NCBI GenBank assembly: GCA_027450045.1
Contig: DAIDKM010000002.1
Coordinates: 1 to 64,000, forward strand
Length of the DNA stretch: 64,000 nt
Source: Paludibacter sp.
GTDB taxonomy: Bacteria > Bacteroidota > Bacteroidia > Bacteroidales > Paludibacteraceae
Direction of reading: 5' to 3'
This document shows positions 1-64,000 of the stretch, one piece after another. The notes beneath the pieces are model-generated. The model ran no database searches. It saw nothing but the letters and a program-made list of their open reading frames with translations, and was not told the origin of the DNA. The first letter of the stretch is position 1. Each line of letters starts with the position of its first letter. The position numbers were made by a program, and so were the translations under genes.

Positions 1-2576
1 TGTCGAATATGCTTGTTAGCAGGATAAACGGGTTGAAGATTTGCTTCTTCATCAATAATTTTAATTCCAGTTAAACTCCGTCGATTAGCATCCCATTTCC
101 CATATACCGCAATTTCTTCATCAGCATTAATCAAATTCCCTATTGGAATTGAAAATTCTGTCGTCCCTACTAGGAACGAGATTGATCCGGCTGTTTTATC
201 AGTAACATTGTCAATGGTTTCCAAATTCCCAAGCTTTGCAATCACAGCATCGAAATCGGTCATGTACTCACCTACGACTTGTAAATTCAGTCTTTCTTTA
301 TTTGGAATATTTTTTTGCAAACGAACCGAACGAATTCCTGCAATAATTTCCTTGGCATATTCAAATTCGGAAATCAGTTTTTTGTTAACAGCAATTGTTT
401 TTGGTTGTAACTGAATCATAATACTTTCCCCGCTTTTACGGTCTTCCAGTGCTTGCCAAAGTTCTTCAGTGATAAATGGCATAAACGGATGCAATACTTT
501 CAACAACGAATCAAAGAAACCAAGAGTAGCTTCATAAGTCACTCGGTCAATTGGTTGTTGATAAGCTGGTTTCGCCATTTCCAGATACCAAGCCGAGAAT
601 TCGTCCCAAAACAATTTATAAACTGCCATTAATGCTTCTGATAAGCGATATTTGGAGAATAGATCATCAATTTCAAGCAATGTTTTTCCCAGTTGCGCTT
701 CGAACCATTTCACCGCCATGCGAGCCGATTCCGGTTGTTCAATGTCAGCTACCTCCCACCCTTTTACCAAGCGGAAAGCATTCCAGATTTTGTTGTTGAA
801 GTTCCGTCCTTGTTCGCACAGACTATCGTCGTATGGCAAATCGTTTCCGGCAGGCGAAGTCAGCAACATCCCCAAACGTACCGCATCAGCACCAAAATGA
901 GCAATCAAATCAAGCGGATCAGGCGAGTTTCCAAGCGATTTTGACATCTTACGTCCCAATTTATCGCGAACGATACCGGTTAGATAAACATTTCTGAAAG
1001 GCATTTCACCTTTGTATTCGTATCCGGCAATAATCATTCGTGCCACCCAAAAAAATAAAATTTCGGGTGCCGTAACCAAATCATTTGTAGGATAATAGTA
1101 ATTAATATCTTCGTTTTCAGGATTGTTAATGCCATCGAAAACAGAAATGGGCCATAACCACGACGAAAACCAGGTATCCAGCACATCTTCGTCCTGACGA
1201 AGAGTAAAACCTTCCTCAGCCTTTTCGAGGGAGGGGTGTTTGGCTATTGCAAGCTTACGAGCTTCTTCTTCATTTTGGGCTACCACATAACCCCAGCTTC
1301 CTCCTCCGGGGGGATTGAGGGAAGCTTCTATGTAATAAGCAGGAATGCGGTGTCCCCACCAAAGTTGTCGCGAAACACACCAGTCTTTCACGTTTTCCAT
1401 CCAATGGCGATAGGTGTTCTTGAATTTTGGGGGATAAAGTTTGATATCATCTTCCATCACCGCTTTCAATGCGGGCTTTGCCAACCCTTCCATTTTCACG
1501 AACCACTGCATCGAAAGTTTTGGCTCAATAACCGCATCGGTACGCTCTGAGAATCCGACTTTATTGGTATATGCCTCCACCTTTTCGAGTAATCCGGCAG
1601 CTTCCAGGTCTTTTTCAATTTGCTTGCGAACATCAAAACGATCCATTCCGGCATATTGGGCACCGTTTTCGTTCAACGTACCATTGTCATTAAAAATATC
1701 GATGGAAGGCAAATTGTATTTTTCTCCCAACATGTAATCGTTTACGTCGTGAGCCGGAGTCACTTTCAGGCAACCTGTCCCGAATTCAATATCTACATAT
1801 TCGTCTTCAATAACCGGAATTACCCTATTAATCAGCGGAACAATTACTTTTTTACCACGCAAATGAGCATTTTTCGGATCATTCGGATTGATGCACATTG
1901 CTGTATCGCCCATTATTGTTTCCGGACGAGTCGTTGCCACAACTGCAAATCCATCCTCCCCTTCAATTTTATATTTTAAATAGAACAACTTTCCTTGTTG
2001 CTCTTTAAAAATCACTTCTTCATCCGACAAAGCCGTCAATGCTTTCGGATCCCAGTTTACCATTCGCACACCACGGTAAATCAATCCTTTGTTATATAAG
2101 TCAATAAAAACTTTAATCACACTTTCCGAACGGGCTTCATCCATGGTGAATGCAGTTCTGTCCCAGTCGCACGAAGCACCAAGTCTTTTCAACTGCTCCA
2201 GAATAATGCCACCGTGTTTGTGCGTCCATTCCCAGGCATGTTCCAGAAATTCATCGCGGGTCAGGTCAGTTTTCTTGATTCCTTGGGCAGCTAGCTTTCC
2301 AACCACCTTAGCTTCGGTAGCAATGGAAGCATGATCGGTTCCGGGAACCCAACAAGCATTTTTACCCAGCATACGTGCCCTGCGAACTAAAATATCCTGA
2401 ATGGTATTGTTCAACATGTGCCCCATGTGTAACACACCGGTTACATTAGGCGGAGGAATAACGATGGTATAAGGCTCACGACCATCAGGTTTTGAGCTGA
2501 AAAAGCCATTGTCTAACCAGTATTGATACCATTTCGATTCTACTTCCGAAGGATTGTATTTGCTATCTAATTCCAT
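1..2576 (-). CDS. valS: Valyl-tRNA synthetase, 3' end outside window
   Basis: Class I aminoacyl-tRNA synthetase that charges tRNA-Val and edits mischarged Thr in a CP1 domain. About 858 codons are visible from ATG 2574-2576; the C-terminal end lies beyond base 1. The signature motifs are present: [13 protein letters not shown] (HIGH type, HMGH at about residues 50-53) and KMSKS at about 543-547 (bases 935-949), with GTDHAS and [10 protein letters not shown] between them. The start is supported by a promoter about 50 nt upstream. Odd feature: two palindromic stretches lie inside the reading frame at 1207-1241 and 1295-1326, reading EKAEEGFTL and [12 protein letters not shown], in the part between the [13 protein letters not shown] and [10 protein letters not shown] segments where homologues are usually shorter (from memory). 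Confidence 0.97.
1207..1241. repeat. Imperfect palindrome inside valS
   Basis: AAACCTTCCTC at 1207-1217 faces GAGGGAGGGGTGTTT at 1227-1241, giving about ten pairs with G-T wobbles. It resembles the short CT/GA-rich palindromic repeats scattered in intergenic DNA of many Bacteroidota (from memory), here lying within the valS reading frame without breaking it. Confidence 0.45.
1295..1326. repeat. Palindrome inside valS (7-bp arms, C/G-rich core)
   Basis: AGCTTCC at 1295-1301 pairs perfectly with GGAAGCT at 1320-1326, and the core can extend the stem by TCC/GGA pairs. On the coding strand it encodes [12 protein letters not shown], a proline/glycine-rich stretch unlike its surroundings. It looks like a small palindromic element inserted in frame. 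Confidence 0.55.
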
Positions 2577-2624
2577 GAAATATGATAAGTTATGAGACAC
2601 AATGGTCGTTGATAATTTGGAATA

Positions 2625-2653
2625 CAAAATTAGCGAAAATATCCGAACCCAAC
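2625..2653 (-). promoter_or_regulatory. Promoter of valS
   Basis: On the minus strand a TAATTTTG box (2625-2632) fits the Bacteroidota -7 consensus TAnnTTTG. A GTTG (2650-2653) lies 17 nt upstream as a possible -33 element. The valS ATG follows about 48 nt downstream. Confidence 0.6.
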
Positions 2654-2764
2654 ATCCATTCGTCATAACAGCTACATGAGCGCACTTTCAAACAAAAACA
2701 GTTTCATCTGCTTGATTTCTCAATAAAATAATGATAGTCTTAACTCATTGCGAGATATTGTCTC

Positions 2765-2807
2765 AAAAAAAATCAATCCCCCTGTCACAAGGACAAGGAG
2801 ATTGATT
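2765..2807 (-). terminator. Rho-independent terminator of the HtrA gene
   Basis: On the minus strand AATCAATC (2800-2807) pairs with GATTGATT (2771-2778), with further inner GTC/GAC pairing, followed directly by a run of eight T. It sits about 40 nt after the stop of the HtrA protease gene. The rest of 2577-2847 holds the valS promoter and nothing else recognised. Confidence 0.85.
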
Positions 2808-2847
2808 GACAATGACAGATAAAAGTCTGTAAAGAACAAGTACACCC

Positions 2848-4335
2848 TTATTTTGACATATCAATGGCATAATAAGCCACCTCTCCGTTAGGATAAACGC
2901 CGGTAATGAAAAGCCCGTGATCTCGTGAAGATCCGTTGTTGATGTTTTTTACAATGTCCTGAAGTTCAGAAATTGAATGTACCGGTTGGTTGTTGATCTT
3001 GACAATAATCAATCCTTTTTTCACGCCGGCTACAGCTAACATACTTTTTTCTTGAAGACCGACCACTTGCACACCACCTGAAAGATTCAATTGTTGTTTC
3101 AACGTGTTGTTGATTTCTTCAAATGAAGCACCTAATTCTTCAATACCTTTGTTTTTGACTAATTTAGTACCTCCTGACGCATTGCGCAAAGTAACTTCTA
3201 CCGTTTTATCCTTGCCGTCACGATTGTAAGTGACGCTAACTTTGTCGCCCGGATGGAAACGACTAATCTGATCTTGTAATTCAGCAACCGATTTTGTTGC
3301 GACATCATTCACCTTTACAATAACATCACCTTCTTTAATGCCTGCATCCATAGCAGCGCTTTGATCGGAGACGCCGGCGACATAAGCTCCTTCAAGCGTT
3401 TTCAAATCTTTTTGTTTAGCAAAGTCAGCCGTAATGTCGTGAATCGTTACCCCTAAAATAGCACGTTGCACAACCCCGTATTTTTTCAAATCAGCCACAA
3501 CTTTGCTGACAATACTTACCGGTATGGCAAACCCATATCCATCATACGTGCCGGTTTCAGATGCAATGGCGGTGTTGATACCTACTAATTGGCCACGCGT
3601 ATCAACTAATGCCCCTCCACTATTTCCGGGATTAATTGCAGCATCTGTCTGAATAAACGATTCAATAGGCATCTTTGAGGAAATAATGTTGATATTCCGG
3701 CCTTTGGCGCTCACAATTCCTGCCGTCACCGTTGAAGTCAGATTAAACGGATTTCCAACAGCCAAAACCCACTGCCCAACCTTCAGGTTATCCGAATTGC
3801 CAAAAACAATGGTGGGAAGATTTTTAGCATCAATTTTCAGTAATGCCAAATCGGTATTTGGATCTGTTCCAACAACCGTGGCATCAAAGGTGCGCTTGTC
3901 ATTAAGTACCACCTGAATGTTAGTTGCACCATTAATCACGTGATTATTCGTCACAATATATCCATCGGTCGAAATAATCACACCTGATCCGCTGGCCATT
4001 TCAGGACCCATTTGACGTGGAGCGTTATTCATATTAGGTCCAAAGAAGAAATTGAAAAACGGATCCTGTTGCATGCCATTGCCCATCTCTTGAGGCGAAG
4101 GATTTATTTTTGTCATTACGTGCACTACCGCATTCACCGTGTTAGCGGCTGCTACTGTAAAATCAGGACCACCACCATTTTTATCAGAGGTCACATAATC
4201 CACATTTGAAATAGGAGTTTGAATAAACCCTCCGGGAGCAACAATCGTTTTTTCATGCGATACTGTTTGAGTAGCGGCATTGGCTGAAATAAAACCACCA
4301 AACAAAAGAATTACACTTACTGCTTTCATTTTCAT
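2848..4335 (-). CDS. htrA: Periplasmic Do/HtrA (DegP/DegQ) serine protease
   Basis: Trypsin-like periplasmic protease/chaperone for misfolded envelope proteins. I chose ATG 4333-4335 (495 aa) because it opens a signal peptide (MKMKAVSVILLFGG... ending near ANAA); the frame stays open to 4404 but those extra residues are not signal-like. The catalytic triad is visible: His132 in VTNNHV, Asp162 in NTDLALLKID, Ser239 in NPGNSGGAL. Two PDZ domains follow: the first carries VAGVSDQSAAMDAGIKEGDVI, the second GGVQVVGL...GVKKGLIIVKIN. A flexible MGNGMQQDPFFNFFFG loop precedes the His. It is a single-gene unit ending at a strong terminator; nothing in the sequence identifies its regulator. Confidence 0.96.
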   Translation of the reverse strand: MKMKAVSVILLFGGFISANAATQTVSHEKTIVAPGGFIQTPISNVDYVTSDKNGGGPDFTVAAANTVNAVVHVMTKINPSPQEMGNGMQQDPFFNFFFGPNMNNAPRQMGPEMASGSGVIISTDGYIVTNNHVINGATNIQVVLNDKRTFDATVVGTDPNTDLALLKIDAKNLPTIVFGNSDNLKVGQWVLAVGNPFNLTSTVTAGIVSAKGRNINIISSKMPIESFIQTDAAINPGNSGGALVDTRGQLVGINTAIASETGTYDGYGFAIPVSIVSKVVADLKKYGVVQRAILGVTIHDITADFAKQKDLKTLEGAYVAGVSDQSAAMDAGIKEGDVIVKVNDVATKSVAELQDQISRFHPGDKVSVTYNRDGKDKTVEVTLRNASGGTKLVKNKGIEELGASFEEINNTLKQQLNLSGGVQVVGLQEKSMLAVAGVKKGLIIVKINNQPVHSISELQDIVKNINNGSSRDHGLFITGVYPNGEVAYYAIDMSK

Positions 4336-4404
4336 AAGTCTACATGTTTTTGAGTGAATAATTGAACTTCGAATTAACTTAAAATCGTGGGCAAATATCA
4401 CCAT

Positions 4405-4755
4405 AAAAAAGAAGATATGATTCTCTTTTCATGCTAAATATTGTTGGCTTTCGTCTCATTTAACAATTCGATTTTGGGATTTAGAGGTTCTTGCTACTCT
4501 CGAAGACGAAATGTTAAATTGGGGAAAGCGTTGGTGCTATCAAACTGAATTGAAGTGCTACACGTAATTTTCGGGTTTGACAAACATAACAACAAAAATT
4601 CATTTGAAGATAAAGTTGCCAATTGATTATTTGTCCCGCCTGCTTTGGAATTCAACAAAACAGGTAAGTATTCACTCTACACCTGACCATAAAAAGCGTT
4701 TGTTTTATCGGACTTTCTTTGGCATTGATTCGCAATTGCTTCTCTGCTTGTTTTT
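4405..4755. other. Intergenic DNA without a recognised gene
   Basis: Upstream of the HtrA gene. Short open frames here have no recognisable family, no signal peptide and no promoter. I see no element other than the 11-bp array that begins at 4756. Confidence 0.5.
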
Positions 4756-4854
4756 AGATAATACATAGATAATACTTATACAATACATATATAACACTTA
4801 TATGATACTTATTTATATAGATATGTATTATGTATGTTATATGTATGTATCAGA
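4756..4854 (+). repeat. 11-bp phased AT-rich array, nine units
   Basis: Nine consecutive 11-nt units run from 4756 to 4854. The first five are clear: AGATAATACAT, AGATAATACTT, ATACAATACAT, ATATAACACTT, ATATGATACTT. The last four are diverged (ATTTATATAGA, TATGTATTATG, TATGTTATATG, TATGTATCAGA). An 11-nt period cannot preserve a reading frame but keeps the motif on one face of the DNA helix. Confidence 0.75.
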
Positions 4855-5099
4855 AATGTTTATTATTCATTTTATATATGACCAAATTGCGATGAAGCAT
4901 TGGAGGGGATGTGCAGAAAGCAGAAGGTATCTATGCAGGCAAAACGATACAGGCCTTAATACTCTGGATTTTGAATACTTCTTAAGTAACCCAATTTCAG
5001 GATGAGAAAGTCGCAGGCAGCGCGTTATTCCAACCCTTTTTATGCAATCGAAAATAATTGTTCAGGACAAAGAGTGTATGCAGTGTTATTGAAATGAAC

Positions 5100-5107
5100 T
5101 ATCTTTG
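5100..5107 (+). promoter_or_regulatory. -7 box of the RNase P RNA promoter
   Basis: TATCTTTG fits the Bacteroidota -7 consensus and lies 7 nt before the first base of the P1 helix of rnpB at about 5115, exactly where a transcription start is expected. No clear TTTG is seen at -33. Confidence 0.7.
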
Positions 5108-5114
5108 TCGTTAG

Positions 5115-5466
5115 AAAGCAGGTCGGCTTGTCGCTTCGCTCGTCGAAGAGGAAAGTCCGGGCAACGCAGAGCGCCATATTTCCTAACGGGAAGCTGTTCG
5201 CGAGGGCAGAGTAACGTAACAGAAAAGAACCGTCTCGCTTTGGCGGGATAAGGGTGAAAAGGTGGGGTAAGAGCCTACCGGTGCTAATGGCAACATTGGC
5301 AGCCGTACGTCTTATGGGTTGTAAGGCCATGTAAACCAACGATTGAGGATTGCTCGTCCGATGTTGGAGGGTAGGCCGCACGAGGTTGTTGGCAACAACA
5401 ATCCCAGATAAATGACAAGCATTCCGCTTGTCGGAAAACAGAACCCGGCTTATAGACCTGCTTTTT
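5115..5466 (+). ncRNA. rnpB: RNase P RNA (catalytic subunit)
   Basis: Ribozyme that matures the 5' ends of pre-tRNAs with the RnpA protein. The 5' AAAGCAGGTC pairs with 3' GACCTGCTTT as helix P1. The conserved core is recognisable: GAGGAAAGTCCGGGC (CR-I) near 5146-5161, CAGAGTAACG and AGGGTGAAAAGGTGGGGTAAGAGC in the middle, and ACAGAACCCGGCTTATAGACCTGC at the 3' end. The length of about 352 nt is normal for the bacterial A type. T-rich sequence follows P1. Two minus-strand open frames across this gene are antisense artefacts. Confidence 0.96.
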
Positions 5467-5539
5467 ATTATGCACTTATTCGATGCTCAACTATCATAAA
5501 AATTGACTTGCAACCAAACATTTTTGATTCTCAAATCCA

Positions 5540-7141
5540 ATGAAACAATTTCTTTTTTCGCTCTTTTTGTTGTCATTTTTGACTTCTGCTCACGCCCAGT
5601 CACAATTCTCGCTTAACGACAACAGTGCAAAATTAGTTTACACACTCAATGCCATCAATGCTTTATATGTAAGTAAAGTGGATGAGAAAAAGTTAGTTGC
5701 CAGCGCCATCGTCGGGATGTTGAACGACTTGGATCCTCATTCTGTTTACATTCCCAAAGATGAAGTGGAGCAGATGAATGAACCGTTAGAAGGTTCGTTT
5801 GAAGGTGTTGGTATTCAGTTTCAAATGTTGGAAGATACACTTTACGTTGTACAAACCATATCAGGATGCCCTGCAGCAAAAGTTGGCGTGCTCCCAGGCG
5901 ATCGTATCATTTATATACAAGATACGTTGGTTGCAGGCGTCAAAATGCAAAACTCTAACATTATTAAACGACTTCGAGGACCGCATGGTACTATTGTGAA
6001 CGTAAAGATTCTTCGTCGCGGCGTGCCTTCTTTGATTGATTTTAGCATTACACGCGATAAAATACCTCTCTACAGTGTTGATGCCTCATACATGTTAGGT
6101 CCACAAACCGGATATATTAAGATTAACAGCTTTGGAGCTACCACATTCAAAGAATTTCAAGAAGCATTCAATAAGCTGAAAACGCAAGGGATGAAAGATT
6201 TAGTGATTGATTTGCAGGGGAACGGTGGAGGTTATTTGAATGCCGCCATTGATTTAGCCAATGAATTTCTGCAAAAAGGGGAGGAAATTGTTCATACCAA
6301 AGGATTACATCAACCGCGTACTGACAGTTATGCCACCGGTAGCGGCGATTTTGAACATGGAAAGTTGATTGTACTTATTGATGAGTACTCGGCTTCGGCA
6401 AGTGAAATTTTTACGGGCGCCATGCAAGATTGGGACAGAGCTTTAATCGTTGGACGACGTTCTTTTGGAAAGGGTCTTGTACAACGTCCTGTGATGCTGC
6501 CCGATGGCTCCATGTTGCGTTTGACAACTGCTCATTATTACACGCCTTCAGGTCGTTGCATTCAGAAACCTTATTCGGATGGTTTTGTGAAATATGATGA
6601 AGACATTCTGACTCGTTACAAACGTGGTGAATTTCAACATGCCGACAGCATTCATTTTGCTGATTCATTAAAATATAAAACGCTTCGTTTAGGTCGCACG
6701 GTATATGGTGGAGGCGGCATTATGCCTGATGTTTTTGTTCCTTTAGATACGATCACTTTCACCAATTATCTTCGTAATATTATTGCAAAAGGCATTGTAA
6801 ACAAAATCATCATGCAATACATTGATGCCAATCGTGTTCAATTACATAAACAATATCCTGCCTTTGATGGCTTTGTAGCAAACTACACCATTCCCGAAAC
6901 TGTTTTGAAGGACATCATCACCTCAGCGACAGCCGAAAAGATTCCATTCAATGAGAAACAATATCAACTGTCGAAACCACTTTTAGAAGTGCAACTAAAA
7001 GCCCTTATAGCAAACGATTTATGGGATAGAACCGCCTATTATCGGATTATGAATACTGATAATGAAATTGTGCAGAAGGCAATCCGTATTTTGCAACAAC
7101 CAGGAGAATACAATCGTCTATTGAACGCAAAAGGAGATTGA
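5540..7141 (+). CDS. C-terminal processing peptidase, S41 family
   Basis: Periplasmic serine protease of the CtpA/Prc family, 533 aa. A signal peptide (MKQFLFSLFLLSFLTSAHAQ) is followed by the S41 N-terminal region (DPHSVYIPKDE), a PDZ domain (LEGSFEGVGIQFQ to about residue 165) and the protease core. The Ser/Lys dyad is visible at Ser286 in EYSASASE and Lys311 in RRSFGKGLVQ, with the family's usual 25-residue spacing. A C-terminal region of about 150 residues is typical of Bacteroidota members. It stands 73 nt after rnpB and 62 nt before cysE, so co-transcription with cysE is possible. The natural substrate cannot be told from sequence. Confidence 0.94.
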   Translation: MKQFLFSLFLLSFLTSAHAQSQFSLNDNSAKLVYTLNAINALYVSKVDEKKLVASAIVGMLNDLDPHSVYIPKDEVEQMNEPLEGSFEGVGIQFQMLEDTLYVVQTISGCPAAKVGVLPGDRIIYIQDTLVAGVKMQNSNIIKRLRGPHGTIVNVKILRRGVPSLIDFSITRDKIPLYSVDASYMLGPQTGYIKINSFGATTFKEFQEAFNKLKTQGMKDLVIDLQGNGGGYLNAAIDLANEFLQKGEEIVHTKGLHQPRTDSYATGSGDFEHGKLIVLIDEYSASASEIFTGAMQDWDRALIVGRRSFGKGLVQRPVMLPDGSMLRLTTAHYYTPSGRCIQKPYSDGFVKYDEDILTRYKRGEFQHADSIHFADSLKYKTLRLGRTVYGGGGIMPDVFVPLDTITFTNYLRNIIAKGIVNKIIMQYIDANRVQLHKQYPAFDGFVANYTIPETVLKDIITSATAEKIPFNEKQYQLSKPLLEVQLKALIANDLWDRTAYYRIMNTDNEIVQKAIRILQQPGEYNRLLNAKGD

Positions 7142-7203
7142 TGATCTTTCTGTGAAACATAAAGATCAAGGTAGAGATTGACGACTGATCAAAAACAAAC
7201 GAC

Positions 7204-8076
7204 ATGATTCATTCCGAAATTATCACAGAAGCTATTCATAAACTCTCTGATTATAAGAGTTTCAAAGTATTGTGCCACCAGCAGCATGAAGGTACCCCCA
7301 TGCCATCTACAGCTACTTTGGAAGAGATTGTGCTGTTATCTCGTTCCATCATATTTCCGGGCTATTTTGGGCACTCCGCTGTTGACAGAACCACTATCAA
7401 ATACCATATTGGTATGGAGGTTGAACGCCTCTATCATCTTCTTTCCGAACAAATCATGGCAGGTCTCTGTTTCTCATGTTCATCGCCGCCACCCATGGAA
7501 CACGCTGCCTCTATTGCGGCAACATTCATTGAACGATTACCGCAGCTACGGCAATTATTGGCCGATGATGTCATAGCAACCTTTACAGGCGATCCGGCAT
7601 CCAAAAGCTATGGTGAAGTGATATTTTGCTATCCTGCTATTCGTGCTATTTCCAATTATCGTGTTGCACACGAATTGCTTACTCTGGGAGTTCCTCTGAT
7701 TCCACGCATCATCAGTGAATTAGCACATTCAGAAACCGGCATTGATATTCATCCGGGCGCAGTCATTGGTCGCTCATTTTTTATTGATCATGGCACCGGC
7801 GTAGTCATTGGCGAAACATCCATCATTGGCAATCACGTCAGAATATATCAGGGAGTAACTCTCGGAGCTAAAAGTTTCCCTCTCGATGACCAAGGGAATC
7901 CCATCAAAGGCATTGCGCGCCACCCTATAATTGAAGACGACGTGATTATCTATTCTAATTCCACCATTTTGGGCAGGATCACCATTGGAAAAGGGGCAGT
8001 GATTGGAGGCAATATTTGGGTAGATACTGACATTGAACCCGGAGCTAAAATTGTTCAGGCTTCAGGGAATAAATAG
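7204..8076 (+). CDS. cysE: Serine O-acetyltransferase
   Basis: Transfers acetyl from acetyl-CoA to L-serine, giving O-acetylserine, the first step of cysteine synthesis. The 290-aa protein has the long helical N-terminal domain and then a left-handed beta-helix of hexapeptide repeats with family motifs GIDIHPGAVIGRSFFIDHGTG, VVIGETSIIGNHVRIYQGVT and LGAKSF. It lacks a long C-terminal tail but ends in the usual GGNIWV segment. Its last 32 nt overlap the convergent DUF354 gene. No cysK lies in the window. Confidence 0.95.
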   Translation: MIHSEIITEAIHKLSDYKSFKVLCHQQHEGTPMPSTATLEEIVLLSRSIIFPGYFGHSAVDRTTIKYHIGMEVERLYHLLSEQIMAGLCFSCSSPPPMEHAASIAATFIERLPQLRQLLADDVIATFTGDPASKSYGEVIFCYPAIRAISNYRVAHELLTLGVPLIPRIISELAHSETGIDIHPGAVIGRSFFIDHGTGVVIGETSIIGNHVRIYQGVTLGAKSFPLDDQGNPIKGIARHPIIEDDVIIYSNSTILGRITIGKGAVIGGNIWVDTDIEPGAKIVQASGNK

Positions 8077-9175
8077 CAGACAATTGATTAGCCAACATGA
8101 ATCGATTGGATGCATCGTGCATAGCATGAGTCACATAATAATCCTCCACAAACCACGCAACAAACAGCGCCACATCCATTTTATCCTCCAACATTTTCTC
8201 TTTTCGCGACAGAAACATATCATGCAAAGAATCAATCGAGAGCCACTCATCGAGATGTTTCAAAAGCAGTTCCACAGAATGAGTGGGGACTCCTTTCGTC
8301 AATTGATACGTATGTTCCAACTCTTCCAACACACTAATCTTTCCTGCAAAATCGCTGTAACGAATGGACGGCACTCCTAAAACAGATGCTTCCACTGACA
8401 TACTTTGGCTATCTGAAATTAGTAAGGTAGCGCCTGCGAGTATATGATGTAATTGTGCCGGATGTATGCGCAATTTATAAGGTAACAACGCTGGACATAG
8501 TGTCGTTTCGGAATTTATCCAAACTTTCAATCCATGCTGCTCACATCTCGAAATAATTCCATGCACAACTTCCAACGAAAGGCCATGAATACCTTTATCG
8601 TGATATGCATTCAAAGCTGAAAGACGCACTAAACAATAAGGATCGTCACCAACTGTTGAAGTAATTATCTGAGAATCGGTAGAAAACCTGTTGGGATGCA
8701 AAGCTGACAACTTCATATAGCCATTATATCCCACTTTTTTCTTCTCCCACCTTCCCACTTTGCAGACAAAAGGAGTTAATATCACATGGGTCAACGGATA
8801 AGTAAGCATTGCCAACGATTTCACCACATTAAAATCATCTTCCAACGTCGTAATACTCCTCGCCTGCAAAACACGGGCAACGATCGGCAGCGAAGCATCA
8901 GAGCCAATCAGAATATCGGGGTGGAAATGACGCATTTGAAAATAGAGACGAACAACACGTTTCAACAAGGCATAAAAAATGGCAATCGAACCACGATTTC
9001 TTCCTTCAGGAAGAATATTCACATAATGAACATCATCGTGCACCAATAAATCTTCTAAAATATCTTTCGACCGAATTACCACTTGTACTCGATGCCCTCT
9101 CTTTGACCATATTTTTATAGGATGTTTGAAGAAGTAATACTGTGAAGGATGTCCTAAATAAACGGCAATATTCAT
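8045..9175 (-). CDS. DUF354 family protein (glycosyltransferase-B-like fold)
   Basis: 376 aa, matching the DUF354 family, which is distantly related to UDP-GlcNAc 2-epimerases and GT-B glycosyltransferases; its reaction is not established. Recognisable pieces are the N-terminal MNIAVYLGHPSQYYFFK with KHRGH-like IWSKRGHRVQVVIRSKD, the PDILIGSD segment, and the C-terminal nucleotide-binding-like part (LLISDSQSMSVEASVLGVPSIRYSDF). In other genomes DUF354 genes often sit among surface-polysaccharide genes; here it stands alone. Its 3' end overlaps cysE by 32 nt tail to tail, with no terminator between them. Confidence 0.85.
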   Translation of the reverse strand: MNIAVYLGHPSQYYFFKHPIKIWSKRGHRVQVVIRSKDILEDLLVHDDVHYVNILPEGRNRGSIAIFYALLKRVVRLYFQMRHFHPDILIGSDASLPIVARVLQARSITTLEDDFNVVKSLAMLTYPLTHVILTPFVCKVGRWEKKKVGYNGYMKLSALHPNRFSTDSQIITSTVGDDPYCLVRLSALNAYHDKGIHGLSLEVVHGIISRCEQHGLKVWINSETTLCPALLPYKLRIHPAQLHHILAGATLLISDSQSMSVEASVLGVPSIRYSDFAGKISVLEELEHTYQLTKGVPTHSVELLLKHLDEWLSIDSLHDMFLSRKEKMLEDKMDVALFVAWFVEDYYVTHAMHDASNRFMLANQLSAIYSLKPEQF

Positions 9176-9200
9176 ACGTTTATTTTATTTTTCTACACTA

Positions 9201-9268
9201 AGGATGTATGAAACTCGCAAATAATCATCTCGTCCTTGGTTTAATCCTGATTTAATGCTCGTTTTATA
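9201..9268 (+). repeat. Dispersed intergenic repeat, copy 1
   Basis: About 65 nt are closely similar to 53024-53088. Shared blocks include GAACTCGCAAAT, a TCATC/TCGTC core, TAATCCTG/TAACCCTG and TTAATGC. The repeat contains a minimal open frame, ATG at 9208 to TAA at 9255, that would encode MKLANNHLVLGLILI. The rest of 9176-9509 shows no gene. Confidence 0.7.
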
Positions 9269-9509
9269 GTAAAAAGTTGGTCGGAACAAAGTGATAGGAA
9301 TAAGAAACTTTCAACGAGAAAAAGCAGAATGACTATAAAATCCAATACAAAGATAGTATTTCTTGTTCAATATACAACTTAGATAAAGTTTTAACAAATA
9401 AAACAAATAGAAGATGGCAATGCGGAAAAATTTATTCTTTTCCACATTGAACAAATCAGAATAATCATTCGTGCAGTGTCTGTAAAGTTATTGAAACCAC
9501 CCTTACGAA

Positions 9510-9556
9510 ACAGGAAAAAGGGGAACGATTAAAATTATCATTCCCCTTTTTCCTGT
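9510..9556 (-). terminator. Long hairpin just after tRNA-CAU
   Basis: ACAGGAAAAAGGGGAA (9510-9525) and TTCCCCTTTTTCCTGT (9541-9556) form a perfect 16-bp stem with a 15-nt loop. It begins at the tRNA discriminator base. It probably terminates or processes the tRNA transcript, although no long T run follows on the minus strand. Confidence 0.7.
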
Positions 9557-9630
9557 GGGCCCAACTGGGCTTGAACCAGTGACCCCCTGATTATGAGTCA
9601 GGTGCTACTAACCAACTGAGCTATGGGCCC
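9556..9630 (-). tRNA. tRNA with anticodon CAU (Ile2 likely, or elongator Met)
   Basis: Cloverleaf seen on the minus strand: acceptor GGGCCCA/TGGGCCC, anticodon stem CCTGA/TCAGG with loop CTCATAA (anticodon CAU), and T-arm ACTGG-TTCAAGC-CCAGT. The all-G/C acceptor and TGACTCATAATCA arm resemble the lysidine-modified tRNA-Ile2, but CAU alone cannot separate it from elongator tRNA-Met. The D-arm reads AGCTCAGTTGGTTAGTAGC, one base longer than the usual GGTTAGAGC, which leaves a bulge or mismatch in the D stem. CCA is not fully encoded. Confidence 0.93.
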
Positions 9631-9648
9631 TCTTATGCAAAAATTGTG

Positions 9649-9656
9649 TACCTTTG
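9649..9656 (+). promoter_or_regulatory. -7 box upstream of the HAD gene
   Basis: TACCTTTG fits TAnnTTTG and lies 67 nt before the HAD-hydrolase ATG. No convincing -33 box is present, since that position falls inside the tRNA gene. Confidence 0.5.
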
Positions 9657-9722
9657 CAAAGCGAACGCAAAGGTATTATTTTTTGGCAATTCCTCCAACA
9701 ACCAGACTGATATTTTTTCATC

Positions 9723-10388
9723 ATGATTGATTTTTCAACTATTCAAGCGATATTTTTCGACTTTGGCGGTGTCTTGATAAACCTCGACAAACAACAATGC
9801 ATCAATAATTTGAAGCATGTTACCGGATATGATTTTTCTGCAATGATTGGCAACTATCTTCAATCGGATATTTTCTTACAATTGGAACGCGGATTAGCTT
9901 CCGCCGACGATTTTCATCGCGAAGTGAGGCGCATTTCAGGTTCATCAGCAAGTGACAATGAAATTGACGAAGCATGGAACTCCTTTCTTTTAGACGTCCC
10001 AACAGAAAAGAAACAACTACTACTCGAACTTCGTCAATACTTTAAAGTTTTTCTATTGAGCAATACAAATGTGATTCATGTAGAACGTAGTTTGGAAGCT
10101 CAATTTAACGGGAACGGTATGACGCTCGATGATTACTTTGACAAATGCTATCTTTCGAATGAGATACATTTAGCGAAACCGGAAAGTGATGTATTTGAAT
10201 TTGTGCTGAAAGACTCTGGTCTAAAAAGTAACGCATGTCTTTTTTTAGACGATGGCGAAGCTAATATTGCAATGGCAACTTCTCTTGGCTTCCAAACTTA
10301 CCTTGTGAAGCCACAAGAAGATTTATGGCCTTTATTTGCAACGGTGATTGGTCGAAGAACCCGACAACGCGTGGGCTGTCGATGCTAA
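9723..10388 (+). CDS. HAD superfamily hydrolase, subfamily IA (YihX-like)
   Basis: 221-aa phosphatase-like protein. Motif 1 is FFDFGGVLINLD, motif 2 lies at VFLLSNTN, motif 3 is the Lys in HLAKPESDVF, and motif 4 is CLFLDDGEANI. The second position of motif 1 is Gly instead of Asp (DFGG), as in the YihX branch that includes glucose-1-phosphatases; the substrate here is unknown. The alpha-helical cap lies between motifs 1 and 2. YraN follows 21 nt downstream on the same strand, suggesting one transcript. Confidence 0.9.
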   Translation: MIDFSTIQAIFFDFGGVLINLDKQQCINNLKHVTGYDFSAMIGNYLQSDIFLQLERGLASADDFHREVRRISGSSASDNEIDEAWNSFLLDVPTEKKQLLLELRQYFKVFLLSNTNVIHVERSLEAQFNGNGMTLDDYFDKCYLSNEIHLAKPESDVFEFVLKDSGLKSNACLFLDDGEANIAMATSLGFQTYLVKPQEDLWPLFATVIGRRTRQRVGCRC

Positions 10389-10409
10389 GAAAAGTCAACT
10401 AAAAAGGAT

Positions 10410-10775
10410 ATGGCTGAACATAACGAGTTAGGAAAGGAAGGCGAAATCTGTGCTATTGAATATTTGAAACAGCATGGTTATCAAATTTTACACACAAACT
10501 GGTTTTTCGGCAAACTGGAATTGGACATTGTGGCTGAAAAGGACGAATGGCTCATCGTAGTTGAAGTGAAGACACGATCTACAGAAACGTTTGAACATCC
10601 CGAAGAAGCCATTACGCTCCCTAAAATCCGCCGTATTGTCAATGCTGCTGATGCTTATATTCAACAGTTTGAACTTGACCTGCCAACCCGTTTCGATGTC
10701 ATTTCAGTCATTCCCGACAAACACGGATTTCACATTCTGCATATTGAAGATGCCTTTATGGCTCCTGTCAATTAG
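10410..10775 (+). CDS. YraN/UPF0102 family endonuclease-like protein
   Basis: 121 aa, a normal length for UPF0102. It carries the PD-(D/E)xK-type core: GKEGE near the N-terminus, then LDIVAEKDEWLIVVEVKTRS with the acidic and Lys residues of the nuclease motif. Family members have the restriction-endonuclease-like fold, and their biological role is poorly defined. It is the second gene after the HAD hydrolase and converges with alaS, 17 nt away, without a visible terminator. Confidence 0.92.
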   Translation: MAEHNELGKEGEICAIEYLKQHGYQILHTNWFFGKLELDIVAEKDEWLIVVEVKTRSTETFEHPEEAITLPKIRRIVNAADAYIQQFELDLPTRFDVISVIPDKHGFHILHIEDAFMAPVN

Positions 10776-10792
10776 TGACATAGAATCCAAAT

Positions 10793-13420
10793 CTATCCGT
10801 TTCTTTTCAGTGCTTGCTTTACTTGCTCTATGGCTTGATCGAGACCACCGCTATTTTTACCGCCTGCTGTTGCTAAAAATGGTTGTCCTCCGCCACGTCC
10901 ATCAATGGCAAGAGCAGCTTGACGAACAATATTCGAAGCATTAAAGCCGGCATCTACCAACAATTGACTGAGCAAAACCGTTAAGGTCGGTTTCCCTTCA
11001 TATAAAGTTCCAGCCACTACCGCTAATTTCTCATCCATAAAAGCGGTTTTAAGGCGCGTTACCACCGTGCGTATCACATCAGGGTGTATTTCGCCTTTCC
11101 ATGAAATAATGCGGGTATCGCCCAAAAGAGTTGATTGCTGCATGAGTTCTTTTTGCAATTGTTCAATCTTTTCTTGTCGATATTGTTCCACTTGTTTTGT
11201 AAGCAAAGCATGTTCGTCGATCATTTTTTGCAATCCTTGCAAAATATTCGGAGCATGATGCAATTTCTCACGTATCGTTTTAATCAATTCTTGTTGTTCT
11301 CTCACAAACAATTCAACGCCGGATGCAGTTACCGCTTCAATACGACGGATGCCTGCTGCCACGGAACTTTCAGCAACAATTTTGAAGGACCCGATTTCTC
11401 CGGTAGCTTTTACATGGGTTCCTCCGCAAAGCTCGATTGAAGAACCAAATTGAATCACACGTACATCATCACCGTATTTTTCACCAAAAAGCGCCATAGC
11501 ACCTAATTCGCGCGCTTGGGCAATAGGGACATGACGAAATTCATTTAATGGTCTATTTTCGCGAATTTTCTGATTCACCAACTCTTCTACCTGTTGCAAT
11601 TCCTCTTCACTCAATTTTTGATAATGCGAAAAGTCGAATCGCAAGGCTTCAGGTGATACAAACGAACCTTTTTGTTCAACATGTGTTCCCAGAATCTGAC
11701 GAAGCGTTTCATGCAACAAGTGAGTTGCCGTGTGGTTATTTTCAGTTGCCTGTCGCTTTGCAACATCAACCTTTGCCACAAATGAAGCAGAAGGATCATC
11801 GGGTAATTGAGTGACAAGGTGAACTGCTAAATTGTTTTCTCTTTTGGTATCAACAATAATAATCTCTTGCTTGTCATTAAGTAATAATCCTTTGTCACCA
11901 ACCTGTCCACCCATTTCAGCATAGAAAGGAGTACAATTGAGCACAATTTGAAAGAACTTACTGTTTTTTTGTTTGATTTCGCGATAGCGAAGGATGCGCG
12001 CTTCACTTTCAGTTTTATCGTACCCCACAAACTCTGTTTCACCTTCGCGCACTACCACCCAATCGCCTGTTTCTACAGCAGCGGCATTACGGGCACGCTC
12101 TTTTTGTTGTTGCATTTCCACTTGAAATGCAGCCAAATCGAGTGAAAGATCATGTTCTTTCAGAATTAATTCGGTCAAATCGAGTGGAAAACCATAAGTA
12201 TCGTACAATGTGAAAGCATCATGGCCGCTGATCATTGTGTGACCGGCTGATTTAGTATCTGCCATCACTTTATCTAAAAGCCGGATTCCGGTTTCTAACG
12301 TACGAAGGAAAGATTCTTCCTCTTCCTTAATTACTTTTTCGATCAGCGTCTTTTGCGCTTTTAATTCAGGATATGCATCACCCATTGTCTGCAACAAAGC
12401 TGGTAAAAGACTATACATAAAAGGTTGCTTCTGATCGAGGAATGTATATCCATATCGCACAGCACGACGTAAAATGCGTCGAATGACGTAGCCGGCTTTC
12501 ACATTCGAAGGCAACTGCCCGTCAGTGATAGCAAACGCAATAGTACGAATATGATCGGCCACTACACGCATGGCAATATCTGTTTTTTCTTGTTTTCCGT
12601 AAGGAATTTGGCATAATGAAGCTATTTCATGGATAATGGGTTGGAATACGTCGGTATCGTAATTTGATAGCTTTCCTTGAATAGCCATGCAAAGACGTTC
12701 AAAGCCCATGCCCGTATCAATTACTTTTGCGGGAAGTGGTTCAAGTGAACTATCCGCTTTGCGATTGTATTGCATAAACACCAAGTTCCATATTTCAATC
12801 ACTTGCGGATGACTTTGATTCACTAACGTGAGGCCATCTATTTTAGCACGTTCAGCATCAGGTCGAATATCGATATGAATTTCAGAGCATGGCCCACAAG
12901 GTCCTGTATCGCCCATTTCCCAAAAATTATCTTTTCGATTTCCATTAATAATTCGTTTGGGATCAATGAGTTTTTCCCAATAACCAGCTGCTTCATGGTC
13001 ACGTTCCAATCCTTCAGCGGGCGATCCTTCAAAAACGGTTACATAAAGACGTTTTTTATCAAGGCCTAACACATCTGTCAAATATTCCCATGCCCATTCG
13101 ATAGCTTCCTTCTTAAAATAGTTTCCAAACGACCAATTACCCAACATTTCAAACATCGTGTGATGATAGGTATCATGTCCAACTTCTTCAAGGTCGTTAT
13201 GTTTTCCGCTGACACGTAAACATTTTTGGCTATCGGCAATGCGTGGATAAACGATCGGATCATTTCCCAAAATAATGTTTTTGAACTGATTCATACCGGC
13301 GTTGGTAAACATCAACGTAGGATCATCCTTAATCACCATCGGCGCGGACGATACAATATGGTGTTGTTTTGATGCAAAAAAATCAAGAAAAGATTGTCGG
13401 ATTTCTTGGGAAGTCTTCAT
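10793..13420 (-). CDS. alaS: Alanyl-tRNA synthetase
   Basis: Class II synthetase for tRNA-Ala, 875 aa, full length. The N-terminal catalytic domain has motif 1 ([15 protein letters not shown]), motif 2 ([13 protein letters not shown]) and motif 3 ([15 protein letters not shown]). The editing domain shows [12 protein letters not shown] and the zinc-binding CGGTH. The C-terminal C-Ala/DHHA1 part ends in [16 protein letters not shown]. The start is 4 nt after the adk stop, so the two genes are translationally close. It is the last gene of the hpt-adk-alaS unit. Confidence 0.98.
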
Positions 13421-13424
13421 ATTG

Positions 13425-14039
13425 TTACAATTGTGACAAAGTGGAATTATGTTTTACTTTTACAGCAACTAACGGATCGAGAATGAGACAAATACGTTCG
13501 AAAATCTGTTCAATCGTTCCATTTCCATCAACATGAAAATATTTTCCGGCTTGTTTATAAAAATCAATAACCGGCTCAGTTTGTTGATGATATACTTCTA
13601 ATCGATGTTTTATAGTGGCGGGATTGTCGTCGCTACGCCCTGATAGTTTTCCTCGTTGAACCAAACGTTCGATAAGTTCGGACGTTTCGACTGTGATTTC
13701 AATAAGCATCAATATCTCTTGATTTAACTCGGCGACTAGCGAATCAAGGGCAACAGCTTGAGCAACCGTGCGTGGAAATCCATCTAAGACAATTCCCTTT
13801 GTATCTTCACTTAGTTGTTGCAATGTGTTCTTTAACAAATCGATGATAAGCGCGTCGGGTAATAAAAGACCCTGAGAAATATAGGTATCGGCTAACAGTC
13901 CCAACTGTGATTGCTTTGCAATTTCTGCACGCAACATGTCACCCGTGGAAAGGTGTTTCAATCGATAGGTTTCAGCAATGAGCGTACTTTGAGTTCCTTT
14001 TCCTGAACCGGGGGCTCCAAACAAAATAAGATGCTTCAT
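13425..14039 (-). CDS. adk: Adenylate kinase
   Basis: Interconverts ATP + AMP and 2 ADP. The 204-aa protein opens with the P-loop [15 protein letters not shown], followed by the AMP-binding [11 protein letters not shown] and the DGFPRT segment. The LID region is the short form ([19 protein letters not shown]) without a zinc-cysteine insertion, the family norm in Bacteroidota. It lies between hpt (47 nt upstream) and alaS (4 nt downstream) on the same strand. Confidence 0.97.
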
Positions 14040-14086
14040 GACGACAAGAATAATGTATCCTTTGTAGAATGTTGATATTCAATTTA

Positions 14087-14647
14087 CTATTTTATTTCTT
14101 CTGATGATTTCGATTGTAAGGTATAAATTTCTTTCAAGTTACGTCCATATCCATCGTAATCCAGTCCATATCCGACAATAAATTGGTTTGGAATCCTTAG
14201 CGCAACATAATTAAGGGGCACATCACGTTTTAATGAATCGGGTTTCAGAAAAAAAGTCGCAACACGTATGTCGGAAGCTCCTTTTTCACGTAATGAACCA
14301 ACAATTCGTTCCATTGTAATTCCTGTATCAACTATATCTTCAACCACCACCACCGTGCGCCCTGCAACGCTTTCGTTGAGTCCGAAAATTTCTTTCACCA
14401 CGCCTGTGCTTTGAGTCCCCTCATAAGATGACAACTTGATAAACGTTATTTCACAAGGGATGGTAACATGGCGCATCAGATCGGCGGCAAACATGAAAGC
14501 GCCATTCAGTACAACCAAAAACAGAGGATCCTTCCCTGCCAAATCCCAATTGATCTGTTCGGCAACGTTAGCCACTGCTTCTTGAATTTTCTCAGCTGAA
14601 ATTGAAATGGAAAATTCTTTGTCTTTAATAGTGACTGTTTTCATCAT
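14087..14647 (-). CDS. hpt: Hypoxanthine phosphoribosyltransferase
   Basis: Purine salvage enzyme that makes IMP/GMP from hypoxanthine/guanine and PRPP. 186 aa with the PRPP-binding motif VVVVEDIVDTGITM and the flexible-loop region LSSYEGTQSTG. The C-terminal VGYGLDYDGYGRNL is typical of bacterial HPRTs. Two adjacent ATGs (14647 and 14644) could each be the start. It is the first gene of the hpt-adk-alaS operon, behind a TAACTTTG -7 box. Confidence 0.96.
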   Translation of the reverse strand: MMKTVTIKDKEFSISISAEKIQEAVANVAEQINWDLAGKDPLFLVVLNGAFMFAADLMRHVTIPCEITFIKLSSYEGTQSTGVVKEIFGLNESVAGRTVVVVEDIVDTGITMERIVGSLREKGASDIRVATFFLKPDSLKRDVPLNYVALRIPNQFIVGYGLDYDGYGRNLKEIYTLQSKSSEEIK

Positions 14648-14700
14648 AGAGCAAAAATTAAAAAATTGACAGGGATAGTGCTCCTGTCAATAGAAAAGAA

Positions 14701-14708
14701 CAAAGTTA
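14701..14708 (-). promoter_or_regulatory. -7 box of the hpt-adk-alaS operon
   Basis: TAACTTTG on the minus strand, 53 nt upstream of the hpt start. No TTG is correctly spaced at -33. Confidence 0.5.
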
Positions 14709-14742
14709 CAAAAAGTGCAAAAACATTTTACTCCTCCAACTA

Positions 14743-16758
14743 TTAATTTTGAGAATCGGAAATACGTTTCATTACATTGTAGGCTTGGTAAATTCCCAAC
14801 TCGCCTGCTTTGCTTAGGTCGGCAACCCCCTTTTTCGTATCATTGATATACAAATAGGCTAAGCCACGATTGAAATAGGCTTCAGCAAAATCGGGTTGTG
14901 TCTTTATGGCTTCTGTATAACTATCAATAGCCGATTGAAAATCTTTTTCCTGACCCAACAAATTTCCTTCATTGAATTGAGCAAATGCAAAATCGGGCGC
15001 CAACTGAATCGCTTTATTGTAATCGTCCAGGATAACGTCAAAGTCATGTTTATAAATATTTTGCAACGTAATATCTTTCTTTTGACCATTGGCATCAGGA
15101 TTATTCATCTTGAAATCAAGCAATTTATAGAGTGTGTTAGCACGACAGAAATAAGCTAACATGAAATCGGGGCGTAAATTGATAGCTTTAGTAAAATCAT
15201 CCAACGCGTTGGCATAGTCTTGCACTGTTACATAATTGACACCGCGCATGAAATAGCTGTCAGCATCCGAAGGATTCGCTTTAATCCGATCGCTCAACAT
15301 TTTAATATTGGTAAAATGTGTTTGTGCCATATCGCTCGTCAGAGCAATCTCAGTGTTTGTGATTTTTAGTGGTGCGCTCAACCCGTTTTTCTTGTTGTAT
15401 AAGTCCAATCCCTCATAATAGTAATTGAGGCGTTTCAATTGGTTTTCTTTGCTGTAGAAACTAATCACGAAGTTAGGCTCATTGGCAATATCGATATTAA
15501 TATCTTGAATAGCTCCGCGAATCTCACCTTGCTGCGATGAATTGTCGGATGATTTTCCTGTACGAGCCAACATATCGTTGAAAATAGCCGCTTTTGCCTC
15601 TGCCGGTTTAGCCGCCTTAGCCATTTTAGCCGATGTATCAACATCTTCTTTCTTGGATGTTTCTGGGCGTTTCTTTTCAAGGTTTTGTGCTGTGACTTGA
15701 TCTAAATAAGCACCTTTTGCATCACGAAGAAGTTGTTTTACGTGTGATCGCCCCCAATATGCAGGAGCAAAGTTGGGATAACGCTCAATGATTTTAGTAT
15801 AATCTTTAATGGCTTGATTCAAATCACCTGTTTCACTATCTAATATCGCTCGTTGATAATAGGCATCATAATTCTCGGGATCAAGCTCAATCACTTTATT
15901 GAAATCGAGGATGGCGTTATTCAAATCACCCACTTCCGAACGAAGCATTCCCCTGTTGAAATGAGCTATTAGGCTTTGTCCATCCAACTCAATGGCTTTA
16001 TCATAATCGGCAAATGCTCCCCGATAATTTTTATTCCAATAATCAAGCAAACCACGATTAATATAATCGCCGGCATAGGTTGATTTCAAAGCTATAGCCT
16101 TATTCAAGTCATATAATGCACCGGCGTTGTCGTGCATTTGCAGCTTCAACGTGGCACGGGCACTCCACGCGTAACTCTTGGTGCTGTCGGCATCAATGGC
16201 TGTGGTAAAACTTTGCATGGCGCCCAAAGTATCCCCTTTTTCAAGCAATACCTGCCCTTTATCCATGGCTAATTGACCATCTTCTTTCTTGTTTTTCTTA
16301 TCGAGTGTATTAATGTCTGCCAACGCTTTATCATATTTTTTCTCAAGTTCATACACCCAAATGCGGATTCGCAAAAGATCTGCATTATCAGGATTATATT
16401 CCAATGATTTTGCTAAATCAGATTCGGCCCCTGTCAAATCGTTAAGTTTGACACGGGCAAATCCCCGAGCATAATAAGCGCCGGGCATAAAAGGATTCAA
16501 TGCTAACGCAGACGTACAATCAGCTTCGGCTCCTACATAATCTTCCAATTGAATTTTAGCAATGGCCCGATAGAAATAAGGTTCTGCCAAATAGGGCTTA
16601 ACGGTAATAACTTGATTGAAATACTGAATAGCCAATACATAATCTTGAAAATACAAGGCGTTCTGCCCAATTGCCATCACCCGATCCGTATTAATTTGAG
16701 CGGATACACCGGCAAAAGGGATGATCATCAATAAAAAGCCCAATAATTTAGCTTTCAT
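14743..16758 (-). CDS. Exported tetratricopeptide-repeat protein
   Basis: 671 aa. The signal peptide MKAKLLGFLLMIIPFAGVSAQ is followed by about ten TPR units of 34 residues, recognisable as repeats such as AYYARGFARVKLNDLTGAE, AYYQRAILDSETGDLNQAI and AYFNRGLAYLYINDTKKG. A charged, Ala/Lys-rich linker (about residues 370-400) separates the first TPR block from a non-TPR middle part and a second TPR block. TPRs mediate protein contacts, so a periplasmic scaffold is likely, but the partner is unknown. It follows the PBP1A gene by 56 nt on the same strand, hinting at co-transcription and an envelope role. Confidence 0.88.
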   Translation of the reverse strand: MKAKLLGFLLMIIPFAGVSAQINTDRVMAIGQNALYFQDYVLAIQYFNQVITVKPYLAEPYFYRAIAKIQLEDYVGAEADCTSALALNPFMPGAYYARGFARVKLNDLTGAESDLAKSLEYNPDNADLLRIRIWVYELEKKYDKALADINTLDKKNKKEDGQLAMDKGQVLLEKGDTLGAMQSFTTAIDADSTKSYAWSARATLKLQMHDNAGALYDLNKAIALKSTYAGDYINRGLLDYWNKNYRGAFADYDKAIELDGQSLIAHFNRGMLRSEVGDLNNAILDFNKVIELDPENYDAYYQRAILDSETGDLNQAIKDYTKIIERYPNFAPAYWGRSHVKQLLRDAKGAYLDQVTAQNLEKKRPETSKKEDVDTSAKMAKAAKPAEAKAAIFNDMLARTGKSSDNSSQQGEIRGAIQDINIDIANEPNFVISFYSKENQLKRLNYYYEGLDLYNKKNGLSAPLKITNTEIALTSDMAQTHFTNIKMLSDRIKANPSDADSYFMRGVNYVTVQDYANALDDFTKAINLRPDFMLAYFCRANTLYKLLDFKMNNPDANGQKKDITLQNIYKHDFDVILDDYNKAIQLAPDFAFAQFNEGNLLGQEKDFQSAIDSYTEAIKTQPDFAEAYFNRGLAYLYINDTKKGVADLSKAGELGIYQAYNVMKRISDSQN

Positions 16759-16814
16759 CTGATTATATTTATTCTTTACATTAAGCTCGAATGGAACTGA
16801 ATGACATAACTTAT

Positions 16815-19169
16815 TTAATATGACTCCGTCGGTGGCGGCGATTGTGAACCATTCGGGTTCTGATCTGGAGTTCCTCCATCACAACCCGCATTTGGATCAT
16901 ACGTACTTGGAACTTTAAACGTTTCACTTTCTGAATATCCTAACGACGGATCTGCATATACTTTTTTCATGTATAATGCCCAGATTGGCAGCGCCATGCT
17001 GGCACCTTGTCCTTCACTTAAATAATCGAAGTGAACAGCGCGATCTTCTCCACCAACCCAAACACCTGAAACTAAACTTGGTGTAAATCCTATATACCAA
17101 CCATCGGAATTATTTTGTGTTGTTCCGGTCTTGCCGCCTAACTGCCCTTTAAATCCATATTGATAACGCAACCGACTGGCTGTTCCACCATCGACTACGC
17201 CTCGAAGTAATGTGAGCATTTTATACGAAGTTAACTCATTGAAAACTTCAGACATACGGGGGCTAAAGGAAGCGATAACCGTTCCATTGCTATCTTCTAT
17301 ACGAGTGACATAAATCGGATTCACACGAATTCCCTGGTTGGCAAAGGCAGTGTAAGCACTTACCATTTCTTGTACAGATACTTCATTAGGACCAATACAC
17401 AATGACCACACAGGAGGAATATATCCTTGAATGCCGAAGGATCGCATCATGTGTACCATGGCCATAGGTGTAAAATTCCTCATCAAATGAGCTGTCACCC
17501 AGTTATTCGATTGAGCAAGTCCCCATTGCAACGTTACCATTTCACCGCGACGATTATTGTTATCATTTCGTGGTGTCCAATATTGTCCATTCCCTAAAGC
17601 AAACGTGATGGTATCATTCATCATTGTACTACAAGGCCAAAAACCTTCTTCCATTGCCAACGAATAGAGGAATGGTTTCACCGTCGATCCCACCTGACGC
17701 CTTCCGGAAGTTGCCATATCATATTGGAACATGCTAAAATCAGGACCGCCAATATATGCTTTCACGTGACCGTTCGAAGGATCCATTGAGATAAAACCAC
17801 AGCGCAGGAAATATTTGATGTAGCGAATGGAATCCATTGGCGTCATGACCGTATCTATGGTTCCATGATAGGAAAAGACCTGCATCGGTACTTTGGTGTT
17901 GAATGCTTGTTGAATCTCTGTCGATGAAGCACCTTCTTCTTTCATTTTCCGATAACGATCTGACAATTTCATCGAACGATTCATAATATCGGCAATTTCC
18001 GACTGCGAAAGCATTCGTGAAAATGGAGCATAACTCCGCCCTTTTTTCTCTTGAAAAAATTTGGCCTGCAAGGAAGTCATCTGCTCATGCACCGCCTGCT
18101 CGGCATAAAGTTGCATGCGCGAATCGATGGTTGTATAAATTTTCAACCCATCGGTATATAAATTATAGTAAGACCCGTCCGGTTTCTTGTTTTTATGACA
18201 AAATCCATACAGCGGATTCGTTGCCCAGGCAATAGAATCGTCAATATATTGCTGATTTTCCCAACTTGCATAATCCGCTTTAACGGGTTTGTCTGCCGTC
18301 AGTATTTGTCGTAGATATTCGCGAAAATAGGGAGCCGAGCCTAACTTGTGATCTACGCGTTGGTATTTAATTTCAAGCGGAAGCGCACTTAACGAATCCA
18401 GTTGTGCTTTCGTTAAATCATTCGCTTTGTACATCTGCATCAATACCGTATTACGTCTTCCCCGTGCTCTTTCTTTGTTTCGTAACGGATTAAAAAACGC
18501 AGGATTTTTACACATACCTACCAACATGGCAGCCTGATCAATGGTCAGTTTATCGGGTGTAGTACTAAAATAAACATGTGCAGCCGATTTAATACCAACA
18601 GCGTTATTCAAAAAATCAAACTGATTGAGGTACATGTTCAAAATCTCCTCCTTGGTGTAGAGACGTTCCAACTTAACAGCAATCACCCATTCAATCGGCT
18701 TTTGCAAAGCCCTCATAAAGAAATTTTGTACCGGTGGAGAATAAAGTTGTTTTGCCAATTGTTGCGTCAACGTACTGGCGCCTCCTGCACTTTTGATCTG
18801 AAAAATACCTCGAAGTATAATGGAACGAGCCAACGCCCAGCCATCAATACCGGAATGTTCGTAAAATCGCGAATCTTCTGTATCAACTAAAGCATTGATA
18901 ATGTTGGGAGAAAGATGTTGATATGACTCAGCCAAACGATTTCCTTGACTCAAAGAAAAACTTCCCAAGAGTTTCATGTCCGACGAATAAATCTCGGAAG
19001 CAAAGCGATTGTTAGGGTTTTGAAGCTCATTTATAGGTGGCAAATAGCCAATCCAACCATTTGCAATAGCAACAAAAACCATGACAATCAACAAGATGAA
19101 ACTTGCAAAAGTAATCCAAAAGGCCTTGATCAACTTTTTCGTTCGTGAGGATATTTCTTTTTTTGCCAT
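16815..19169 (-). CDS. Penicillin-binding protein 1A (bifunctional)
   Basis: 784-aa class A PBP that polymerises and cross-links peptidoglycan. One N-terminal membrane segment (about residues 13-37) is followed by the GT51 glycosyltransferase: EDSRFYEHSGID with the catalytic Glu, and GGASTLTQQLAKQL. The transpeptidase domain has SxxK in GSTVKPF (about residue 495), SxN in QSNNW, and KTG in GGKTGTTQNNSDGW. The last 25 or so residues are Pro/Ser/Gly-rich. It is the first gene of a pair with the TPR protein. Confidence 0.97.
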   Translation of the reverse strand: MAKKEISSRTKKLIKAFWITFASFILLIVMVFVAIANGWIGYLPPINELQNPNNRFASEIYSSDMKLLGSFSLSQGNRLAESYQHLSPNIINALVDTEDSRFYEHSGIDGWALARSIILRGIFQIKSAGGASTLTQQLAKQLYSPPVQNFFMRALQKPIEWVIAVKLERLYTKEEILNMYLNQFDFLNNAVGIKSAAHVYFSTTPDKLTIDQAAMLVGMCKNPAFFNPLRNKERARGRRNTVLMQMYKANDLTKAQLDSLSALPLEIKYQRVDHKLGSAPYFREYLRQILTADKPVKADYASWENQQYIDDSIAWATNPLYGFCHKNKKPDGSYYNLYTDGLKIYTTIDSRMQLYAEQAVHEQMTSLQAKFFQEKKGRSYAPFSRMLSQSEIADIMNRSMKLSDRYRKMKEEGASSTEIQQAFNTKVPMQVFSYHGTIDTVMTPMDSIRYIKYFLRCGFISMDPSNGHVKAYIGGPDFSMFQYDMATSGRRQVGSTVKPFLYSLAMEEGFWPCSTMMNDTITFALGNGQYWTPRNDNNNRRGEMVTLQWGLAQSNNWVTAHLMRNFTPMAMVHMMRSFGIQGYIPPVWSLCIGPNEVSVQEMVSAYTAFANQGIRVNPIYVTRIEDSNGTVIASFSPRMSEVFNELTSYKMLTLLRGVVDGGTASRLRYQYGFKGQLGGKTGTTQNNSDGWYIGFTPSLVSGVWVGGEDRAVHFDYLSEGQGASMALPIWALYMKKVYADPSLGYSESETFKVPSTYDPNAGCDGGTPDQNPNGSQSPPPTESY

Positions 19170-19289
19170 AGCTCAACAATAAATTAATTGACACAATGAA
19201 ACGAACATGACTTAAGATTTAGTCTCACAAAGGCATGTTTAAATTCTGTCATGGAGTTGCATTTGTCCTTTGTGTAAAAAATAAAATTA

Positions 19290-19317
19290 ATCAGCTGAAT
19301 ATATGTTCAGCATTCGG
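19290..19317. other. Small hairpin between lepA and PBP1A genes
   Basis: GCTGAA and TTCAGC at about 19299-19316 form a 6-bp stem with a short loop. It could mark the end of lepA transcription, but there is no T run, so this is weak. Confidence 0.25.
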
Positions 19318-19362
19318 GTTGAATTTTGATATTGAGTCATAAATGATCAATCCTACTGCTAT

Positions 19363-21150
19363 TTAATCTAATTTCAATACAGCTAGAAACGCTTTTTGTG
19401 GAACCTCAACAGAACCAATTTGTTTCATCTTTTTCTTTCCTTTCTTCTGTTTTTCCAACAATTTACGCTTACGCGAAATATCACCGCCGTAGCACTTGGC
19501 AGTCACATCTTTGCGCACTGCTTTGATAGTTTCGCGCGCTATGATTTTGGCTCCGATAGCAGCTTGAATCGCAATGTCAAATTGCTGACGCGGAATCAAC
19601 TCCTTTAGTTTTTCGCACATCCGACGACCTAATGAATACGCATTATCAACATGCGTTAACGATGAAAGAGCATCGACTGGTTCACCGTTAAGCAAGATAT
19701 CTAACTTCGCCAGATTGGATTCGCGATAATCGTGCAAATGATAATCAAATGAAGCATATCCTTTTGAAATGCTTTTCAGTTTGTCGTAAAAGTCGAACAC
19801 AATTTCGCCCAAAGGCATATCGAATATAATTTCCACCCGATTGCTCGATATGAAATCTTGTTTCAATAATATACCTCTTTTCCCCAGACAGAGGGTCATG
19901 ATGGCCCCTAAAAAATCAGTTTTGGTTATGACGGAAGCCCGAATATACGGTTCTTCAATGAAATCAATCGAAGTTGGTTCTGGTAAACCCGACGGGTTGT
20001 GCACATCAATTGTTGCCCCTTGTCTTGTATGCACACGATAGCTCACGTTGGGAACGGTAGTTATCACATTCATATCAAACTCGCGATCGAGCCGTTCCTG
20101 AATAATCTCCATGTGTAACAAACCCAGAAATCCACAACGGAAACCAAATCCAAGAGCCAATGACGACTCTGGTTCAAAGGTTAAGGATGCATCGTTGAGC
20201 TGCAATTTTTCAATCGAAGAACGAAGCTCTTCAAATTCATCGGTGTCAATTGGGTAAACACCCGCAAAGACCATAGGTTTCACCTCTTCGAAACCGGCAA
20301 TAATATTTGCACATGGTCGTTTTACATGGGTAATGGTATCACCTACTTTTACCTCTTTTGATGTTTTAATTCCTGAAATGATATATCCAACATCGCCTGC
20401 ACTCAAGACTTCTCGAGGCGACATGGTTAGTTTTAATACGCCGATTTCGTCCGCTTCGTACTCTTTTTCCGTATTCACAAATTTCACCCAATCGCCTTTG
20501 TGAATAGTCCCATTCACTATTTTGAAATAGGCAATGATACCACGAAATGAATTGAATACCGAATCGAAAATCAAACATTGCAAAGGAGCTTCCGGGTCGC
20601 CAACTGGGGGTGCAATACGCTCCACGATAGCTTCCAATATCTCATCAACTCCTAATCCCGTTTTTCCGCTTGCTCGAATAATTTCTTCGCGTTTACACCC
20701 CAACAATTCCACAATCTGATCCTCAACCTCATCAGGCATGGCGCTATCCATGTCCATCTTATTCATCACAGGGATGATGGTCAGGTCATGCTCGATAGCC
20801 ATATATAAGTTTGAGATCGTTTGTGCCTGAATGCCTTGCGTAGCATCAACAATCAGCAATGCGCCTTCGCAAGCAGCAATGGAACGAGAAACTTCGTAGG
20901 AAAAATCGACATGGCCCGGGGTGTCAATCAAATTCAGAATGTAATGTTTCCCCCGATGCACATGATCCATCTGAATGGCATGACTTTTAATCGTAATGCC
21001 GCGTTCCCGCTCCAGATCCATATTATCCAACACTTGAGCCTGCAAATCCTTACCGGCAATAGTTTGTGTTGTTTCGAGCAACCGATCAGCTAATGTACTT
21101 TTACCATGATCAATGTGAGCAATAATACAGAAGTTTCGTATATGGTTCAT
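19363..21150 (-). CDS. lepA: Elongation factor 4 (LepA)
   Basis: Ribosome-dependent GTPase that back-translocates stalled ribosomes. 595 aa, full length: G1 [10 protein letters not shown]2 region [12 protein letters not shown]3 [10 protein letters not shown]4 NKMDMD, then EF-G-like domains II, III and V and the characteristic LepA C-terminal domain ([26 protein letters not shown]). It is a single gene with its own well-spaced promoter. Confidence 0.98.
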
Positions 21151-21195
21151 GCAGAGGTGATTATCATTCTTTTATGGAGTTTACCAATGGGTGCA

Positions 21196-21226
21196 CAAAT
21201 GTAGCGATAATATTTTTGGTGAACAA
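21196..21226 (-). promoter_or_regulatory. Promoter of lepA
   Basis: On the minus strand a TACATTTG -7 box (21196-21203) has a TTG (21224-21226) 20 nt upstream, fitting both Bacteroidota boxes and their spacing. The lepA ATG is 46 nt downstream. The rest of 21227-21408 shows nothing recognisable. Confidence 0.75.
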
Positions 21227-21408
21227 TAGCCTATAAGCGCTTTTCAATGGAGTGATTGATCCATGAACATTGAGCCGGAGATTGTCTGGCATTTCATTGA
21301 TTATACTTTACGATTAAATGCGGAGACATCTCTACTATAGTGATTCTGAGTTGGTATTGATTTTCAATATAATCACATCATCCACCAAAACAGAAACTTT
21401 TGACAGCG

Positions 21409-21443
21409 AAAAAACCACCCCGTTTCGCAACGAAGTGGTTTTC
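21409..21443 (-). terminator. Terminator downstream of the receptor gene
   Basis: On the minus strand AAAACCAC pairs with GTGGTTTT (21435-21442 with 21411-21418), with inner GTT/AAC pairs, followed by TTTTTT. It lies about 100 nt after the stop of the outer-membrane receptor gene. Confidence 0.75.
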
Positions 21444-21539
21444 ATTGAAATATAAAGAAACTTGGATGCATTCTATGTATGGGCAATCATTTTGCTTTAT
21501 TTACTCGAAACAACGATGTAAACTTGTGTGTTCTGTGTA

Positions 21540-23999
21540 TTATTTTGCACTGCGACTCTCTTCTTCACTCGATGATGTAGCCCGATTGGCTCGTGTCTTG
21601 AAATTATCCGTTCCAAAACGATACGAGAATGAGATATTTAATTTACGACTGTCCCAATGATTCATCACATTCATATTTACATCACCATATTTAGCAATAG
21701 CGCCTCCTTTGTTCGTGTTGAATAAATCGTCAACCGAGAGTTTCAGCGTGGCTTTGTTGTTCATGAGCTGTTTTTGAATACCTAAATTGACCTGATATTG
21801 TGGCAATAAAGTAAAATTACCCCACAATTGTTCTGATTGATATTGTCCGCTTAACTCCATGCTCCAATCTTTTGGCAGGGTAAAGGTGTTCGACATGTTG
21901 CCGCTGTAACTCCATCGTGTGAAGGTTGTTGCACCCGCTGCATTTGAAATTACCCGTTTATACATACCAATTGCTGTTGCATTAAAATGCCACCATTTGG
22001 CAATATCAAGTTGTGTAGTCTCGGATGCATTGAAATCTATAGACTTGCTTAGATTCTGATCGGTTTGATAGATTACATTGGTTTGGTCGTTTTGCGCCAA
22101 TACTTGGGTAAAAAGATCGCTGGTGTAATTGTAGCCGATAGCGGTAATCCATTTACCTTTGTATGTGTAATTTAAGCCTAACGCATTTGTATATTGCGGC
22201 TTAAGGAATGGATTGCCTTGCTGATAGGTATAAGGATCAAGCATCCATATAAAAGGGTTTAACATGTCATAGCTTGGCCGACCAATACGATAACTGTATG
22301 AAAAACCCAATTGATTATTCTCATTGAATGCATGTTGCAAAAACAGGGATGGAAACAGATTCGTATAATGTTCCGAATCAATCTGATTCATTGATTCCGA
22401 ATTTCCTTTGGAATTGGTATTTTCGACGCGAAGGCCTAATTGTACGGAAGTTTTACCAAATTGACCACGCCCACTGACATAAGCTGCATTGATATTTTCA
22501 TTATAAATAAAACGATCGTGTAGCTTCAATGCACTACTCCAAATTGTGCCGGTAGGATCATCAATATTAAAATTAGTGCTCCCGTCATTCGTCACGAAAC
22601 TGGTTTTTACACCCGATTCAATGGTAATTGCTTTGCTAATAGGATAAACATAATCGACCTTAGCTGTCAGAATATCAATGGTACTTTTTTGTAAACCTGC
22701 CATGCTGAAATTACGGTTTAAGTTAATATCGGCAGCATTCAAATAGTAGCTGTTTTGATCGTTGGTAGCATTGTAAAAGAATTGTGCATAATCGGCGTCA
22801 ATGGTCAACGATTGTCCGGTCGTATCAATATCCCATTTGTAATTTGCATTGTAAGTATAATTTTGCCAATGATTGTTTATACTTAATTTCGTGAACATCG
22901 TGGAATCTACTTGGTGGTTTGCATCTGCAAAAGCATTCTCTGTATGTCCCATGACATCATTAAAACCGGTCGATCCACGAAACATCACACTCAACACTTG
23001 GTTTTTAGTCATATTGTAATCAGCCCCAATCTTAAAATTATGAGCATTACCATGATAACGGCTGTATGAATATATTTGTTGATAAGCACCTTGATTGGAG
23101 CCTGTCATAAACTGACGTACGGCATCCATACTGTTCCATCCTCTCCATTCGTAAAATGAATAGTTTCCGTAGAGATTGATCTTCCCTGTGTGCATACTCA
23201 AATCAATACCCCCGTTTTCGCCCAGCTTACTGCCGAGACTCAACCCGCCAAACACATTGCCATTGAACCCTGGTGCCTTGTTATGTTTCGTCTTGATATT
23301 GATAATCCCTGAGTTGCCTTCTGCATCATAACGTGCCGACGGGTTTTCGATAATTTCAATACGCTCCACATTTTTCCCCTGCATCCCTTTAAGCAAATTA
23401 GCCAATTGGTCGGCGGAAAGGTAGGTCGGTTTATCGTCAATCATCACGATGACACCTTGTTTTCCCTTAAGACTAATGTTATCATTGTTGTCGACAGAAA
23501 CTCCCGGCAACTGTTTCAAAATATCAAACACGTTGTCCGAAGACGTCGTGATGGATGCGTCGGGGTTAATCACCATCTTATCCGCCTTCTGCTCAATAAA
23601 TTTTCGGCGTGCAGTCACGGTGGCTTCGGCCAATTGGTGTGTCGATTCGTTCAGCACGATTTGCTTGTCAACCACCAGATGATTCTTGTCGGCTAAAGAA
23701 AAAGATTCCGTTTCCACCTTTTGATAACCCATCATACTTACTGCCAATTTATATTCACCTACAGGCACTTTCTCTATCAAAAATTCGCCTTTTTCGTTGC
23801 TCACGCTGCCTGTCACCAATTGATTGGTTTTTGCATTCAACAAAGCTGCCGTGGCAAATTCCACCGGATGCTTTGTCTGATCAATAATACGCCCTTTTAC
23901 AATGCCCAGCGGGGCTGCCGAGGTCATCCATACACTTGCCATGAAAACTGCCATCACTAAACATCCATAGCGCACTTTGGTAAAAATCGTTGTTCTCAT
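21540..23999 (-). CDS. TonB-dependent-receptor-like outer-membrane barrel with CarboxypepD-like domain
   Basis: 819 aa from ATG 23997-23999, chosen because it opens a signal peptide (MRTTIFTKVRYGCLVMAVFMASV); an in-frame upstream ATG at 24077 adds 26 non-signal residues. Order: CarboxypepD_reg-like beta-sandwich (GIVKGRIIDQTKHPVEFATA), plug domain (LKQLPGVSVDNNDNISLKGKQ and the ENPSARYDAEGNSGIINI segment), then a large beta-barrel of the OMP_b-brl_3 type with many aromatic strands and FGTDNF near the end. The substrate is unknown. It is a single gene with no SusD partner, so it is not a classic polysaccharide-utilisation pair. Confidence 0.9.
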   Translation of the reverse strand: MRTTIFTKVRYGCLVMAVFMASVWMTSAAPLGIVKGRIIDQTKHPVEFATAALLNAKTNQLVTGSVSNEKGEFLIEKVPVGEYKLAVSMMGYQKVETESFSLADKNHLVVDKQIVLNESTHQLAEATVTARRKFIEQKADKMVINPDASITTSSDNVFDILKQLPGVSVDNNDNISLKGKQGVIVMIDDKPTYLSADQLANLLKGMQGKNVERIEIIENPSARYDAEGNSGIINIKTKHNKAPGFNGNVFGGLSLGSKLGENGGIDLSMHTGKINLYGNYSFYEWRGWNSMDAVRQFMTGSNQGAYQQIYSYSRYHGNAHNFKIGADYNMTKNQVLSVMFRGSTGFNDVMGHTENAFADANHQVDSTMFTKLSINNHWQNYTYNANYKWDIDTTGQSLTIDADYAQFFYNATNDQNSYYLNAADINLNRNFSMAGLQKSTIDILTAKVDYVYPISKAITIESGVKTSFVTNDGSTNFNIDDPTGTIWSSALKLHDRFIYNENINAAYVSGRGQFGKTSVQLGLRVENTNSKGNSESMNQIDSEHYTNLFPSLFLQHAFNENNQLGFSYSYRIGRPSYDMLNPFIWMLDPYTYQQGNPFLKPQYTNALGLNYTYKGKWITAIGYNYTSDLFTQVLAQNDQTNVIYQTDQNLSKSIDFNASETTQLDIAKWWHFNATAIGMYKRVISNAAGATTFTRWSYSGNMSNTFTLPKDWSMELSGQYQSEQLWGNFTLLPQYQVNLGIQKQLMNNKATLKLSVDDLFNTNKGGAIAKYGDVNMNVMNHWDSRKLNISFSYRFGTDNFKTRANRATSSSEEESRSAK

Positions 24000-24327
24000 A
24001 AAAATGATTGTTTCAGAAAATAAATTAAAGGAATAAATAAAGGAGAACCGGTTTCTCCATCGTTTCTGAAGCTTCATCTGTTAGACGTAATCAGATTGAC
24101 AATTGGATGAGAGAAGTGAAAAAAAAAATTGCAAACGCAGAAAATTGGGAAAAGAAAAATCGTATCTGAAGAGGTTCCCAATATATTTACCTAATGGAGA
24201 TAATAGATTCACAAAGATCAATTCCTTTCTTCATGAGTTTCATTTATTCATGAACTTCTTTTGCAAAAGGTTCATTCTTGCCAAAAATATTATCCCGTAT
24301 ACTTGAATAATCCGATGAAAAATGAAG
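24000..24327. other. Intergenic DNA between divergent genes
   Basis: Upstream of the receptor gene. It is A-rich, and no promoter with the TAnnTTTG pattern is seen for the minus-strand receptor. No gene is recognised. Confidence 0.4.
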
Positions 24328-24335
24328 TAACTTTG
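24303..24335 (+). promoter_or_regulatory. Promoter of the small Lys-rich gene
   Basis: TAACTTTG (24328-24335) is the -7 box; a TTG at 24303-24305 lies 22 nt upstream, slightly wider than the usual 19-21. It implies a leader of about 115 nt before the ATG at 24460. Confidence 0.55.
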
Positions 24336-24459
24336 GCGAACAAAAAATACACCTACACTACCGTCATTCTATCATTCTATTGTCGATTGAAATCAAAAAG
24401 AACTAATAGGATGGCGAATAACAATGATCCTATAACAATAACATTAAAATCGAACAAAC

Positions 24460-24573
24460 ATGTCAAAAGAAAAATCAGTACAAAAAGCAGAAAAGAAGAC
24501 GGCGGAAAAAAGTCTCAAAGAGAAACGGGCGGAAAAGAAGGCTAAGAAAGAAAGTAAAAGCCATCAAGCCTGA
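24460..24573 (+). CDS. Small Lys-rich basic protein, 37 aa
   Basis: ATG 24460 to TGA 24573 encodes 37 residues, starting MSKEKSVQKAEKK and ending KKESKSHQA, about 40% Lys with Glu/Ala, so probably a charged helix. I recall similar short KEKRAEKKAKK-type proteins annotated in other Bacteroidota, without a known function. Support for a real gene is structural: a TAACTTTG promoter lies upstream and a strong hairpin terminator lies 36 nt downstream, with no other gene between. RNA or ribosome binding is possible from the charge but is a guess. Confidence 0.65.
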   Translation: MSKEKSVQKAEKKTAEKSLKEKRAEKKAKKESKSHQA

Positions 24574-24609
24574 TAAAGCCGTAAATAATGACTGGTACAT
24601 ACCAAAAGC

Positions 24610-24641
24610 AAAGTCCTTCAGCATTGACACTGAAGGACTTT
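24610..24641. terminator. Bidirectional hairpin terminator
   Basis: AAAGTCCTTCAG (24610-24621) pairs perfectly with CTGAAGGACTTT (24630-24641) over an 8-nt loop. It separates the small Lys-rich gene (+) from the convergent Dph6-like gene (-) and can serve both. Confidence 0.85.
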
Positions 24642-24667
24642 ATTGTTATATTGGGAATTCTGTTTCT

Positions 24668-25393
24668 TTAAATTATTGGAATTAAATCGCAATACCAAAA
24701 TCCTTTTGTAATGGTTTGAATTGATAAGTTATCCATATCTTGGCTCTTTATTTCTAATGGTTTATATACTTTTTCGCCAACCGAGAATGCAATTTTCTTT
24801 TTGAACAAGGGGCCATCGTAACAAAACGAATGAAACTCTCCGTTTTCTCCACAAGGATCAACATTCACAGGCAATTGATCAATAAATGTTTTGTCTACTT
24901 CGCGGCCAACCCACTCTTCACCGAGATAGGCATCGTTGGTACATGAAAGAACAGTTTTGAACTGCATGTTTACAAAATCACGAATAAGCATGGCTGTATC
25001 CATTTTCCACAAAGGGAAAACACCCTGCATTCCGATCTTAGCTAAATTCTTTTCCCGATAGACGCGCAAGTCTTCCAAAAAAATATCTCCAAAGATAACA
25101 TGCTGAATACCTTCCGATTTCGCTTTTATCAAAATCGCTTCCATTTGTTTTTCATACTCTTGATTAGTTCCTTCAGAAACAGTTACTTTCAAAAGAGGAA
25201 TACCAATGGATTCAGCTTGTTTTTCCAATAACGCTTCACGAACTCCGTGCATGGAAATACGGTGAAACTTATCATTGACAGTTGTAAGCAAATAAGCTAC
25301 ATCAAACGTCTGTTCGTTCAGCACTTTTTGCAAGCAATATGCAGAATCTTTACCGCCGCTCCAACTAAAAATTGCTTTCGGTGAATTCATCAT
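24668..25393 (-). CDS. Dph6-related ATP pyrophosphatase (adenine-nucleotide alpha hydrolase fold)
   Basis: 241 aa. The PP-loop SWSGGKDSAYCL at the N-terminus binds ATP. The family hallmarks GVREALLEKQAESIGIPL, FGDIFLEDLR and CTNDAYLGEEWVGREVD match the DUF71/Dph6 group. Eukaryotic and archaeal Dph6 amidates diphthine on EF2; bacteria lack diphthamide, so the bacterial substrate is unknown. The start is 15 nt after the stop of the efflux outer-membrane gene, so it probably shares the RND-pump transcript. Two neighbouring ATGs (25393, 25390) are both possible. Confidence 0.88.
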   Translation of the reverse strand: MMNSPKAIFSWSGGKDSAYCLQKVLNEQTFDVAYLLTTVNDKFHRISMHGVREALLEKQAESIGIPLLKVTVSEGTNQEYEKQMEAILIKAKSEGIQHVIFGDIFLEDLRVYREKNLAKIGMQGVFPLWKMDTAMLIRDFVNMQFKTVLSCTNDAYLGEEWVGREVDKTFIDQLPVNVDPCGENGEFHSFCYDGPLFKKKIAFSVGEKVYKPLEIKSQDMDNLSIQTITKGFWYCDLIPII

Positions 25394-25408
25394 CTTTCTG
25401 AAACTTAG

Positions 25409-26812
25409 TTACCATCCGCCACCTAAAGCCCTGTAAAGCGTAATTTTCTGTTGAATAATATTGTTGTAAGTGTTGTAAAGCGAAAGCTCTGTGGAAAGTT
25501 CGTTGTTTTGCGCATTCAACACATCCAGATAGGTAGCGTACCCATTCATCAATAACTCTTGCGAGTACTTATATGCAGTTTTCAACGCATCCACTTGTTG
25601 CTTCTGATACGTGGCCTGTTGTTGTAAATAATGCATCGAAGCCAGTGCGTTCGATACCTCCGAACCGGCATTAAGCAACGTCTGTTTAAAGGTTAATAGC
25701 GCCGCCGTTTCTTGCAGCTTAGCTATTTCCCGTTGTGTGCGCAAAGCTCTTCCATTAAAAATAGGTTGCGTCAACCCCGCCACCGCACTCCAAAAGATTG
25801 AACCCGGGAGATTGAACCAATTGGCAATTCCTGTCGCTTCCGTTCCAAAGACTCCAGTCAAAGAAAGTTGAGGATACATTGCCGCTGTTGCCACATTGAA
25901 TTGCTCATGCGAAGCACGCAAAGCATACTCAGCCGCTAACACATCAGGACGGCGACGCAACATTTGCACCGGAATGCCGATATGTAAAGGCTCCGTATGG
26001 AACAATGTCAAATCGAGACTATCCGAACGAACGATAGATGACGGCGCATTACCCAATAATTCTGCCAGATAATTCTCCGTTGTGACGGCGGATAATTCGA
26101 TTTGAGGTAAATAAGCCGAAGCCGAAGCCAATTGAGCCTTAGCCTGCAAAACAGCCACTTCATTTACCTGAGCCGACTTTTTCATGCTTTGCACCATCGA
26201 CAAATACTTTGTATAGTTTTCAATGCTCTGCATCGTAACCTGCTTTTGTTTATCGAGCAGAACCAATTGATAATAAGCCGAAGCCACGTTCGAGATTAAT
26301 TGTGTACGCGTAGCCTCAACCGTTGCTTTTTGTTGAAGCATAGTTGCCATCTGCGCCTTTTTTGCGCTATTGAGTTTTCCCCACACATCCAACTCCCAAC
26401 CTGCTGTTAAACTCCACTTCAAATCGGTAATAGGCACTACTTTCGGCGCCAGTGAATTTCCATATTTTGAAATATTCGACAAAGAGCCATCGGCGCCAAA
26501 ATTCAATGTTGGAAATAAAGCAGCCTCACTTTGCTTATAATATTGAGCAGCTTGTTGTAACCGATTAATAGCTAAACGCACCGAGAGATTGCTATCTAAC
26601 GCTTGTGTAATCAACTTTTGCAAGTCAGGATCGGCATAAAAGTCGCGCCAATTTATACTGGCAATGGTCGTCGTATCCACCGACACACTATCGCGATATA
26701 ATCCTTTCGTCATGACACCTAAATCGGTTTTGAAAGGTTTCACGGCACAACTTGCCATCAGCAACACCAATGCGACAGGAAATGCTATTTTTTTTATCCT
26801 TAATGTCTCCAT
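25409..26812 (-). CDS. RND efflux outer-membrane channel (TolC/OprM, NodT type)
   Basis: 467-aa outer-membrane lipoprotein. The lipobox LLMASC follows an N-terminal hydrophobic stretch, so the mature protein is lipidated at Cys. Two OEP repeats with long helices follow, with family motifs SLTAGWELDVWG, RRRPDVLAAEYALRASHEQFNVA and YPQLSLTG. It forms the exit duct of a tripartite pump. Its start overlaps the end of the RND gene by 13 nt, so the two are translationally coupled. Confidence 0.95.
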   Translation of the reverse strand: METLRIKKIAFPVALVLLMASCAVKPFKTDLGVMTKGLYRDSVSVDTTTIASINWRDFYADPDLQKLITQALDSNLSVRLAINRLQQAAQYYKQSEAALFPTLNFGADGSLSNISKYGNSLAPKVVPITDLKWSLTAGWELDVWGKLNSAKKAQMATMLQQKATVEATRTQLISNVASAYYQLVLLDKQKQVTMQSIENYTKYLSMVQSMKKSAQVNEVAVLQAKAQLASASAYLPQIELSAVTTENYLAELLGNAPSSIVRSDSLDLTLFHTEPLHIGIPVQMLRRRPDVLAAEYALRASHEQFNVATAAMYPQLSLTGVFGTEATGIANWFNLPGSIFWSAVAGLTQPIFNGRALRTQREIAKLQETAALLTFKQTLLNAGSEVSNALASMHYLQQQATYQKQQVDALKTAYKYSQELLMNGYATYLDVLNAQNNELSTELSLYNTYNNIIQQKITLYRALGGGW

Positions 26813-29800
26813 TTTCTTTTTCTGAGTTTTTCGTCTAACGTTTGGAAAATTACAAACATAGTCGGTATAACAAAGATACCGAAAGTCGTCCCAATCAACA
26901 TACCACCGGCAGCAGCCACTCCGATTGAATTATTACCTGCCTTACCGGCTCCACCTTCTAAAATCAACGGTAACATGGCAAATATAAAGGCAAACGATGT
27001 CATCAGGATGGGTCGCAATCGCGCTCCGGCACCATCTATTGCCGCTTGCACAATCGTCATGCCACGCTCTCGTCGCTGTCGAGCAAACTCAACAATCAAA
27101 ATTCCGTTTTTGGCCAACAATCCGATAAGCATGATCAACGCCACCTGCACATAAATGTTGTTTGTGACACCAAAAAGATGCACAAAGAAATAGACGCCAA
27201 ACAGTCCGATACTCAACGAAAGCATTACAGACCAGGGCAAAATGTAACTCTCGTATTGAGCACTCAAAATGAAATAAACGAACAAGAACGAAAGGAAGAA
27301 GATGAAAATAGCCTGGCTGCCCGATTTAATCTCCTCGCGCGACATGCCCGAAAACTCTACCGAATAACCCGGAGGTAATGTAGCTGCCACTTGATTAATA
27401 GCATTGATAGCATCGCCTGAACTATATCCGGCTTTTTGTTTTCCCGTGATGGTTGCAGCCGTAAACATATTATAACGTGTCAGCGATTCAGGACCATAAA
27501 TTCGTTTGAAAGTTAACAAAGTAGTGATTGGTACCATATTCCCCTGACTATTTCGAACCGAGACTTTAGAGAAAGAATTTAAGTCAGTTCGATCTGCAGG
27601 AGGAGCTTGAATCATGACACGGCAATATTTGGTGTAAAGATTAAAATCGGACACAAACATACCGCCATAGTAAGCCTGCAATGCTTGAAAAACATCACTC
27701 AGTGAAACACCTTCCATCTTGCATTTATCCACTTGAATATCAAATTGGTACTCGGGAAAATTCACATTAAATGAAGTAGTTGCAAACGCTATTTCAGGGC
27801 GCGCCGATAATGCCTTAATAAATTCCTGTTCTACTTGATAAAACTTATTGACATCACTTCCGGTTTTATCTTCTAATTGCATTTGAAATCCATCTGACAT
27901 ACCAAATCCACGAATAGCAGGTGGCGAAAAAAAGATAATTTTGCCCTCTTTAATTCCCGCCATTTTTTTATTCAACATACTAATGACATCTGTCACGGTC
28001 GTATCGCCTCGTTGATCCCAGTTTTTTAATGACGAAACCATCATCCCGTGAGAGCTTCCTGAAATTCCGGTCAACATACTTCGTCCTGAAATGATCAATC
28101 TTGCTTGAATGATTGGCATGGTTTGTATCACACTATCCAATTGTTTCATCACATGTTGAGTCCGTTCAAGTGAAGCGCCGGGAGGTAGTGTCACATCCGC
28201 GAAAACGATTCCCTGATCTTCATTAGGCACAAATGCCGTAGGAGTGATCTTAATCATGCCATAAGCGCCGAGGCCAAACAACACAATTAAAAGAACCGGT
28301 ATCCAGCGATGTGTAGTGGTGAAAAACTCCAATGACCGTTTGTATTTTATCGTGGATACCTCAAATGCAGTATTGAAGTTGGAATGCAGCCGGGTAAAAA
28401 AGTTACGTTTTTTCTCTTCGTTATCGTGTCTTCGAATCAGCAAGGTACAAAGCACAGGACTCAGCGTCAATGCGTTCAAAGCCGAAAGCGCAATGGCGGC
28501 AGCCAGCGTTAATCCAAATTGCCGATAAAAGACGCCACTTGTGCTGCTTAAAAAACTCACGGGAATAAACACGGAAGCCATAACCAACGTGATGGAAATA
28601 ATGGCGGTCGAAATTTCGCTCATCGCCTTAGATGTGGCATCAAACGTAGAGAGCGATTTATCCTGATCCATTTTAGCATGAACAGCCTCCACTACCACGA
28701 TAGCATCATCGACCACAATGCCGATGGCCAATACCAGAGCAAACATGGTAAGTAAGTTAAGCGAAAAGCCAAAAGCATTCAGAAAGAAAAAAGCGCCTAC
28801 AATAGCCACAATAGACGATATAGCCGGAATCAATGTAGTTCGCCAATCTTGCAAAAACAAAAACACGACCAAAAAGACTAATAACATTGCTTCAACCAAC
28901 GTTACCTTTACTCTATTGATTGATGCTACAAGAAACTTATTGGCATCATTTGGAATTGCATATTTTACACCCGGAGGGAAAGATTTAGAGGCTTGCTCCA
29001 ATGCAGCTTTTAATCGATCTACCACATTGCGCGCATTGGAACCTGCCATTTGAAATGCAGCCATACCTACTCCGGGTTTCCCGTTGGCCAACGTACTTAC
29101 CGAATAATCAAAAGCACCCAGCTCAATTTTAGCAACATCTTTCAATTTCAGAATTTGTCCGTCAGGCAATGCTTTAATAACAATATTTTCGTAATCAGGT
29201 ACTTGATTAAACTTGCCTTTATACGTCAACGTGTATTGAAACGGCTGATTCCCATTCAATCCCAATTGACCTGGAGCAGCTTCAACGTTCTGTTCTTGAA
29301 TGGCGCTAATCACATCTTTCGGCTCCAAATTGAACGAAGCCATTTTGACAGGGTCAAGCCAAATACGCATCGAATAGGTACGCGATCCGAAAATATTTAC
29401 CTGCCCTACTCCATCCACTCGCTCTAAAATAGGAGCTACATTAATTCGGGCATAATTTTGCAGGAAAGTTTCATCAAATTGCGGGTTATCGCTATAAATA
29501 GCCGCAATTACCAGCATATTATCCAACATTTTACGCGTCGTAACGCCATATTGCGCTACTGCCGTAGGCAATTGACTCAGCGCAGCTGAAACCCGATTTT
29601 GCACATCGACCTGTGCCATGTTCGGATCTGTCTTGATATCAAAATAGATATTTATGGAAGCACTTCCGTCGTTTTGTGCCGACGAAACCATGTACGTCAT
29701 CCCTTCTACCCCATTGATTTGCTCTTCCAATGGAGCAATGACACTTCGTAAAACGGTTTGAGCATTTGCTCCCGGATAAGTAGCCGATACCGTTACCATT

Positions 29801-29922
29801 GGCGGCGCAATGCTTGGAAACTGCTCGACAGGTAACGAAATATATCCCAAAATGCCGATGATGCAAATGAGAATGGAAATCACCGTTGCCAGTACAGGTC
29901 GGCGTAAAAATGTTTGTATCAT
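26800..29922 (-). CDS. RND efflux transporter, HAE1/AcrB type
   Basis: 1040-aa inner-membrane proton/drug antiporter of full AcrB length. The 12-TM topology is visible: TM1 (RRPVLATVISILICIIGIL), a porter domain (LPVEQFPSIAPP, TYPGANAQTV), and the TM4 proton-relay segment ALVLAIGIVVDDAIVVVE with paired Asp. The second half repeats the plan (FVPNEDQGIVFADVTLPPGAS; GLLAKNGILIVEFARQ). It works with the MFP 29 nt upstream and the OMF that overlaps its 3' end. The drug range cannot be read from the sequence. Confidence 0.97.
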   Translation of the reverse strand: MIQTFLRRPVLATVISILICIIGILGYISLPVEQFPSIAPPMVTVSATYPGANAQTVLRSVIAPLEEQINGVEGMTYMVSSAQNDGSASINIYFDIKTDPNMAQVDVQNRVSAALSQLPTAVAQYGVTTRKMLDNMLVIAAIYSDNPQFDETFLQNYARINVAPILERVDGVGQVNIFGSRTYSMRIWLDPVKMASFNLEPKDVISAIQEQNVEAAPGQLGLNGNQPFQYTLTYKGKFNQVPDYENIVIKALPDGQILKLKDVAKIELGAFDYSVSTLANGKPGVGMAAFQMAGSNARNVVDRLKAALEQASKSFPPGVKYAIPNDANKFLVASINRVKVTLVEAMLLVFLVVFLFLQDWRTTLIPAISSIVAIVGAFFFLNAFGFSLNLLTMFALVLAIGIVVDDAIVVVEAVHAKMDQDKSLSTFDATSKAMSEISTAIISITLVMASVFIPVSFLSSTSGVFYRQFGLTLAAAIALSALNALTLSPVLCTLLIRRHDNEEKKRNFFTRLHSNFNTAFEVSTIKYKRSLEFFTTTHRWIPVLLIVLFGLGAYGMIKITPTAFVPNEDQGIVFADVTLPPGASLERTQHVMKQLDSVIQTMPIIQARLIISGRSMLTGISGSSHGMMVSSLKNWDQRGDTTVTDVISMLNKKMAGIKEGKIIFFSPPAIRGFGMSDGFQMQLEDKTGSDVNKFYQVEQEFIKALSARPEIAFATTSFNVNFPEYQFDIQVDKCKMEGVSLSDVFQALQAYYGGMFVSDFNLYTKYCRVMIQAPPADRTDLNSFSKVSVRNSQGNMVPITTLLTFKRIYGPESLTRYNMFTAATITGKQKAGYSSGDAINAINQVAATLPPGYSVEFSGMSREEIKSGSQAIFIFFLSFLFVYFILSAQYESYILPWSVMLSLSIGLFGVYFFVHLFGVTNNIYVQVALIMLIGLLAKNGILIVEFARQRRERGMTIVQAAIDGAGARLRPILMTSFAFIFAMLPLILEGGAGKAGNNSIGVAAAGGMLIGTTFGIFVIPTMFVIFQTLDEKLRKRKWRH

Positions 29923-29951
29923 GTAACCGTGAAAATTAAAAATAAAACCGT

Positions 29952-31037
29952 TTAATGCAACAACGGAACAATCTTCATCCCGTCTTTCAACTGATTGATA
30001 CCATCCAGAACAACAATAGAACCATCTTGCAATCCATCCTTCACCACATAATTATAATCAGCAACAGCTTCAACCGTTATATTTGTTGCATGTACAATAT
30101 TTTGCTTATCAACTGTATATACCATCTTTTTATTCTGAATGTCAAAAGTGGCTTTTTGCGGTACTAACAAAGCATGGTGATAATAAGTTGGCAGACGAAT
30201 TGTTCCGGTACTACCAGTTCGTAATAATTCTTGAGGATTGGGAAAGATAGCTTTCAGCAACAACGTTCCTGTGGTCGGGTCAACCAAACCGCTTCCCAAT
30301 GCGATTTTTCCTTTCAAAGGATAGACCGTTCCATCTGCCAAAATTAATTCTGCAGGTGGCAATTTCATTACTTTTTGTTGCAATGTTCCTTTCAACGTGT
30401 CGGCTAAAAGCAACAACTTCTTTTCGTCGAATGAAAAATAAGCAAACATGTTACCACTTGCCGAAACAGTGGTTATGGGCGTTGCAGCGCCAGCCGTAAC
30501 CAAACTTCCTTCACGTAACGTAATTTGCCCTACTACTCCCGTCACCGGACTTGTAATTGAAGTGTACCCTAAATTGATTCTTGCATTCTCATAAGTCGCT
30601 TTTGCGGCATCTAAATTACTCTTGTCAGTTTCAAGTTGATATGGGCTGATAATTCCTTGTTGAACCAAGGGAGTCACCTTTTTCACTTCCAGCGAAGCAT
30701 TGTCGTAAGCTGCTTTTGCACTACGTAATGCTTGCCGGTAATCGTTATCCTGAATCTTTAAGATTGGCTGACCCTTGCGTACATGATCGCCTTCAGCCAC
30801 AAACAAACGAGAAATATACCCTGTGGCACGCGAGTAAATGGTGACCACATTTTCACTTTCGAGCTGTGTGGCATAGCTTGTATAAACCGTGGCATCGCCA
30901 TAGTGCACAACCATTGAATTGAATTGCGCCGGAGGCATCTTCTTCTCTTTTTGAGAAGAGTTACAAGCAGCTAACCCCACAGCAAGAACCAAAATGATGA
31001 AGTAACGAAGCCTTAAAAAATCAAAGGATTGTCTCAT
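29952..31037 (-). CDS. RND efflux periplasmic adaptor (MFP/AcrA type)
   Basis: 361-aa lipoprotein from ATG 31035-31037. This start gives a standard lipoprotein signal (LVLAVGLAACNSS); the frame stays open up to 31106 through a hairpin, but that extension is not signal-like. Domains in order: lipoyl half-motif (ATGYISRLFVAEGDHVRKGQP), alpha-hairpin (about residues 75-125), second lipoyl half (NLGYTSITSPVTGVVG), beta-barrel and membrane-proximal domain. It is the first gene of the MFP-RND-OMF-Dph6 unit and is probably controlled by the TetR protein upstream. Confidence 0.95.
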   Translation of the reverse strand: MRQSFDFLRLRYFIILVLAVGLAACNSSQKEKKMPPAQFNSMVVHYGDATVYTSYATQLESENVVTIYSRATGYISRLFVAEGDHVRKGQPILKIQDNDYRQALRSAKAAYDNASLEVKKVTPLVQQGIISPYQLETDKSNLDAAKATYENARINLGYTSITSPVTGVVGQITLREGSLVTAGAATPITTVSASGNMFAYFSFDEKKLLLLADTLKGTLQQKVMKLPPAELILADGTVYPLKGKIALGSGLVDPTTGTLLLKAIFPNPQELLRTGSTGTIRLPTYYHHALLVPQKATFDIQNKKMVYTVDKQNIVHATNITVEAVADYNYVVKDGLQDGSIVVLDGINQLKDGMKIVPLLH

Positions 31038-31080
31038 ACGAGTAAAATTAAAAAAGAATAAAGGGAAAGGGATAACAACA

Positions 31081-31125
31081 TTTCCGAAAAGAAAGCATGA
31101 TGACACTCATCCTTCTTTTCGGAAA
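31081..31125 (-). terminator. Hairpin between tRNA-Arg and the MFP gene
   Basis: TTTCCGAAAAGAA (31081-31093) pairs perfectly with TTCTTTTCGGAAA (31113-31125), a 13-bp stem with a 19-nt loop. It could end the tRNA transcript or, since it covers the region just before the MFP start, act as an attenuator or regulatory site of the pump operon. Confidence 0.6.
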
Positions 31126-31153
31126 TAAATTTGTTTTGTTGAAGCATAAAAAG

Positions 31154-31225
31154 TAGTCCCACCGGGAATCGAACCCAGACCAACAGAACCGGAATCTGCC
31201 ATTCTATCCATTAAACTATAGGACC
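31154..31225 (-). tRNA. tRNA-Arg (CCG)
   Basis: Cloverleaf on the minus strand: acceptor GGTCCTA/TGGGACT (G1-U72 and one inner G-U), anticodon arm GCAGA-TTCCGGT-TCTGT with anticodon CCG, and T-arm loop TTCGATT. About 72 nt; discriminator A, CCA not fully encoded. It lies between the TetR gene and the pump genes, on the same strand. Confidence 0.94.
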
Positions 31226-31274
31226 GTTTGATCATGCAAAAATAGTTTATTTTTCGTTAGCATGTACAACAACG

Positions 31275-31308
31275 CCCCTCCTTTCGCAAAAGAATCGTGC
31301 GAAAGGGG
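31275..31308 (-). terminator. Hairpin after the tetR gene
   Basis: CTTTCGCA (31281-31288) pairs with TGCGAAAG (31298-31305), extended by C/G pairs across a small bulge. It lies 48 nt beyond the TetR stop. No T run follows, so termination is likely but not certain. Confidence 0.45.
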
Positions 31309-31355
31309 AGCAGAGCCAAGCTAACATACAGTTACTAAATTGATAACAAAGAATG

Positions 31356-31970
31356 TCAGACGGATTTGATACTATGCAAGACAAAATCAACAATGGCATC
31401 TTTACGTTGCCCGATATAGGTTGCATACTCTTCATTGTTCCAATCGAATAATGATTTATTCAACGATTTGTTGATGAACATCGAAGAATTGAGCGAAAAT
31501 AGATGAATAAGCAAATCCTGAGGATTCAACACGCGAATTTCACCATCGGCAATGGCTGCTTTCGTGACTTCATCAAAATGGGTACGCAACGGAGCTGTTA
31601 AATTTACAATCCTATGCTTCAGAAAATCCAACCGCTCCTTGTTCACAAAAAACTCATTCAACATGAAAAATGGCATTTGCGGATTATCCAAGAAGAGGTC
31701 GAAATAACTGCCGATCATCTTTTCGATGCGATCCACATAAGGAATTTCCAATGAAAGAATGGCGTCAAAAGAAGATAAAATCGACTTCAAACGCGATACA
31801 AAAATAGTCTCGAAAAGATTCTCCTTCGTTCGGAAGTAATAGTGGATCAAGGCATGATTCACATTTGCGCGAAGTGCAATTTCGGTCGTTTTTGTTGAAC
31901 TAAACCCTTTTTCAAGAAAAACGGCTTCGGCAGCCTCTAAAATTCGTTGTTCCGTGTTGTTCGTCTTCAT
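31356..31970 (-). CDS. TetR/AcrR family transcriptional regulator
   Basis: 204-aa one-component repressor. The N-terminal helix-turn-helix is clear: RILEAAEAVFLEKGFSSTKT then HALIHYYFRTKENLFETIF. The C-terminal ligand-binding helices are diverged, as usual. It lies directly upstream of the RND pump in the same direction, separated only by tRNA-Arg, so control of the pump is likely. An 8-bp-arm palindrome 17 nt upstream of its start is the best candidate operator, suggesting autoregulation. Confidence 0.93.
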   Translation of the reverse strand: MKTNNTEQRILEAAEAVFLEKGFSSTKTTEIALRANVNHALIHYYFRTKENLFETIFVSRLKSILSSFDAILSLEIPYVDRIEKMIGSYFDLFLDNPQMPFFMLNEFFVNKERLDFLKHRIVNLTAPLRTHFDEVTKAAIADGEIRVLNPQDLLIHLFSLNSSMFINKSLNKSLFDWNNEEYATYIGQRKDAIVDFVLHSIKSV

Positions 31971-31986
31971 GCTTTCGTGTTTTTTT

Positions 31987-32004
31987 TCAACATCAAGATG
32001 TTGA
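31987..32004. promoter_or_regulatory. Palindromic operator candidate upstream of tetR
   Basis: TCAACATC-AA-GATGTTGA: perfect 8-bp arms around two central bases, ending 17 nt before the tetR start codon. The size and symmetry fit a TetR-dimer site. Confidence 0.6.
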
Positions 32005-32066
32005 TATTTAAATCATTGAATTATATTGATATACTCCTGTTTCAAGTAATTATTATGCACACACTC

Positions 32067-32130
32067 TCCCACTGCGTCGCTTAAAATGGCTCAATGCTTA
32101 AGCTTTGAGCATTAGACATAGGCAGTGGGA
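32067..32130. repeat. 64-nt nested hairpin
   Basis: The outer arms TCCCACTGC (32067-32075) and GCAGTGGGA (32122-32130) pair perfectly. Inside, AATGCT and AGCATT make a second stem, and further partial pairing fills the arms. There is no T run. It could be a fold-back element, a repeat or an unusual terminator; 32131-32321 holds no recognised gene. Confidence 0.55.
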
Positions 32131-32321
32131 AAAAGTTTAAATGCTGACGGGGGTTTTTGTTTATTTTGTCTGTTGAATATGGGCATCGTATTGATTGACA
32201 ATGGTAATAAACTTGATAAGTCCCGTAGAAATTTATTGCATAAAGACAATCAACGATGATTTTTCGTTGGAGCTTGAATTGTTCTTGTGTTCTCTGTGCC
32301 TCTGCAAGTTTGCCATAATCC

Positions 32322-32963
32322 TTACGAATGAAACATCAATAACTTCAAAAAGAAGGATGACACGACTTTTATCATTTCGGATATATGCAAGATATTGACA
32401 TGTAACCAACTTTCGCCAATAATAATGGCCAACAATACGACAGTACCGTATTTGTATAAATTATTCATCAACTGAGGATTGCTGTCTTTCAGAAAAGTGA
32501 GATATACATGCGATCCATCGAGCGGAGGCAGTGGAATCAGGTTGAAAATGAACAAGGCAATATTAATCATCCCCCAGTAAACAACAAGATTGATAATCCA
32601 CAAGCCTGTTTCGGTATTGTTGAAGAAATCCGCAAAATATAAACCACGGGCAATAATAAAGAAAAGCAGTGCAAGCACAAGGTTGGACAACGGGCCGGCA
32701 ATAGAGATCAGTATCTCATCGCGATGCTTTTCTTTCAGATTGTCAGGATTAAACGTCACCGGTTTTGCCCACCCGAATCCGGCAATAACAATCAGGAAAA
32801 ATCCCATCCAGTCGATATGTTTCAACGGGTTCAATGTTACCCTTCCTAAATCTTTTGCCGTGCTGTCTCCTAAAAGATAGGCAGCATACGCATGCGAAAA
32901 CTCATGTACGGTTAGTCCGATAACGGCAGCCGGTATTATCTCCAATGTTTGCGTGAGATTCAT
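32322..32963 (-). CDS. Site-2-protease family (M50) membrane metalloprotease
   Basis: 213-aa polytopic membrane protein. The zinc motif HEFSH is in an early TM helix (about residues 20-24) and the third ligand is in PLPPLDGSHV (about 147-156). The NPLKHIDWMGF segment and AGPLSNLVLALLFF helix match the FtsH-independent, PDZ-less S2P subgroup common in bacteria. No substrate or partner can be inferred. It follows the restriction-modification gene by 49 nt on the same strand. Confidence 0.93.
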   Translation of the reverse strand: MNLTQTLEIIPAAVIGLTVHEFSHAYAAYLLGDSTAKDLGRVTLNPLKHIDWMGFFLIVIAGFGWAKPVTFNPDNLKEKHRDEILISIAGPLSNLVLALLFFIIARGLYFADFFNNTETGLWIINLVVYWGMINIALFIFNLIPLPPLDGSHVYLTFLKDSNPQLMNNLYKYGTVVLLAIIIGESWLHVNILHISEMIKVVSSFFLKLLMFHS

Positions 32964-33012
32964 TTTAATAGAATTATTTGATATGTTTATATTCCTGCGA
33001 TGAAATCGGTTT

Positions 33013-35973
33013 TTATTTCCCTTCCACGATTTTTATTTCTTCATCTGTCAAGTCGTAGAGTTGATAAATGATTTGGTTTATCTTGTTTTCGAGGAAATCA
33101 ATTCTGCGATTTAGTTGGTCAACTTTAGATTGTAGCTTGGTTTCGATTTTTTCCTGATTGAGTTGCAGTAATTGAGCAACAGAATCACTGATCTGCTCTT
33201 GCGAAAACTCTGTTTCCTTGGTAATTACAGGAATAAGCAATTGTTCAATATGTCCTTTTTTTACTTGTGCCAGAACCTCTCCTTTCTCGGGATTAATCTG
33301 ATAATAAATAAAGTCCGTCAACTTTGAATTGAGGATGCCCAGCACAAACTTTAGGTCACTATTTTTCGGTAGCAATAGATGCAAATTATCTCTTGCAATG
33401 ATATTTTTGCCTATCAACGTAGCAATGATGCTATCGCCGGTTTGCCGCACAATGATTTTCTCTTCCGCATCAAATAAAGCAGGATTGCGCGGCGCAGCAA
33501 GCCATTCTCCATAATCGATCCAACTGTCATTATTCCAATAACTAACATATCTGTTCATTAATCGGCCTCGCATCAATGGCAGCCAATGTTCTCCTTCAGG
33601 TTTAGTTTGGTGCTCAGTGACAAAGGGTTTTTCTTTCATCGTTTTCGCTGTTTGAGCGGGCATCCCTTTCCCTTTTTCAAATGGTTTTACTCCATTGAAA
33701 ACATCGCAACTATCTTTTATCATCACCGAACGTTGCTTTATTTTTTCAAACAACGCCTTTTCTTCTTTTAGAGAAAGTATATTGATAATTTCTCCATTTT
33801 CCGGAAGATTGTACTGGTTTACAATCTGATAGAATTTGATTTCTCCTTTTTCATAAACATCAATTTGAACATCGCTATTTTTTATGAAATTGTTTTTCTC
33901 GAACACAATGACGTGCGTATCAACTACAGCCTTGAAAATATGCTTGTTGATTTGCAAAATGTTGTGCCAGAAATAATCCTTCATCAAATAACGCCTGATG
34001 TTTCTAAAAGTAATGGATTGAAGCCATGTATTGGGAATAATTACGCCTATCATCCCACCGGAAACCAATAGTTGATTGGATTTTTCTAAGAACAATAAAT
34101 ATAAATCTTGCTGATAATCTTGATATTGATAGCGATTGGAAAAATACCTCAACATATTTTTATCGGACACCTTCACGTAAGGCGGATTCCCAATGACAAT
34201 ATCAAAACCGCCATTCGTTGTTTTGTATTGTTGTGATGATTCTTTTACAATCAATCTGTTGATTAATTGCTCTGTACTATTTTCAAGTTCAACGATTTTA
34301 TGGTACTGCTGTTTAAAAAGCATGCTTTTATCCATCTCGACATTTCTCTGAAACACGTCAGGAAATGACTTTTGCCAGTTAAATGGTTTTATTACATGTG
34401 CATCGCCAAAATCAATTTCATTATCATAATAATCAGTGTCTATCAAGCTGTTTCCACTTTTAATGTTTCCATCAAGCGTTGGCAACACCCGTTCGTGAAA
34501 TATCTTCAATTGATAATCAATGCTTGCCTCCGTCTCTCCTTCCATACATTTCAACAGCAAACTCAATTTGGTAACTTCCACCGCGTTCACATCAATATCC
34601 ACCCCAAAAATATTGTTGAGTAATATTCGTTTCTTTTCGTTCGTAGTCAGGTTACCTTCGGGTGTAAGCGGATTGTTTTTTGTCCCTTTCGAAGGTTTAC
34701 CTTTGTCAGTGTAATAGTCCTTATGCCAATCTAATAAATAGTGGTAGGCGCCAATCAAAAAACTGCCGCTCCCGCATGCAGGATCAACGATCTTTATATT
34801 GCTTACCTCGTTGGGAGTTTTGCCTTCGATGAGTTTGCCTATCGTATTTTTTACGATGTAATCGACAATGTATTGAGGGGTATAATAAACACCGCCGGCT
34901 TTTCTCACATCCGGTTTTTCTTCAATCTTGGCATGATGGGCAGGGGTAATGTGGATAACTTTTCCAAGAAATTGCTCATAAACACTTCCAAGAATTTCCA
35001 CTGGTAGAACAGAAAACTCATAAGGACTTTCAGGATAATATAATTCGTTGATAATAGTCTTAATAACCTTATTATCAATGCTAATTACCTTACTAATTGT
35101 GTCTTTTCTGAAATCAAATAGGCCTGAATTGTATTTATCGTCCGCTTCGCTGAATATGGCTAACAGGTTTTGATAAAAATCGCCGTGTTTCAAAGCACTT
35201 TTTAAGTTGCCGTAAGGTTCAATCCTCCGATCTTCTGCAATGCGTAAGAAAATGAGCCTGTCGATAGTTTGCTGAACAGCAAAATTCATTTCATCTTCAT
35301 CAAGCTCTTTATTTTTCCAACTGATGCTGGTGGCAAGATAGGTTCTCCACGTGTCAAGCGATTGCAAAAATTCTTTGTCAACGGTAGTAGTCCCTTTCTT
35401 ATGGGTGTCAGTTTGAATAAACAGGTCGAAACTCCCTTTTAAAACGCGTTCTTTGCTAAATGTTTCCCATAAAAAATCAAATTCTTTCAGGTATTCTGTA
35501 TAGGTAAGATGCTTGATGCGTGCAACTGACGCTTTGTCGGTTGGCTTTGGTTTTTTGGTACAATCATATACAGAAAACTCTTCAAAATCAGTTATTATGC
35601 TGATAGGCAGCTTTGCGCTCCATCCATATCTGCGTACCTGATAGGCAGGTTGTATTTCATCTTTTATTGATATGCTCGGCTTTTTCGCTTCCACAAAAAA
35701 GAGTCTTTTGCCTCCCACTAATCGAAATGAATAATCAGGCGCTTTGGTTGCCTTACCCACTTTTACCCTGTCTTCATGAATAACTTCCCGGTAACTTTCC
35801 GCATAACCGTTTTCATTGTCAATATCCCAACCTAAAGCCTTGAAAAATGGATCGATAAAATCACGGCGTGTCATTGTCTCATTATAGTCCGCCCTTTTGT
35901 ATGAGTCAAACTGATCTGTAAACCGTTCAACAAGTTCCGAAATCTTCTTGAATGCTGTTTCTTTATTGGTCAT
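33013..35973 (-). CDS. Type IIG restriction-modification enzyme (N6-adenine methyltransferase + nuclease)
   Basis: 986-aa single-chain R-M enzyme. The N-terminal nuclease core carries Asp80 in APDYSF and Glu95-x-Lys97 in FFVEAKKP, a PD-(D/E)xK arrangement. A helical connector follows, then the Eco57I-like methyltransferase: SAM motif VDPACGSGSFLIGAY (about residue 398) and catalytic NPPY in VIGNPPYVKVSD (about residue 594), typical of amino-methyltransferases acting on adenine. The C-terminal TaqI-like target-recognition part includes YGEWLAAPRNPALF and ends in coiled coil and KIVEGK. Self-contained enzymes of this kind need no separate methylase, and none is present. The recognition site is not predictable. 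It is probably horizontally acquired. Confidence 0.93.
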   Translation of the reverse strand: MTNKETAFKKISELVERFTDQFDSYKRADYNETMTRRDFIDPFFKALGWDIDNENGYAESYREVIHEDRVKVGKATKAPDYSFRLVGGKRLFFVEAKKPSISIKDEIQPAYQVRRYGWSAKLPISIITDFEEFSVYDCTKKPKPTDKASVARIKHLTYTEYLKEFDFLWETFSKERVLKGSFDLFIQTDTHKKGTTTVDKEFLQSLDTWRTYLATSISWKNKELDEDEMNFAVQQTIDRLIFLRIAEDRRIEPYGNLKSALKHGDFYQNLLAIFSEADDKYNSGLFDFRKDTISKVISIDNKVIKTIINELYYPESPYEFSVLPVEILGSVYEQFLGKVIHITPAHHAKIEEKPDVRKAGGVYYTPQYIVDYIVKNTIGKLIEGKTPNEVSNIKIVDPACGSGSFLIGAYHYLLDWHKDYYTDKGKPSKGTKNNPLTPEGNLTTNEKKRILLNNIFGVDIDVNAVEVTKLSLLLKCMEGETEASIDYQLKIFHERVLPTLDGNIKSGNSLIDTDYYDNEIDFGDAHVIKPFNWQKSFPDVFQRNVEMDKSMLFKQQYHKIVELENSTEQLINRLIVKESSQQYKTTNGGFDIVIGNPPYVKVSDKNMLRYFSNRYQYQDYQQDLYLLFLEKSNQLLVSGGMIGVIIPNTWLQSITFRNIRRYLMKDYFWHNILQINKHIFKAVVDTHVIVFEKNNFIKNSDVQIDVYEKGEIKFYQIVNQYNLPENGEIINILSLKEEKALFEKIKQRSVMIKDSCDVFNGVKPFEKGKGMPAQTAKTMKEKPFVTEHQTKPEGEHWLPLMRGRLMNRYVSYWNNDSWIDYGEWLAAPRNPALFDAEEKIIVRQTGDSIIATLIGKNIIARDNLHLLLPKNSDLKFVLGILNSKLTDFIYYQINPEKGEVLAQVKKGHIEQLLIPVITKETEFSQEQISDSVAQLLQLNQEKIETKLQSKVDQLNRRIDFLENKINQIIYQLYDLTDEEIKIVEGK

Positions 35974-36029
35974 GTGGTCATGCTATTACTCTATTTTATT
36001 ATCTCATCTGATGAGTGAATACAACCAAA

Positions 36030-36326
36030 TTATTCCTTTTCGACTACAAACATACACATATTTTTCAATAGTCTGCGTTTTTTACCGAAAATACATAAAA
36101 ACACCTCGTAATTTCCCTCGTTTGGTAACTCCAACGCTTCGAATGAAGGAGAACTACACAGATCCACTTTGATGTTTTTTAATGTTTTATTACTGAAATA
36201 TATGATTATCTTTGTGCTTTCATTATTGGCAATTGAGCTACTTTCCCGTTTCCACAAGGAGTATTCCCCTGTCTCACAACATTCATTTCCACAGGCTATT
36301 TCATCTTTCAACACACGATTCCACAT
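36030..36326 (-). CDS. Hypothetical protein, 98 aa, uncertain
   Basis: Open frame MWNRVLKDEIACGNECCETG... with no recognised family. It has four Cys in the N-terminal third, a hydrophobic beta-like middle (TKIIIYFSNK) and a basic C-terminus. In its favour, a GGAGG lies about 9 nt before the ATG, unusual for this genome, and supplied by the last unit of an 11-bp GGAG array. Against it: no promoter box upstream, no homology I can name. It stands 56 nt before the R-M gene on the same strand and could be a small accessory gene or chance. Confidence 0.3.
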   Translation of the reverse strand: MWNRVLKDEIACGNECCETGEYSLWKRESSSIANNESTKIIIYFSNKTLKNIKVDLCSSPSFEALELPNEGNYEVFLCIFGKKRRLLKNMCMFVVEKE

Positions 36327-36329
36327 TTG

Positions 36330-36406
36330 ATCCTCCGGGGTAACTCCGAGGTAGCTCCGACCCTCCTCCTATCCACCTCCTATGCAACTCCTATCTTCCT
36401 CCTATC
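36330..36406 (-). repeat. 11-bp phased array, seven units (GATAGGAG-type)
   Basis: Seven exact-length 11-nt units, + strand pattern NNNCTCC(G/T)ANN: ATCCTCCGGGG, TAACTCCGAGG, TAGCTCCGACC, CTCCTCCTATC, CACCTCCTATG, CAACTCCTATC, TTCCTCCTATC. On the minus strand the better units read GATAGGAGNNN. Spacing is exactly 11 in all seven. Stop codons in the frame and the 11-nt period rule out coding. The rest of 36407-36822 has no recognised gene. Confidence 0.8.
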
Positions 36407-36822
36407 ATAACCCTGTATTCCATTCTTAATTCTGTGTCAATTCTTTCTTGAAGGGCCATGGCATTATTATTAATTAAACAGATTTATTTTGCTAAATAAA
36501 TAAAATCACAACAGTCATATTGGCTCAAAATGCCATTTATCAACAAAAGAGTCAACTATAGGCACTAACTGGCCTAAATCACTTTTTGTTTTATCGAAAT
36601 CGACAATCACGCTGTGTCGTTTGCCATAACACTCCTTTTGTCAATGAATTGCCAGATTTCTTCATCGCTTACACAAAGCGAATGCCTGCATTGAGATTGC
36701 TGCACGAGATTGAACAGCAGCAAACAACATTCCTTGAAAACACAACCAGAAAAGGAACACCAAACGTCGAAGAAATGTCTTCGTAACCGCTCTTTCTTCT
36801 ATTTCAACACAGGAATAACCAC

Positions 36823-36856
36823 AAAAAAAGGAGGTTGCAAGCAATCCTCCTTTTTC
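36823..36856 (-). terminator. Terminator of frr
   Basis: AAAAGGAGG (to 36834) pairs with CCTCCTTTT (from 36846) over an 11-nt loop, with A/T runs on both sides, 24 nt after the frr stop. Confidence 0.85.
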
Positions 36857-36879
36857 TATTTTTTGAGTGACAGACAGCG

Positions 36880-37440
36880 TCAAACCGTCATAATCTCTTT
36901 TTCTTTGGCGGCTAACATTTCGTCCACTTTCTTGATAAACTTATCGTGTATCTTTTGAGCATCATTTTCAGCTTCCTTTCCTTCATCTTCAGCAAGACCA
37001 TCTTTGATGGCTTTTTTAAGTAAATCCATCGCATCGCGTCGAGCGTTACGGACACTCACTTTTGCCTCTTCGGCTTCATGTTTGGCTTGTTTCACCAACT
37101 GTTTTCTGCGTTCTTCTGTCACAGGAGGAATCGACAACCGGATAACTTCACCATTGTTGACGGGTGTAATGCCGACATCAGATGCCATGATCGTTTTTTC
37201 AATGACACTGATCATCGCTTTCTCCCACGGCTGAATCGTTATGGTCTTTGCATCGGGTGTGGTCACCGTAGCTACTCCACTAATTGGCACATGGTTGCCA
37301 TAATATTCCACATGCAATCCATCTAAGATTCGGGGATTGGCTTTGCCGGCACGAATATGCGCAAATGTTTCATCTAAGAAACTCAGGGTAGTTGCCATTT
37401 TGTCTTCAGCAGACTTCAAAATTTGTTTTACATCTGTCAT
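36880..37440 (-). CDS. frr: Ribosome recycling factor
   Basis: 186-aa protein that splits post-termination ribosomes with EF-G. The typical helical bundle sequence is clear: LDETFAHIRAGKANPRILDGL, VPISGVATVTTPDAKTITIQPW, IRLSIPPVTEERRKQLVKQAK and the basic AKVSVRNARRDAMDLLKK. Full length. Single gene with its own terminator; the dapA gene lies 91 nt upstream on the same strand. Confidence 0.98.
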   Translation of the reverse strand: MTDVKQILKSAEDKMATTLSFLDETFAHIRAGKANPRILDGLHVEYYGNHVPISGVATVTTPDAKTITIQPWEKAMISVIEKTIMASDVGITPVNNGEVIRLSIPPVTEERRKQLVKQAKHEAEEAKVSVRNARRDAMDLLKKAIKDGLAEDEGKEAENDAQKIHDKFIKKVDEMLAAKEKEIMTV

Positions 37441-37531
37441 AACCTCTATTTTATGGAGTTGATTAATAGGTGTATTTTGTACTCGAGTTAGTTGAAAAAG
37501 AAACTGATAAAGCGTTTGAGGTGTTATTCCT

Positions 37532-38425
37532 TCAGCATTTAATGCTAAGTTGGTTCAGCACCGTCCGTATCTTTTCAAAAGTAGTAATGGTGGTTGGCAC
37601 TAATGGAAGGCGTAATTTATTATCAATCATACCCATCACAGACAATATACTTTTAACGCCAGCCGGATTCCCATCCACAAATAACAAGGTAATCAGCTCG
37701 GTGAATCTATGATGTATTTCGCGGGCTGCCTCGTACTGACCATTTAATGCTAATCGCACCATGCGGCTGAACTCATAAGGAAAAGCATTCCCGATAACTG
37801 AAATTACGCCCACCGCACCTAATGTAATGAGAGGAAATGTGATGCCGTCGTCGCCGGAGATAACTACGAAACTTTCCGGTTTATTCTTAATAATATCATC
37901 GATTTGTGGGAATATACCCGAAGCTTCCTTCACTGCTACGATGTTCTTAAAGTCATTTGCCAAACGGAGCGTTGTTGCAGCCGACATATTGACGCCTGTT
38001 CTTCCCGGCACATTGTACAAGATGATTGGTAGTTTAGATGCCAGAGCAATGGCTCTGAAATGCTGATAAAGGCCCTCTTGGGATGGTTTGTTGTAATATG
38101 GAGTAACAGATAAAATAGCATCGACTCCCTTTAAATCCTGATGCATGACTTTTTCAACAACTGCTTGTGTGTTGTTTCCGCCAATGCCCAGTACAATGGG
38201 TAATCGCCCTGCATTCACAGAAATAACAAAGCGTGTAATAGCATCTTTTTCTTCTTCTGTCAAGGTAGCCGTTTCTGCAGTAGTACCGCAAACTACCAGA
38301 TAATCAGTTCCATTTTTAATTTGATACTCTACCAAGCGCTGTAAAGCATCAAAATCGACTGATTCATCCTCTTTAAAAGGGGTTATCAGGGCAACACCCA
38401 TCCCTGTGAATGTACTTTTCGTCAT
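37532..38425 (-). CDS. dapA: 4-hydroxy-tetrahydrodipicolinate synthase
   Basis: Condenses pyruvate with aspartate semialdehyde in lysine/diaminopimelate synthesis. 297-aa TIM barrel with GMGVALITPFKEDESVD, the VCGTTAETATLT phosphate-like motif, the Tyr of PYYNKPSQEG, the YNVPGRTGV segment and the Schiff-base Lys in VAVKEASG. GDDG near residue 190 is also typical. It has its own TACATTTG promoter and is divergent from cysS. Confidence 0.97.
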   Translation of the reverse strand: MTKSTFTGMGVALITPFKEDESVDFDALQRLVEYQIKNGTDYLVVCGTTAETATLTEEEKDAITRFVISVNAGRLPIVLGIGGNNTQAVVEKVMHQDLKGVDAILSVTPYYNKPSQEGLYQHFRAIALASKLPIILYNVPGRTGVNMSAATTLRLANDFKNIVAVKEASGIFPQIDDIIKNKPESFVVISGDDGITFPLITLGAVGVISVIGNAFPYEFSRMVRLALNGQYEAAREIHHRFTELITLLFVDGNPAGVKSILSVMGMIDNKLRLPLVPTTITTFEKIRTVLNQLSIKC

Positions 38426-38447
38426 AGGTATGCATCAAAACAAAGTG

Positions 38448-38480
38448 CAAATGTACACTTTTTTTTGACTAAACAGACAA
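38448..38480 (-). promoter_or_regulatory. Promoter of dapA
   Basis: Minus-strand TACATTTG (38448-38455) lies 22 nt before the dapA ATG; TTG (38478-38480) is 22 nt further upstream, slightly wide for a -33 box. Confidence 0.6.
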
Positions 38481-38647
38481 TCAAAAAGAGATATTTGCAG
38501 GCAGTTCTTGCTATCGCTGACCCTGTTTGCCTCTTTCCGCACCAACAGAACTGGGCGCAGAGTTTAAACGATAGTCATACAAAATTGCATGACCTACAGG
38601 CTATTAAAATGGCTTATTACCTCAACGGAATGTATTAAAAAAAAATG

Positions 38648-38655
38648 TACCTTTG
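38648..38655 (+). promoter_or_regulatory. -7 box of cysS
   Basis: TACCTTTG, 38 nt before the ATG at 38694. It lies inside the longest possible cysS frame, so it argues against the upstream start at 38589. Confidence 0.6.
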
Positions 38656-38693
38656 TTCTTTCTATTGACACCATTCAAACAGCATTTCTCGTT

Positions 38694-40163
38694 ATGGAGG
38701 ACAAATTATTTATATATAACACATTAGGAAGAAAGAAAGAGTTATTTAAACCCATTCACTCGCCTCACGTCGGGCTTTACGTATGCGGCCCCACCGTGTA
38801 TGGAGATGCTCATTTAGGACACGCCCGACCCGCCATCACGTTTGATTTATTGTTTCGTTACCTGACACATCATGGATACAAAGTGCGCTATGTCAGAAAC
38901 ATAACCGATGTAGGACATTTGGAGAATGACGCTGACGAAGGAGAAGATAAGATTGGGAAAAAAGCACGTGTTGAACAATTGGAGCCAATGGAAGTCGTGC
39001 AATACTACACCAACCGGTACCATAATTCCATGAACGCTCTTAATGTATTACCTCCTAGTATCGAACCTCATGCTTCAGGTCACATTATTGAGCAAATCGA
39101 GTTTGTGAAAAAGATATTGAATACTGGGTTGGCTTATGAAAGCGAAGGATCGATCTATTTTGATGTGGAAAAATACAATCAACACCACCATTACGGGAAA
39201 CTTTCAGGGCGAAACATCGACGAACTCATGGACTCGACCCGAAGCCTCGAAGGACAGCAAGAAAAACGACGCCCAATTGATTTTGCATTATGGAAAAAGG
39301 CCAATCCCGAACACCTGATGCACTGGCCATCGCCATGGAGCGAAGGATTCCCGGGTTGGCATCTGGAATGCTCCGCAATGGGGACCAAATACCTTGGAGA
39401 AACATTCGACATACACGGAGGTGGCATGGATTTAATGTTCCCGCATCACGAATGTGAAATCGCTCAATCGACGGCAGCATTAGGCCACGAGTCTGTTAAC
39501 TATTGGATGCACAACAATATGATTACCATCAATGGACAAAAGATGGGAAAATCACTTGGCAATTTTATCACGTTAGAAGAACTGTTCACCGGATCGCATC
39601 CACTATTGAAACAAGCGTTTTCGCCAATGAGTATTCGATTCTTTATTTTACAGGCACATTATCGCAGCACGCTCGACTTTAGCAACGAAGCGCTGCAAGC
39701 AAGCAGTAAAGGATTTTCGCGCCTGATGGACGGATACCAACGATTACAAAAACTAACGCCAGGCACCAGTTCTACTGTGGATGTAGCCAATTTACGACAA
39801 CGATGCGAAGAGGCCATGAATGATGATTTGAATAGTCCGATAGTGATTGCTCACCTGTTTGATGCGATAAAAGCCATCAATGCTGTGCACGACGGCCTCG
39901 CAACAATATCGGCAAATGATCTGGCGGAATTAAAAGCTACCATGAAAGATTTTGTGGAAGATATTCTCGGGCTGCAAACAAATCAACTTGCCAATGATGA
40001 AACAACAGATGCATACCACAAAGCAATTGACTTATTGCTCAACCTACGAATGGAAGCCAAAGTCAAAAAGGATTGGGAAACTGCCGATCACATACGTAAC
40101 CAACTCACCGCATTAGGATTTGAAGTTAAGGATACAAAAGATGGCTTCGAGTGGAAACTTTAA
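38694..40163 (+). CDS. cysS: Cysteinyl-tRNA synthetase
   Basis: Class I synthetase, 489 aa from ATG 38694 ([16 protein letters not shown]). The frame is open from 38589, but the extra 35 residues are not family-like and cover the promoter. Zinc/catalytic motifs: [18 protein letters not shown] (HIGH form HLGHA), the zinc Cys in [21 protein letters not shown] and KMSKS-like KMGKSLGNF. The C-terminal DALR-type domain is full length. It is the divergent partner of dapA. Confidence 0.97.
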
Positions 40164-40306
40164 ATGCTCCATTTTGAAAAAGCTAAAGAACATGAGACCA
40201 ATTCATTTATCTGAATAGACACAACAAAGGGTCATTACGTCTGTGATTTTATGTTAAATATTTCTTGAAAAGAAATTGTATCTCACGGCGATAGGAAGAT
40301 AATTGC

Positions 40307-40314
40307 TACTTTTG
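40307..40314 (+). promoter_or_regulatory. -7 box of the DUF6089-uppS-bamA operon
   Basis: TACTTTTG matches TAnnTTTG, 75 nt before the DUF6089 start. No -33 TTG at the right distance. Confidence 0.5.
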
Positions 40315-40388
40315 TAGTCAATTTTTTGCCTCAGACTCTTTAGATAGATATAAACAGTAATACAAACAGAGACTGATACATCAATAAA

Positions 40389-41060
40389 ATGGTTCAAAAA
40401 ACAATTGTTTTTGTTTTTGTTTTGTTTCTATTTTTAGGTCAAGACATTCGTGCCCAAGCATTTGAACACACTATTGAAATTGGGCCTACTATAGGTTCTT
40501 CTTTTTATCTTGGAGATGCAAATGGCACGTGGTTTAAAAATAGCCAAATGACATTTGGAGGTGTAATTCGCTATCCGTTAAACACTCGCTTTGCGGTAAG
40601 TGTAGAGGCATTAACAGGCAAATTTGCAGGACAATACATGGATCAAAGCGAAGGGAGCCAACAATCATTTAAGAATCCCTTTTTCTTTACGAGCGCACAT
40701 TTAGAATTTAATTTTTTCTCTTATGACTCATACGATGTGACACTAGAAAGCTCAACCATCAATCCTTATATTCTTGGTGGGCTAGGTATTGTTTCCTATC
40801 AATCGGCAACACCAGTATTGAGCGGAGGGTTAGGTATCAAATTCAAATTAAGTAATCGGTTGGATTTGAATTGTCAATGGACAATGAATAAAGCATTTGC
40901 AGATGATCTTGAGGGGGTTGGTGAATTAAATAATCCTTACAAATTAAATAAATCATCATTTCTTAATAACGACTATTTCTCGGCACTAACTATATCACTT
41001 ACTTTTGCCTTCTACACACAACGTTGTCCATGTAGAACAGGCATATTACAAGGTTTTTAG
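40389..41060 (+). CDS. DUF6089 family exported protein
   Basis: 223 aa, signal peptide MVQKTIVFVFVLFLFLGQDIRAQ, then an outer-membrane-like beta structure (EIGPTIGSSFYLGDANG, FGGVIRYPLNTRFAVSVEAL, INPYILGGLGIVSY). DUF6089 genes are frequently found immediately ahead of uppS and bamA in Bacteroidales, as here (13 nt to uppS). Role unknown; the location suggests outer-membrane biogenesis. C-terminal Cys pair (QRCPCRTG) is notable. Confidence 0.88.
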   Translation: MVQKTIVFVFVLFLFLGQDIRAQAFEHTIEIGPTIGSSFYLGDANGTWFKNSQMTFGGVIRYPLNTRFAVSVEALTGKFAGQYMDQSEGSQQSFKNPFFFTSAHLEFNFFSYDSYDVTLESSTINPYILGGLGIVSYQSATPVLSGGLGIKFKLSNRLDLNCQWTMNKAFADDLEGVGELNNPYKLNKSSFLNNDYFSALTISLTFAFYTQRCPCRTGILQGF

Positions 41061-41072
41061 TAAAATCAACAA

Positions 41073-41825
41073 ATGGAAAATTCGTTGCTTCATCAAATTG
41101 AAAAAACAAGATTACCTCGTCATGTAGCAGTGATTATGGATGGCAATGGCAGATGGGCAACCCAACAAGGATTCAACCGCGTTTATGGCCATAATGAAGC
41201 ATTGAAAGCAGTACGCGAAATTACTGAGACCGCTTCAGAATTGGGAATACAATTCCTCACTTTATACACATTTTCCATCGAAAATTGGGGCAGACCCAGC
41301 GACGAGATAGCCGCTCTCATGGAGTTGTTAGCCAGTGCGATTGAAAAAGAGACACCTTCGCTTCACAAAAATAATGTCAGACTTTTAGCTATCGGAGAAG
41401 AAGAACGCTTGCCCGAGACAGCTCGTAAAAAGCTGGATGCCTCAATGGCGCTGACTGCCAACAATAAAGGGCTAACGTTAGTACTGGCGCTCAGCTATTC
41501 ATCTCGATGGGAAATCATTCATGCAACACAAAAGATATGTCAAGATGTGCTTAATGGCGCTTTAACCGTTGATTCGATCAATGATCAGGTATTTGAAAAT
41601 CACTTGACAACCAAAGGTATTCCTGATCCTGATCTATTGATTCGCACAAGCGGGGAGCTGCGCATCAGTAACTTTTTATTATGGCAATTAGCCTATGCAG
41701 AGCTATATTTTACAGAAACACTTTGGCCTGATTTTAAGAAAGAAGATTTCTACAAAGCCATATATGAATACCAAACCCGAGAACGCAGGTTTGGTAAAAC
41801 CGGAGAGCAACTAAAAACTCATTGA
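41073..41825 (+). CDS. uppS: Isoprenyl (undecaprenyl diphosphate) synthase
   Basis: 250-aa cis-prenyltransferase that makes the C55 lipid carrier for cell-wall and surface glycan synthesis. Family motifs: AVIMDGNGRWATQQG with catalytic Asp, GHNEALKAVREI, TLYTFSIENWGRP, and the C-terminal DLLIRTSGELRISNFLLWQ and FTETLWPDF. Part of the DUF6089-uppS-bamA-skp run. Confidence 0.98.
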   Translation: MENSLLHQIEKTRLPRHVAVIMDGNGRWATQQGFNRVYGHNEALKAVREITETASELGIQFLTLYTFSIENWGRPSDEIAALMELLASAIEKETPSLHKNNVRLLAIGEEERLPETARKKLDASMALTANNKGLTLVLALSYSSRWEIIHATQKICQDVLNGALTVDSINDQVFENHLTTKGIPDPDLLIRTSGELRISNFLLWQLAYAELYFTETLWPDFKKEDFYKAIYEYQTRERRFGKTGEQLKTH

Positions 41826-41872
41826 CCTCTTTTCAAGAGATCTTCACATGCCCACTCATCTAAAAACAGCTT

Positions 41873-44494
41873 ATGTTAAAACGCACCATCTTTACGTTAC
41901 TTACCTTGTTTGTAAATATAATCGTCTTTGCTCAGGCACAAGATTCTATTCCGGCTGCAAAATCAGACACTGCGAAATTTATTACATCTCCGGTTATTCG
42001 TTACACACAAAACCCCAAGGAATATGAAATCGCAGGAATCAACGTAACCGGTTCTACCACTTATGAGAACTACGTGATTATTGGGTTTTCGGGATTGACT
42101 GTTGGCGAAAAAATCAAGATACCGGGTGATGAGATTACATCCGCAGTCAAACGATTTTGGAAACAAGGCCTTTTTTCGGATGTGAAGATTTCAGCCTCGA
42201 AGGAAGAAGGCGATAAAATATGGCTAACCATTGAGCTGAAACAATTACCACGTATATCGCAAGTCAATTATAACGGCCTCACCAAATCATACGTTGACGA
42301 TGTTTCGCCTAAAATAGGCATCATAAAAGGCGGTCAAATGACACCTGATTTACGCGACAAAGCAATTGAAGTGATTAAGAAATACTTGTTAGACAAAGGG
42401 TTTCGCTATGCCACAGTAACCGTGGTTGAGAAAGATGATCCAAATCAAAAAGGCATGATGAGTGTCGATATTAACGTAGACAAAGGCCCTGTTGTTAAAG
42501 TAAACAAGATATTTTTAGAAGGAAACAAAGCGCTTACCTTCAATCAAGTTGTTGGTGCAATGAAAAAAACCAACGAACCGCTATTGATTAATCTATTTAA
42601 AACGAAGAAGTTTGTGGATGCTAATTTTGCAGCCGATAGAAAATTGATTATAAATCGTTACAATGACAAAGGATTTCGCGATGCGTCCATCGTTTGGGAC
42701 AGTGTGGCTCACATAAGTGATAACAAAGTAGATGTTTATATCAAAGTTCATGAAGGTCAACGATACTATATCCGCTCCATTTCCTGGGTTGGAAATACCA
42801 TTTATCCATCCGACTATTTAAGTCTGATATTGGGAATTAAACCTGGCGATGTGTACAATGCTAAGTTATTGGATGATCGCTTAAATTCAGATGACGATGC
42901 TATAGCAAAATTGTACAAAAACAAAGGCTACCTGTTTATGAATGTTGACCCTATCGAAGCAAACACTACCAACGATTCGATTGACTTCGAAATGCGCATT
43001 TATGAAGGGAAACCTGCTACCATCAACAATGTCACCATCAGTGGCAATACCCATGTGTACGAAAATGTTATCCGTCGAGAAATGTTTGTGCGTCCCGGAC
43101 AGTTGTACAATGAATCGGATATTACCCGTACCATGCGTCAATTAGCACAAATGGGCAATTTTGAACAGGAAAAACTGATCCCCGATATTCAACCCAATCC
43201 GGATGACGGCACGGTTGATATTGCATGGCCGTTAGTCTCGAAATCGAATGACCAGATTGAATTCTCAGCAGGCTGGGGACAAACAGGAGTTGTGGGAAGT
43301 TTATCCTTAAAGTTCAGCAACTTTGCCATTCAAAATCTTTTCAAACCATCCACGTATCGTTTTGTTCCTGAAGGAGAAGGCCAGACATTCTCCATCTCGG
43401 CACAAACAAATGGAAGTTATTATCAGGCATATAGCGTTAACTTTGTAGAACCTTGGTTAGGAGGAAAACGTCCCAACTCGCTTTCTTTATCCGCTTATTA
43501 CTCCATACAAACCGGCGTAAGTAACAGTTATTCCAATTATATGAATAGCTACTACAATAGTTACGGGAGCAGCATGTACGGAAGTCCATACAGCTCAAGT
43601 GCCCTGAGTTACCAGGCTGACCCTACAAAATTCATTCACACGTTTGGATTATCTGCCAGTTGGGGGAAACGATTGAAATGGCCGGATGACTATTTTCAAC
43701 TTAATCTTGGTCTTGAATATCAACACTATTCACTCAGCAATTGGGATTATTTCCTTATGAAAAACGGGACTTCAAATGTCGCCAGCTTAAATGTGGTATT
43801 AAGTCGTAACTCGATTGATAATCCCATTTTCACCAGAACAGGATCTACATTCTCATTATCAGGTCAATTCACTCCACCCTACTCGCTTTTATCGCCGAAT
43901 AAAAATTACTCAAATTTGACGGATGCTCAAGCCTACAAATGGGTGGAATTTTATAAAATCAAATTTGCATCCAAGGGGTTTGTTCCACTTACTTCAGGTT
44001 CACATCCTTTCGTGCTAATGGCACACGCGGAATATGGCTTTTTGGGATATTACAATAAAAACCTTCAATCACCTTTCGAAACCTTCTATATGGGTGGTGA
44101 CGGAATGACAGGATACACCACATACGGCACTGAAACCATTGGTTTGCGAGGCTATGAAAATGGTTCATTGACACCTATAGCAACCTACAGAGGTCAAACG
44201 GGACAAATGGGATATGTTTATTCACGCATTGGAGCTGAAATACACTACCCTCTCTTGTTAGAACAAACAACCAACATTTATGCCTTGGCATTTTTTGATG
44301 CGGGAAATTGCTGGAGTTCATTTAATCAATTCAATCCATTCGATTTGAAACGTTCAGCAGGAGTTGGTGTTCGTATATTCCTACCGATGTTCGGGCTTTT
44401 GGGAATTGACTGGGGATATGGATTTGATCCGATTAATGGCAGCAAACAATATAGCGGAAGCCACTTCCACTTTGTTATTGGACAAGAGTTCTAA
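41873..44494 (+). CDS. bamA: Outer-membrane protein assembly factor BamA
   Basis: 873 aa. Signal peptide (MLKRTIFTLLTLFVNIIVFAQ), five POTRA domains over about residues 40-440 (recognisable hinge segments such as YEIAGINVTGSTTYENYV, RISQVNYNGLTKSYVDD, RYYIRSISWVGNTIYPSDYL and ATINNVTISGNTHVYENV), then the 16-strand barrel with GLRGYENGSL and a C-terminal aromatic residue (FVIGQEF). It inserts beta-barrel proteins into the outer membrane. The barrel carries a Ser/Tyr-rich loop at about residues 555-585. Skp-like chaperones follow at once. Confidence 0.97.
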   Translation: MLKRTIFTLLTLFVNIIVFAQAQDSIPAAKSDTAKFITSPVIRYTQNPKEYEIAGINVTGSTTYENYVIIGFSGLTVGEKIKIPGDEITSAVKRFWKQGLFSDVKISASKEEGDKIWLTIELKQLPRISQVNYNGLTKSYVDDVSPKIGIIKGGQMTPDLRDKAIEVIKKYLLDKGFRYATVTVVEKDDPNQKGMMSVDINVDKGPVVKVNKIFLEGNKALTFNQVVGAMKKTNEPLLINLFKTKKFVDANFAADRKLIINRYNDKGFRDASIVWDSVAHISDNKVDVYIKVHEGQRYYIRSISWVGNTIYPSDYLSLILGIKPGDVYNAKLLDDRLNSDDDAIAKLYKNKGYLFMNVDPIEANTTNDSIDFEMRIYEGKPATINNVTISGNTHVYENVIRREMFVRPGQLYNESDITRTMRQLAQMGNFEQEKLIPDIQPNPDDGTVDIAWPLVSKSNDQIEFSAGWGQTGVVGSLSLKFSNFAIQNLFKPSTYRFVPEGEGQTFSISAQTNGSYYQAYSVNFVEPWLGGKRPNSLSLSAYYSIQTGVSNSYSNYMNSYYNSYGSSMYGSPYSSSALSYQADPTKFIHTFGLSASWGKRLKWPDDYFQLNLGLEYQHYSLSNWDYFLMKNGTSNVASLNVVLSRNSIDNPIFTRTGSTFSLSGQFTPPYSLLSPNKNYSNLTDAQAYKWVEFYKIKFASKGFVPLTSGSHPFVLMAHAEYGFLGYYNKNLQSPFETFYMGGDGMTGYTTYGTETIGLRGYENGSLTPIATYRGQTGQMGYVYSRIGAEIHYPLLLEQTTNIYALAFFDAGNCWSSFNQFNPFDLKRSAGVGVRIFLPMFGLLGIDWGYGFDPINGSKQYSGSHFHFVIGQEF

Positions 44495-44512
44495 CGATTA
44501 AAGACGTCCGGT

Positions 44513-45040
44513 ATGCAATGCACTGTAAAAAAGATAAGCCTCATATTTTTGCTTTCTGTCGGCTTCTTTGTGGTTGCTCAAGCTCAAAAGTTTGCATTGG
44601 TTGATATGGATTATATCATGAAGCATATACCTGCTTATGAATCAGCGAATGATCAACTAAATCTCCTGTCAAAGAAATGGCAAACAGAAGTAGATGCAGC
44701 CACGCAAAATGCGCAAAACATGCTCAAATCCTATCAAACCGAAGTGGTGTTTTTATCACCTGAGATGAAGACAAAACGAGAAGGCGAGATTGCTGCCCAA
44801 GAAAAAGTGGTCCAGGATTTGAAGATACACTATTTCGGACCAAACGGGGAACTTTTCAAAAAACGGGAAAGTTTAATTAAACCCATTCAAGATGAAATTT
44901 ACAATGCCATTCAATCCATTTCGTCTGATCGCGGCTATCAATTAATACTCGACAAATCATCAGCGCTAAATATCATTTTTTCATCCCCAAAACTCGATAT
45001 TAGTGACGATGTATTAGTCAAACTTGGATATTCAAAATAA
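44513..45040 (+). CDS. OmpH/Skp family periplasmic chaperone, copy 1
   Basis: 175 aa with a signal peptide (LIFLLSVGFFVVAQAQ) and the OmpH fold: beta strand KFALVDMDYIMKHIPAY, then a long coiled coil (QLNLLSKKWQTEVDAATQ...), and the C-terminal GYQLILDKSSALNIIF strand pair. Skp holds unfolded outer-membrane proteins on the way to BamA, which lies 18 nt upstream. Paralogue of the next gene. Confidence 0.93.
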   Translation: MQCTVKKISLIFLLSVGFFVVAQAQKFALVDMDYIMKHIPAYESANDQLNLLSKKWQTEVDAATQNAQNMLKSYQTEVVFLSPEMKTKREGEIAAQEKVVQDLKIHYFGPNGELFKKRESLIKPIQDEIYNAIQSISSDRGYQLILDKSSALNIIFSSPKLDISDDVLVKLGYSK

Positions 45041-45053
45041 ATACGTACATTTG
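45024..45053 (+). promoter_or_regulatory. Internal promoter of the second skp-like gene
   Basis: TTG (45024-45026), exactly 19 nt, then TACATTTG (45046-45053). The -33 box lies inside the last codons of the first skp-like gene. It fixes the start of the second gene at 45089, because the longer frame's first codon would fall in the -7 box. Confidence 0.75.
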
Positions 45054-45088
45054 TGGCTCAATTTTCAATCATTAAAAATCAACTCGTT

Positions 45089-45655
45089 ATGTTTAAGAAA
45101 ATTTTAGTATTGGTTCTGCTTTGTGCACCTCTGACCCTATTTGGACAATACAAATTTGGGCACCTTAACACCCAAGACATCTACAATGCGATGCCGGAAA
45201 AAGCTACTGTTGAGAAAACGTTGCAAGACCTTGCAAACACCTATCAGACTCAAATAAGCCAAATGCGTGATGAGTACAATCGTCGCGTCAAAGAGTTTGT
45301 TGATAAAAGAGATAGTATGCCCCCTGCAATTCAACAAGCACGCCAAAGTGAAATTGCTGACATGGAACAACGCATCAACACGTTAAATCAAACAGCTCAA
45401 ACTGACTTGCAAAAGAAACAACAAGATCTTATTCAACCGATCGTTGACAAGATAAAAAAAGCCATTGATGCAGTAGGACAAGAAGGCGGATTTACCTACA
45501 TTTTTGATCTACAAGTTCCGGCAATTATTTATCATTCAGATCAAAGTATTGATGTAACTTCTTTAGTTCTTAAAAAATTAGGCGTTACTCCTGGTGCTAC
45601 AGCTACCCCTGCAGCAACTTCCACCGAAACTCCTGCCAAAAAGAAGACTAAATAA
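45089..45655 (+). CDS. OmpH/Skp family periplasmic chaperone, copy 2
   Basis: 188 aa from ATG 45089: signal peptide MFKKILVLVLLCAPLTLFGQ, YKFGHLNTQDIYNAMPEKATVEKTL, a coiled coil to about residue 125, then GGFTYIFDLQVPAIIYH. The C-terminal 25 residues are Ala/Thr/Pro/Lys-rich (a low-complexity tail absent from copy 1). It may be made both from the bamA transcript and from its own promoter. It ends at a strong terminator. Confidence 0.93.
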   Translation: MFKKILVLVLLCAPLTLFGQYKFGHLNTQDIYNAMPEKATVEKTLQDLANTYQTQISQMRDEYNRRVKEFVDKRDSMPPAIQQARQSEIADMEQRINTLNQTAQTDLQKKQQDLIQPIVDKIKKAIDAVGQEGGFTYIFDLQVPAIIYHSDQSIDVTSLVLKKLGVTPGATATPAATSTETPAKKKTK

Positions 45656-45673
45656 TCAATCAGAATACGACAT

Positions 45674-45709
45674 AAAAAAAGCGACGAGAAATTTCGTCGC
45701 TTTTTTTAT
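45674..45709. terminator. Bidirectional terminator
   Basis: AAAAAAAGCGACGA and TCGTCGCTTTTTTT (stem 45674-45687 with 45694-45707, 6-nt loop). Serves the skp-like gene (+) and the fumarase gene (-). Confidence 0.92.
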
Positions 45710-45724
45710 GTCCAATGCAAAAAC

Positions 45725-47362
45725 TTACGCTTTGACCATTGGTCGAAGTTGTTTGAAAAAATCATTTCCTTTGTCATCCACCAAAATAAAAGCAGGGAAA
45801 TCGACCACTTCAATTTTCCATATAGCCTCCATTCCTAACTCAGGATACTCCAAACATTCAATTTGTTTGATATTTTCCTTTGCCAAAATAGCAGCAGGAC
45901 CACCAATAGAACCTAGATAAAAACCACCATGCTTCTTACAAGCATCCGTAACTTCCTGACTGCGATTCCCTTTTGCAATCATAATCATACTGGCTCCATT
46001 ATTTTGAAATAAATCGACATAACCATCCATCCGACCCGCGGTTGTTGGACCCATAGAACCACAAGCCATTCCTTCAGGTGTTTTAGCTGGTCCGGCATAA
46101 TAAACAGGATGTTCTTTGAGATATTGAGGTAACTCCTCTCCCCGATCCAAACGTTCTTTTAGTTTTGCATGGGCAATGTCGCGTGCAACCACAATTGTTC
46201 CGGTTAACGATAGAAATGTAGCCACAGGATAGCGGGTAAGTTCAGCCAATACCTCCTTCATCGGGCGATTCAGGTTAATTGGAATTCCCTGTAAACGGCC
46301 TTTTCCACTACGAAAAGCTGCTGGGATCAAACGACCAGGATTAGCATCCAACTGTTCTAACCAAACTCCATCCTTATTGATTTTGGCTTTTACATTTCGA
46401 TCGGCGCTACACGAAACTCCCATTCCTACCGGGCATGAGGCTCCATGCCGAGGCAACCGGATAACCCGAATATCGTGTGCATAATATTTTCCGCCAAATT
46501 GCGCGCCTAAACCAAGACGTTGCGCGGCTTGCAATAATTTTCCTTCCATCTCGATATCTCTAAAGGCCTGACCATACTCGTTTCCATGAGTTGGCAATGT
46601 ATCATAATATTTCGCCGAAGCGAGCTTTACTGTTTTCAAACACGTTTCAGCTGAAGTTCCACCGATGACAAAAGCAATATGATAAGGAGGACAAGCTGCC
46701 GTTCCCAACGTTTTCATTTTTTCAATCAGGAAATTCTCTAACGTCGCAGGATTCAACAACGCTTTCGTCTCCTGATACAGATAGGTTTTGTTGGCCGAAC
46801 CGCCACCTTTGGCTATGAATAAAAAAGAATATTCCATACCTTTCGTGGCGTATATATCAATTTGAGCAGGCAAGTTACAACCACTATTTTGCTCTGTGTA
46901 CATATCCAATGCTACGGTCTGAGAATAACGAAGATTCTCGTTGGTGTATGTTTCGTAAATTCCTTTCGATAAAACCTCTTCATCTTTACAACCCGTCCAT
47001 ACTTGCTGTCCTTTTTTGGCAACCACAATGGCTGTACCTGTATCCTGACAAAACGGAAGTTGTCCCTCGGCAGAAACTTCAGCATTCAGCAACATAGTCA
47101 ATGCCACTGCTCGATCGTTTGGGCTTGCCTCTGGATCATCTAAAATAGCGCCCACTTGTTCGTTGTGAGCAGGTCGGAGTTTAAAGGAAACCTCACGCAA
47201 TGCAGTTCTTGACAATAAAGTAAGCGCTTCGGGATCCACTTTGAGCATTTCGTGACCATCGAAACTGGCTACCGAAACGTGCTCTTTCGTAAGCAACGTA
47301 TATTGGGTTTTGTCTTCACCCAAGGGGAATGGTTCTTGGTAGTAAAAAATTGGAGTTGACAT
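45725..47362 (-). CDS. Fumarate hydratase, class I (iron-sulphur)
   Basis: 545-aa two-domain class I fumarase that interconverts fumarate and malate with an oxygen-sensitive [4Fe-4S] cluster. Cluster-type Cys appear in [24 protein letters not shown] and [16 protein letters not shown]; the C-terminal half has [20 protein letters not shown] and the NRSQEV segment. N-terminal FumA-like and C-terminal FumB-like domains are fused in one chain, the common form in Bacteroidales. Single gene with a TACCTTTG -7 box. Confidence 0.95.
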
Positions 47363-47427
47363 AATAATTTGTTATATAATTATTTAGTATGATATAAATA
47401 CAGAATAACGAATGATTTTCAATCGTT

Positions 47428-47435
47428 CAAAGGTA
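47428..47435 (-). promoter_or_regulatory. -7 box of the fumarase gene
   Basis: Minus-strand TACCTTTG, 65 nt before the fumarase ATG. No -33 box at the expected distance. Confidence 0.5.
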
Positions 47436-47549
47436 GAAAACTTTTGCCATAAAGTCTTTCATTAAAGAAATAAATATTCAATCAAGCCTTTGTGATAATT
47501 CACCTAATATGCAAATATACTTAATTATGCATGAAAATGGCATTTCACT

Positions 47550-47580
47550 TTTGGAATTATCCAAAAACAGCATATCTTTG
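47550..47580 (+). promoter_or_regulatory. Promoter of the GntR-ABC operon
   Basis: TTTG (47550-47553), 19 nt, TATCTTTG (47573-47580): both Bacteroidota boxes at ideal spacing. The expected start of transcription, near 47587, falls in the palindrome that follows. Confidence 0.8.
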
Positions 47581-47583
47581 CAC

Positions 47584-47603
47584 TGTATTAATATCGTAAT
47601 ACA
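47584..47603. promoter_or_regulatory. Palindromic operator candidate for the GntR regulator
   Basis: TGTATTA-ATATCG-TAATACA: perfect 7-bp arms with a 6-nt spacer, positioned over the expected transcription start and just after the -7 box. A further direct half-copy (CTAATAC) follows at 47604-47610. YtrA-type GntR repressors control their own ABC operons through palindromes at this kind of position. Confidence 0.65.
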
Positions 47604-47618
47604 CTAATACTACAAAAT

Positions 47619-48446
47619 ATGATTGATTTACAACACATGTCCTTTTGGTATAAAGAGAAAGTGAAGGTTTTTGATACTTTGTCGATGAGTATGGAGGCGG
47701 GAAATATCTATGGTCTGTTAGGAGAGAACGGAGTGGGAAAAACAACTCTTCTGCGTATAATGGGTGGGTTACTTTTCCCAAAAACAGGTAGTTGTTCTGT
47801 TATGGGATACGTACCGGGGAAAAGACATCCCAGTTTTTTATCGAAAGTGTTTTATATTCCCGAGGAATTTGTGGCACCACATCAAAAAGCGGATACTTTT
47901 GCACAAAATATAGGCCCGTTTTATCCTAATTTCGATTATAATCAGTATATGGTCTTAATGCAGGAGTTTGATGTAGATGGTAAACGCAATTTTAACGAAA
48001 TGTCTTTTGGACAGAAAAAGAAGACAATGATTTCACTCGCATTATCCACCAATACAGAACTTTTATTGCTTGACGAACCCACCAACGGATTGGATATTCC
48101 ATCGAAGACAATATTTAGACGAGTAGTGGCAAGGGCTGCTGATGCTTCGAAGTGCATAGTTATCTCCACGCACCAGGTAAGAGACCTTGAATTTTTGATT
48201 GATCCTATTGTAATTCTCGAAAGAAACAATTTATTGCTTAACCAATCGGTGGCAGCAATCACTCAAAAGCTAAAATTTGATGTAGTACCGAAAGTACCTG
48301 TAGATGCCCTATATTCCGAAGAGATGATGGGAGGATTTGGCGTAGTAGTGCCCAACACGGATGGAGAAGAAAGCAAAGTGAATATTGAGCTTTTATTCAA
48401 CGCTGCAATTTCAAATCGCGCCCGCTTTGCTGAATGGTTTAAGTAA
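47619..48446 (+). CDS. ABC transporter ATP-binding protein
   Basis: 275 aa. Walker A GLLGENGVGKTTLLR, Q-loop region PEEFVAPHQK, signature MSFGQKKK (a Gln variant of LSGGQ), Walker B LLLLDEPTNGLD and the switch His in ISTHQVRD. Typical of ABC-2 type exporters with YtrA regulation. First gene of the operon; its membrane partner is probably the next gene. Confidence 0.94.
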   Translation: MIDLQHMSFWYKEKVKVFDTLSMSMEAGNIYGLLGENGVGKTTLLRIMGGLLFPKTGSCSVMGYVPGKRHPSFLSKVFYIPEEFVAPHQKADTFAQNIGPFYPNFDYNQYMVLMQEFDVDGKRNFNEMSFGQKKKTMISLALSTNTELLLLDEPTNGLDIPSKTIFRRVVARAADASKCIVISTHQVRDLEFLIDPIVILERNNLLLNQSVAAITQKLKFDVVPKVPVDALYSEEMMGGFGVVVPNTDGEESKVNIELLFNAAISNRARFAEWFK

Positions 48447-48551
48447 ACTAATAGCCCGAAGTATTATTATGAAACGAGCAGGCATTCACCAAAGTTGACA
48501 AAAGTAAATTATGCGAGTTCCATACACCTTAAACAAATAAAACATTTTCGT

Positions 48552-49262
48552 ATGAATGAAATATTTAATCTGAAACGATTTTTGATGGTTGTGAAAGCTG
48601 AAACATGTTCTTTTCGCAAGCATTACTTCTTTTTTGTGATCTTCGCAGCTGCTTATGCTGTTACCGTTTTTTTAATCGGACGCAGTAGTTTTAAACCGGA
48701 AGGCTTTGCCCCATTAGGAATTATTCTTATTATCATTACTCCTTTTATATTATATAAGGATGTGTATCATAAGATTAGGGGTGTAAATTACACCATGCTC
48801 CCGGCTTCTAATGTTGAAAAATGGATAGCTTTCTGGGCACAATGTGTGGTATTCGTACCATTAATTATTGGCGCTTCATGGCTTTTCTTGCAGGGGTTAG
48901 AATTCATCCTGTTTCATGTGCCCATCGATCTTAACTCTGATTGGAGACAGATTCGAAAAGTCATCGTTGGTATTTACGGGTTGCAATCAATTGCCATGAT
49001 GGGTGTGATGTCCTTCAGTCGATTAAAAGTACTTAAAACATTTGGATTTCTTTTTCTTATCCAAGTGATCACGCTAATAATCAGTAGTTTTTTTGTTCAT
49101 CAGTTCAATTTTGAAGATATAATCCTTCAATCTAAGATTTCAAATTTTGATATAAATCATTCGTGGTGGTTTATGGATTATATGAAAGCAGTGATTTATA
49201 TCGTATTCCCGCTCGGATTATGGCTTACATCATTTTTCAAATTGCAAGAACAGGAATTATAA
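48552..49262 (+). CDS. Membrane protein, probable ABC-2 permease subunit
   Basis: 236 aa from ATG 48552; the frame is open from 48495 but with a TTG start and no support. About six hydrophobic helices (for example YFFFVIFAAAYAVTVFLIG, PLGIILIIITPFILY, CVVFVPLIIGASWLFLQGL, YGLQSIAMMGVMSF, FLFLIQVITLIISSFF, VIYIVFPLGLWLTSFF). No motif names the family; location between the ATPase and GntR genes suggests the transport channel. Confidence 0.75.
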   Translation: MNEIFNLKRFLMVVKAETCSFRKHYFFFVIFAAAYAVTVFLIGRSSFKPEGFAPLGIILIIITPFILYKDVYHKIRGVNYTMLPASNVEKWIAFWAQCVVFVPLIIGASWLFLQGLEFILFHVPIDLNSDWRQIRKVIVGIYGLQSIAMMGVMSFSRLKVLKTFGFLFLIQVITLIISSFFVHQFNFEDIILQSKISNFDINHSWWFMDYMKAVIYIVFPLGLWLTSFFKLQEQEL

Positions 49263-49306
49263 AGGAATGACACGTACTGTTGTTCACTAACTAAAAAATA
49301 TCTACA

Positions 49307-49669
49307 ATGGAATTCAATAATAACAAGCCCATTTATCTGCAAATTGCAGACTACGTGTTTGACAAGATACTTTCCGGCGAGTGGACCGCCGGTGAACGTA
49401 TTCCTTCCGTACGGGAGTTGGGCGCTAATTTACAAGTCAATCCGAACACAGTGGTACGTACTTTCGATTTCTTACAAGGAGAATCGATTATTTTCAATAA
49501 AAGAGGGATCGGATACTTTGTTGCCGAAGAAGCATTGCAACGAATAGTCAAGCTCAATCGTGCGAAATTCTTTAGTAGCCAATTACCATCTATGTTCAAA
49601 ACAATGAATGCGTTGGGCATCTCGTGTACCGAGATATTAACTCAATATGAAGATTTTATCAAACAATAG
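49307..49669 (+). CDS. GntR family regulator, YtrA subfamily
   Basis: 120 aa: the winged helix PIYLQIADYVFDKILSGEWTAGERIPSVRELGANLQVNPNTVVRTF is unmistakable GntR, and the short C-terminal helix pair, with no large effector domain, marks the YtrA type. These usually repress the ABC operon in which they are encoded. Third gene of the operon; the operator at 47584-47603 is its likely target. Confidence 0.94.
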   Translation: MEFNNNKPIYLQIADYVFDKILSGEWTAGERIPSVRELGANLQVNPNTVVRTFDFLQGESIIFNKRGIGYFVAEEALQRIVKLNRAKFFSSQLPSMFKTMNALGISCTEILTQYEDFIKQ

Positions 49670-49726
49670 TAATTATCATGGGGATTCAAGAAATCGCTTT
49701 TGAAAAAACCCTCAACCCATACCATT

Positions 49727-49957
49727 ATGAAAAAACGGAGTAATATTACTTTAATCATCCTGGCAATGCTACTTTTGAGTATTCCAGTAGTGGGTATCGT
49801 TGCCTTACGTAATGCGATAAATAATCCCAAAGGGATTCAGTTAGACGAACACATACGGATTGTACAAACAAGTGAAAAACAGTCTGACACTTCAAAGGTC
49901 AAGGTTACCTTAGGAGCCAATAGCGATAAAGGCATCGAAATCAACATAACCCAATAG
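49727..49957 (+). CDS. Small membrane-anchored hypothetical protein
   Basis: 76 aa from ATG 49727 (the frame is open from a TTG at 49700). One N-terminal membrane helix, KKRSNITLIILAMLLLSIPVV, then a short polar periplasmic part ending VKVTLGANSDKGIEINITQ. It is not a recognised family. In the same strand and operon as GntR and the outer-membrane barrel. Confidence 0.6.
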   Translation: MKKRSNITLIILAMLLLSIPVVGIVALRNAINNPKGIQLDEHIRIVQTSEKQSDTSKVKVTLGANSDKGIEINITQ

Positions 49958-50070
49958 GCTACTTACCAAATTATTCACGAATGACATTCATCTGTTACAA
50001 GCTTATTTTCAAGATAAAGAGCATTGTAACAGGAGAGGTCGTTTATTTATTAATACATAAATTATTTCAG

Positions 50071-52575
50071 ATGAAGAAGTTATTATTTACGCTCATGATC
50101 TTGTTTCCGCTTGTGGCAAGCGCTCAAACTTCCACCGGGAAGTATCAAGTCAAAGGACAAGCAGTTGATTCAATTGGAGGCCAAACGATTCCTTATGTTA
50201 CTTGTTCGGTGATGGCCGCCAACAAACCGCAACAAATAATTGCCCGCTTTGCCAGCGATGTAAATGGAGATTTTTCGGGTAGTTTGAAAGCCCCGGGCAA
50301 ATACATTGTCGTCGTTTCATTTATAGGAAAATCGCCCGCACAAAAAACTTTTACCGTCAGCGAAACACATCCGGTCGCTCAATTAGGTAAAATTGCGATG
50401 AGTGATAACCAACATTTGAAAGAAATAACCGTTGTAGCAACAAGACCATTGATAAAAGCCGATGTGGATAAAATTTCGTATGATGTGCAACAAGACCCCG
50501 AAGCCAAAGCCTCTACAGCGCTCGACATGCTTCGGAAGGTACCAATGGTGACGGTTGACGGGCAAGATAATATTCAATTACAAGGATCATCTAACTTTAA
50601 GATCTATCTGAATGGAAAACCATCCAACCTTTTTAGCAACAACCCGTCTCAGGTACTTAAAAGCTTTCCTGCAAACATGATCAAAACCATTCAAGTCATT
50701 ACCCAACCGGGAGCTAAATACGATGCAGAAGGTGTAGGCGGAATTATCAACATCGTTACCGTTCAAAACACAAATACAAGTGGCTATTCTGTCACCATTA
50801 ACGGACAAACTTCGACTCGTGGAGCTTATGGTGGAGGCGTCAATCTCGCATTTCAAAAAGGGAAATGGAGTTTCTCGGGAAATTACAACTATTCCTATTT
50901 TGCTCAACCACATGTCACAACAACATCAACCCGTGATGTTTTACCTATTAATGGCATCATAGCCGGTTATGCACATGCAGCACAGGTTGCCACGGTAAAC
51001 AACAGCACTCCGGCACAATTTGGGAATGGACAATTAAGCTATGAAATGGACTCCTTAAACCTATTCTCGATTTCGTTTAACCGCCAGTATGGCCAGCAAC
51101 GAAGCGCAACCACAGCCACAACTACCGATCAAAATGCAAGTTATTCCACGGTTTTCGGTTATGATCAAAATAGTTTACAACATTCAACTTGGGGATCAAC
51201 CGATGTGGAAGCAGATTACCAACACACATTCAGAAAAAAAGGTGAGAATTTAACAGCTTCCTACAAATACAGCAACACTCCTAATAACAGCAACTATAAC
51301 GCTGTGAATGACAATTTTTCTTCACTCATAACACCGCAACCGTGGTTGGCAAATACCAGTATCAGCGACAACAACGCTTATAGCAACGAACATACTTTTC
51401 AGATAGATTTCAGCGATCCATTGGGAAAAGCCCAAACGTTGGAGATGGGCAGTAAATTTATTAAACGAACCAATACCAGCTACACCACTGACAACAATAT
51501 TTTTTATCAATTCTCAAATGGAACTTATTCGCTATTACCTGATAGCATTGACAATACAAGTTTCAATCAACGACAATCTATTCTGGCAGGATACATAACA
51601 TACAGCGCCAATTGGAAAAAATTCGGATTGAAAGTGGGTACACGTTACGAATACACGTGGCAAAACGGTTATTTTAACAACATCGACTCCGTAAGTAATT
51701 TCAATACAAATTATGGCGTGTTAGTTCCTTCGGGCGCCATCACATATACGTTGGCTCCGATGCAGACATTACGTTTAGGTTACAACATGCGAATTCAACG
51801 ACCCAGTATCGGCTATTTAAATCCTTATGTAAACCGACGCGATCCAAACTATATTAACTACGGAAATCCTGGCCTTGATCCTGAGAAAAGCAACAATATC
51901 ACCTTCGGGTACAGTAATTTCTCATCGAAATACAACATCAGCGCCGAATTAAGTTATACATTTGTCAACAATGCTATTGAGCAATACACCGCCCTTCTGC
52001 CGAACAGTTCGGTTCAATACAGCACCTACGGAAATATTGGCCATAATAACCAACTGTTTTTGAATGTTTTTGGAAGTTATCGAGGTCTCAGTTGGTTGAA
52101 TATCTACATGAACGGAAATATTGGCCATGTAAATATGAAAAGCAGTGACCAAAGTATGCAAAACAGCGGCTACACTGGCCACGCATTTCTGGGAGCATCC
52201 TTTATTTTTCCGAAAGATTACCGTTTAAGTATTGGTGGAGGCGCCAACCTCCCACAAGTGAACCTGCAAGGAAGCCAATCCTCCTTCTTCTTCTCGTATA
52301 TGGCATTTTCGAAGGATTTGCTCAAAAAGCGACTAACGTTGTCATTAGTAGGTGTGGCATTGCCCAAACAACATATTTATATCAACACTCATGCCACCTA
52401 TTTTGATCAAAATACCGACGTTCATATTTATCCACCATGCGAGTTACGCTTCAATGTATCCTACCGGATCGGGGGGTTAAATACTCAGGTGAAAAAACCT
52501 AAAGCAACGATCAACAACAACGATTTGAAAACGCAACAACCCGATACCGGAGTTGGAAGCACCCCAAACATTTAG
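50071..52575 (+). CDS. Outer-membrane beta-barrel protein (TonB-receptor-like) with CarboxypepD-like domain
   Basis: 834 aa from ATG 50071, which opens the signal peptide MKKLLFTLMILFPLVASAQ; an upstream in-frame ATG at 49981 adds 30 non-signal residues. Order: CarboxypepD_reg-like domain (YQVKGQAVDSIGGQTIPYV), plug (ALDMLRKVPMVTVDGQDNIQ, PGAKYDAEGVGGIINIVT), then a barrel of the OMP_b-brl_3 type rich in Tyr/Asn strands, ending in a Pro/Lys/Asn tail (KKPKATINNNDLKTQQPDTG). Last gene of the GntR-ABC operon, suggesting an envelope-spanning export or sensing unit. It is distantly related to the receptor at 21540-23999. Confidence 0.88.
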   Translation: MKKLLFTLMILFPLVASAQTSTGKYQVKGQAVDSIGGQTIPYVTCSVMAANKPQQIIARFASDVNGDFSGSLKAPGKYIVVVSFIGKSPAQKTFTVSETHPVAQLGKIAMSDNQHLKEITVVATRPLIKADVDKISYDVQQDPEAKASTALDMLRKVPMVTVDGQDNIQLQGSSNFKIYLNGKPSNLFSNNPSQVLKSFPANMIKTIQVITQPGAKYDAEGVGGIINIVTVQNTNTSGYSVTINGQTSTRGAYGGGVNLAFQKGKWSFSGNYNYSYFAQPHVTTTSTRDVLPINGIIAGYAHAAQVATVNNSTPAQFGNGQLSYEMDSLNLFSISFNRQYGQQRSATTATTTDQNASYSTVFGYDQNSLQHSTWGSTDVEADYQHTFRKKGENLTASYKYSNTPNNSNYNAVNDNFSSLITPQPWLANTSISDNNAYSNEHTFQIDFSDPLGKAQTLEMGSKFIKRTNTSYTTDNNIFYQFSNGTYSLLPDSIDNTSFNQRQSILAGYITYSANWKKFGLKVGTRYEYTWQNGYFNNIDSVSNFNTNYGVLVPSGAITYTLAPMQTLRLGYNMRIQRPSIGYLNPYVNRRDPNYINYGNPGLDPEKSNNITFGYSNFSSKYNISAELSYTFVNNAIEQYTALLPNSSVQYSTYGNIGHNNQLFLNVFGSYRGLSWLNIYMNGNIGHVNMKSSDQSMQNSGYTGHAFLGASFIFPKDYRLSIGGGANLPQVNLQGSQSSFFFSYMAFSKDLLKKRLTLSLVGVALPKQHIYINTHATYFDQNTDVHIYPPCELRFNVSYRIGGLNTQVKKPKATINNNDLKTQQPDTGVGSTPNI

Positions 52576-52595
52576 TATTTCCTTTTATCACCTCG

Positions 52596-52636
52596 AAGAG
52601 GCATTCTGGTCATAACGACCAAGATGCCTCTTTTTT
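52596..52636 (+). terminator. Terminator of the GntR-ABC-OMP operon
   Basis: AAGAGGCAT...TGGTC pairs with GACCA...ATGCCTCTT around ATAAC, followed by TTTTT, 20 nt after the last stop of the operon. Confidence 0.9.
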
Positions 52637-52779
52637 GTTATTATATGGAAGAAATTAAAGCAAGTGGGTAGAAAAGAGTTGGCAACTGACAATTAGATCG
52701 TCCGAATGCTTTGAACTTTACAACTTGCCACTTTTAAACGCAGTCGTTTCTTCCCCCTATTACACAATCACTGTTCCGA

Positions 52780-52932
52780 TTGTTTTTGGTGCTTTGTAAG
52801 CTGATATTGGCCAAAACAAGTTTGTTTTGGGATAATGTAACTTTGCATTGGCGAAAAACAACTTACATTAGCCAACATCATGTTAGAATTAACGAGAACA
52901 AGCTTGTTTTGGCGAGATTCACCTTGCAAAAA
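52780..52932 (+). repeat. Degenerate array with a 20.5-bp period, seven units
   Basis: TTGG (or the related TTAG/TTAA) occurs at 52786, 52807, 52827, 52848, 52868, 52889 and 52909, spacings 21, 20, 21, 20, 21, 20. Each is preceded by a related (A/C)TTTG or CTTG block 6 nt earlier, as in AAGTTTGTTTTGG, AACTTTGCATTGG and AAGCTTGTTTTGG. The period equals two DNA turns. Not coding. Confidence 0.7.
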
Positions 52933-53023
52933 GGGTTTTGCAGCTGATTAACAGGAAAAGTAACTTCAAAGATGTGTAGAACAGGTATCTCAGTGTTATT
53001 TCCACGTAAATTATTTGTTTATT

Positions 53024-53088
53024 CAGGACATTGGAACTCGCAAATATCATCGTCTTTGGGTTAACCCTGCCTTAATGCCCGTTGCATT
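53024..53088 (+). repeat. Dispersed intergenic repeat, copy 2
   Basis: Similar to 9201-9268. The same small frame is open here from TTG 53031 to TAA 53075 (LELANIIVFGLTLP), ending at the equivalent stop codon despite two small indels that sum to 3 nt. The rest of 52933-53242 shows no gene. Confidence 0.7.
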
Positions 53089-53242
53089 TCTTTTTCATAG
53101 AGACTTTTGGCAAACAAGCAAGAATGCAATTTAGAAATTAAAGCAAAAATTGTAACCTTTGATGTGTAAAAAAATAAGGCAATTTTCAATTTGAATATAC
53201 AGAGCTTAAGTGAGGCTATCTATAAAACGCAACAACCTTATT

Positions 53243-53890
53243 CTACCTTCGATGCGTATGTGCATCAATAAAAGAGGAAAGATGATCTTTCCCTAAATTG
53301 CTGAACAGCCCATTGGCATTTTTAAGCACTACATGCAATGGGACATACTTTTGCAAAGCAATTTTCCGGTACAACGTTTCAATGGCAACAGCACTTTCGT
53401 CAGTTTCAATGCAAAGACGATCAAAAGGAGTTGCACGAAGCGCATCAGGATTGAATTTAGTTCCATAGGAAAGATAAAAACCCTGATTGAGAAGTGACTG
53501 AGTCAATTCCGGTTTGCCACGAAACCCATGAATCATCCAGGGAACTGAAGGATGAAGCGTTTTGTGCAATGCAATGATTTCCTGCCAATATCTTACACAA
53601 TGAATGAACAACGGTTTTTGAACTTGCTCTGCCAACAAGGCTATTTCTCTTAATACCACTTTTTGCAAGTCAATGTTAGTTGAACACAATTTATCAAGAC
53701 CGGCTTCTCCAATAGCAACAACCAAAGGGTGCGTTGCAAAAAAACGAAGCCTCTCTACAAATTGTTCATAGTTGTCATCTACTTGACAAGGATGAATTCC
53801 TATCGAATAAAACCGATTAGGAATAAATGGTAATTCCCCGTGCAAATCGTCGGGGAACAATTGTACAATATGAATTTCATTTGTTTCCAT
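53243..53890 (-). CDS. TatD-family hydrolase with HxH motif at the C-terminus
   Basis: 215 aa from ATG 53888-53890 (a TTG at 53902 is in frame but overlaps more of the upstream gene). TatD proteins are metal-dependent nucleases/hydrolases with a TIM barrel. The metal ligands are seen in order: Glu62 in AIGEAGLDKL, His97 in LFIHCVRYW, His121 in MIHGFRGK, Asp164 in CIETDES. The first-strand HxH, expected at the very N-terminus, is absent there; the protein starts METNEIHIVQLFPDD. Instead FIDAHTHRR, exactly such a motif, is at the C-terminal end (His211, His213). Overlaps the helicase stop by 14 nt. Confidence 0.88.
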   Translation of the reverse strand: METNEIHIVQLFPDDLHGELPFIPNRFYSIGIHPCQVDDNYEQFVERLRFFATHPLVVAIGEAGLDKLCSTNIDLQKVVLREIALLAEQVQKPLFIHCVRYWQEIIALHKTLHPSVPWMIHGFRGKPELTQSLLNQGFYLSYGTKFNPDALRATPFDRLCIETDESAVAIETLYRKIALQKYVPLHVVLKNANGLFSNLGKDHLSSFIDAHTHRR

Positions 53891-55301
53891 TTGAAAGAGC
53901 AAAAAAATGATCGGGAAAATTGACTAAATAGATCATCTCCGTAGCACGAGTGAAAGCCGTGTAAAGCCAACGGTAATAATCGGCATTCAATTGATCGTCA
54001 GCCATCATGCCCTGATCAATAAACACCGTTTGCCATTGTCCTCCTTGTGCTTTATGACACGTGACGGCATACGCAAATTTAACTTGCAAGGCATTTAAGT
54101 AGGGATTTTGTTGCATCTGTTTTGCCCGTTCACGCCGGTTACCGATTTCAACATAATCTTCGCTCACCGCCTTAAACAACTGTCGATTTATTTCATCCAC
54201 CCGTGCCGGAGAATCGGCTTGCAACGTATCCAACAAAAGACGCGCTTCCATCTCGCACTCATAATCGAGAAAACGGACCAATACATCGACAAAGCGAAAG
54301 CCATACATTTCGTGATGCCGTAAGATTCTCGATACTTCCACAATATCGCCATTGGCAATAAAATCGAGTTCGGCATATGGGTTACTCCAAAAATAGTTAT
54401 TTTTGACCACCATCAACAAATCGCCGGAAGAAATCTCCTCTTCTTTTTGCAACACACGGCCACGAATGCCATTATTGTATAAATTTGCCCGCTTGTTGGA
54501 ACGCGTGATGACAATCGACTCTTCGATACCATTGTGCGAATAAGTAGACTGAATTGTATCGATTAATTCATCGCCTTGCAAGCGTTTTACATCAACAAAC
54601 GAAAGATTAAATTGAGGTGTAGTTGGCCAGACATCGCGATCGACCACCTGACGCAGCAAGGTAGCATTGAACAAAATGCCGCTCTCGATAGCTTGTCGCA
54701 CTACTTGTGTTAATGTAACCTCAGTAACATGCAGTCCATAACTTTCCAACTTACTTGCTTCCAGAGCCGGACTAAAAAATTGCATTACAGGTGGAAGTTG
54801 AGCCGTATCACCCAACAGAATCAAACTGCATCCTTCAGCGCTAAATACAAAATGAAGCAAATCATCGAGCAACTGACCAGAACCAAACAGCATTCCATCG
54901 CCTGCATAGTTGGCAATCATCGAAGCTTCATCCACAATAAACAACGTGTGAGGATGCAGGTTGTTGTCTAAACCAAACGACACATCAGCCGCGGATTTCT
55001 GACGGTAAATATGTTTATGAATCGTTTTTGCCGGTTGTCCCGAGTAATGAGCCAACACTTTGGCGGCACGCCCTGTAGGAGCCAACAACACTACTTTTTG
55101 TTCCAACTTAACAAGCGATTTCACCAAAGCGCTTACCACCGATGTTTTTCCCGTACCTGCGTAACCTTTGAGTAAAAACGTTTTGTCGCGCTGCTGTGAA
55201 ACCAAAAATTTCGACAGTTGTTCAATCAGTAACTGCTGTTGCTCGGTAGGCTCAAACCCCAATTGAACAATGATTTGAGAATAGAGAAAACGATCGATCA
55301 T
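53877..55301 (-). CDS. RecD-like ATP-dependent DNA helicase
   Basis: 474-aa superfamily 1B helicase. Walker A LLKGYAGTGKTSVVSAL, motif II FIVDEASMI, motif III LLGDTAQLPPV, and the C-terminal UvrD_C_2-like part AYAVTCHKAQGGQWQTVFID and RWLYTAFTRATEMIYLV. Members of this short RecD2/Pif1-related group act in DNA repair; no RecB or RecC is near. It has its own TACCTTTG -7 box and overlaps the TatD gene by 14 nt, suggesting coupling. Confidence 0.93.
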   Translation of the reverse strand: MIDRFLYSQIIVQLGFEPTEQQQLLIEQLSKFLVSQQRDKTFLLKGYAGTGKTSVVSALVKSLVKLEQKVVLLAPTGRAAKVLAHYSGQPAKTIHKHIYRQKSAADVSFGLDNNLHPHTLFIVDEASMIANYAGDGMLFGSGQLLDDLLHFVFSAEGCSLILLGDTAQLPPVMQFFSPALEASKLESYGLHVTEVTLTQVVRQAIESGILFNATLLRQVVDRDVWPTTPQFNLSFVDVKRLQGDELIDTIQSTYSHNGIEESIVITRSNKRANLYNNGIRGRVLQKEEEISSGDLLMVVKNNYFWSNPYAELDFIANGDIVEVSRILRHHEMYGFRFVDVLVRFLDYECEMEARLLLDTLQADSPARVDEINRQLFKAVSEDYVEIGNRRERAKQMQQNPYLNALQVKFAYAVTCHKAQGGQWQTVFIDQGMMADDQLNADYYRWLYTAFTRATEMIYLVNFPDHFFALSNGNK

Positions 55302-55346
55302 GCAATTTGTTTAGAAGGTGCCGCATACAATATGATGATACAGAAA

Positions 55347-55354
55347 CAAAGGTA
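55347..55354 (-). promoter_or_regulatory. -7 box of the helicase-TatD operon
   Basis: Minus-strand TACCTTTG, 45 nt upstream of the helicase ATG. Confidence 0.55.
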
Positions 55355-55526
55355 CAAAAACTTATGGACTGCATAGTCATAAGTTAGAAACAACGCGTCT
55401 CAATCCCAACGGGAGCTGATTGAAAACAGGAGTAAATAGCAATTCGCTGTAAATAATGTATTGAATGGCCGCTCATTTTCAACAAACACCAACAATTTTT
55501 ACCATTCACATTCTGCTCTTTTTATC

Positions 55527-55534
55527 TATCTTTG
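55527..55534 (+). promoter_or_regulatory. -7 box of the alpha/beta hydrolase gene
   Basis: TATCTTTG, 77 nt before ATG 55612. No clear -33 box. Confidence 0.5.
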
Positions 55535-55611
55535 AAAATTGATTTACGATAAAATCGGCAACATTGTCATCTAAAATAGAATCTCAACTTTCACAATCAT
55601 ATTCCATTGAC

Positions 55612-56634
55612 ATGAAAAAACTAACAGCTTCCTTGTTTTTCTTATTCATTACATTCACAGCATTTTCGCAAATAAAACACACGTATGTCCCCGATATTTT
55701 AGGTGATGGATTTCAAAAAACTACTCTCGACATGGGACTTGATTACAACGGTCCGGTGGTGGCTACATTAATCCGAAAATTATCGCCGGACACAACCGTT
55801 CACAAAGCAGTGCTTTATATTCACGGGTACGATGATTATTTTTTCCAAAAAGAGATGGCCGAAGAATATATTAAGCACGGATACAATTTCTATGCACTTG
55901 ATTTACGTAAATGCGGGCGCTCCATCCTACCCGGGCAAATCAAGTTTGATGTTCGCAACGTGGTGGAGTATTACGGAGAAATTGACGAAGCACTACAAAT
56001 TATTCATCAGGAAAAGAATCATTGGGTGCTTTTAAGCGGTCATTCTATGGGAGGGTTGGTTGTTTCGGTATACGCACAAGACCGTATCGGGAAAGAAAAC
56101 TTTGATGCGTTGTTTCTCAATAGTCCTTTTTTCGATTGGAATGTCAGCCCTTTAGTTAGGGCCACCATCCTACCTCTTGCGGCAAGCGAAGGCGAAAGAC
56201 ATCCAGAAAAAACAAGACAAGGAGAAGATTTCTCGCTTTACGGAGAAAGCCTGAATAAAAATTTTCACGGCGAATGGAATTATAATTTAGAATGGAAAAT
56301 GCTTCAGGTGCCTGTAATGACTTATGGATGGATCAGCGCCATGTACGACGCCATTAAACGTGTTCAAAATGGATTACAGATTAAGAAACCTGTGCTGGTA
56401 ATGATTTCCGACCGCTCGATTCAATCAAGAAAATGGACAAACGACCTTTTCAAAGCCGATGCCGTCCTCAATGTAAAGAACATCAAAAAATATGCAGCTA
56501 ACATTGCAACGAATGTTCAAATAATTGAAATACATGACGGTATGCACGACTTGGTGTTATCGCCCAAGCCGGTACGCGATCATGTTTACCAAGAGCTTTT
56601 TGCGTACCTATCAAATATTGCACCCAAGAAATAA
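55612..56634 (+). CDS. Exported alpha/beta hydrolase (lysophospholipase/monoacylglycerol lipase-like)
   Basis: 340 aa from ATG 55612, which opens the signal peptide MKKLTASLFFLFITFTAFSQ. The serine-hydrolase elbow is GHSMGGL (nucleophile Ser), the oxyanion region is YIHGYDDYFF, and the acid/His pair appears to be in VMISDRSIQS and IHDGMHDLVLS. Substrate unknown. Followed 29 nt later by plsC on the same strand, consistent with a lipid-related role. Confidence 0.88.
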   Translation: MKKLTASLFFLFITFTAFSQIKHTYVPDILGDGFQKTTLDMGLDYNGPVVATLIRKLSPDTTVHKAVLYIHGYDDYFFQKEMAEEYIKHGYNFYALDLRKCGRSILPGQIKFDVRNVVEYYGEIDEALQIIHQEKNHWVLLSGHSMGGLVVSVYAQDRIGKENFDALFLNSPFFDWNVSPLVRATILPLAASEGERHPEKTRQGEDFSLYGESLNKNFHGEWNYNLEWKMLQVPVMTYGWISAMYDAIKRVQNGLQIKKPVLVMISDRSIQSRKWTNDLFKADAVLNVKNIKKYAANIATNVQIIEIHDGMHDLVLSPKPVRDHVYQELFAYLSNIAPKK

Positions 56635-56663
56635 CCTCTGTTTGATGTAAATTGCCAAACATC

Positions 56664-57398
56664 ATGAAACGCAAATTTCATTTCTTCACGTTTATCTATC
56701 AATGGTGCATTTTCATTCCGCTTTTTGCAATAAGCACCATTTTGACAGCATTGGCGACGATCGTTTTGACTCCTATTTTCAAAGATAGCGACATTGCGTA
56801 TTGGCCTTCGCTTAAATGGGCACGATTCGCATGTAAAGGAATGTTTATGAAAGTTGAGGTGATTGGCAAAGAAAAAATAGATCCAACGAAATCTTATATT
56901 TTTGCAGCTAATCATCAAAGTGCATACGATATTTTTCTGATTTATGGATGGCTGAATGTTCGATTTAAATGGATAATGAAAAAAGAGTTGCGCAAGGTTC
57001 CATTTGTAGGAGCAGCATGTGAGGCGGCAGGTCACATTTTCATTGACAGAAGCAATACGCTGTCAGCATTGAAAAGTATTGAAATTGCGCAAAAGAAATT
57101 GCAAAACGGAGCCTCTATTACAGTCTTCCCTGAAGGAACACGATCGAAAAACGGGAAATTGGGAAAGTTCAAACGAGGCGCATTTTCCATTGCCAGCTCT
57201 ATCGGGCTTCCAATCGTCCCTTTAACCATCAAAGGCACCTATGAAACGCTCCCAAAAGCAAGTTACAACATTCATCCCGGCAAACTCACGTTAATCATTC
57301 ATGATCCCATCCCTTACTCTAAAGAACTTTTCGAGGATAATCAACACGCGTTAATGAGTCAGGTGCACACCATTATCGAACAAGGACTGAATCATTAA
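56664..57398 (+). CDS. plsC: 1-acyl-sn-glycerol-3-phosphate acyltransferase
   Basis: 244 aa from ATG 56664 (an in-frame TTG at 56652 is less likely). It acylates lysophosphatidate in phospholipid synthesis. N-terminal membrane helix (CIFIPLFAISTILTALATI), the catalytic NHQSAYDIF (HX4D), and the acceptor motif FPEGTRSKNGKLGKFKRGAF, with PIVPLTIKGTYE after it. Likely peripheral on the inner membrane. Confidence 0.93.
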   Translation: MKRKFHFFTFIYQWCIFIPLFAISTILTALATIVLTPIFKDSDIAYWPSLKWARFACKGMFMKVEVIGKEKIDPTKSYIFAANHQSAYDIFLIYGWLNVRFKWIMKKELRKVPFVGAACEAAGHIFIDRSNTLSALKSIEIAQKKLQNGASITVFPEGTRSKNGKLGKFKRGAFSIASSIGLPIVPLTIKGTYETLPKASYNIHPGKLTLIIHDPIPYSKELFEDNQHALMSQVHTIIEQGLNH

Positions 57399-57511
57399 AC
57401 AGTCCGTAAAAATCTGAAAATAAATAAGATAATAGCTATGGTAGCACTTAATAAATGAGCAATGGGATTGATCGATTGCAGATTTCATTAGCACATTCTC
57501 GGATTACCTAT

Positions 57512-57519
57512 TACCTTTG
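57512..57519 (+). promoter_or_regulatory. -7 box of the OmpA/PD40 gene
   Basis: TACCTTTG. It overlaps the first codon of the longest frame (TTG 57517), so the protein must start downstream, most plausibly at ATG 57616. Confidence 0.6.
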
Positions 57520-57615
57520 CTTTGTAGTTTCTCATTGACGCTTAATTGTCATTTTTCTACTTTGAATCACATCAAATACATACCACAAATTTCTATCCTG
57601 TTCAATAAACGTGGC

Positions 57616-59325
57616 ATGGCGTTTGTCGGATTGTGGCTTTGTTTGGCACCTTGTTATCTCTTTCCACACCCAAAAATAACGACTAAAATCGCTCCAATGG
57701 ATCAGGTTGCACTGTTTTTCAATAAAGGAGCCTATGAGCAGGCAGACTCATTGCTTTCAACAATGGATGGCAACCTACCCTCATGGGAACAATGGCATAC
57801 GAAAGTCCGTTTTGCTTTGCAACTAAAACAGCATCCTGCATCGGCTCAACCAACTATTATGAAAGCGATGAATACTGACGAAGATACTTACTGGCCATCC
57901 ATTTCACCTGACAATCGATTATTTGCCGTTACCATTAGCCACCGCAACACAGATATTCAGCAAGGATCACAAGAAGATTTGCAGTTTTACCGTCGCGATT
58001 CCATTAACAAATGGTTCGTGGATCCATCATTATCTCAAATGCTTAATACACCTTTCAACGAAGGTTCTGCCAGTTTCTCAACTGACGGACACTATCTCTT
58101 TTTTGTGGCTTCCGATCGAAGCGATGGATTGGGAAGTTGTGATATTTATTATCTCATTCGACATGGAAATGGATGGTCATTTCCCATACATCCCGATGCG
58201 CCTTTGAATACAAGATTCTGGGAAAGTAATCCTTCCCTTTCAAGCGATGGACATACACTCTATTTTTGTTCAAACCGTCCGGGAGGCGTTGGAGGAATGG
58301 ATATTTGGACATGCCGCGTGAAACCTCAATCCGATGGAACACTGTTCTTCTATCAAGCTGAAGATTTGGGAAAACCAATCAATACGCCACAAAACGAAAC
58401 ATCACCATTTATTCATCCTGACAACAAAACGTTATATTTTTCATCTGACGGTCATTTGGGAATGGGGGGACAAGACATTTTCGTAACACGCAAAGACAAA
58501 AACGGGAAATGGCAACAACCTGAAAATATGGGCTATCCAATCAATTCACATGGTGACGAACAAGGATTTTCGACTGATGCAGAAGGCAAAACCGGCTATT
58601 TTTCTTCCAATGGAATAGATTCCCAAAACCATAAACAACAAATTTATTGTGTAATTCTACCGAAAACCGATCGACCACAAGCTATGAAATGCAGGCACGG
58701 AAACGTAAACCCCGCTGATCTTACAGCGCCTACACCAACCTTCGTACAGGTAATAAACGTCTCAACCAACAGGCCCGCATTCACAACAACAGCCGATAGA
58801 CACACAGGCCTATTTGCAATTTGTTACCCTGACACAGGCAATTACGCCCTCTCCATTGTCAAAGAAGGCTATTTGTTCCATTTTTCCTCGTTAAACGATT
58901 CCATGTCAATGGGCAACATTCCATTGACAAAAATAGCCGTTGGAGAAAAGATTACGCTACGCAACATTTATTTTGATTTCAATTCCGCCCTTTTACAAGC
59001 TACCTCCGAAGCGGAACTAAATCAACTCACCATGTTGTTAAAGAGTTCTCCTGCAATTCATCTTCTTATTGCCGGCCACACCGATAGCATCGGAAGCGCA
59101 GGTTACAACCTAAAACTCTCAACACAAAGAGCTGAAGCAGTAGTGAATTATCTTGTAACAAAAGGTATAGCTCCAGAAAGATTACAATCAAAAGGCTATG
59201 GCTCAACCCAACCCATTGCCGATAACAACACGGAAAAAGGACGCGCCTTGAACCGGAGAACAGAAGCCATTATCATTGATAACAAACAAGAAACATCCAT
59301 CCAACAAACCATTAATAACAAATGA
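57616..59325 (+). CDS. OmpA family protein with PD40 beta-propeller repeats
   Basis: 569 aa from ATG 57616 (signal-like MAFVGLWLCLAPCYLF). The middle holds at least five PD40/WD40-like repeats, recognisable as YWPSISPDNRLFAVT, GSASFSTDGHYLFFVASDR, NPSLSSDGHTLYFCSNRPGG, SPFIHPDNKTLYFSSDGHLG and EQGFSTDAEGKTGYFSSNG. A CarboxypepD-like linker follows (FVQVINVSTNRPAFTTTADR). The C-terminal OmpA domain (IYFDFNSALLQATSEAEL ... IAGHTDSIGSAGYNLKLS ... RALNRRTEAI) binds peptidoglycan. Homologues occur in gliding/secretion contexts, but no such partners are here. The DnaQ-like gene begins 1 nt after. Confidence 0.92.
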   Translation: MAFVGLWLCLAPCYLFPHPKITTKIAPMDQVALFFNKGAYEQADSLLSTMDGNLPSWEQWHTKVRFALQLKQHPASAQPTIMKAMNTDEDTYWPSISPDNRLFAVTISHRNTDIQQGSQEDLQFYRRDSINKWFVDPSLSQMLNTPFNEGSASFSTDGHYLFFVASDRSDGLGSCDIYYLIRHGNGWSFPIHPDAPLNTRFWESNPSLSSDGHTLYFCSNRPGGVGGMDIWTCRVKPQSDGTLFFYQAEDLGKPINTPQNETSPFIHPDNKTLYFSSDGHLGMGGQDIFVTRKDKNGKWQQPENMGYPINSHGDEQGFSTDAEGKTGYFSSNGIDSQNHKQQIYCVILPKTDRPQAMKCRHGNVNPADLTAPTPTFVQVINVSTNRPAFTTTADRHTGLFAICYPDTGNYALSIVKEGYLFHFSSLNDSMSMGNIPLTKIAVGEKITLRNIYFDFNSALLQATSEAELNQLTMLLKSSPAIHLLIAGHTDSIGSAGYNLKLSTQRAEAVVNYLVTKGIAPERLQSKGYGSTQPIADNNTEKGRALNRRTEAIIIDNKQETSIQQTINNK

Positions 59326-59326
59326 C

Positions 59327-60094
59327 ATGCAATTAAACTTGAAAAATCCGCTTATTATTTTTGACCTTGAAACAACCGGTATGAATATTGCAACCGATCG
59401 TATTGTAGAAATTTCATACCTGAAAATATATCCAAACGGCAAAGAAGAAGGGAAAACCATGCGTCTTAATCCCGGCGTACCCATCCCACCGGAAACCACG
59501 GCTATACATGGCATTCGTGATGAAGATGTTGCCAACTCGCCCACATTTATATCCATTGCGAGGAATCTTGCTAAAGAGATTGAAGGGTGCGATTTAGCAG
59601 GTTACAACTCAAACCGTTTCGATATACCTTTGTTAGCCGAAGAATTTCTGCGAGCAGAAGTAGATATTGATTTGATGAGACGCAAATTCATCGATGTTCA
59701 AACCATTTTTTACAAAAAAGAACCACGCACATTGTCAGCAGCTTACAAATTTTACTGCGATGGAGATTTGGAAAATGCACATAGCGCCGAAGCCGATACA
59801 CGTGCTACGTACGAAGTGTTGAAGGCACAATTAGATCGCTATTCTGATCTGGAAAACGACATTAATTATCTTTCAAAATTTTCAGCGTTTACCCGCAATG
59901 CTGATTTTGCCGGACGAATCGTTTTTGACGATAACGAAGAAGAAGTTTTTAATTTCGGCAAATACAAAGGGCAAAAGGTAGTTGATGTGCTGAAAAAAGA
60001 TCCGGGATATTATGGTTGGATCATGCAAGGTGACTTTACACTGCACACCAAAAAGGTCATCACGAATGTCAAATTAAGAGGATTCAATAAATAA
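59327..60094 (+). CDS. 3'-5' exonuclease, DnaQ/DEDDh family
   Basis: 255 aa from ATG 59327 (1 nt after the previous stop; an upstream TTG-initiated frame from 59276 overlaps the OmpA gene). Exo I FDLETTGMN with the two acidic metal ligands, exo II GYNSNRFDIPLLAEE, exo III HSAEADTRATYEV with the His-x4-Asp. The last 50 residues (NFGKYKGQKVVDVLKKDPGYYGWIMQGDF) form the small domain also seen in ExoX-like proteins. Probably repair or proofreading, not the main replicase subunit. Confidence 0.92.
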   Translation: MQLNLKNPLIIFDLETTGMNIATDRIVEISYLKIYPNGKEEGKTMRLNPGVPIPPETTAIHGIRDEDVANSPTFISIARNLAKEIEGCDLAGYNSNRFDIPLLAEEFLRAEVDIDLMRRKFIDVQTIFYKKEPRTLSAAYKFYCDGDLENAHSAEADTRATYEVLKAQLDRYSDLENDINYLSKFSAFTRNADFAGRIVFDDNEEEVFNFGKYKGQKVVDVLKKDPGYYGWIMQGDFTLHTKKVITNVKLRGFNK

Positions 60095-60146
60095 TAGTTA
60101 TAATCGTCACTGCACAATAAAGAACTATATAACAGCAGAATAACCC

Positions 60147-60530
60147 ATGAAAGATTATAAAAAGCAATTTATTATAAAAGCGCAACCGCAAGATGTGTAT
60201 GCCGCGCTGACTAACCCGGAGATTATCGCTATTTGGACCGGAGAAGAGGTGGTTATGAATACAGCACCGGACACTGAGTTTTCATGGTGGGACGGCGATA
60301 TTTGCGGAAAGAATCTTGAATTTGAAACCGATAAAAAGATCGTACAACAATGGTACTTTGGTGAAGATGAAGAACCGACTTCCATCGTTACACTAAAAAT
60401 GCACCCTGACAAACAAGGCACCAGTCTTGAAATCAACCATACCAATATCCCCGACGAAGCTTACGACAACATTATCGAAGGTTGGAAAGAAGCAATTGTA
60501 ACGCCTTTGCGTGATTTGCTCGAAGAGTAA
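60147..60530 (+). CDS. START/SRPBCC (AHSA1-like) domain protein
   Basis: 127-aa single-domain protein. The AHSA1 pattern is clear: AQPQDVYAALTNPEIIAIWTGE, then FSWWDGDICGKNLEFETDKKIVQQWYFG and the C-terminal helix AYDNIIEGWKEAIVTPLRDLLEE. The fold binds hydrophobic ligands or acts as a Hsp90-cochaperone-like domain. The function is unknown. The sequence 60531-60652 after it has no recognised gene. Confidence 0.9.
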   Translation: MKDYKKQFIIKAQPQDVYAALTNPEIIAIWTGEEVVMNTAPDTEFSWWDGDICGKNLEFETDKKIVQQWYFGEDEEPTSIVTLKMHPDKQGTSLEINHTNIPDEAYDNIIEGWKEAIVTPLRDLLEE

Positions 60531-60652
60531 TGAAGAATAACACAATGAATTGAAAGCTTGCAAAAAAGAAGATCAAAAACAAAGAAATCAATCATATTTT
60601 CCCTGTAAAAATTGCTGTTTGATATTTTTTTTACCCAATTAGTTTCAATCTA

Positions 60653-60684
60653 TTTGCATATTCCAATTAATCGAATTATCTTTG
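60653..60684 (+). promoter_or_regulatory. Promoter of the leucine operon
   Basis: TTTG (60653-60656), 20 nt, TATCTTTG (60677-60684). Transcription should start near 60691, about 13 nt before the leader-peptide ATG. Confidence 0.82.
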
Positions 60685-60703
60685 CATCAAGAAAAATTGA
60701 TTT

Positions 60704-60766
60704 ATGACTCCTTCATCTTTCATATTGCTAAGCCTACGACTTTTGTGCACTCAAGTACAGAAGTGA
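60704..60766 (+). CDS. Leucine leader peptide, 20 aa
   Basis: ATG 60704 to TGA 60766 encodes MTPSSFILLSLRLLCTQVQK. Five of twenty residues are Leu, in a cluster (ILLSLRLL, bases 60725-60745), ahead of leuA. This is the classic layout of a ribosome-stalling leader of an attenuator. The stop codon lies inside the 5' arm of the antiterminator. No other role is suggested by the sequence. Confidence 0.85.
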   Translation: MTPSSFILLSLRLLCTQVQK

Positions 60767-60838
60767 AAGGGCATGGTATAATATTCAAAACTCAGAAACC
60801 GAAAAGCCTTTCTCACTTCATTGTGGGGAGGCTTTTTT
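60761..60838 (+). promoter_or_regulatory. Leucine attenuator: alternative antiterminator and terminator
   Basis: Terminator: AAAAGCCTTTCTCAC (60802-60816) pairs with GTGGGGAGGCTTTT (60823-60836), followed by T residues. Antiterminator: AAGTGAAAGG (60761-60770) pairs with CCTTTCTCACTT (60807-60818), 10 pairs with a 2-nt bulge, using the terminator's 5' arm. The two structures are mutually exclusive. Stalling at the Leu codons leaves 60761-60770 free and would allow read-through into leuA; translation to the stop would cover it and favour termination. Confidence 0.82.
60802..60838 (+). terminator. Rho-independent terminator of the leucine attenuator
   Basis: G/C-rich hairpin with seven A-T/G-C outer pairs and a six-T run (60833-60838), placed 48 nt before leuA and after the leader peptide. 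Confidence 0.85.
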
Positions 60839-60885
60839 AATAATAAGAAAATCAAGATAAAACAAACTTTTAACACCAATAGATC

Positions 60886-62382
60886 ATGGACAAATTGTAT
60901 ATCTTCGACACAACACTGCGTGATGGCGAACAAGTTCCCGGTTGTCAACTGAACACCATTGAAAAAATAGAAGTTGCAAAAGCGCTTGAAACGTTAGGCG
61001 TTGACATTATTGAGGCAGGATTCCCGATTTCCAGCCCTGGCGACTTTAATTCTGTCGTCGAACTCTCCAAAGCTGTCACCTGGCCAACGATCTGCGCATT
61101 GACTCGTGGCGTTGAAAAAGACATAGACGTTGCCGCTCAGGCGCTTCAATATGCCAAGAAAAAACGGATTCACACCGGCATAGGAACTTCCGACTATCAT
61201 ATTCTGTATAAATTCAATTCTAACAGAGAAGAGATTTTGCAACGCGCCATAGCAGCTGTCAAATATGCAAAAAAATACGTTGAAGATGTCGAATTTTACG
61301 CCGAAGATGCAGGCCGCACCGATAACGAATATTTAGCTCGCGTGGTCGAAGCCGTCATCAAGGCCGGAGCTACCGTAGTTAATATTCCCGACACAACAGG
61401 CTACTGCCTTCCTGTTGACTATGCCGAAAAGATAAAATACCTCTTCGAACACGTCAATGGAATCCATAATGCAATCATCTCAACGCACTGCCATAACGAC
61501 TTAGGCATGGCGACAGCCAACACGTTAGCAGGCGTTATGAACGGAGCACGCCAAGTTGAAGTGACCATCAATGGCATTGGCGAACGAGCCGGAAACACTG
61601 CACTCGAAGAAATTGTGATGATTCTTAATAGTCATAAAGACCTGAATATTGGGACAAACATCAATACTCAAAAAATCATTTCTACCAGCCGCATGGTATC
61701 CAGCCTGATGAATATGCCTGTGCAACCCAACAAGGCGATTGTGGGGCGGAACGCTTTTGCGCATTCATCAGGAATCCATCAGGATGGTGTCTTGAAAAAT
61801 CGTGAAAGCTATGAAATCATTGACCCAAAAGAAGTTGGCATCGACGAAAATTCAATTGTATTGACTGCGCGTAGTGGACGCGCCGCCTTGAAGCACCGCC
61901 TGCACATGTTGGGAGTTGATCTGAAAGATAACAAACGTGTGGATGAGATTTACGAAGAATTTCTTAAATTAGCTGACCGAAAAAAAAACATCAACGACAA
62001 CGACCTGCTATTACTCGTTGGAAAAGAAAGATCAGAAAACCAACGCATTAAATTAGAATACTTGCAAGTTACATCAGGAGTAGGCATTCGTTCGGTAGCC
62101 AGTATCGGGTTAAATATAGCAGGAGAACATTTTGAAGCGGCGGCTTCAGGCAACGGTCCTGTAGATGCCGGCATCAATGCACTTAAACGAGTCATAAACC
62201 GCAAAATGACCTTGAATGATTTTCTTATTCAAGCTATTACCAAAGGAAGCGACGACGTAGGAAAAGTGCACATGCAAGTAGAATATGAGGGAAATATGTA
62301 TTATGGATTTGCAGGCAACACCGACATTGTAGCCGCTTCCGTGGAAGCCTATATTGACGCTATCAACAAGTTTATCGAATAA
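60886..62382 (+). CDS. leuA: 2-isopropylmalate synthase
   Basis: 498 aa. First committed step of leucine synthesis: acetyl-CoA + 2-ketoisovalerate to 2-isopropylmalate. The HMGL-like TIM barrel has [13 protein letters not shown] with metal ligands, the VNIPDTTGY segment and [11 protein letters not shown]. The [12 protein letters not shown] motif is present, and a C-terminal LeuA dimer regulatory domain (residues about 390-498) normally binds leucine for feedback. The gene starts 48 nt after the attenuator hairpin. Transcription control by attenuation and enzyme control by leucine would act together. Confidence 0.97.
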
Positions 62383-62407
62383 AAGAAATTCACACTCATC
62401 ATAAGTT

Positions 62408-63727
62408 ATGCCTACCAACAGGCCATCATTCGTACATCGCATAAGCCACTTCCTGAAGCATCAAGTTTGGCAAATCGATCTTAAGCCTCTTTCCAAAATC
62501 AAAGAATTTGGATTTACTGTGCTTAGGATTATAATTGTTACGTACGAAGATTGGACGAAAGGACTTTTGGATTACAGAGCATCGGCATTGACTTATTTCT
62601 CTCTATTTTCGATAGTTCCGGTTTTTGCACTGCTTTTTGGCATTGCGAAAGGCTTTGGGTTGGATACGATATTGATGAAATGGATGACGTATAACCTGAC
62701 ATGGGCAGGAGATGCACTCCCTACCATTTTGAATTTTACAAATTCATTGTTAGAACACACAAAGGGAGGATTAATTGCCGGTATCGGCTTACTCTTTTTG
62801 TTTTATGCCATAATCAATATGCTGGGACGCATCGAAGATGCCATGAACAATATTCATCATATTGAAAAACAACGTTCTATCATTCGTAAATTTACAGACT
62901 ATTTGGCGATCACGGCATTGGCGCCTGTGTTTTTGATTGTATCTTCCGCAGCCCAGATTTGGCTATATCATACATTGCGGGACATGACAGATCCACTATC
63001 GTTTAATGGGTTCTTAAGGCCTATCTTTCGATTCATTCCTTATGTAATGAGTTGGATCTTATTTGCTTGCCTTTATATCATCATGCCGAACGCTAAAGTA
63101 AAAATAAAACCGGCTCTCATTGCGGCACTTATTGCAGGAACTGTTTTTCAACTTTGGCAATACATTTATATCTATTTCCAAATAGGAGTTGCCCAATACA
63201 ACGCGATTTACGGAAGCTTCGCAGCATTGCCACTTTTGCTACTGTTTTTATATTACTCATGGACAATCTTTTTGGTTGGAGGAAAAATTGCATACAGCAT
63301 AGAACACATTCACCGCATTCAAATAGAACGAAATAGCGGTTCATTGTCAATGCTGCAACAAAAAATTGTCTATACCGTTTTAGTTCATGCTATTGTCAAA
63401 AAATTTGAACAAGCAAAAGAACCACCAACATTGCAAACATTATCCACATCCATCAAATTACCCGAACATGTGGTAAAGAAAATGCTTCAAGCGCTGGTGA
63501 ACGCTTCTGTGCTGCGCGAGGTGAACGAACTCACTGTAGGCTATCAACCTGCTTTTGATATTCAACAAATGACATTTGGGTATTTGCTCCAAATCATTGA
63601 ACAAAATATCGATGCACAAGGAACATTTCAACAAACCGAAACATCAAAAGCCATTGCAACAATTTACGAAGAACATGCTAACTCGTTTTCGAAAGCAAAT
63701 CTATTAATCAAAGACATAAACAACTGA
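62408..63727 (+). CDS. YihY/virulence factor BrkB family membrane protein
   Basis: 439 aa inner-membrane protein with six to seven hydrophobic helices (for example ALTYFSLFSIVPVFALLFGIA, LIAGIGLLFLFYAIINMLG, DYLAITALAPVFLIVSSAAQ, ALIAALIAGTVFQLWQYIYI, LLLLFLYYSWTIFLVGG). The family core FAALPLLLLFLYYSWTIFL is clear. A C-terminal extension of about 120 residues, possibly winged-helix-like (VKKMLQALVNASVLREV), is cytoplasmic. Function unknown in the family. It is unusual that it sits between leuA and leuC. Confidence 0.92.
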   Translation: MPTNRPSFVHRISHFLKHQVWQIDLKPLSKIKEFGFTVLRIIIVTYEDWTKGLLDYRASALTYFSLFSIVPVFALLFGIAKGFGLDTILMKWMTYNLTWAGDALPTILNFTNSLLEHTKGGLIAGIGLLFLFYAIINMLGRIEDAMNNIHHIEKQRSIIRKFTDYLAITALAPVFLIVSSAAQIWLYHTLRDMTDPLSFNGFLRPIFRFIPYVMSWILFACLYIIMPNAKVKIKPALIAALIAGTVFQLWQYIYIYFQIGVAQYNAIYGSFAALPLLLLFLYYSWTIFLVGGKIAYSIEHIHRIQIERNSGSLSMLQQKIVYTVLVHAIVKKFEQAKEPPTLQTLSTSIKLPEHVVKKMLQALVNASVLREVNELTVGYQPAFDIQQMTFGYLLQIIEQNIDAQGTFQQTETSKAIATIYEEHANSFSKANLLIKDINN

Positions 63728-63762
63728 AAAACAAATAATAACAATTTATCAATTACATTATT

Positions 63763-64000
63763 ATGACGAAACGTACATTATTCGACAAAATTTGGGATGC
63801 ACATGTAGTTACGGCTGTTCCCAACGGGCCAACACAACTTTACATAGATCGTCATTACTGCCACGAAGTGACGAGTCCGCAAGCATTTGACGGATTGCGT
63901 AAACGTGGACTAAAAGTTTTCCGACCTGAAAAGACAACATTGTCTCCTGATCATAACATTCCCACATTACTTCAAGATCAACCGATTAAAGATCTTATAT
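63763..64000 (+). CDS. leuC: 3-isopropylmalate dehydratase large subunit, 5' part
   Basis: The first 79 residues are visible, starting [16 protein letters not shown]; the gene runs off the end of the window. The segment [24 protein letters not shown] is diagnostic for the aconitase-type LeuC that isomerises 2-isopropylmalate. It begins 35 nt after the yihY-like gene on the same strand, so it is probably controlled by the same attenuator. Confidence 0.95.

Follow-up and report, generated by a model that had tools for sequence, protein, structure and literature searches.

In silico analysis indicates that the protein encoded by a short TatD gene of the window (the whole 64,000-nucleotide stretch of DNA analysed) very probably arose by natural circular permutation of a Group II (HxH) TatD metal-dependent nuclease, with strand beta1 closing the barrel from the C-terminus. 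The parent would be a protein of the short HxH-containing (Group II) TatD type of Bacteroidales. In the proposed rearrangement, beta1 of the (beta/alpha)8 barrel, which bears two metal-binding histidines, would have been shifted from the N-terminus to the C-terminus, giving the chain order beta2-beta3-...-beta8-alpha8-beta1. The last strand would then occupy the gap between beta8 and beta2, and the permutation would have occurred once, in the stem of the genus. A circular permutation had been suggested in a first-pass annotation of this DNA and is now backed by (i) a doubled-sequence test, (ii) the predicted strand order compared with an unpermuted control, (iii) alignment to solved TatD structures and (iv) conservation throughout the genus. 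The rearrangement looks real and selectively maintained in an otherwise conserved, small enzyme of the DNA-repair type.

The permuted TatD gene and its product

The protein begins with METNEIHIVQ and ends with SSFIDAHTHRR. Its sole HxH motif is His211-Thr-His213 at the C-terminus, and the N-terminus is free of HxH. The first-pass annotation had given the open reading frame and the numbering of Glu62, His97, His121, Asp164, His211 and His213 exactly, and both the missing N-terminal HxH and the C-terminal FIDAHTHRR it described can be seen in the 215-residue frame. The ligands E62, H97, H121 and D164 of the TatD_DNase family occur in that order and do not vary among 40 aligned homologues. The Pfam profile of this family (PF01026) matches the protein at 1.9e-28 with 100 bits, above the family cut-off of 27, which makes it a member; the match is confined to profile positions 55-203 of 253, and the first strand is therefore missing from its usual place. 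Solved TatDs are matched by the sequence mostly from about residue 58 or later. Standard profiles have a blind spot here: to them the permuted protein is simply a TatD truncated at its start. Group II TatDs carry the HxH on the first strand at the N-terminus; in this protein it sits on the last strand, so the protein is classed as derived from Group II TatD by permutation and is not counted among its ordinary members.

An assembly or frameshift artefact might conceal an ordinary N-terminal HxH upstream, and the window genome is indeed split over 177 contigs. The probability of this is negligible, as the upstream DNA encodes a helicase, and the counter-case raised in the first-pass annotation, an HxH upstream in another frame, was looked for in all frames and none was found. 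The identical order also occurs in seven further assemblies, two of which consist of just 2 and 4 contigs, and the artefact is refuted by these relatives.

Table 1. Position of the permuted TatD gene, its key residues and strands, and the neighbouring genes in the window
Feature	Position	Strand	Remarks
S41 peptidase gene, usual neighbour of the family's unpermuted short TatD genes	5540..7141	+	no convincing TatD remnant before the peptidase here
Circularly permuted short TatD gene	53243..53890	-	215 aa; stop codon 53243-53245; PF01026 1.9e-28; order kept in 8/8 genus genomes
Relocated strand beta1, residues 208-213 (IDAHTH)	53252..53269	-	DSSP strand in the AlphaFold2 model; D209, H211 and H213 invariant in the genus
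His213, relocated beta1	53252-53254	-	
His211, relocated beta1	53258-53260	-	
Asp164, metal ligand	53399..53401	-	invariant, 40 homologues
His121, metal ligand	53528..53530	-	invariant, 40 homologues
His97, metal ligand	53600..53602	-	invariant, 40 homologues
Glu62, metal ligand	53705..53707	-	invariant, 40 homologues
Beta2, residues 6-11, now the opening strand of the chain	53858..53875	-	predicted model; corresponds to strand 18-22 of the unpermuted control
RecD/PIF1-like helicase gene, directly upstream of TatD	53877..55301	-	AAA_30, UvrD_C_2 and PIF1 matches; overlaps the TatD start by 14 bases

Doubled-sequence test and phylogeny

A profile built from 37 unpermuted short TatDs is matched by the single-copy permuted proteins from position 13-17 onward. 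When the permuted sequences are doubled, the match begins at position 2 and runs straight across the C-to-N junction, where FIDAHTHRR followed by METNEIHIV is aligned with the consensus lidiHtHkkeseenvlaiv. Doubling adds 10-16 bits in all eight permuted proteins, and the unpermuted controls drop 2-3 bits. An alignment that continues over the joined ends of a doubled sequence is the behaviour of a circular permutant, and at the level of sequence the permuted order is established.

Among the short TatDs, compared over the block from about beta3 on, the eight permuted proteins form one clade (support 97/93); one event thus accounts for all of them, and their single origin is firmly grounded in this comparison. 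The clade falls within a set of short TatDs whose members carry an N-terminal HxH, in keeping with descent from Group II. The moved segment, about 10 of 215 residues, is smaller than the 10-20% of the chain used as a cut-off for permutants in some database screens (PMC2395249). This value is a screening threshold and not a definition, and single-strand moves are also termed circular permutations (PMC2213659).

Conservation in the genus and comparison with unpermuted relatives

The first-pass annotation had proposed a search for close relatives of identical order, and these were found in all eight genus genomes, where every protein ends in [IV]D[AIT]H[TM]H near its C-terminus and lacks HxH at its N-terminus. 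Residues D209, H211 and H213 are invariant columns across the genus although identity to the window protein falls to 46-49%, and their codons vary only synonymously (GAT/GAC, CAT/CAC). The dN/dS of the permuted genes is 0.10-0.27 wherever dS was computable, and by this measure the permuted TatD is under purifying selection. In one species (G005; L008 / L084 3465-4091) the relocated motif reads HMH instead of HTH, with both histidines retained.

Short TatD homologues outside the genus have the opposite arrangement: an N-terminal HxH is found in 43/43, 63-81 residues ahead of the GExGLD strand in every case, and a C-terminal HxH in 0/43. The statement in the first-pass annotation that other Bacteroidota TatDs keep HxH at the N-terminus is true of all these homologues, and its view that chance is unlikely gains from the distribution of the C-terminal [IV]DxH[TM]H (8/8 genus genomes, 0/43 outside). 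The permuted proteins and their unpermuted orthologues of neighbouring genera share about 35-44% identity. No intermediate with HxH at both ends was present among the 51 short TatDs inspected.

The N-terminal strand might instead merely have been lost, leaving a decaying or inactive TatD with a coincidental C-terminal DxHTH; a short gene in which ordinary profiles detect only a truncated TatD would fit this view. It is most improbable, however, given that DxHxH stands at the same place in all eight species (codon changes synonymous, dN/dS 0.1-0.27), that the remaining ligands are all invariant, and that the 10-16 bits gained on doubling fall precisely at the junction in 8/8 cases. A conserved circular permutation remains the preferred reading.

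A C-terminal model of 63 positions, built to catch the permuted arrangement, was used to screen 393 genomes of the order and 395 across the phylum. Within the order it was matched to its end in the window gene alone, other matches stopping at or before position 51; in the phylum 1/395 genomes matched, the window's own. These counts apply to permutants akin to those of the genus, from which the screening models came, and independent TatD permutations in other lineages could be missed. The family search likewise gave the permuted order nowhere outside the genus. Some of its rows extend beyond position 206 only through stop-codon read-through, and the frames of such rows that were inspected (G319 and G373 not among them) each retain the N-terminal HxH. 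An HIH after several stops in G269, the sole such frame, was taken as chance. The short TatD L078 of G269 is unpermuted, with an N-terminal DVHTH and a frame that stops just after the ETDED strand, possibly as a truncated gene.

An ordinary full-length TatD is also present in 7/8 genus genomes. None was found in the sequence of the window genome (98.8% complete), which may reflect an assembly gap; if the absence is real, the permuted protein would be the only TatD of the organism.

Predicted structure and metal site

The AlphaFold2 model, computed for the window protein with 39 relatives, has a mean pLDDT of 94.2 and a pTM of 0.91. The predicted strands comprise residues 6-11, 26-30, 57-66, 94-99, 118-120, 139-142, 159-161 and 208-213 (IDAHTH), the last of which agrees with the strand anticipated at residues 206-215 in the first-pass annotation. 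The relocated strand has a pLDDT of 76-81, below the rest of the model, and its placement is informed by 8 sequences only. In the model of the unpermuted control L010, strand 4-8 (VDIHT) comes first and the seven other strands follow as in the permuted protein, so that the two predicted models show identical strands in rotated order, as expected of a circular permutant.

Structural alignment with VIA-align places residues 1-205 of the permuted model on residues 27-263 of E. coli YcfH (1yix), with Z 23.1 and rmsd 2.2 Å over 203 aligned residues; as the alignment starts at residue 27 of YcfH, the aligned part is without the first strand. Control L010 aligns from residues 1-208 to YcfH 1-261 (Z 25.2). 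For most ordinary TatDs the alignment begins at residues 18-27 with the permuted model and at about residue 1 with the control. Z values of 19-23 against solved TatDs over 197-203 residues assign the permuted model to the TatD fold, and both this fold and the last strand are supported by the prediction. Barrel closure by the last strand is the most likely arrangement in the model, since DSSP strands need hydrogen bonds and only the edges of beta8 and beta2 are free without beta1.

The C-terminal strand could also act in trans, inserting into a neighbouring subunit so that a strand-swapped dimer completes the active site. It follows a less certain linker (residues ~191-210, pLDDT 76-87) and could swap, but the confident single-chain model pairs the strand within one chain, and a swap is unnecessary because in ordinary TatDs the first strand already lies next to the C-terminal helix in the barrel; such an exchange is very unlikely. 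Closure within a single chain is accordingly preferred.

In HxH-bearing Group II TatDs the HxH pair assists in the binding of two metals, and in TATDN3 this pair is contacted by the equivalent aspartate (PMC10085689). His211 and His213 of the permuted protein should accordingly complete an ordinary two-metal site together with Glu62, His97, His121 and Asp164. Because all these residues are retained, the protein most likely shares the Group II metal site and acts as a metal-dependent DNase, the predicted activity being that of a 3'-5' exonuclease or AP endonuclease.

Gene neighbourhood and possible route

The permuted gene follows the RecD/PIF1-like helicase gene in 8/8 genus genomes, and none of the unpermuted TatD loci has such a helicase within about 1.5 kb. 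In the family, 23 unpermuted short TatD genes sit immediately before an S41 peptidase gene. The peptidase is retained in 7/8 genus genomes (~60% identity) and in the window lies 46 kb from the permuted gene. The ancestor of the genus, to judge from the relatives, would have had the TatD-S41 peptidase arrangement. The TatD gene was thus most likely moved as well as permuted, ending up behind the helicase rather than before the peptidase; where both genes share a contig, the apparent move is ~30-125 kb. No convincing fragment of TatD was found before the peptidase in the 7 genomes, tblastn giving one scattered match at 0.001 and the others listed above 0.03. Directly before the peptidase gene of the window lies a bacterial RNase P class A RNA (5115-5468, +; RF00010, 255 bits), and the short open reading frames opposite it, e.g. 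5040-5381, are likely spurious.

Duplication/deletion and cut-and-paste models are among the routes proposed for circular permutation (PMC2395249). When the 3' tails of the eight genes were aligned as DNA with the 5' starts, no consistent remnant of duplicated ends could be separated from noise; four of the eight beat their own null, but in differing AT-rich registers. In G001, G003 and G005 the tail reads DKTIA[IV], which looks like the beginning of beta2 but is too short to count. Permutation and relocation could have been one event, in which the gene left the S41 site as a circle, was re-inserted behind the helicase and was opened elsewhere, a scenario that is rather unlikely. If it were true, the active site would be completed only on translation of the last codons, and activity would be tied to full-length synthesis. 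Degenerate direct and inverted repeats of ~20-25 nt (AACAAG[TC]TTGTTTTGG and related units) occur at 52806-52928, in the intergenic stretch that separates the TatD gene from the outer-membrane receptor gene.

Comparison with known systems

For many textbook circular permutations the proteins compared are only distantly related. The present rearrangement separates orthologues of neighbouring genera, involves a single strand that bears two catalytic ligands, and has been followed by diversification of the permuted form into 8 species. The pair is a clean natural experiment on how TIM-barrel strand order matters for folding, for stability and for completing the active site as translation ends, and on the origin of such rearrangements. 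Among open-licence papers, none was found linking TatD, or Paludibacter, with circular permutation, and no earlier report of a permuted TatD was found there; circular permutation itself is already known, both for TIM barrels (transaldolase and class I aldolase) and as a single-strand move in C2 domains (PMC2213659).

The permuted protein shares the fold, beta2-beta8, the metal ligands and the HxH strand with the short HxH TatDs of Bacteroidales (L010), YcfH, YjjV (1zzm) and TATDN3 (2y1h). In contrast to these proteins, where the HxH strand comes first in the chain, in the permuted TatD it comes last. Like transaldolase with respect to the class I aldolases (PMC2213659), it is a TIM-barrel enzyme related to others through circular permutation; that case involves a shift of two alpha/beta units between very distant proteins, whereas the present one involves one strand and close orthologues. 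As in the C2 domains of phospholipase C delta and synaptotagmin (PMC2213659), a single beta-strand is N-terminal in one protein and C-terminal in the other. However, C2 domains are not barrel enzymes, while the moved strand of the permuted TatD bears two catalytic metal ligands.
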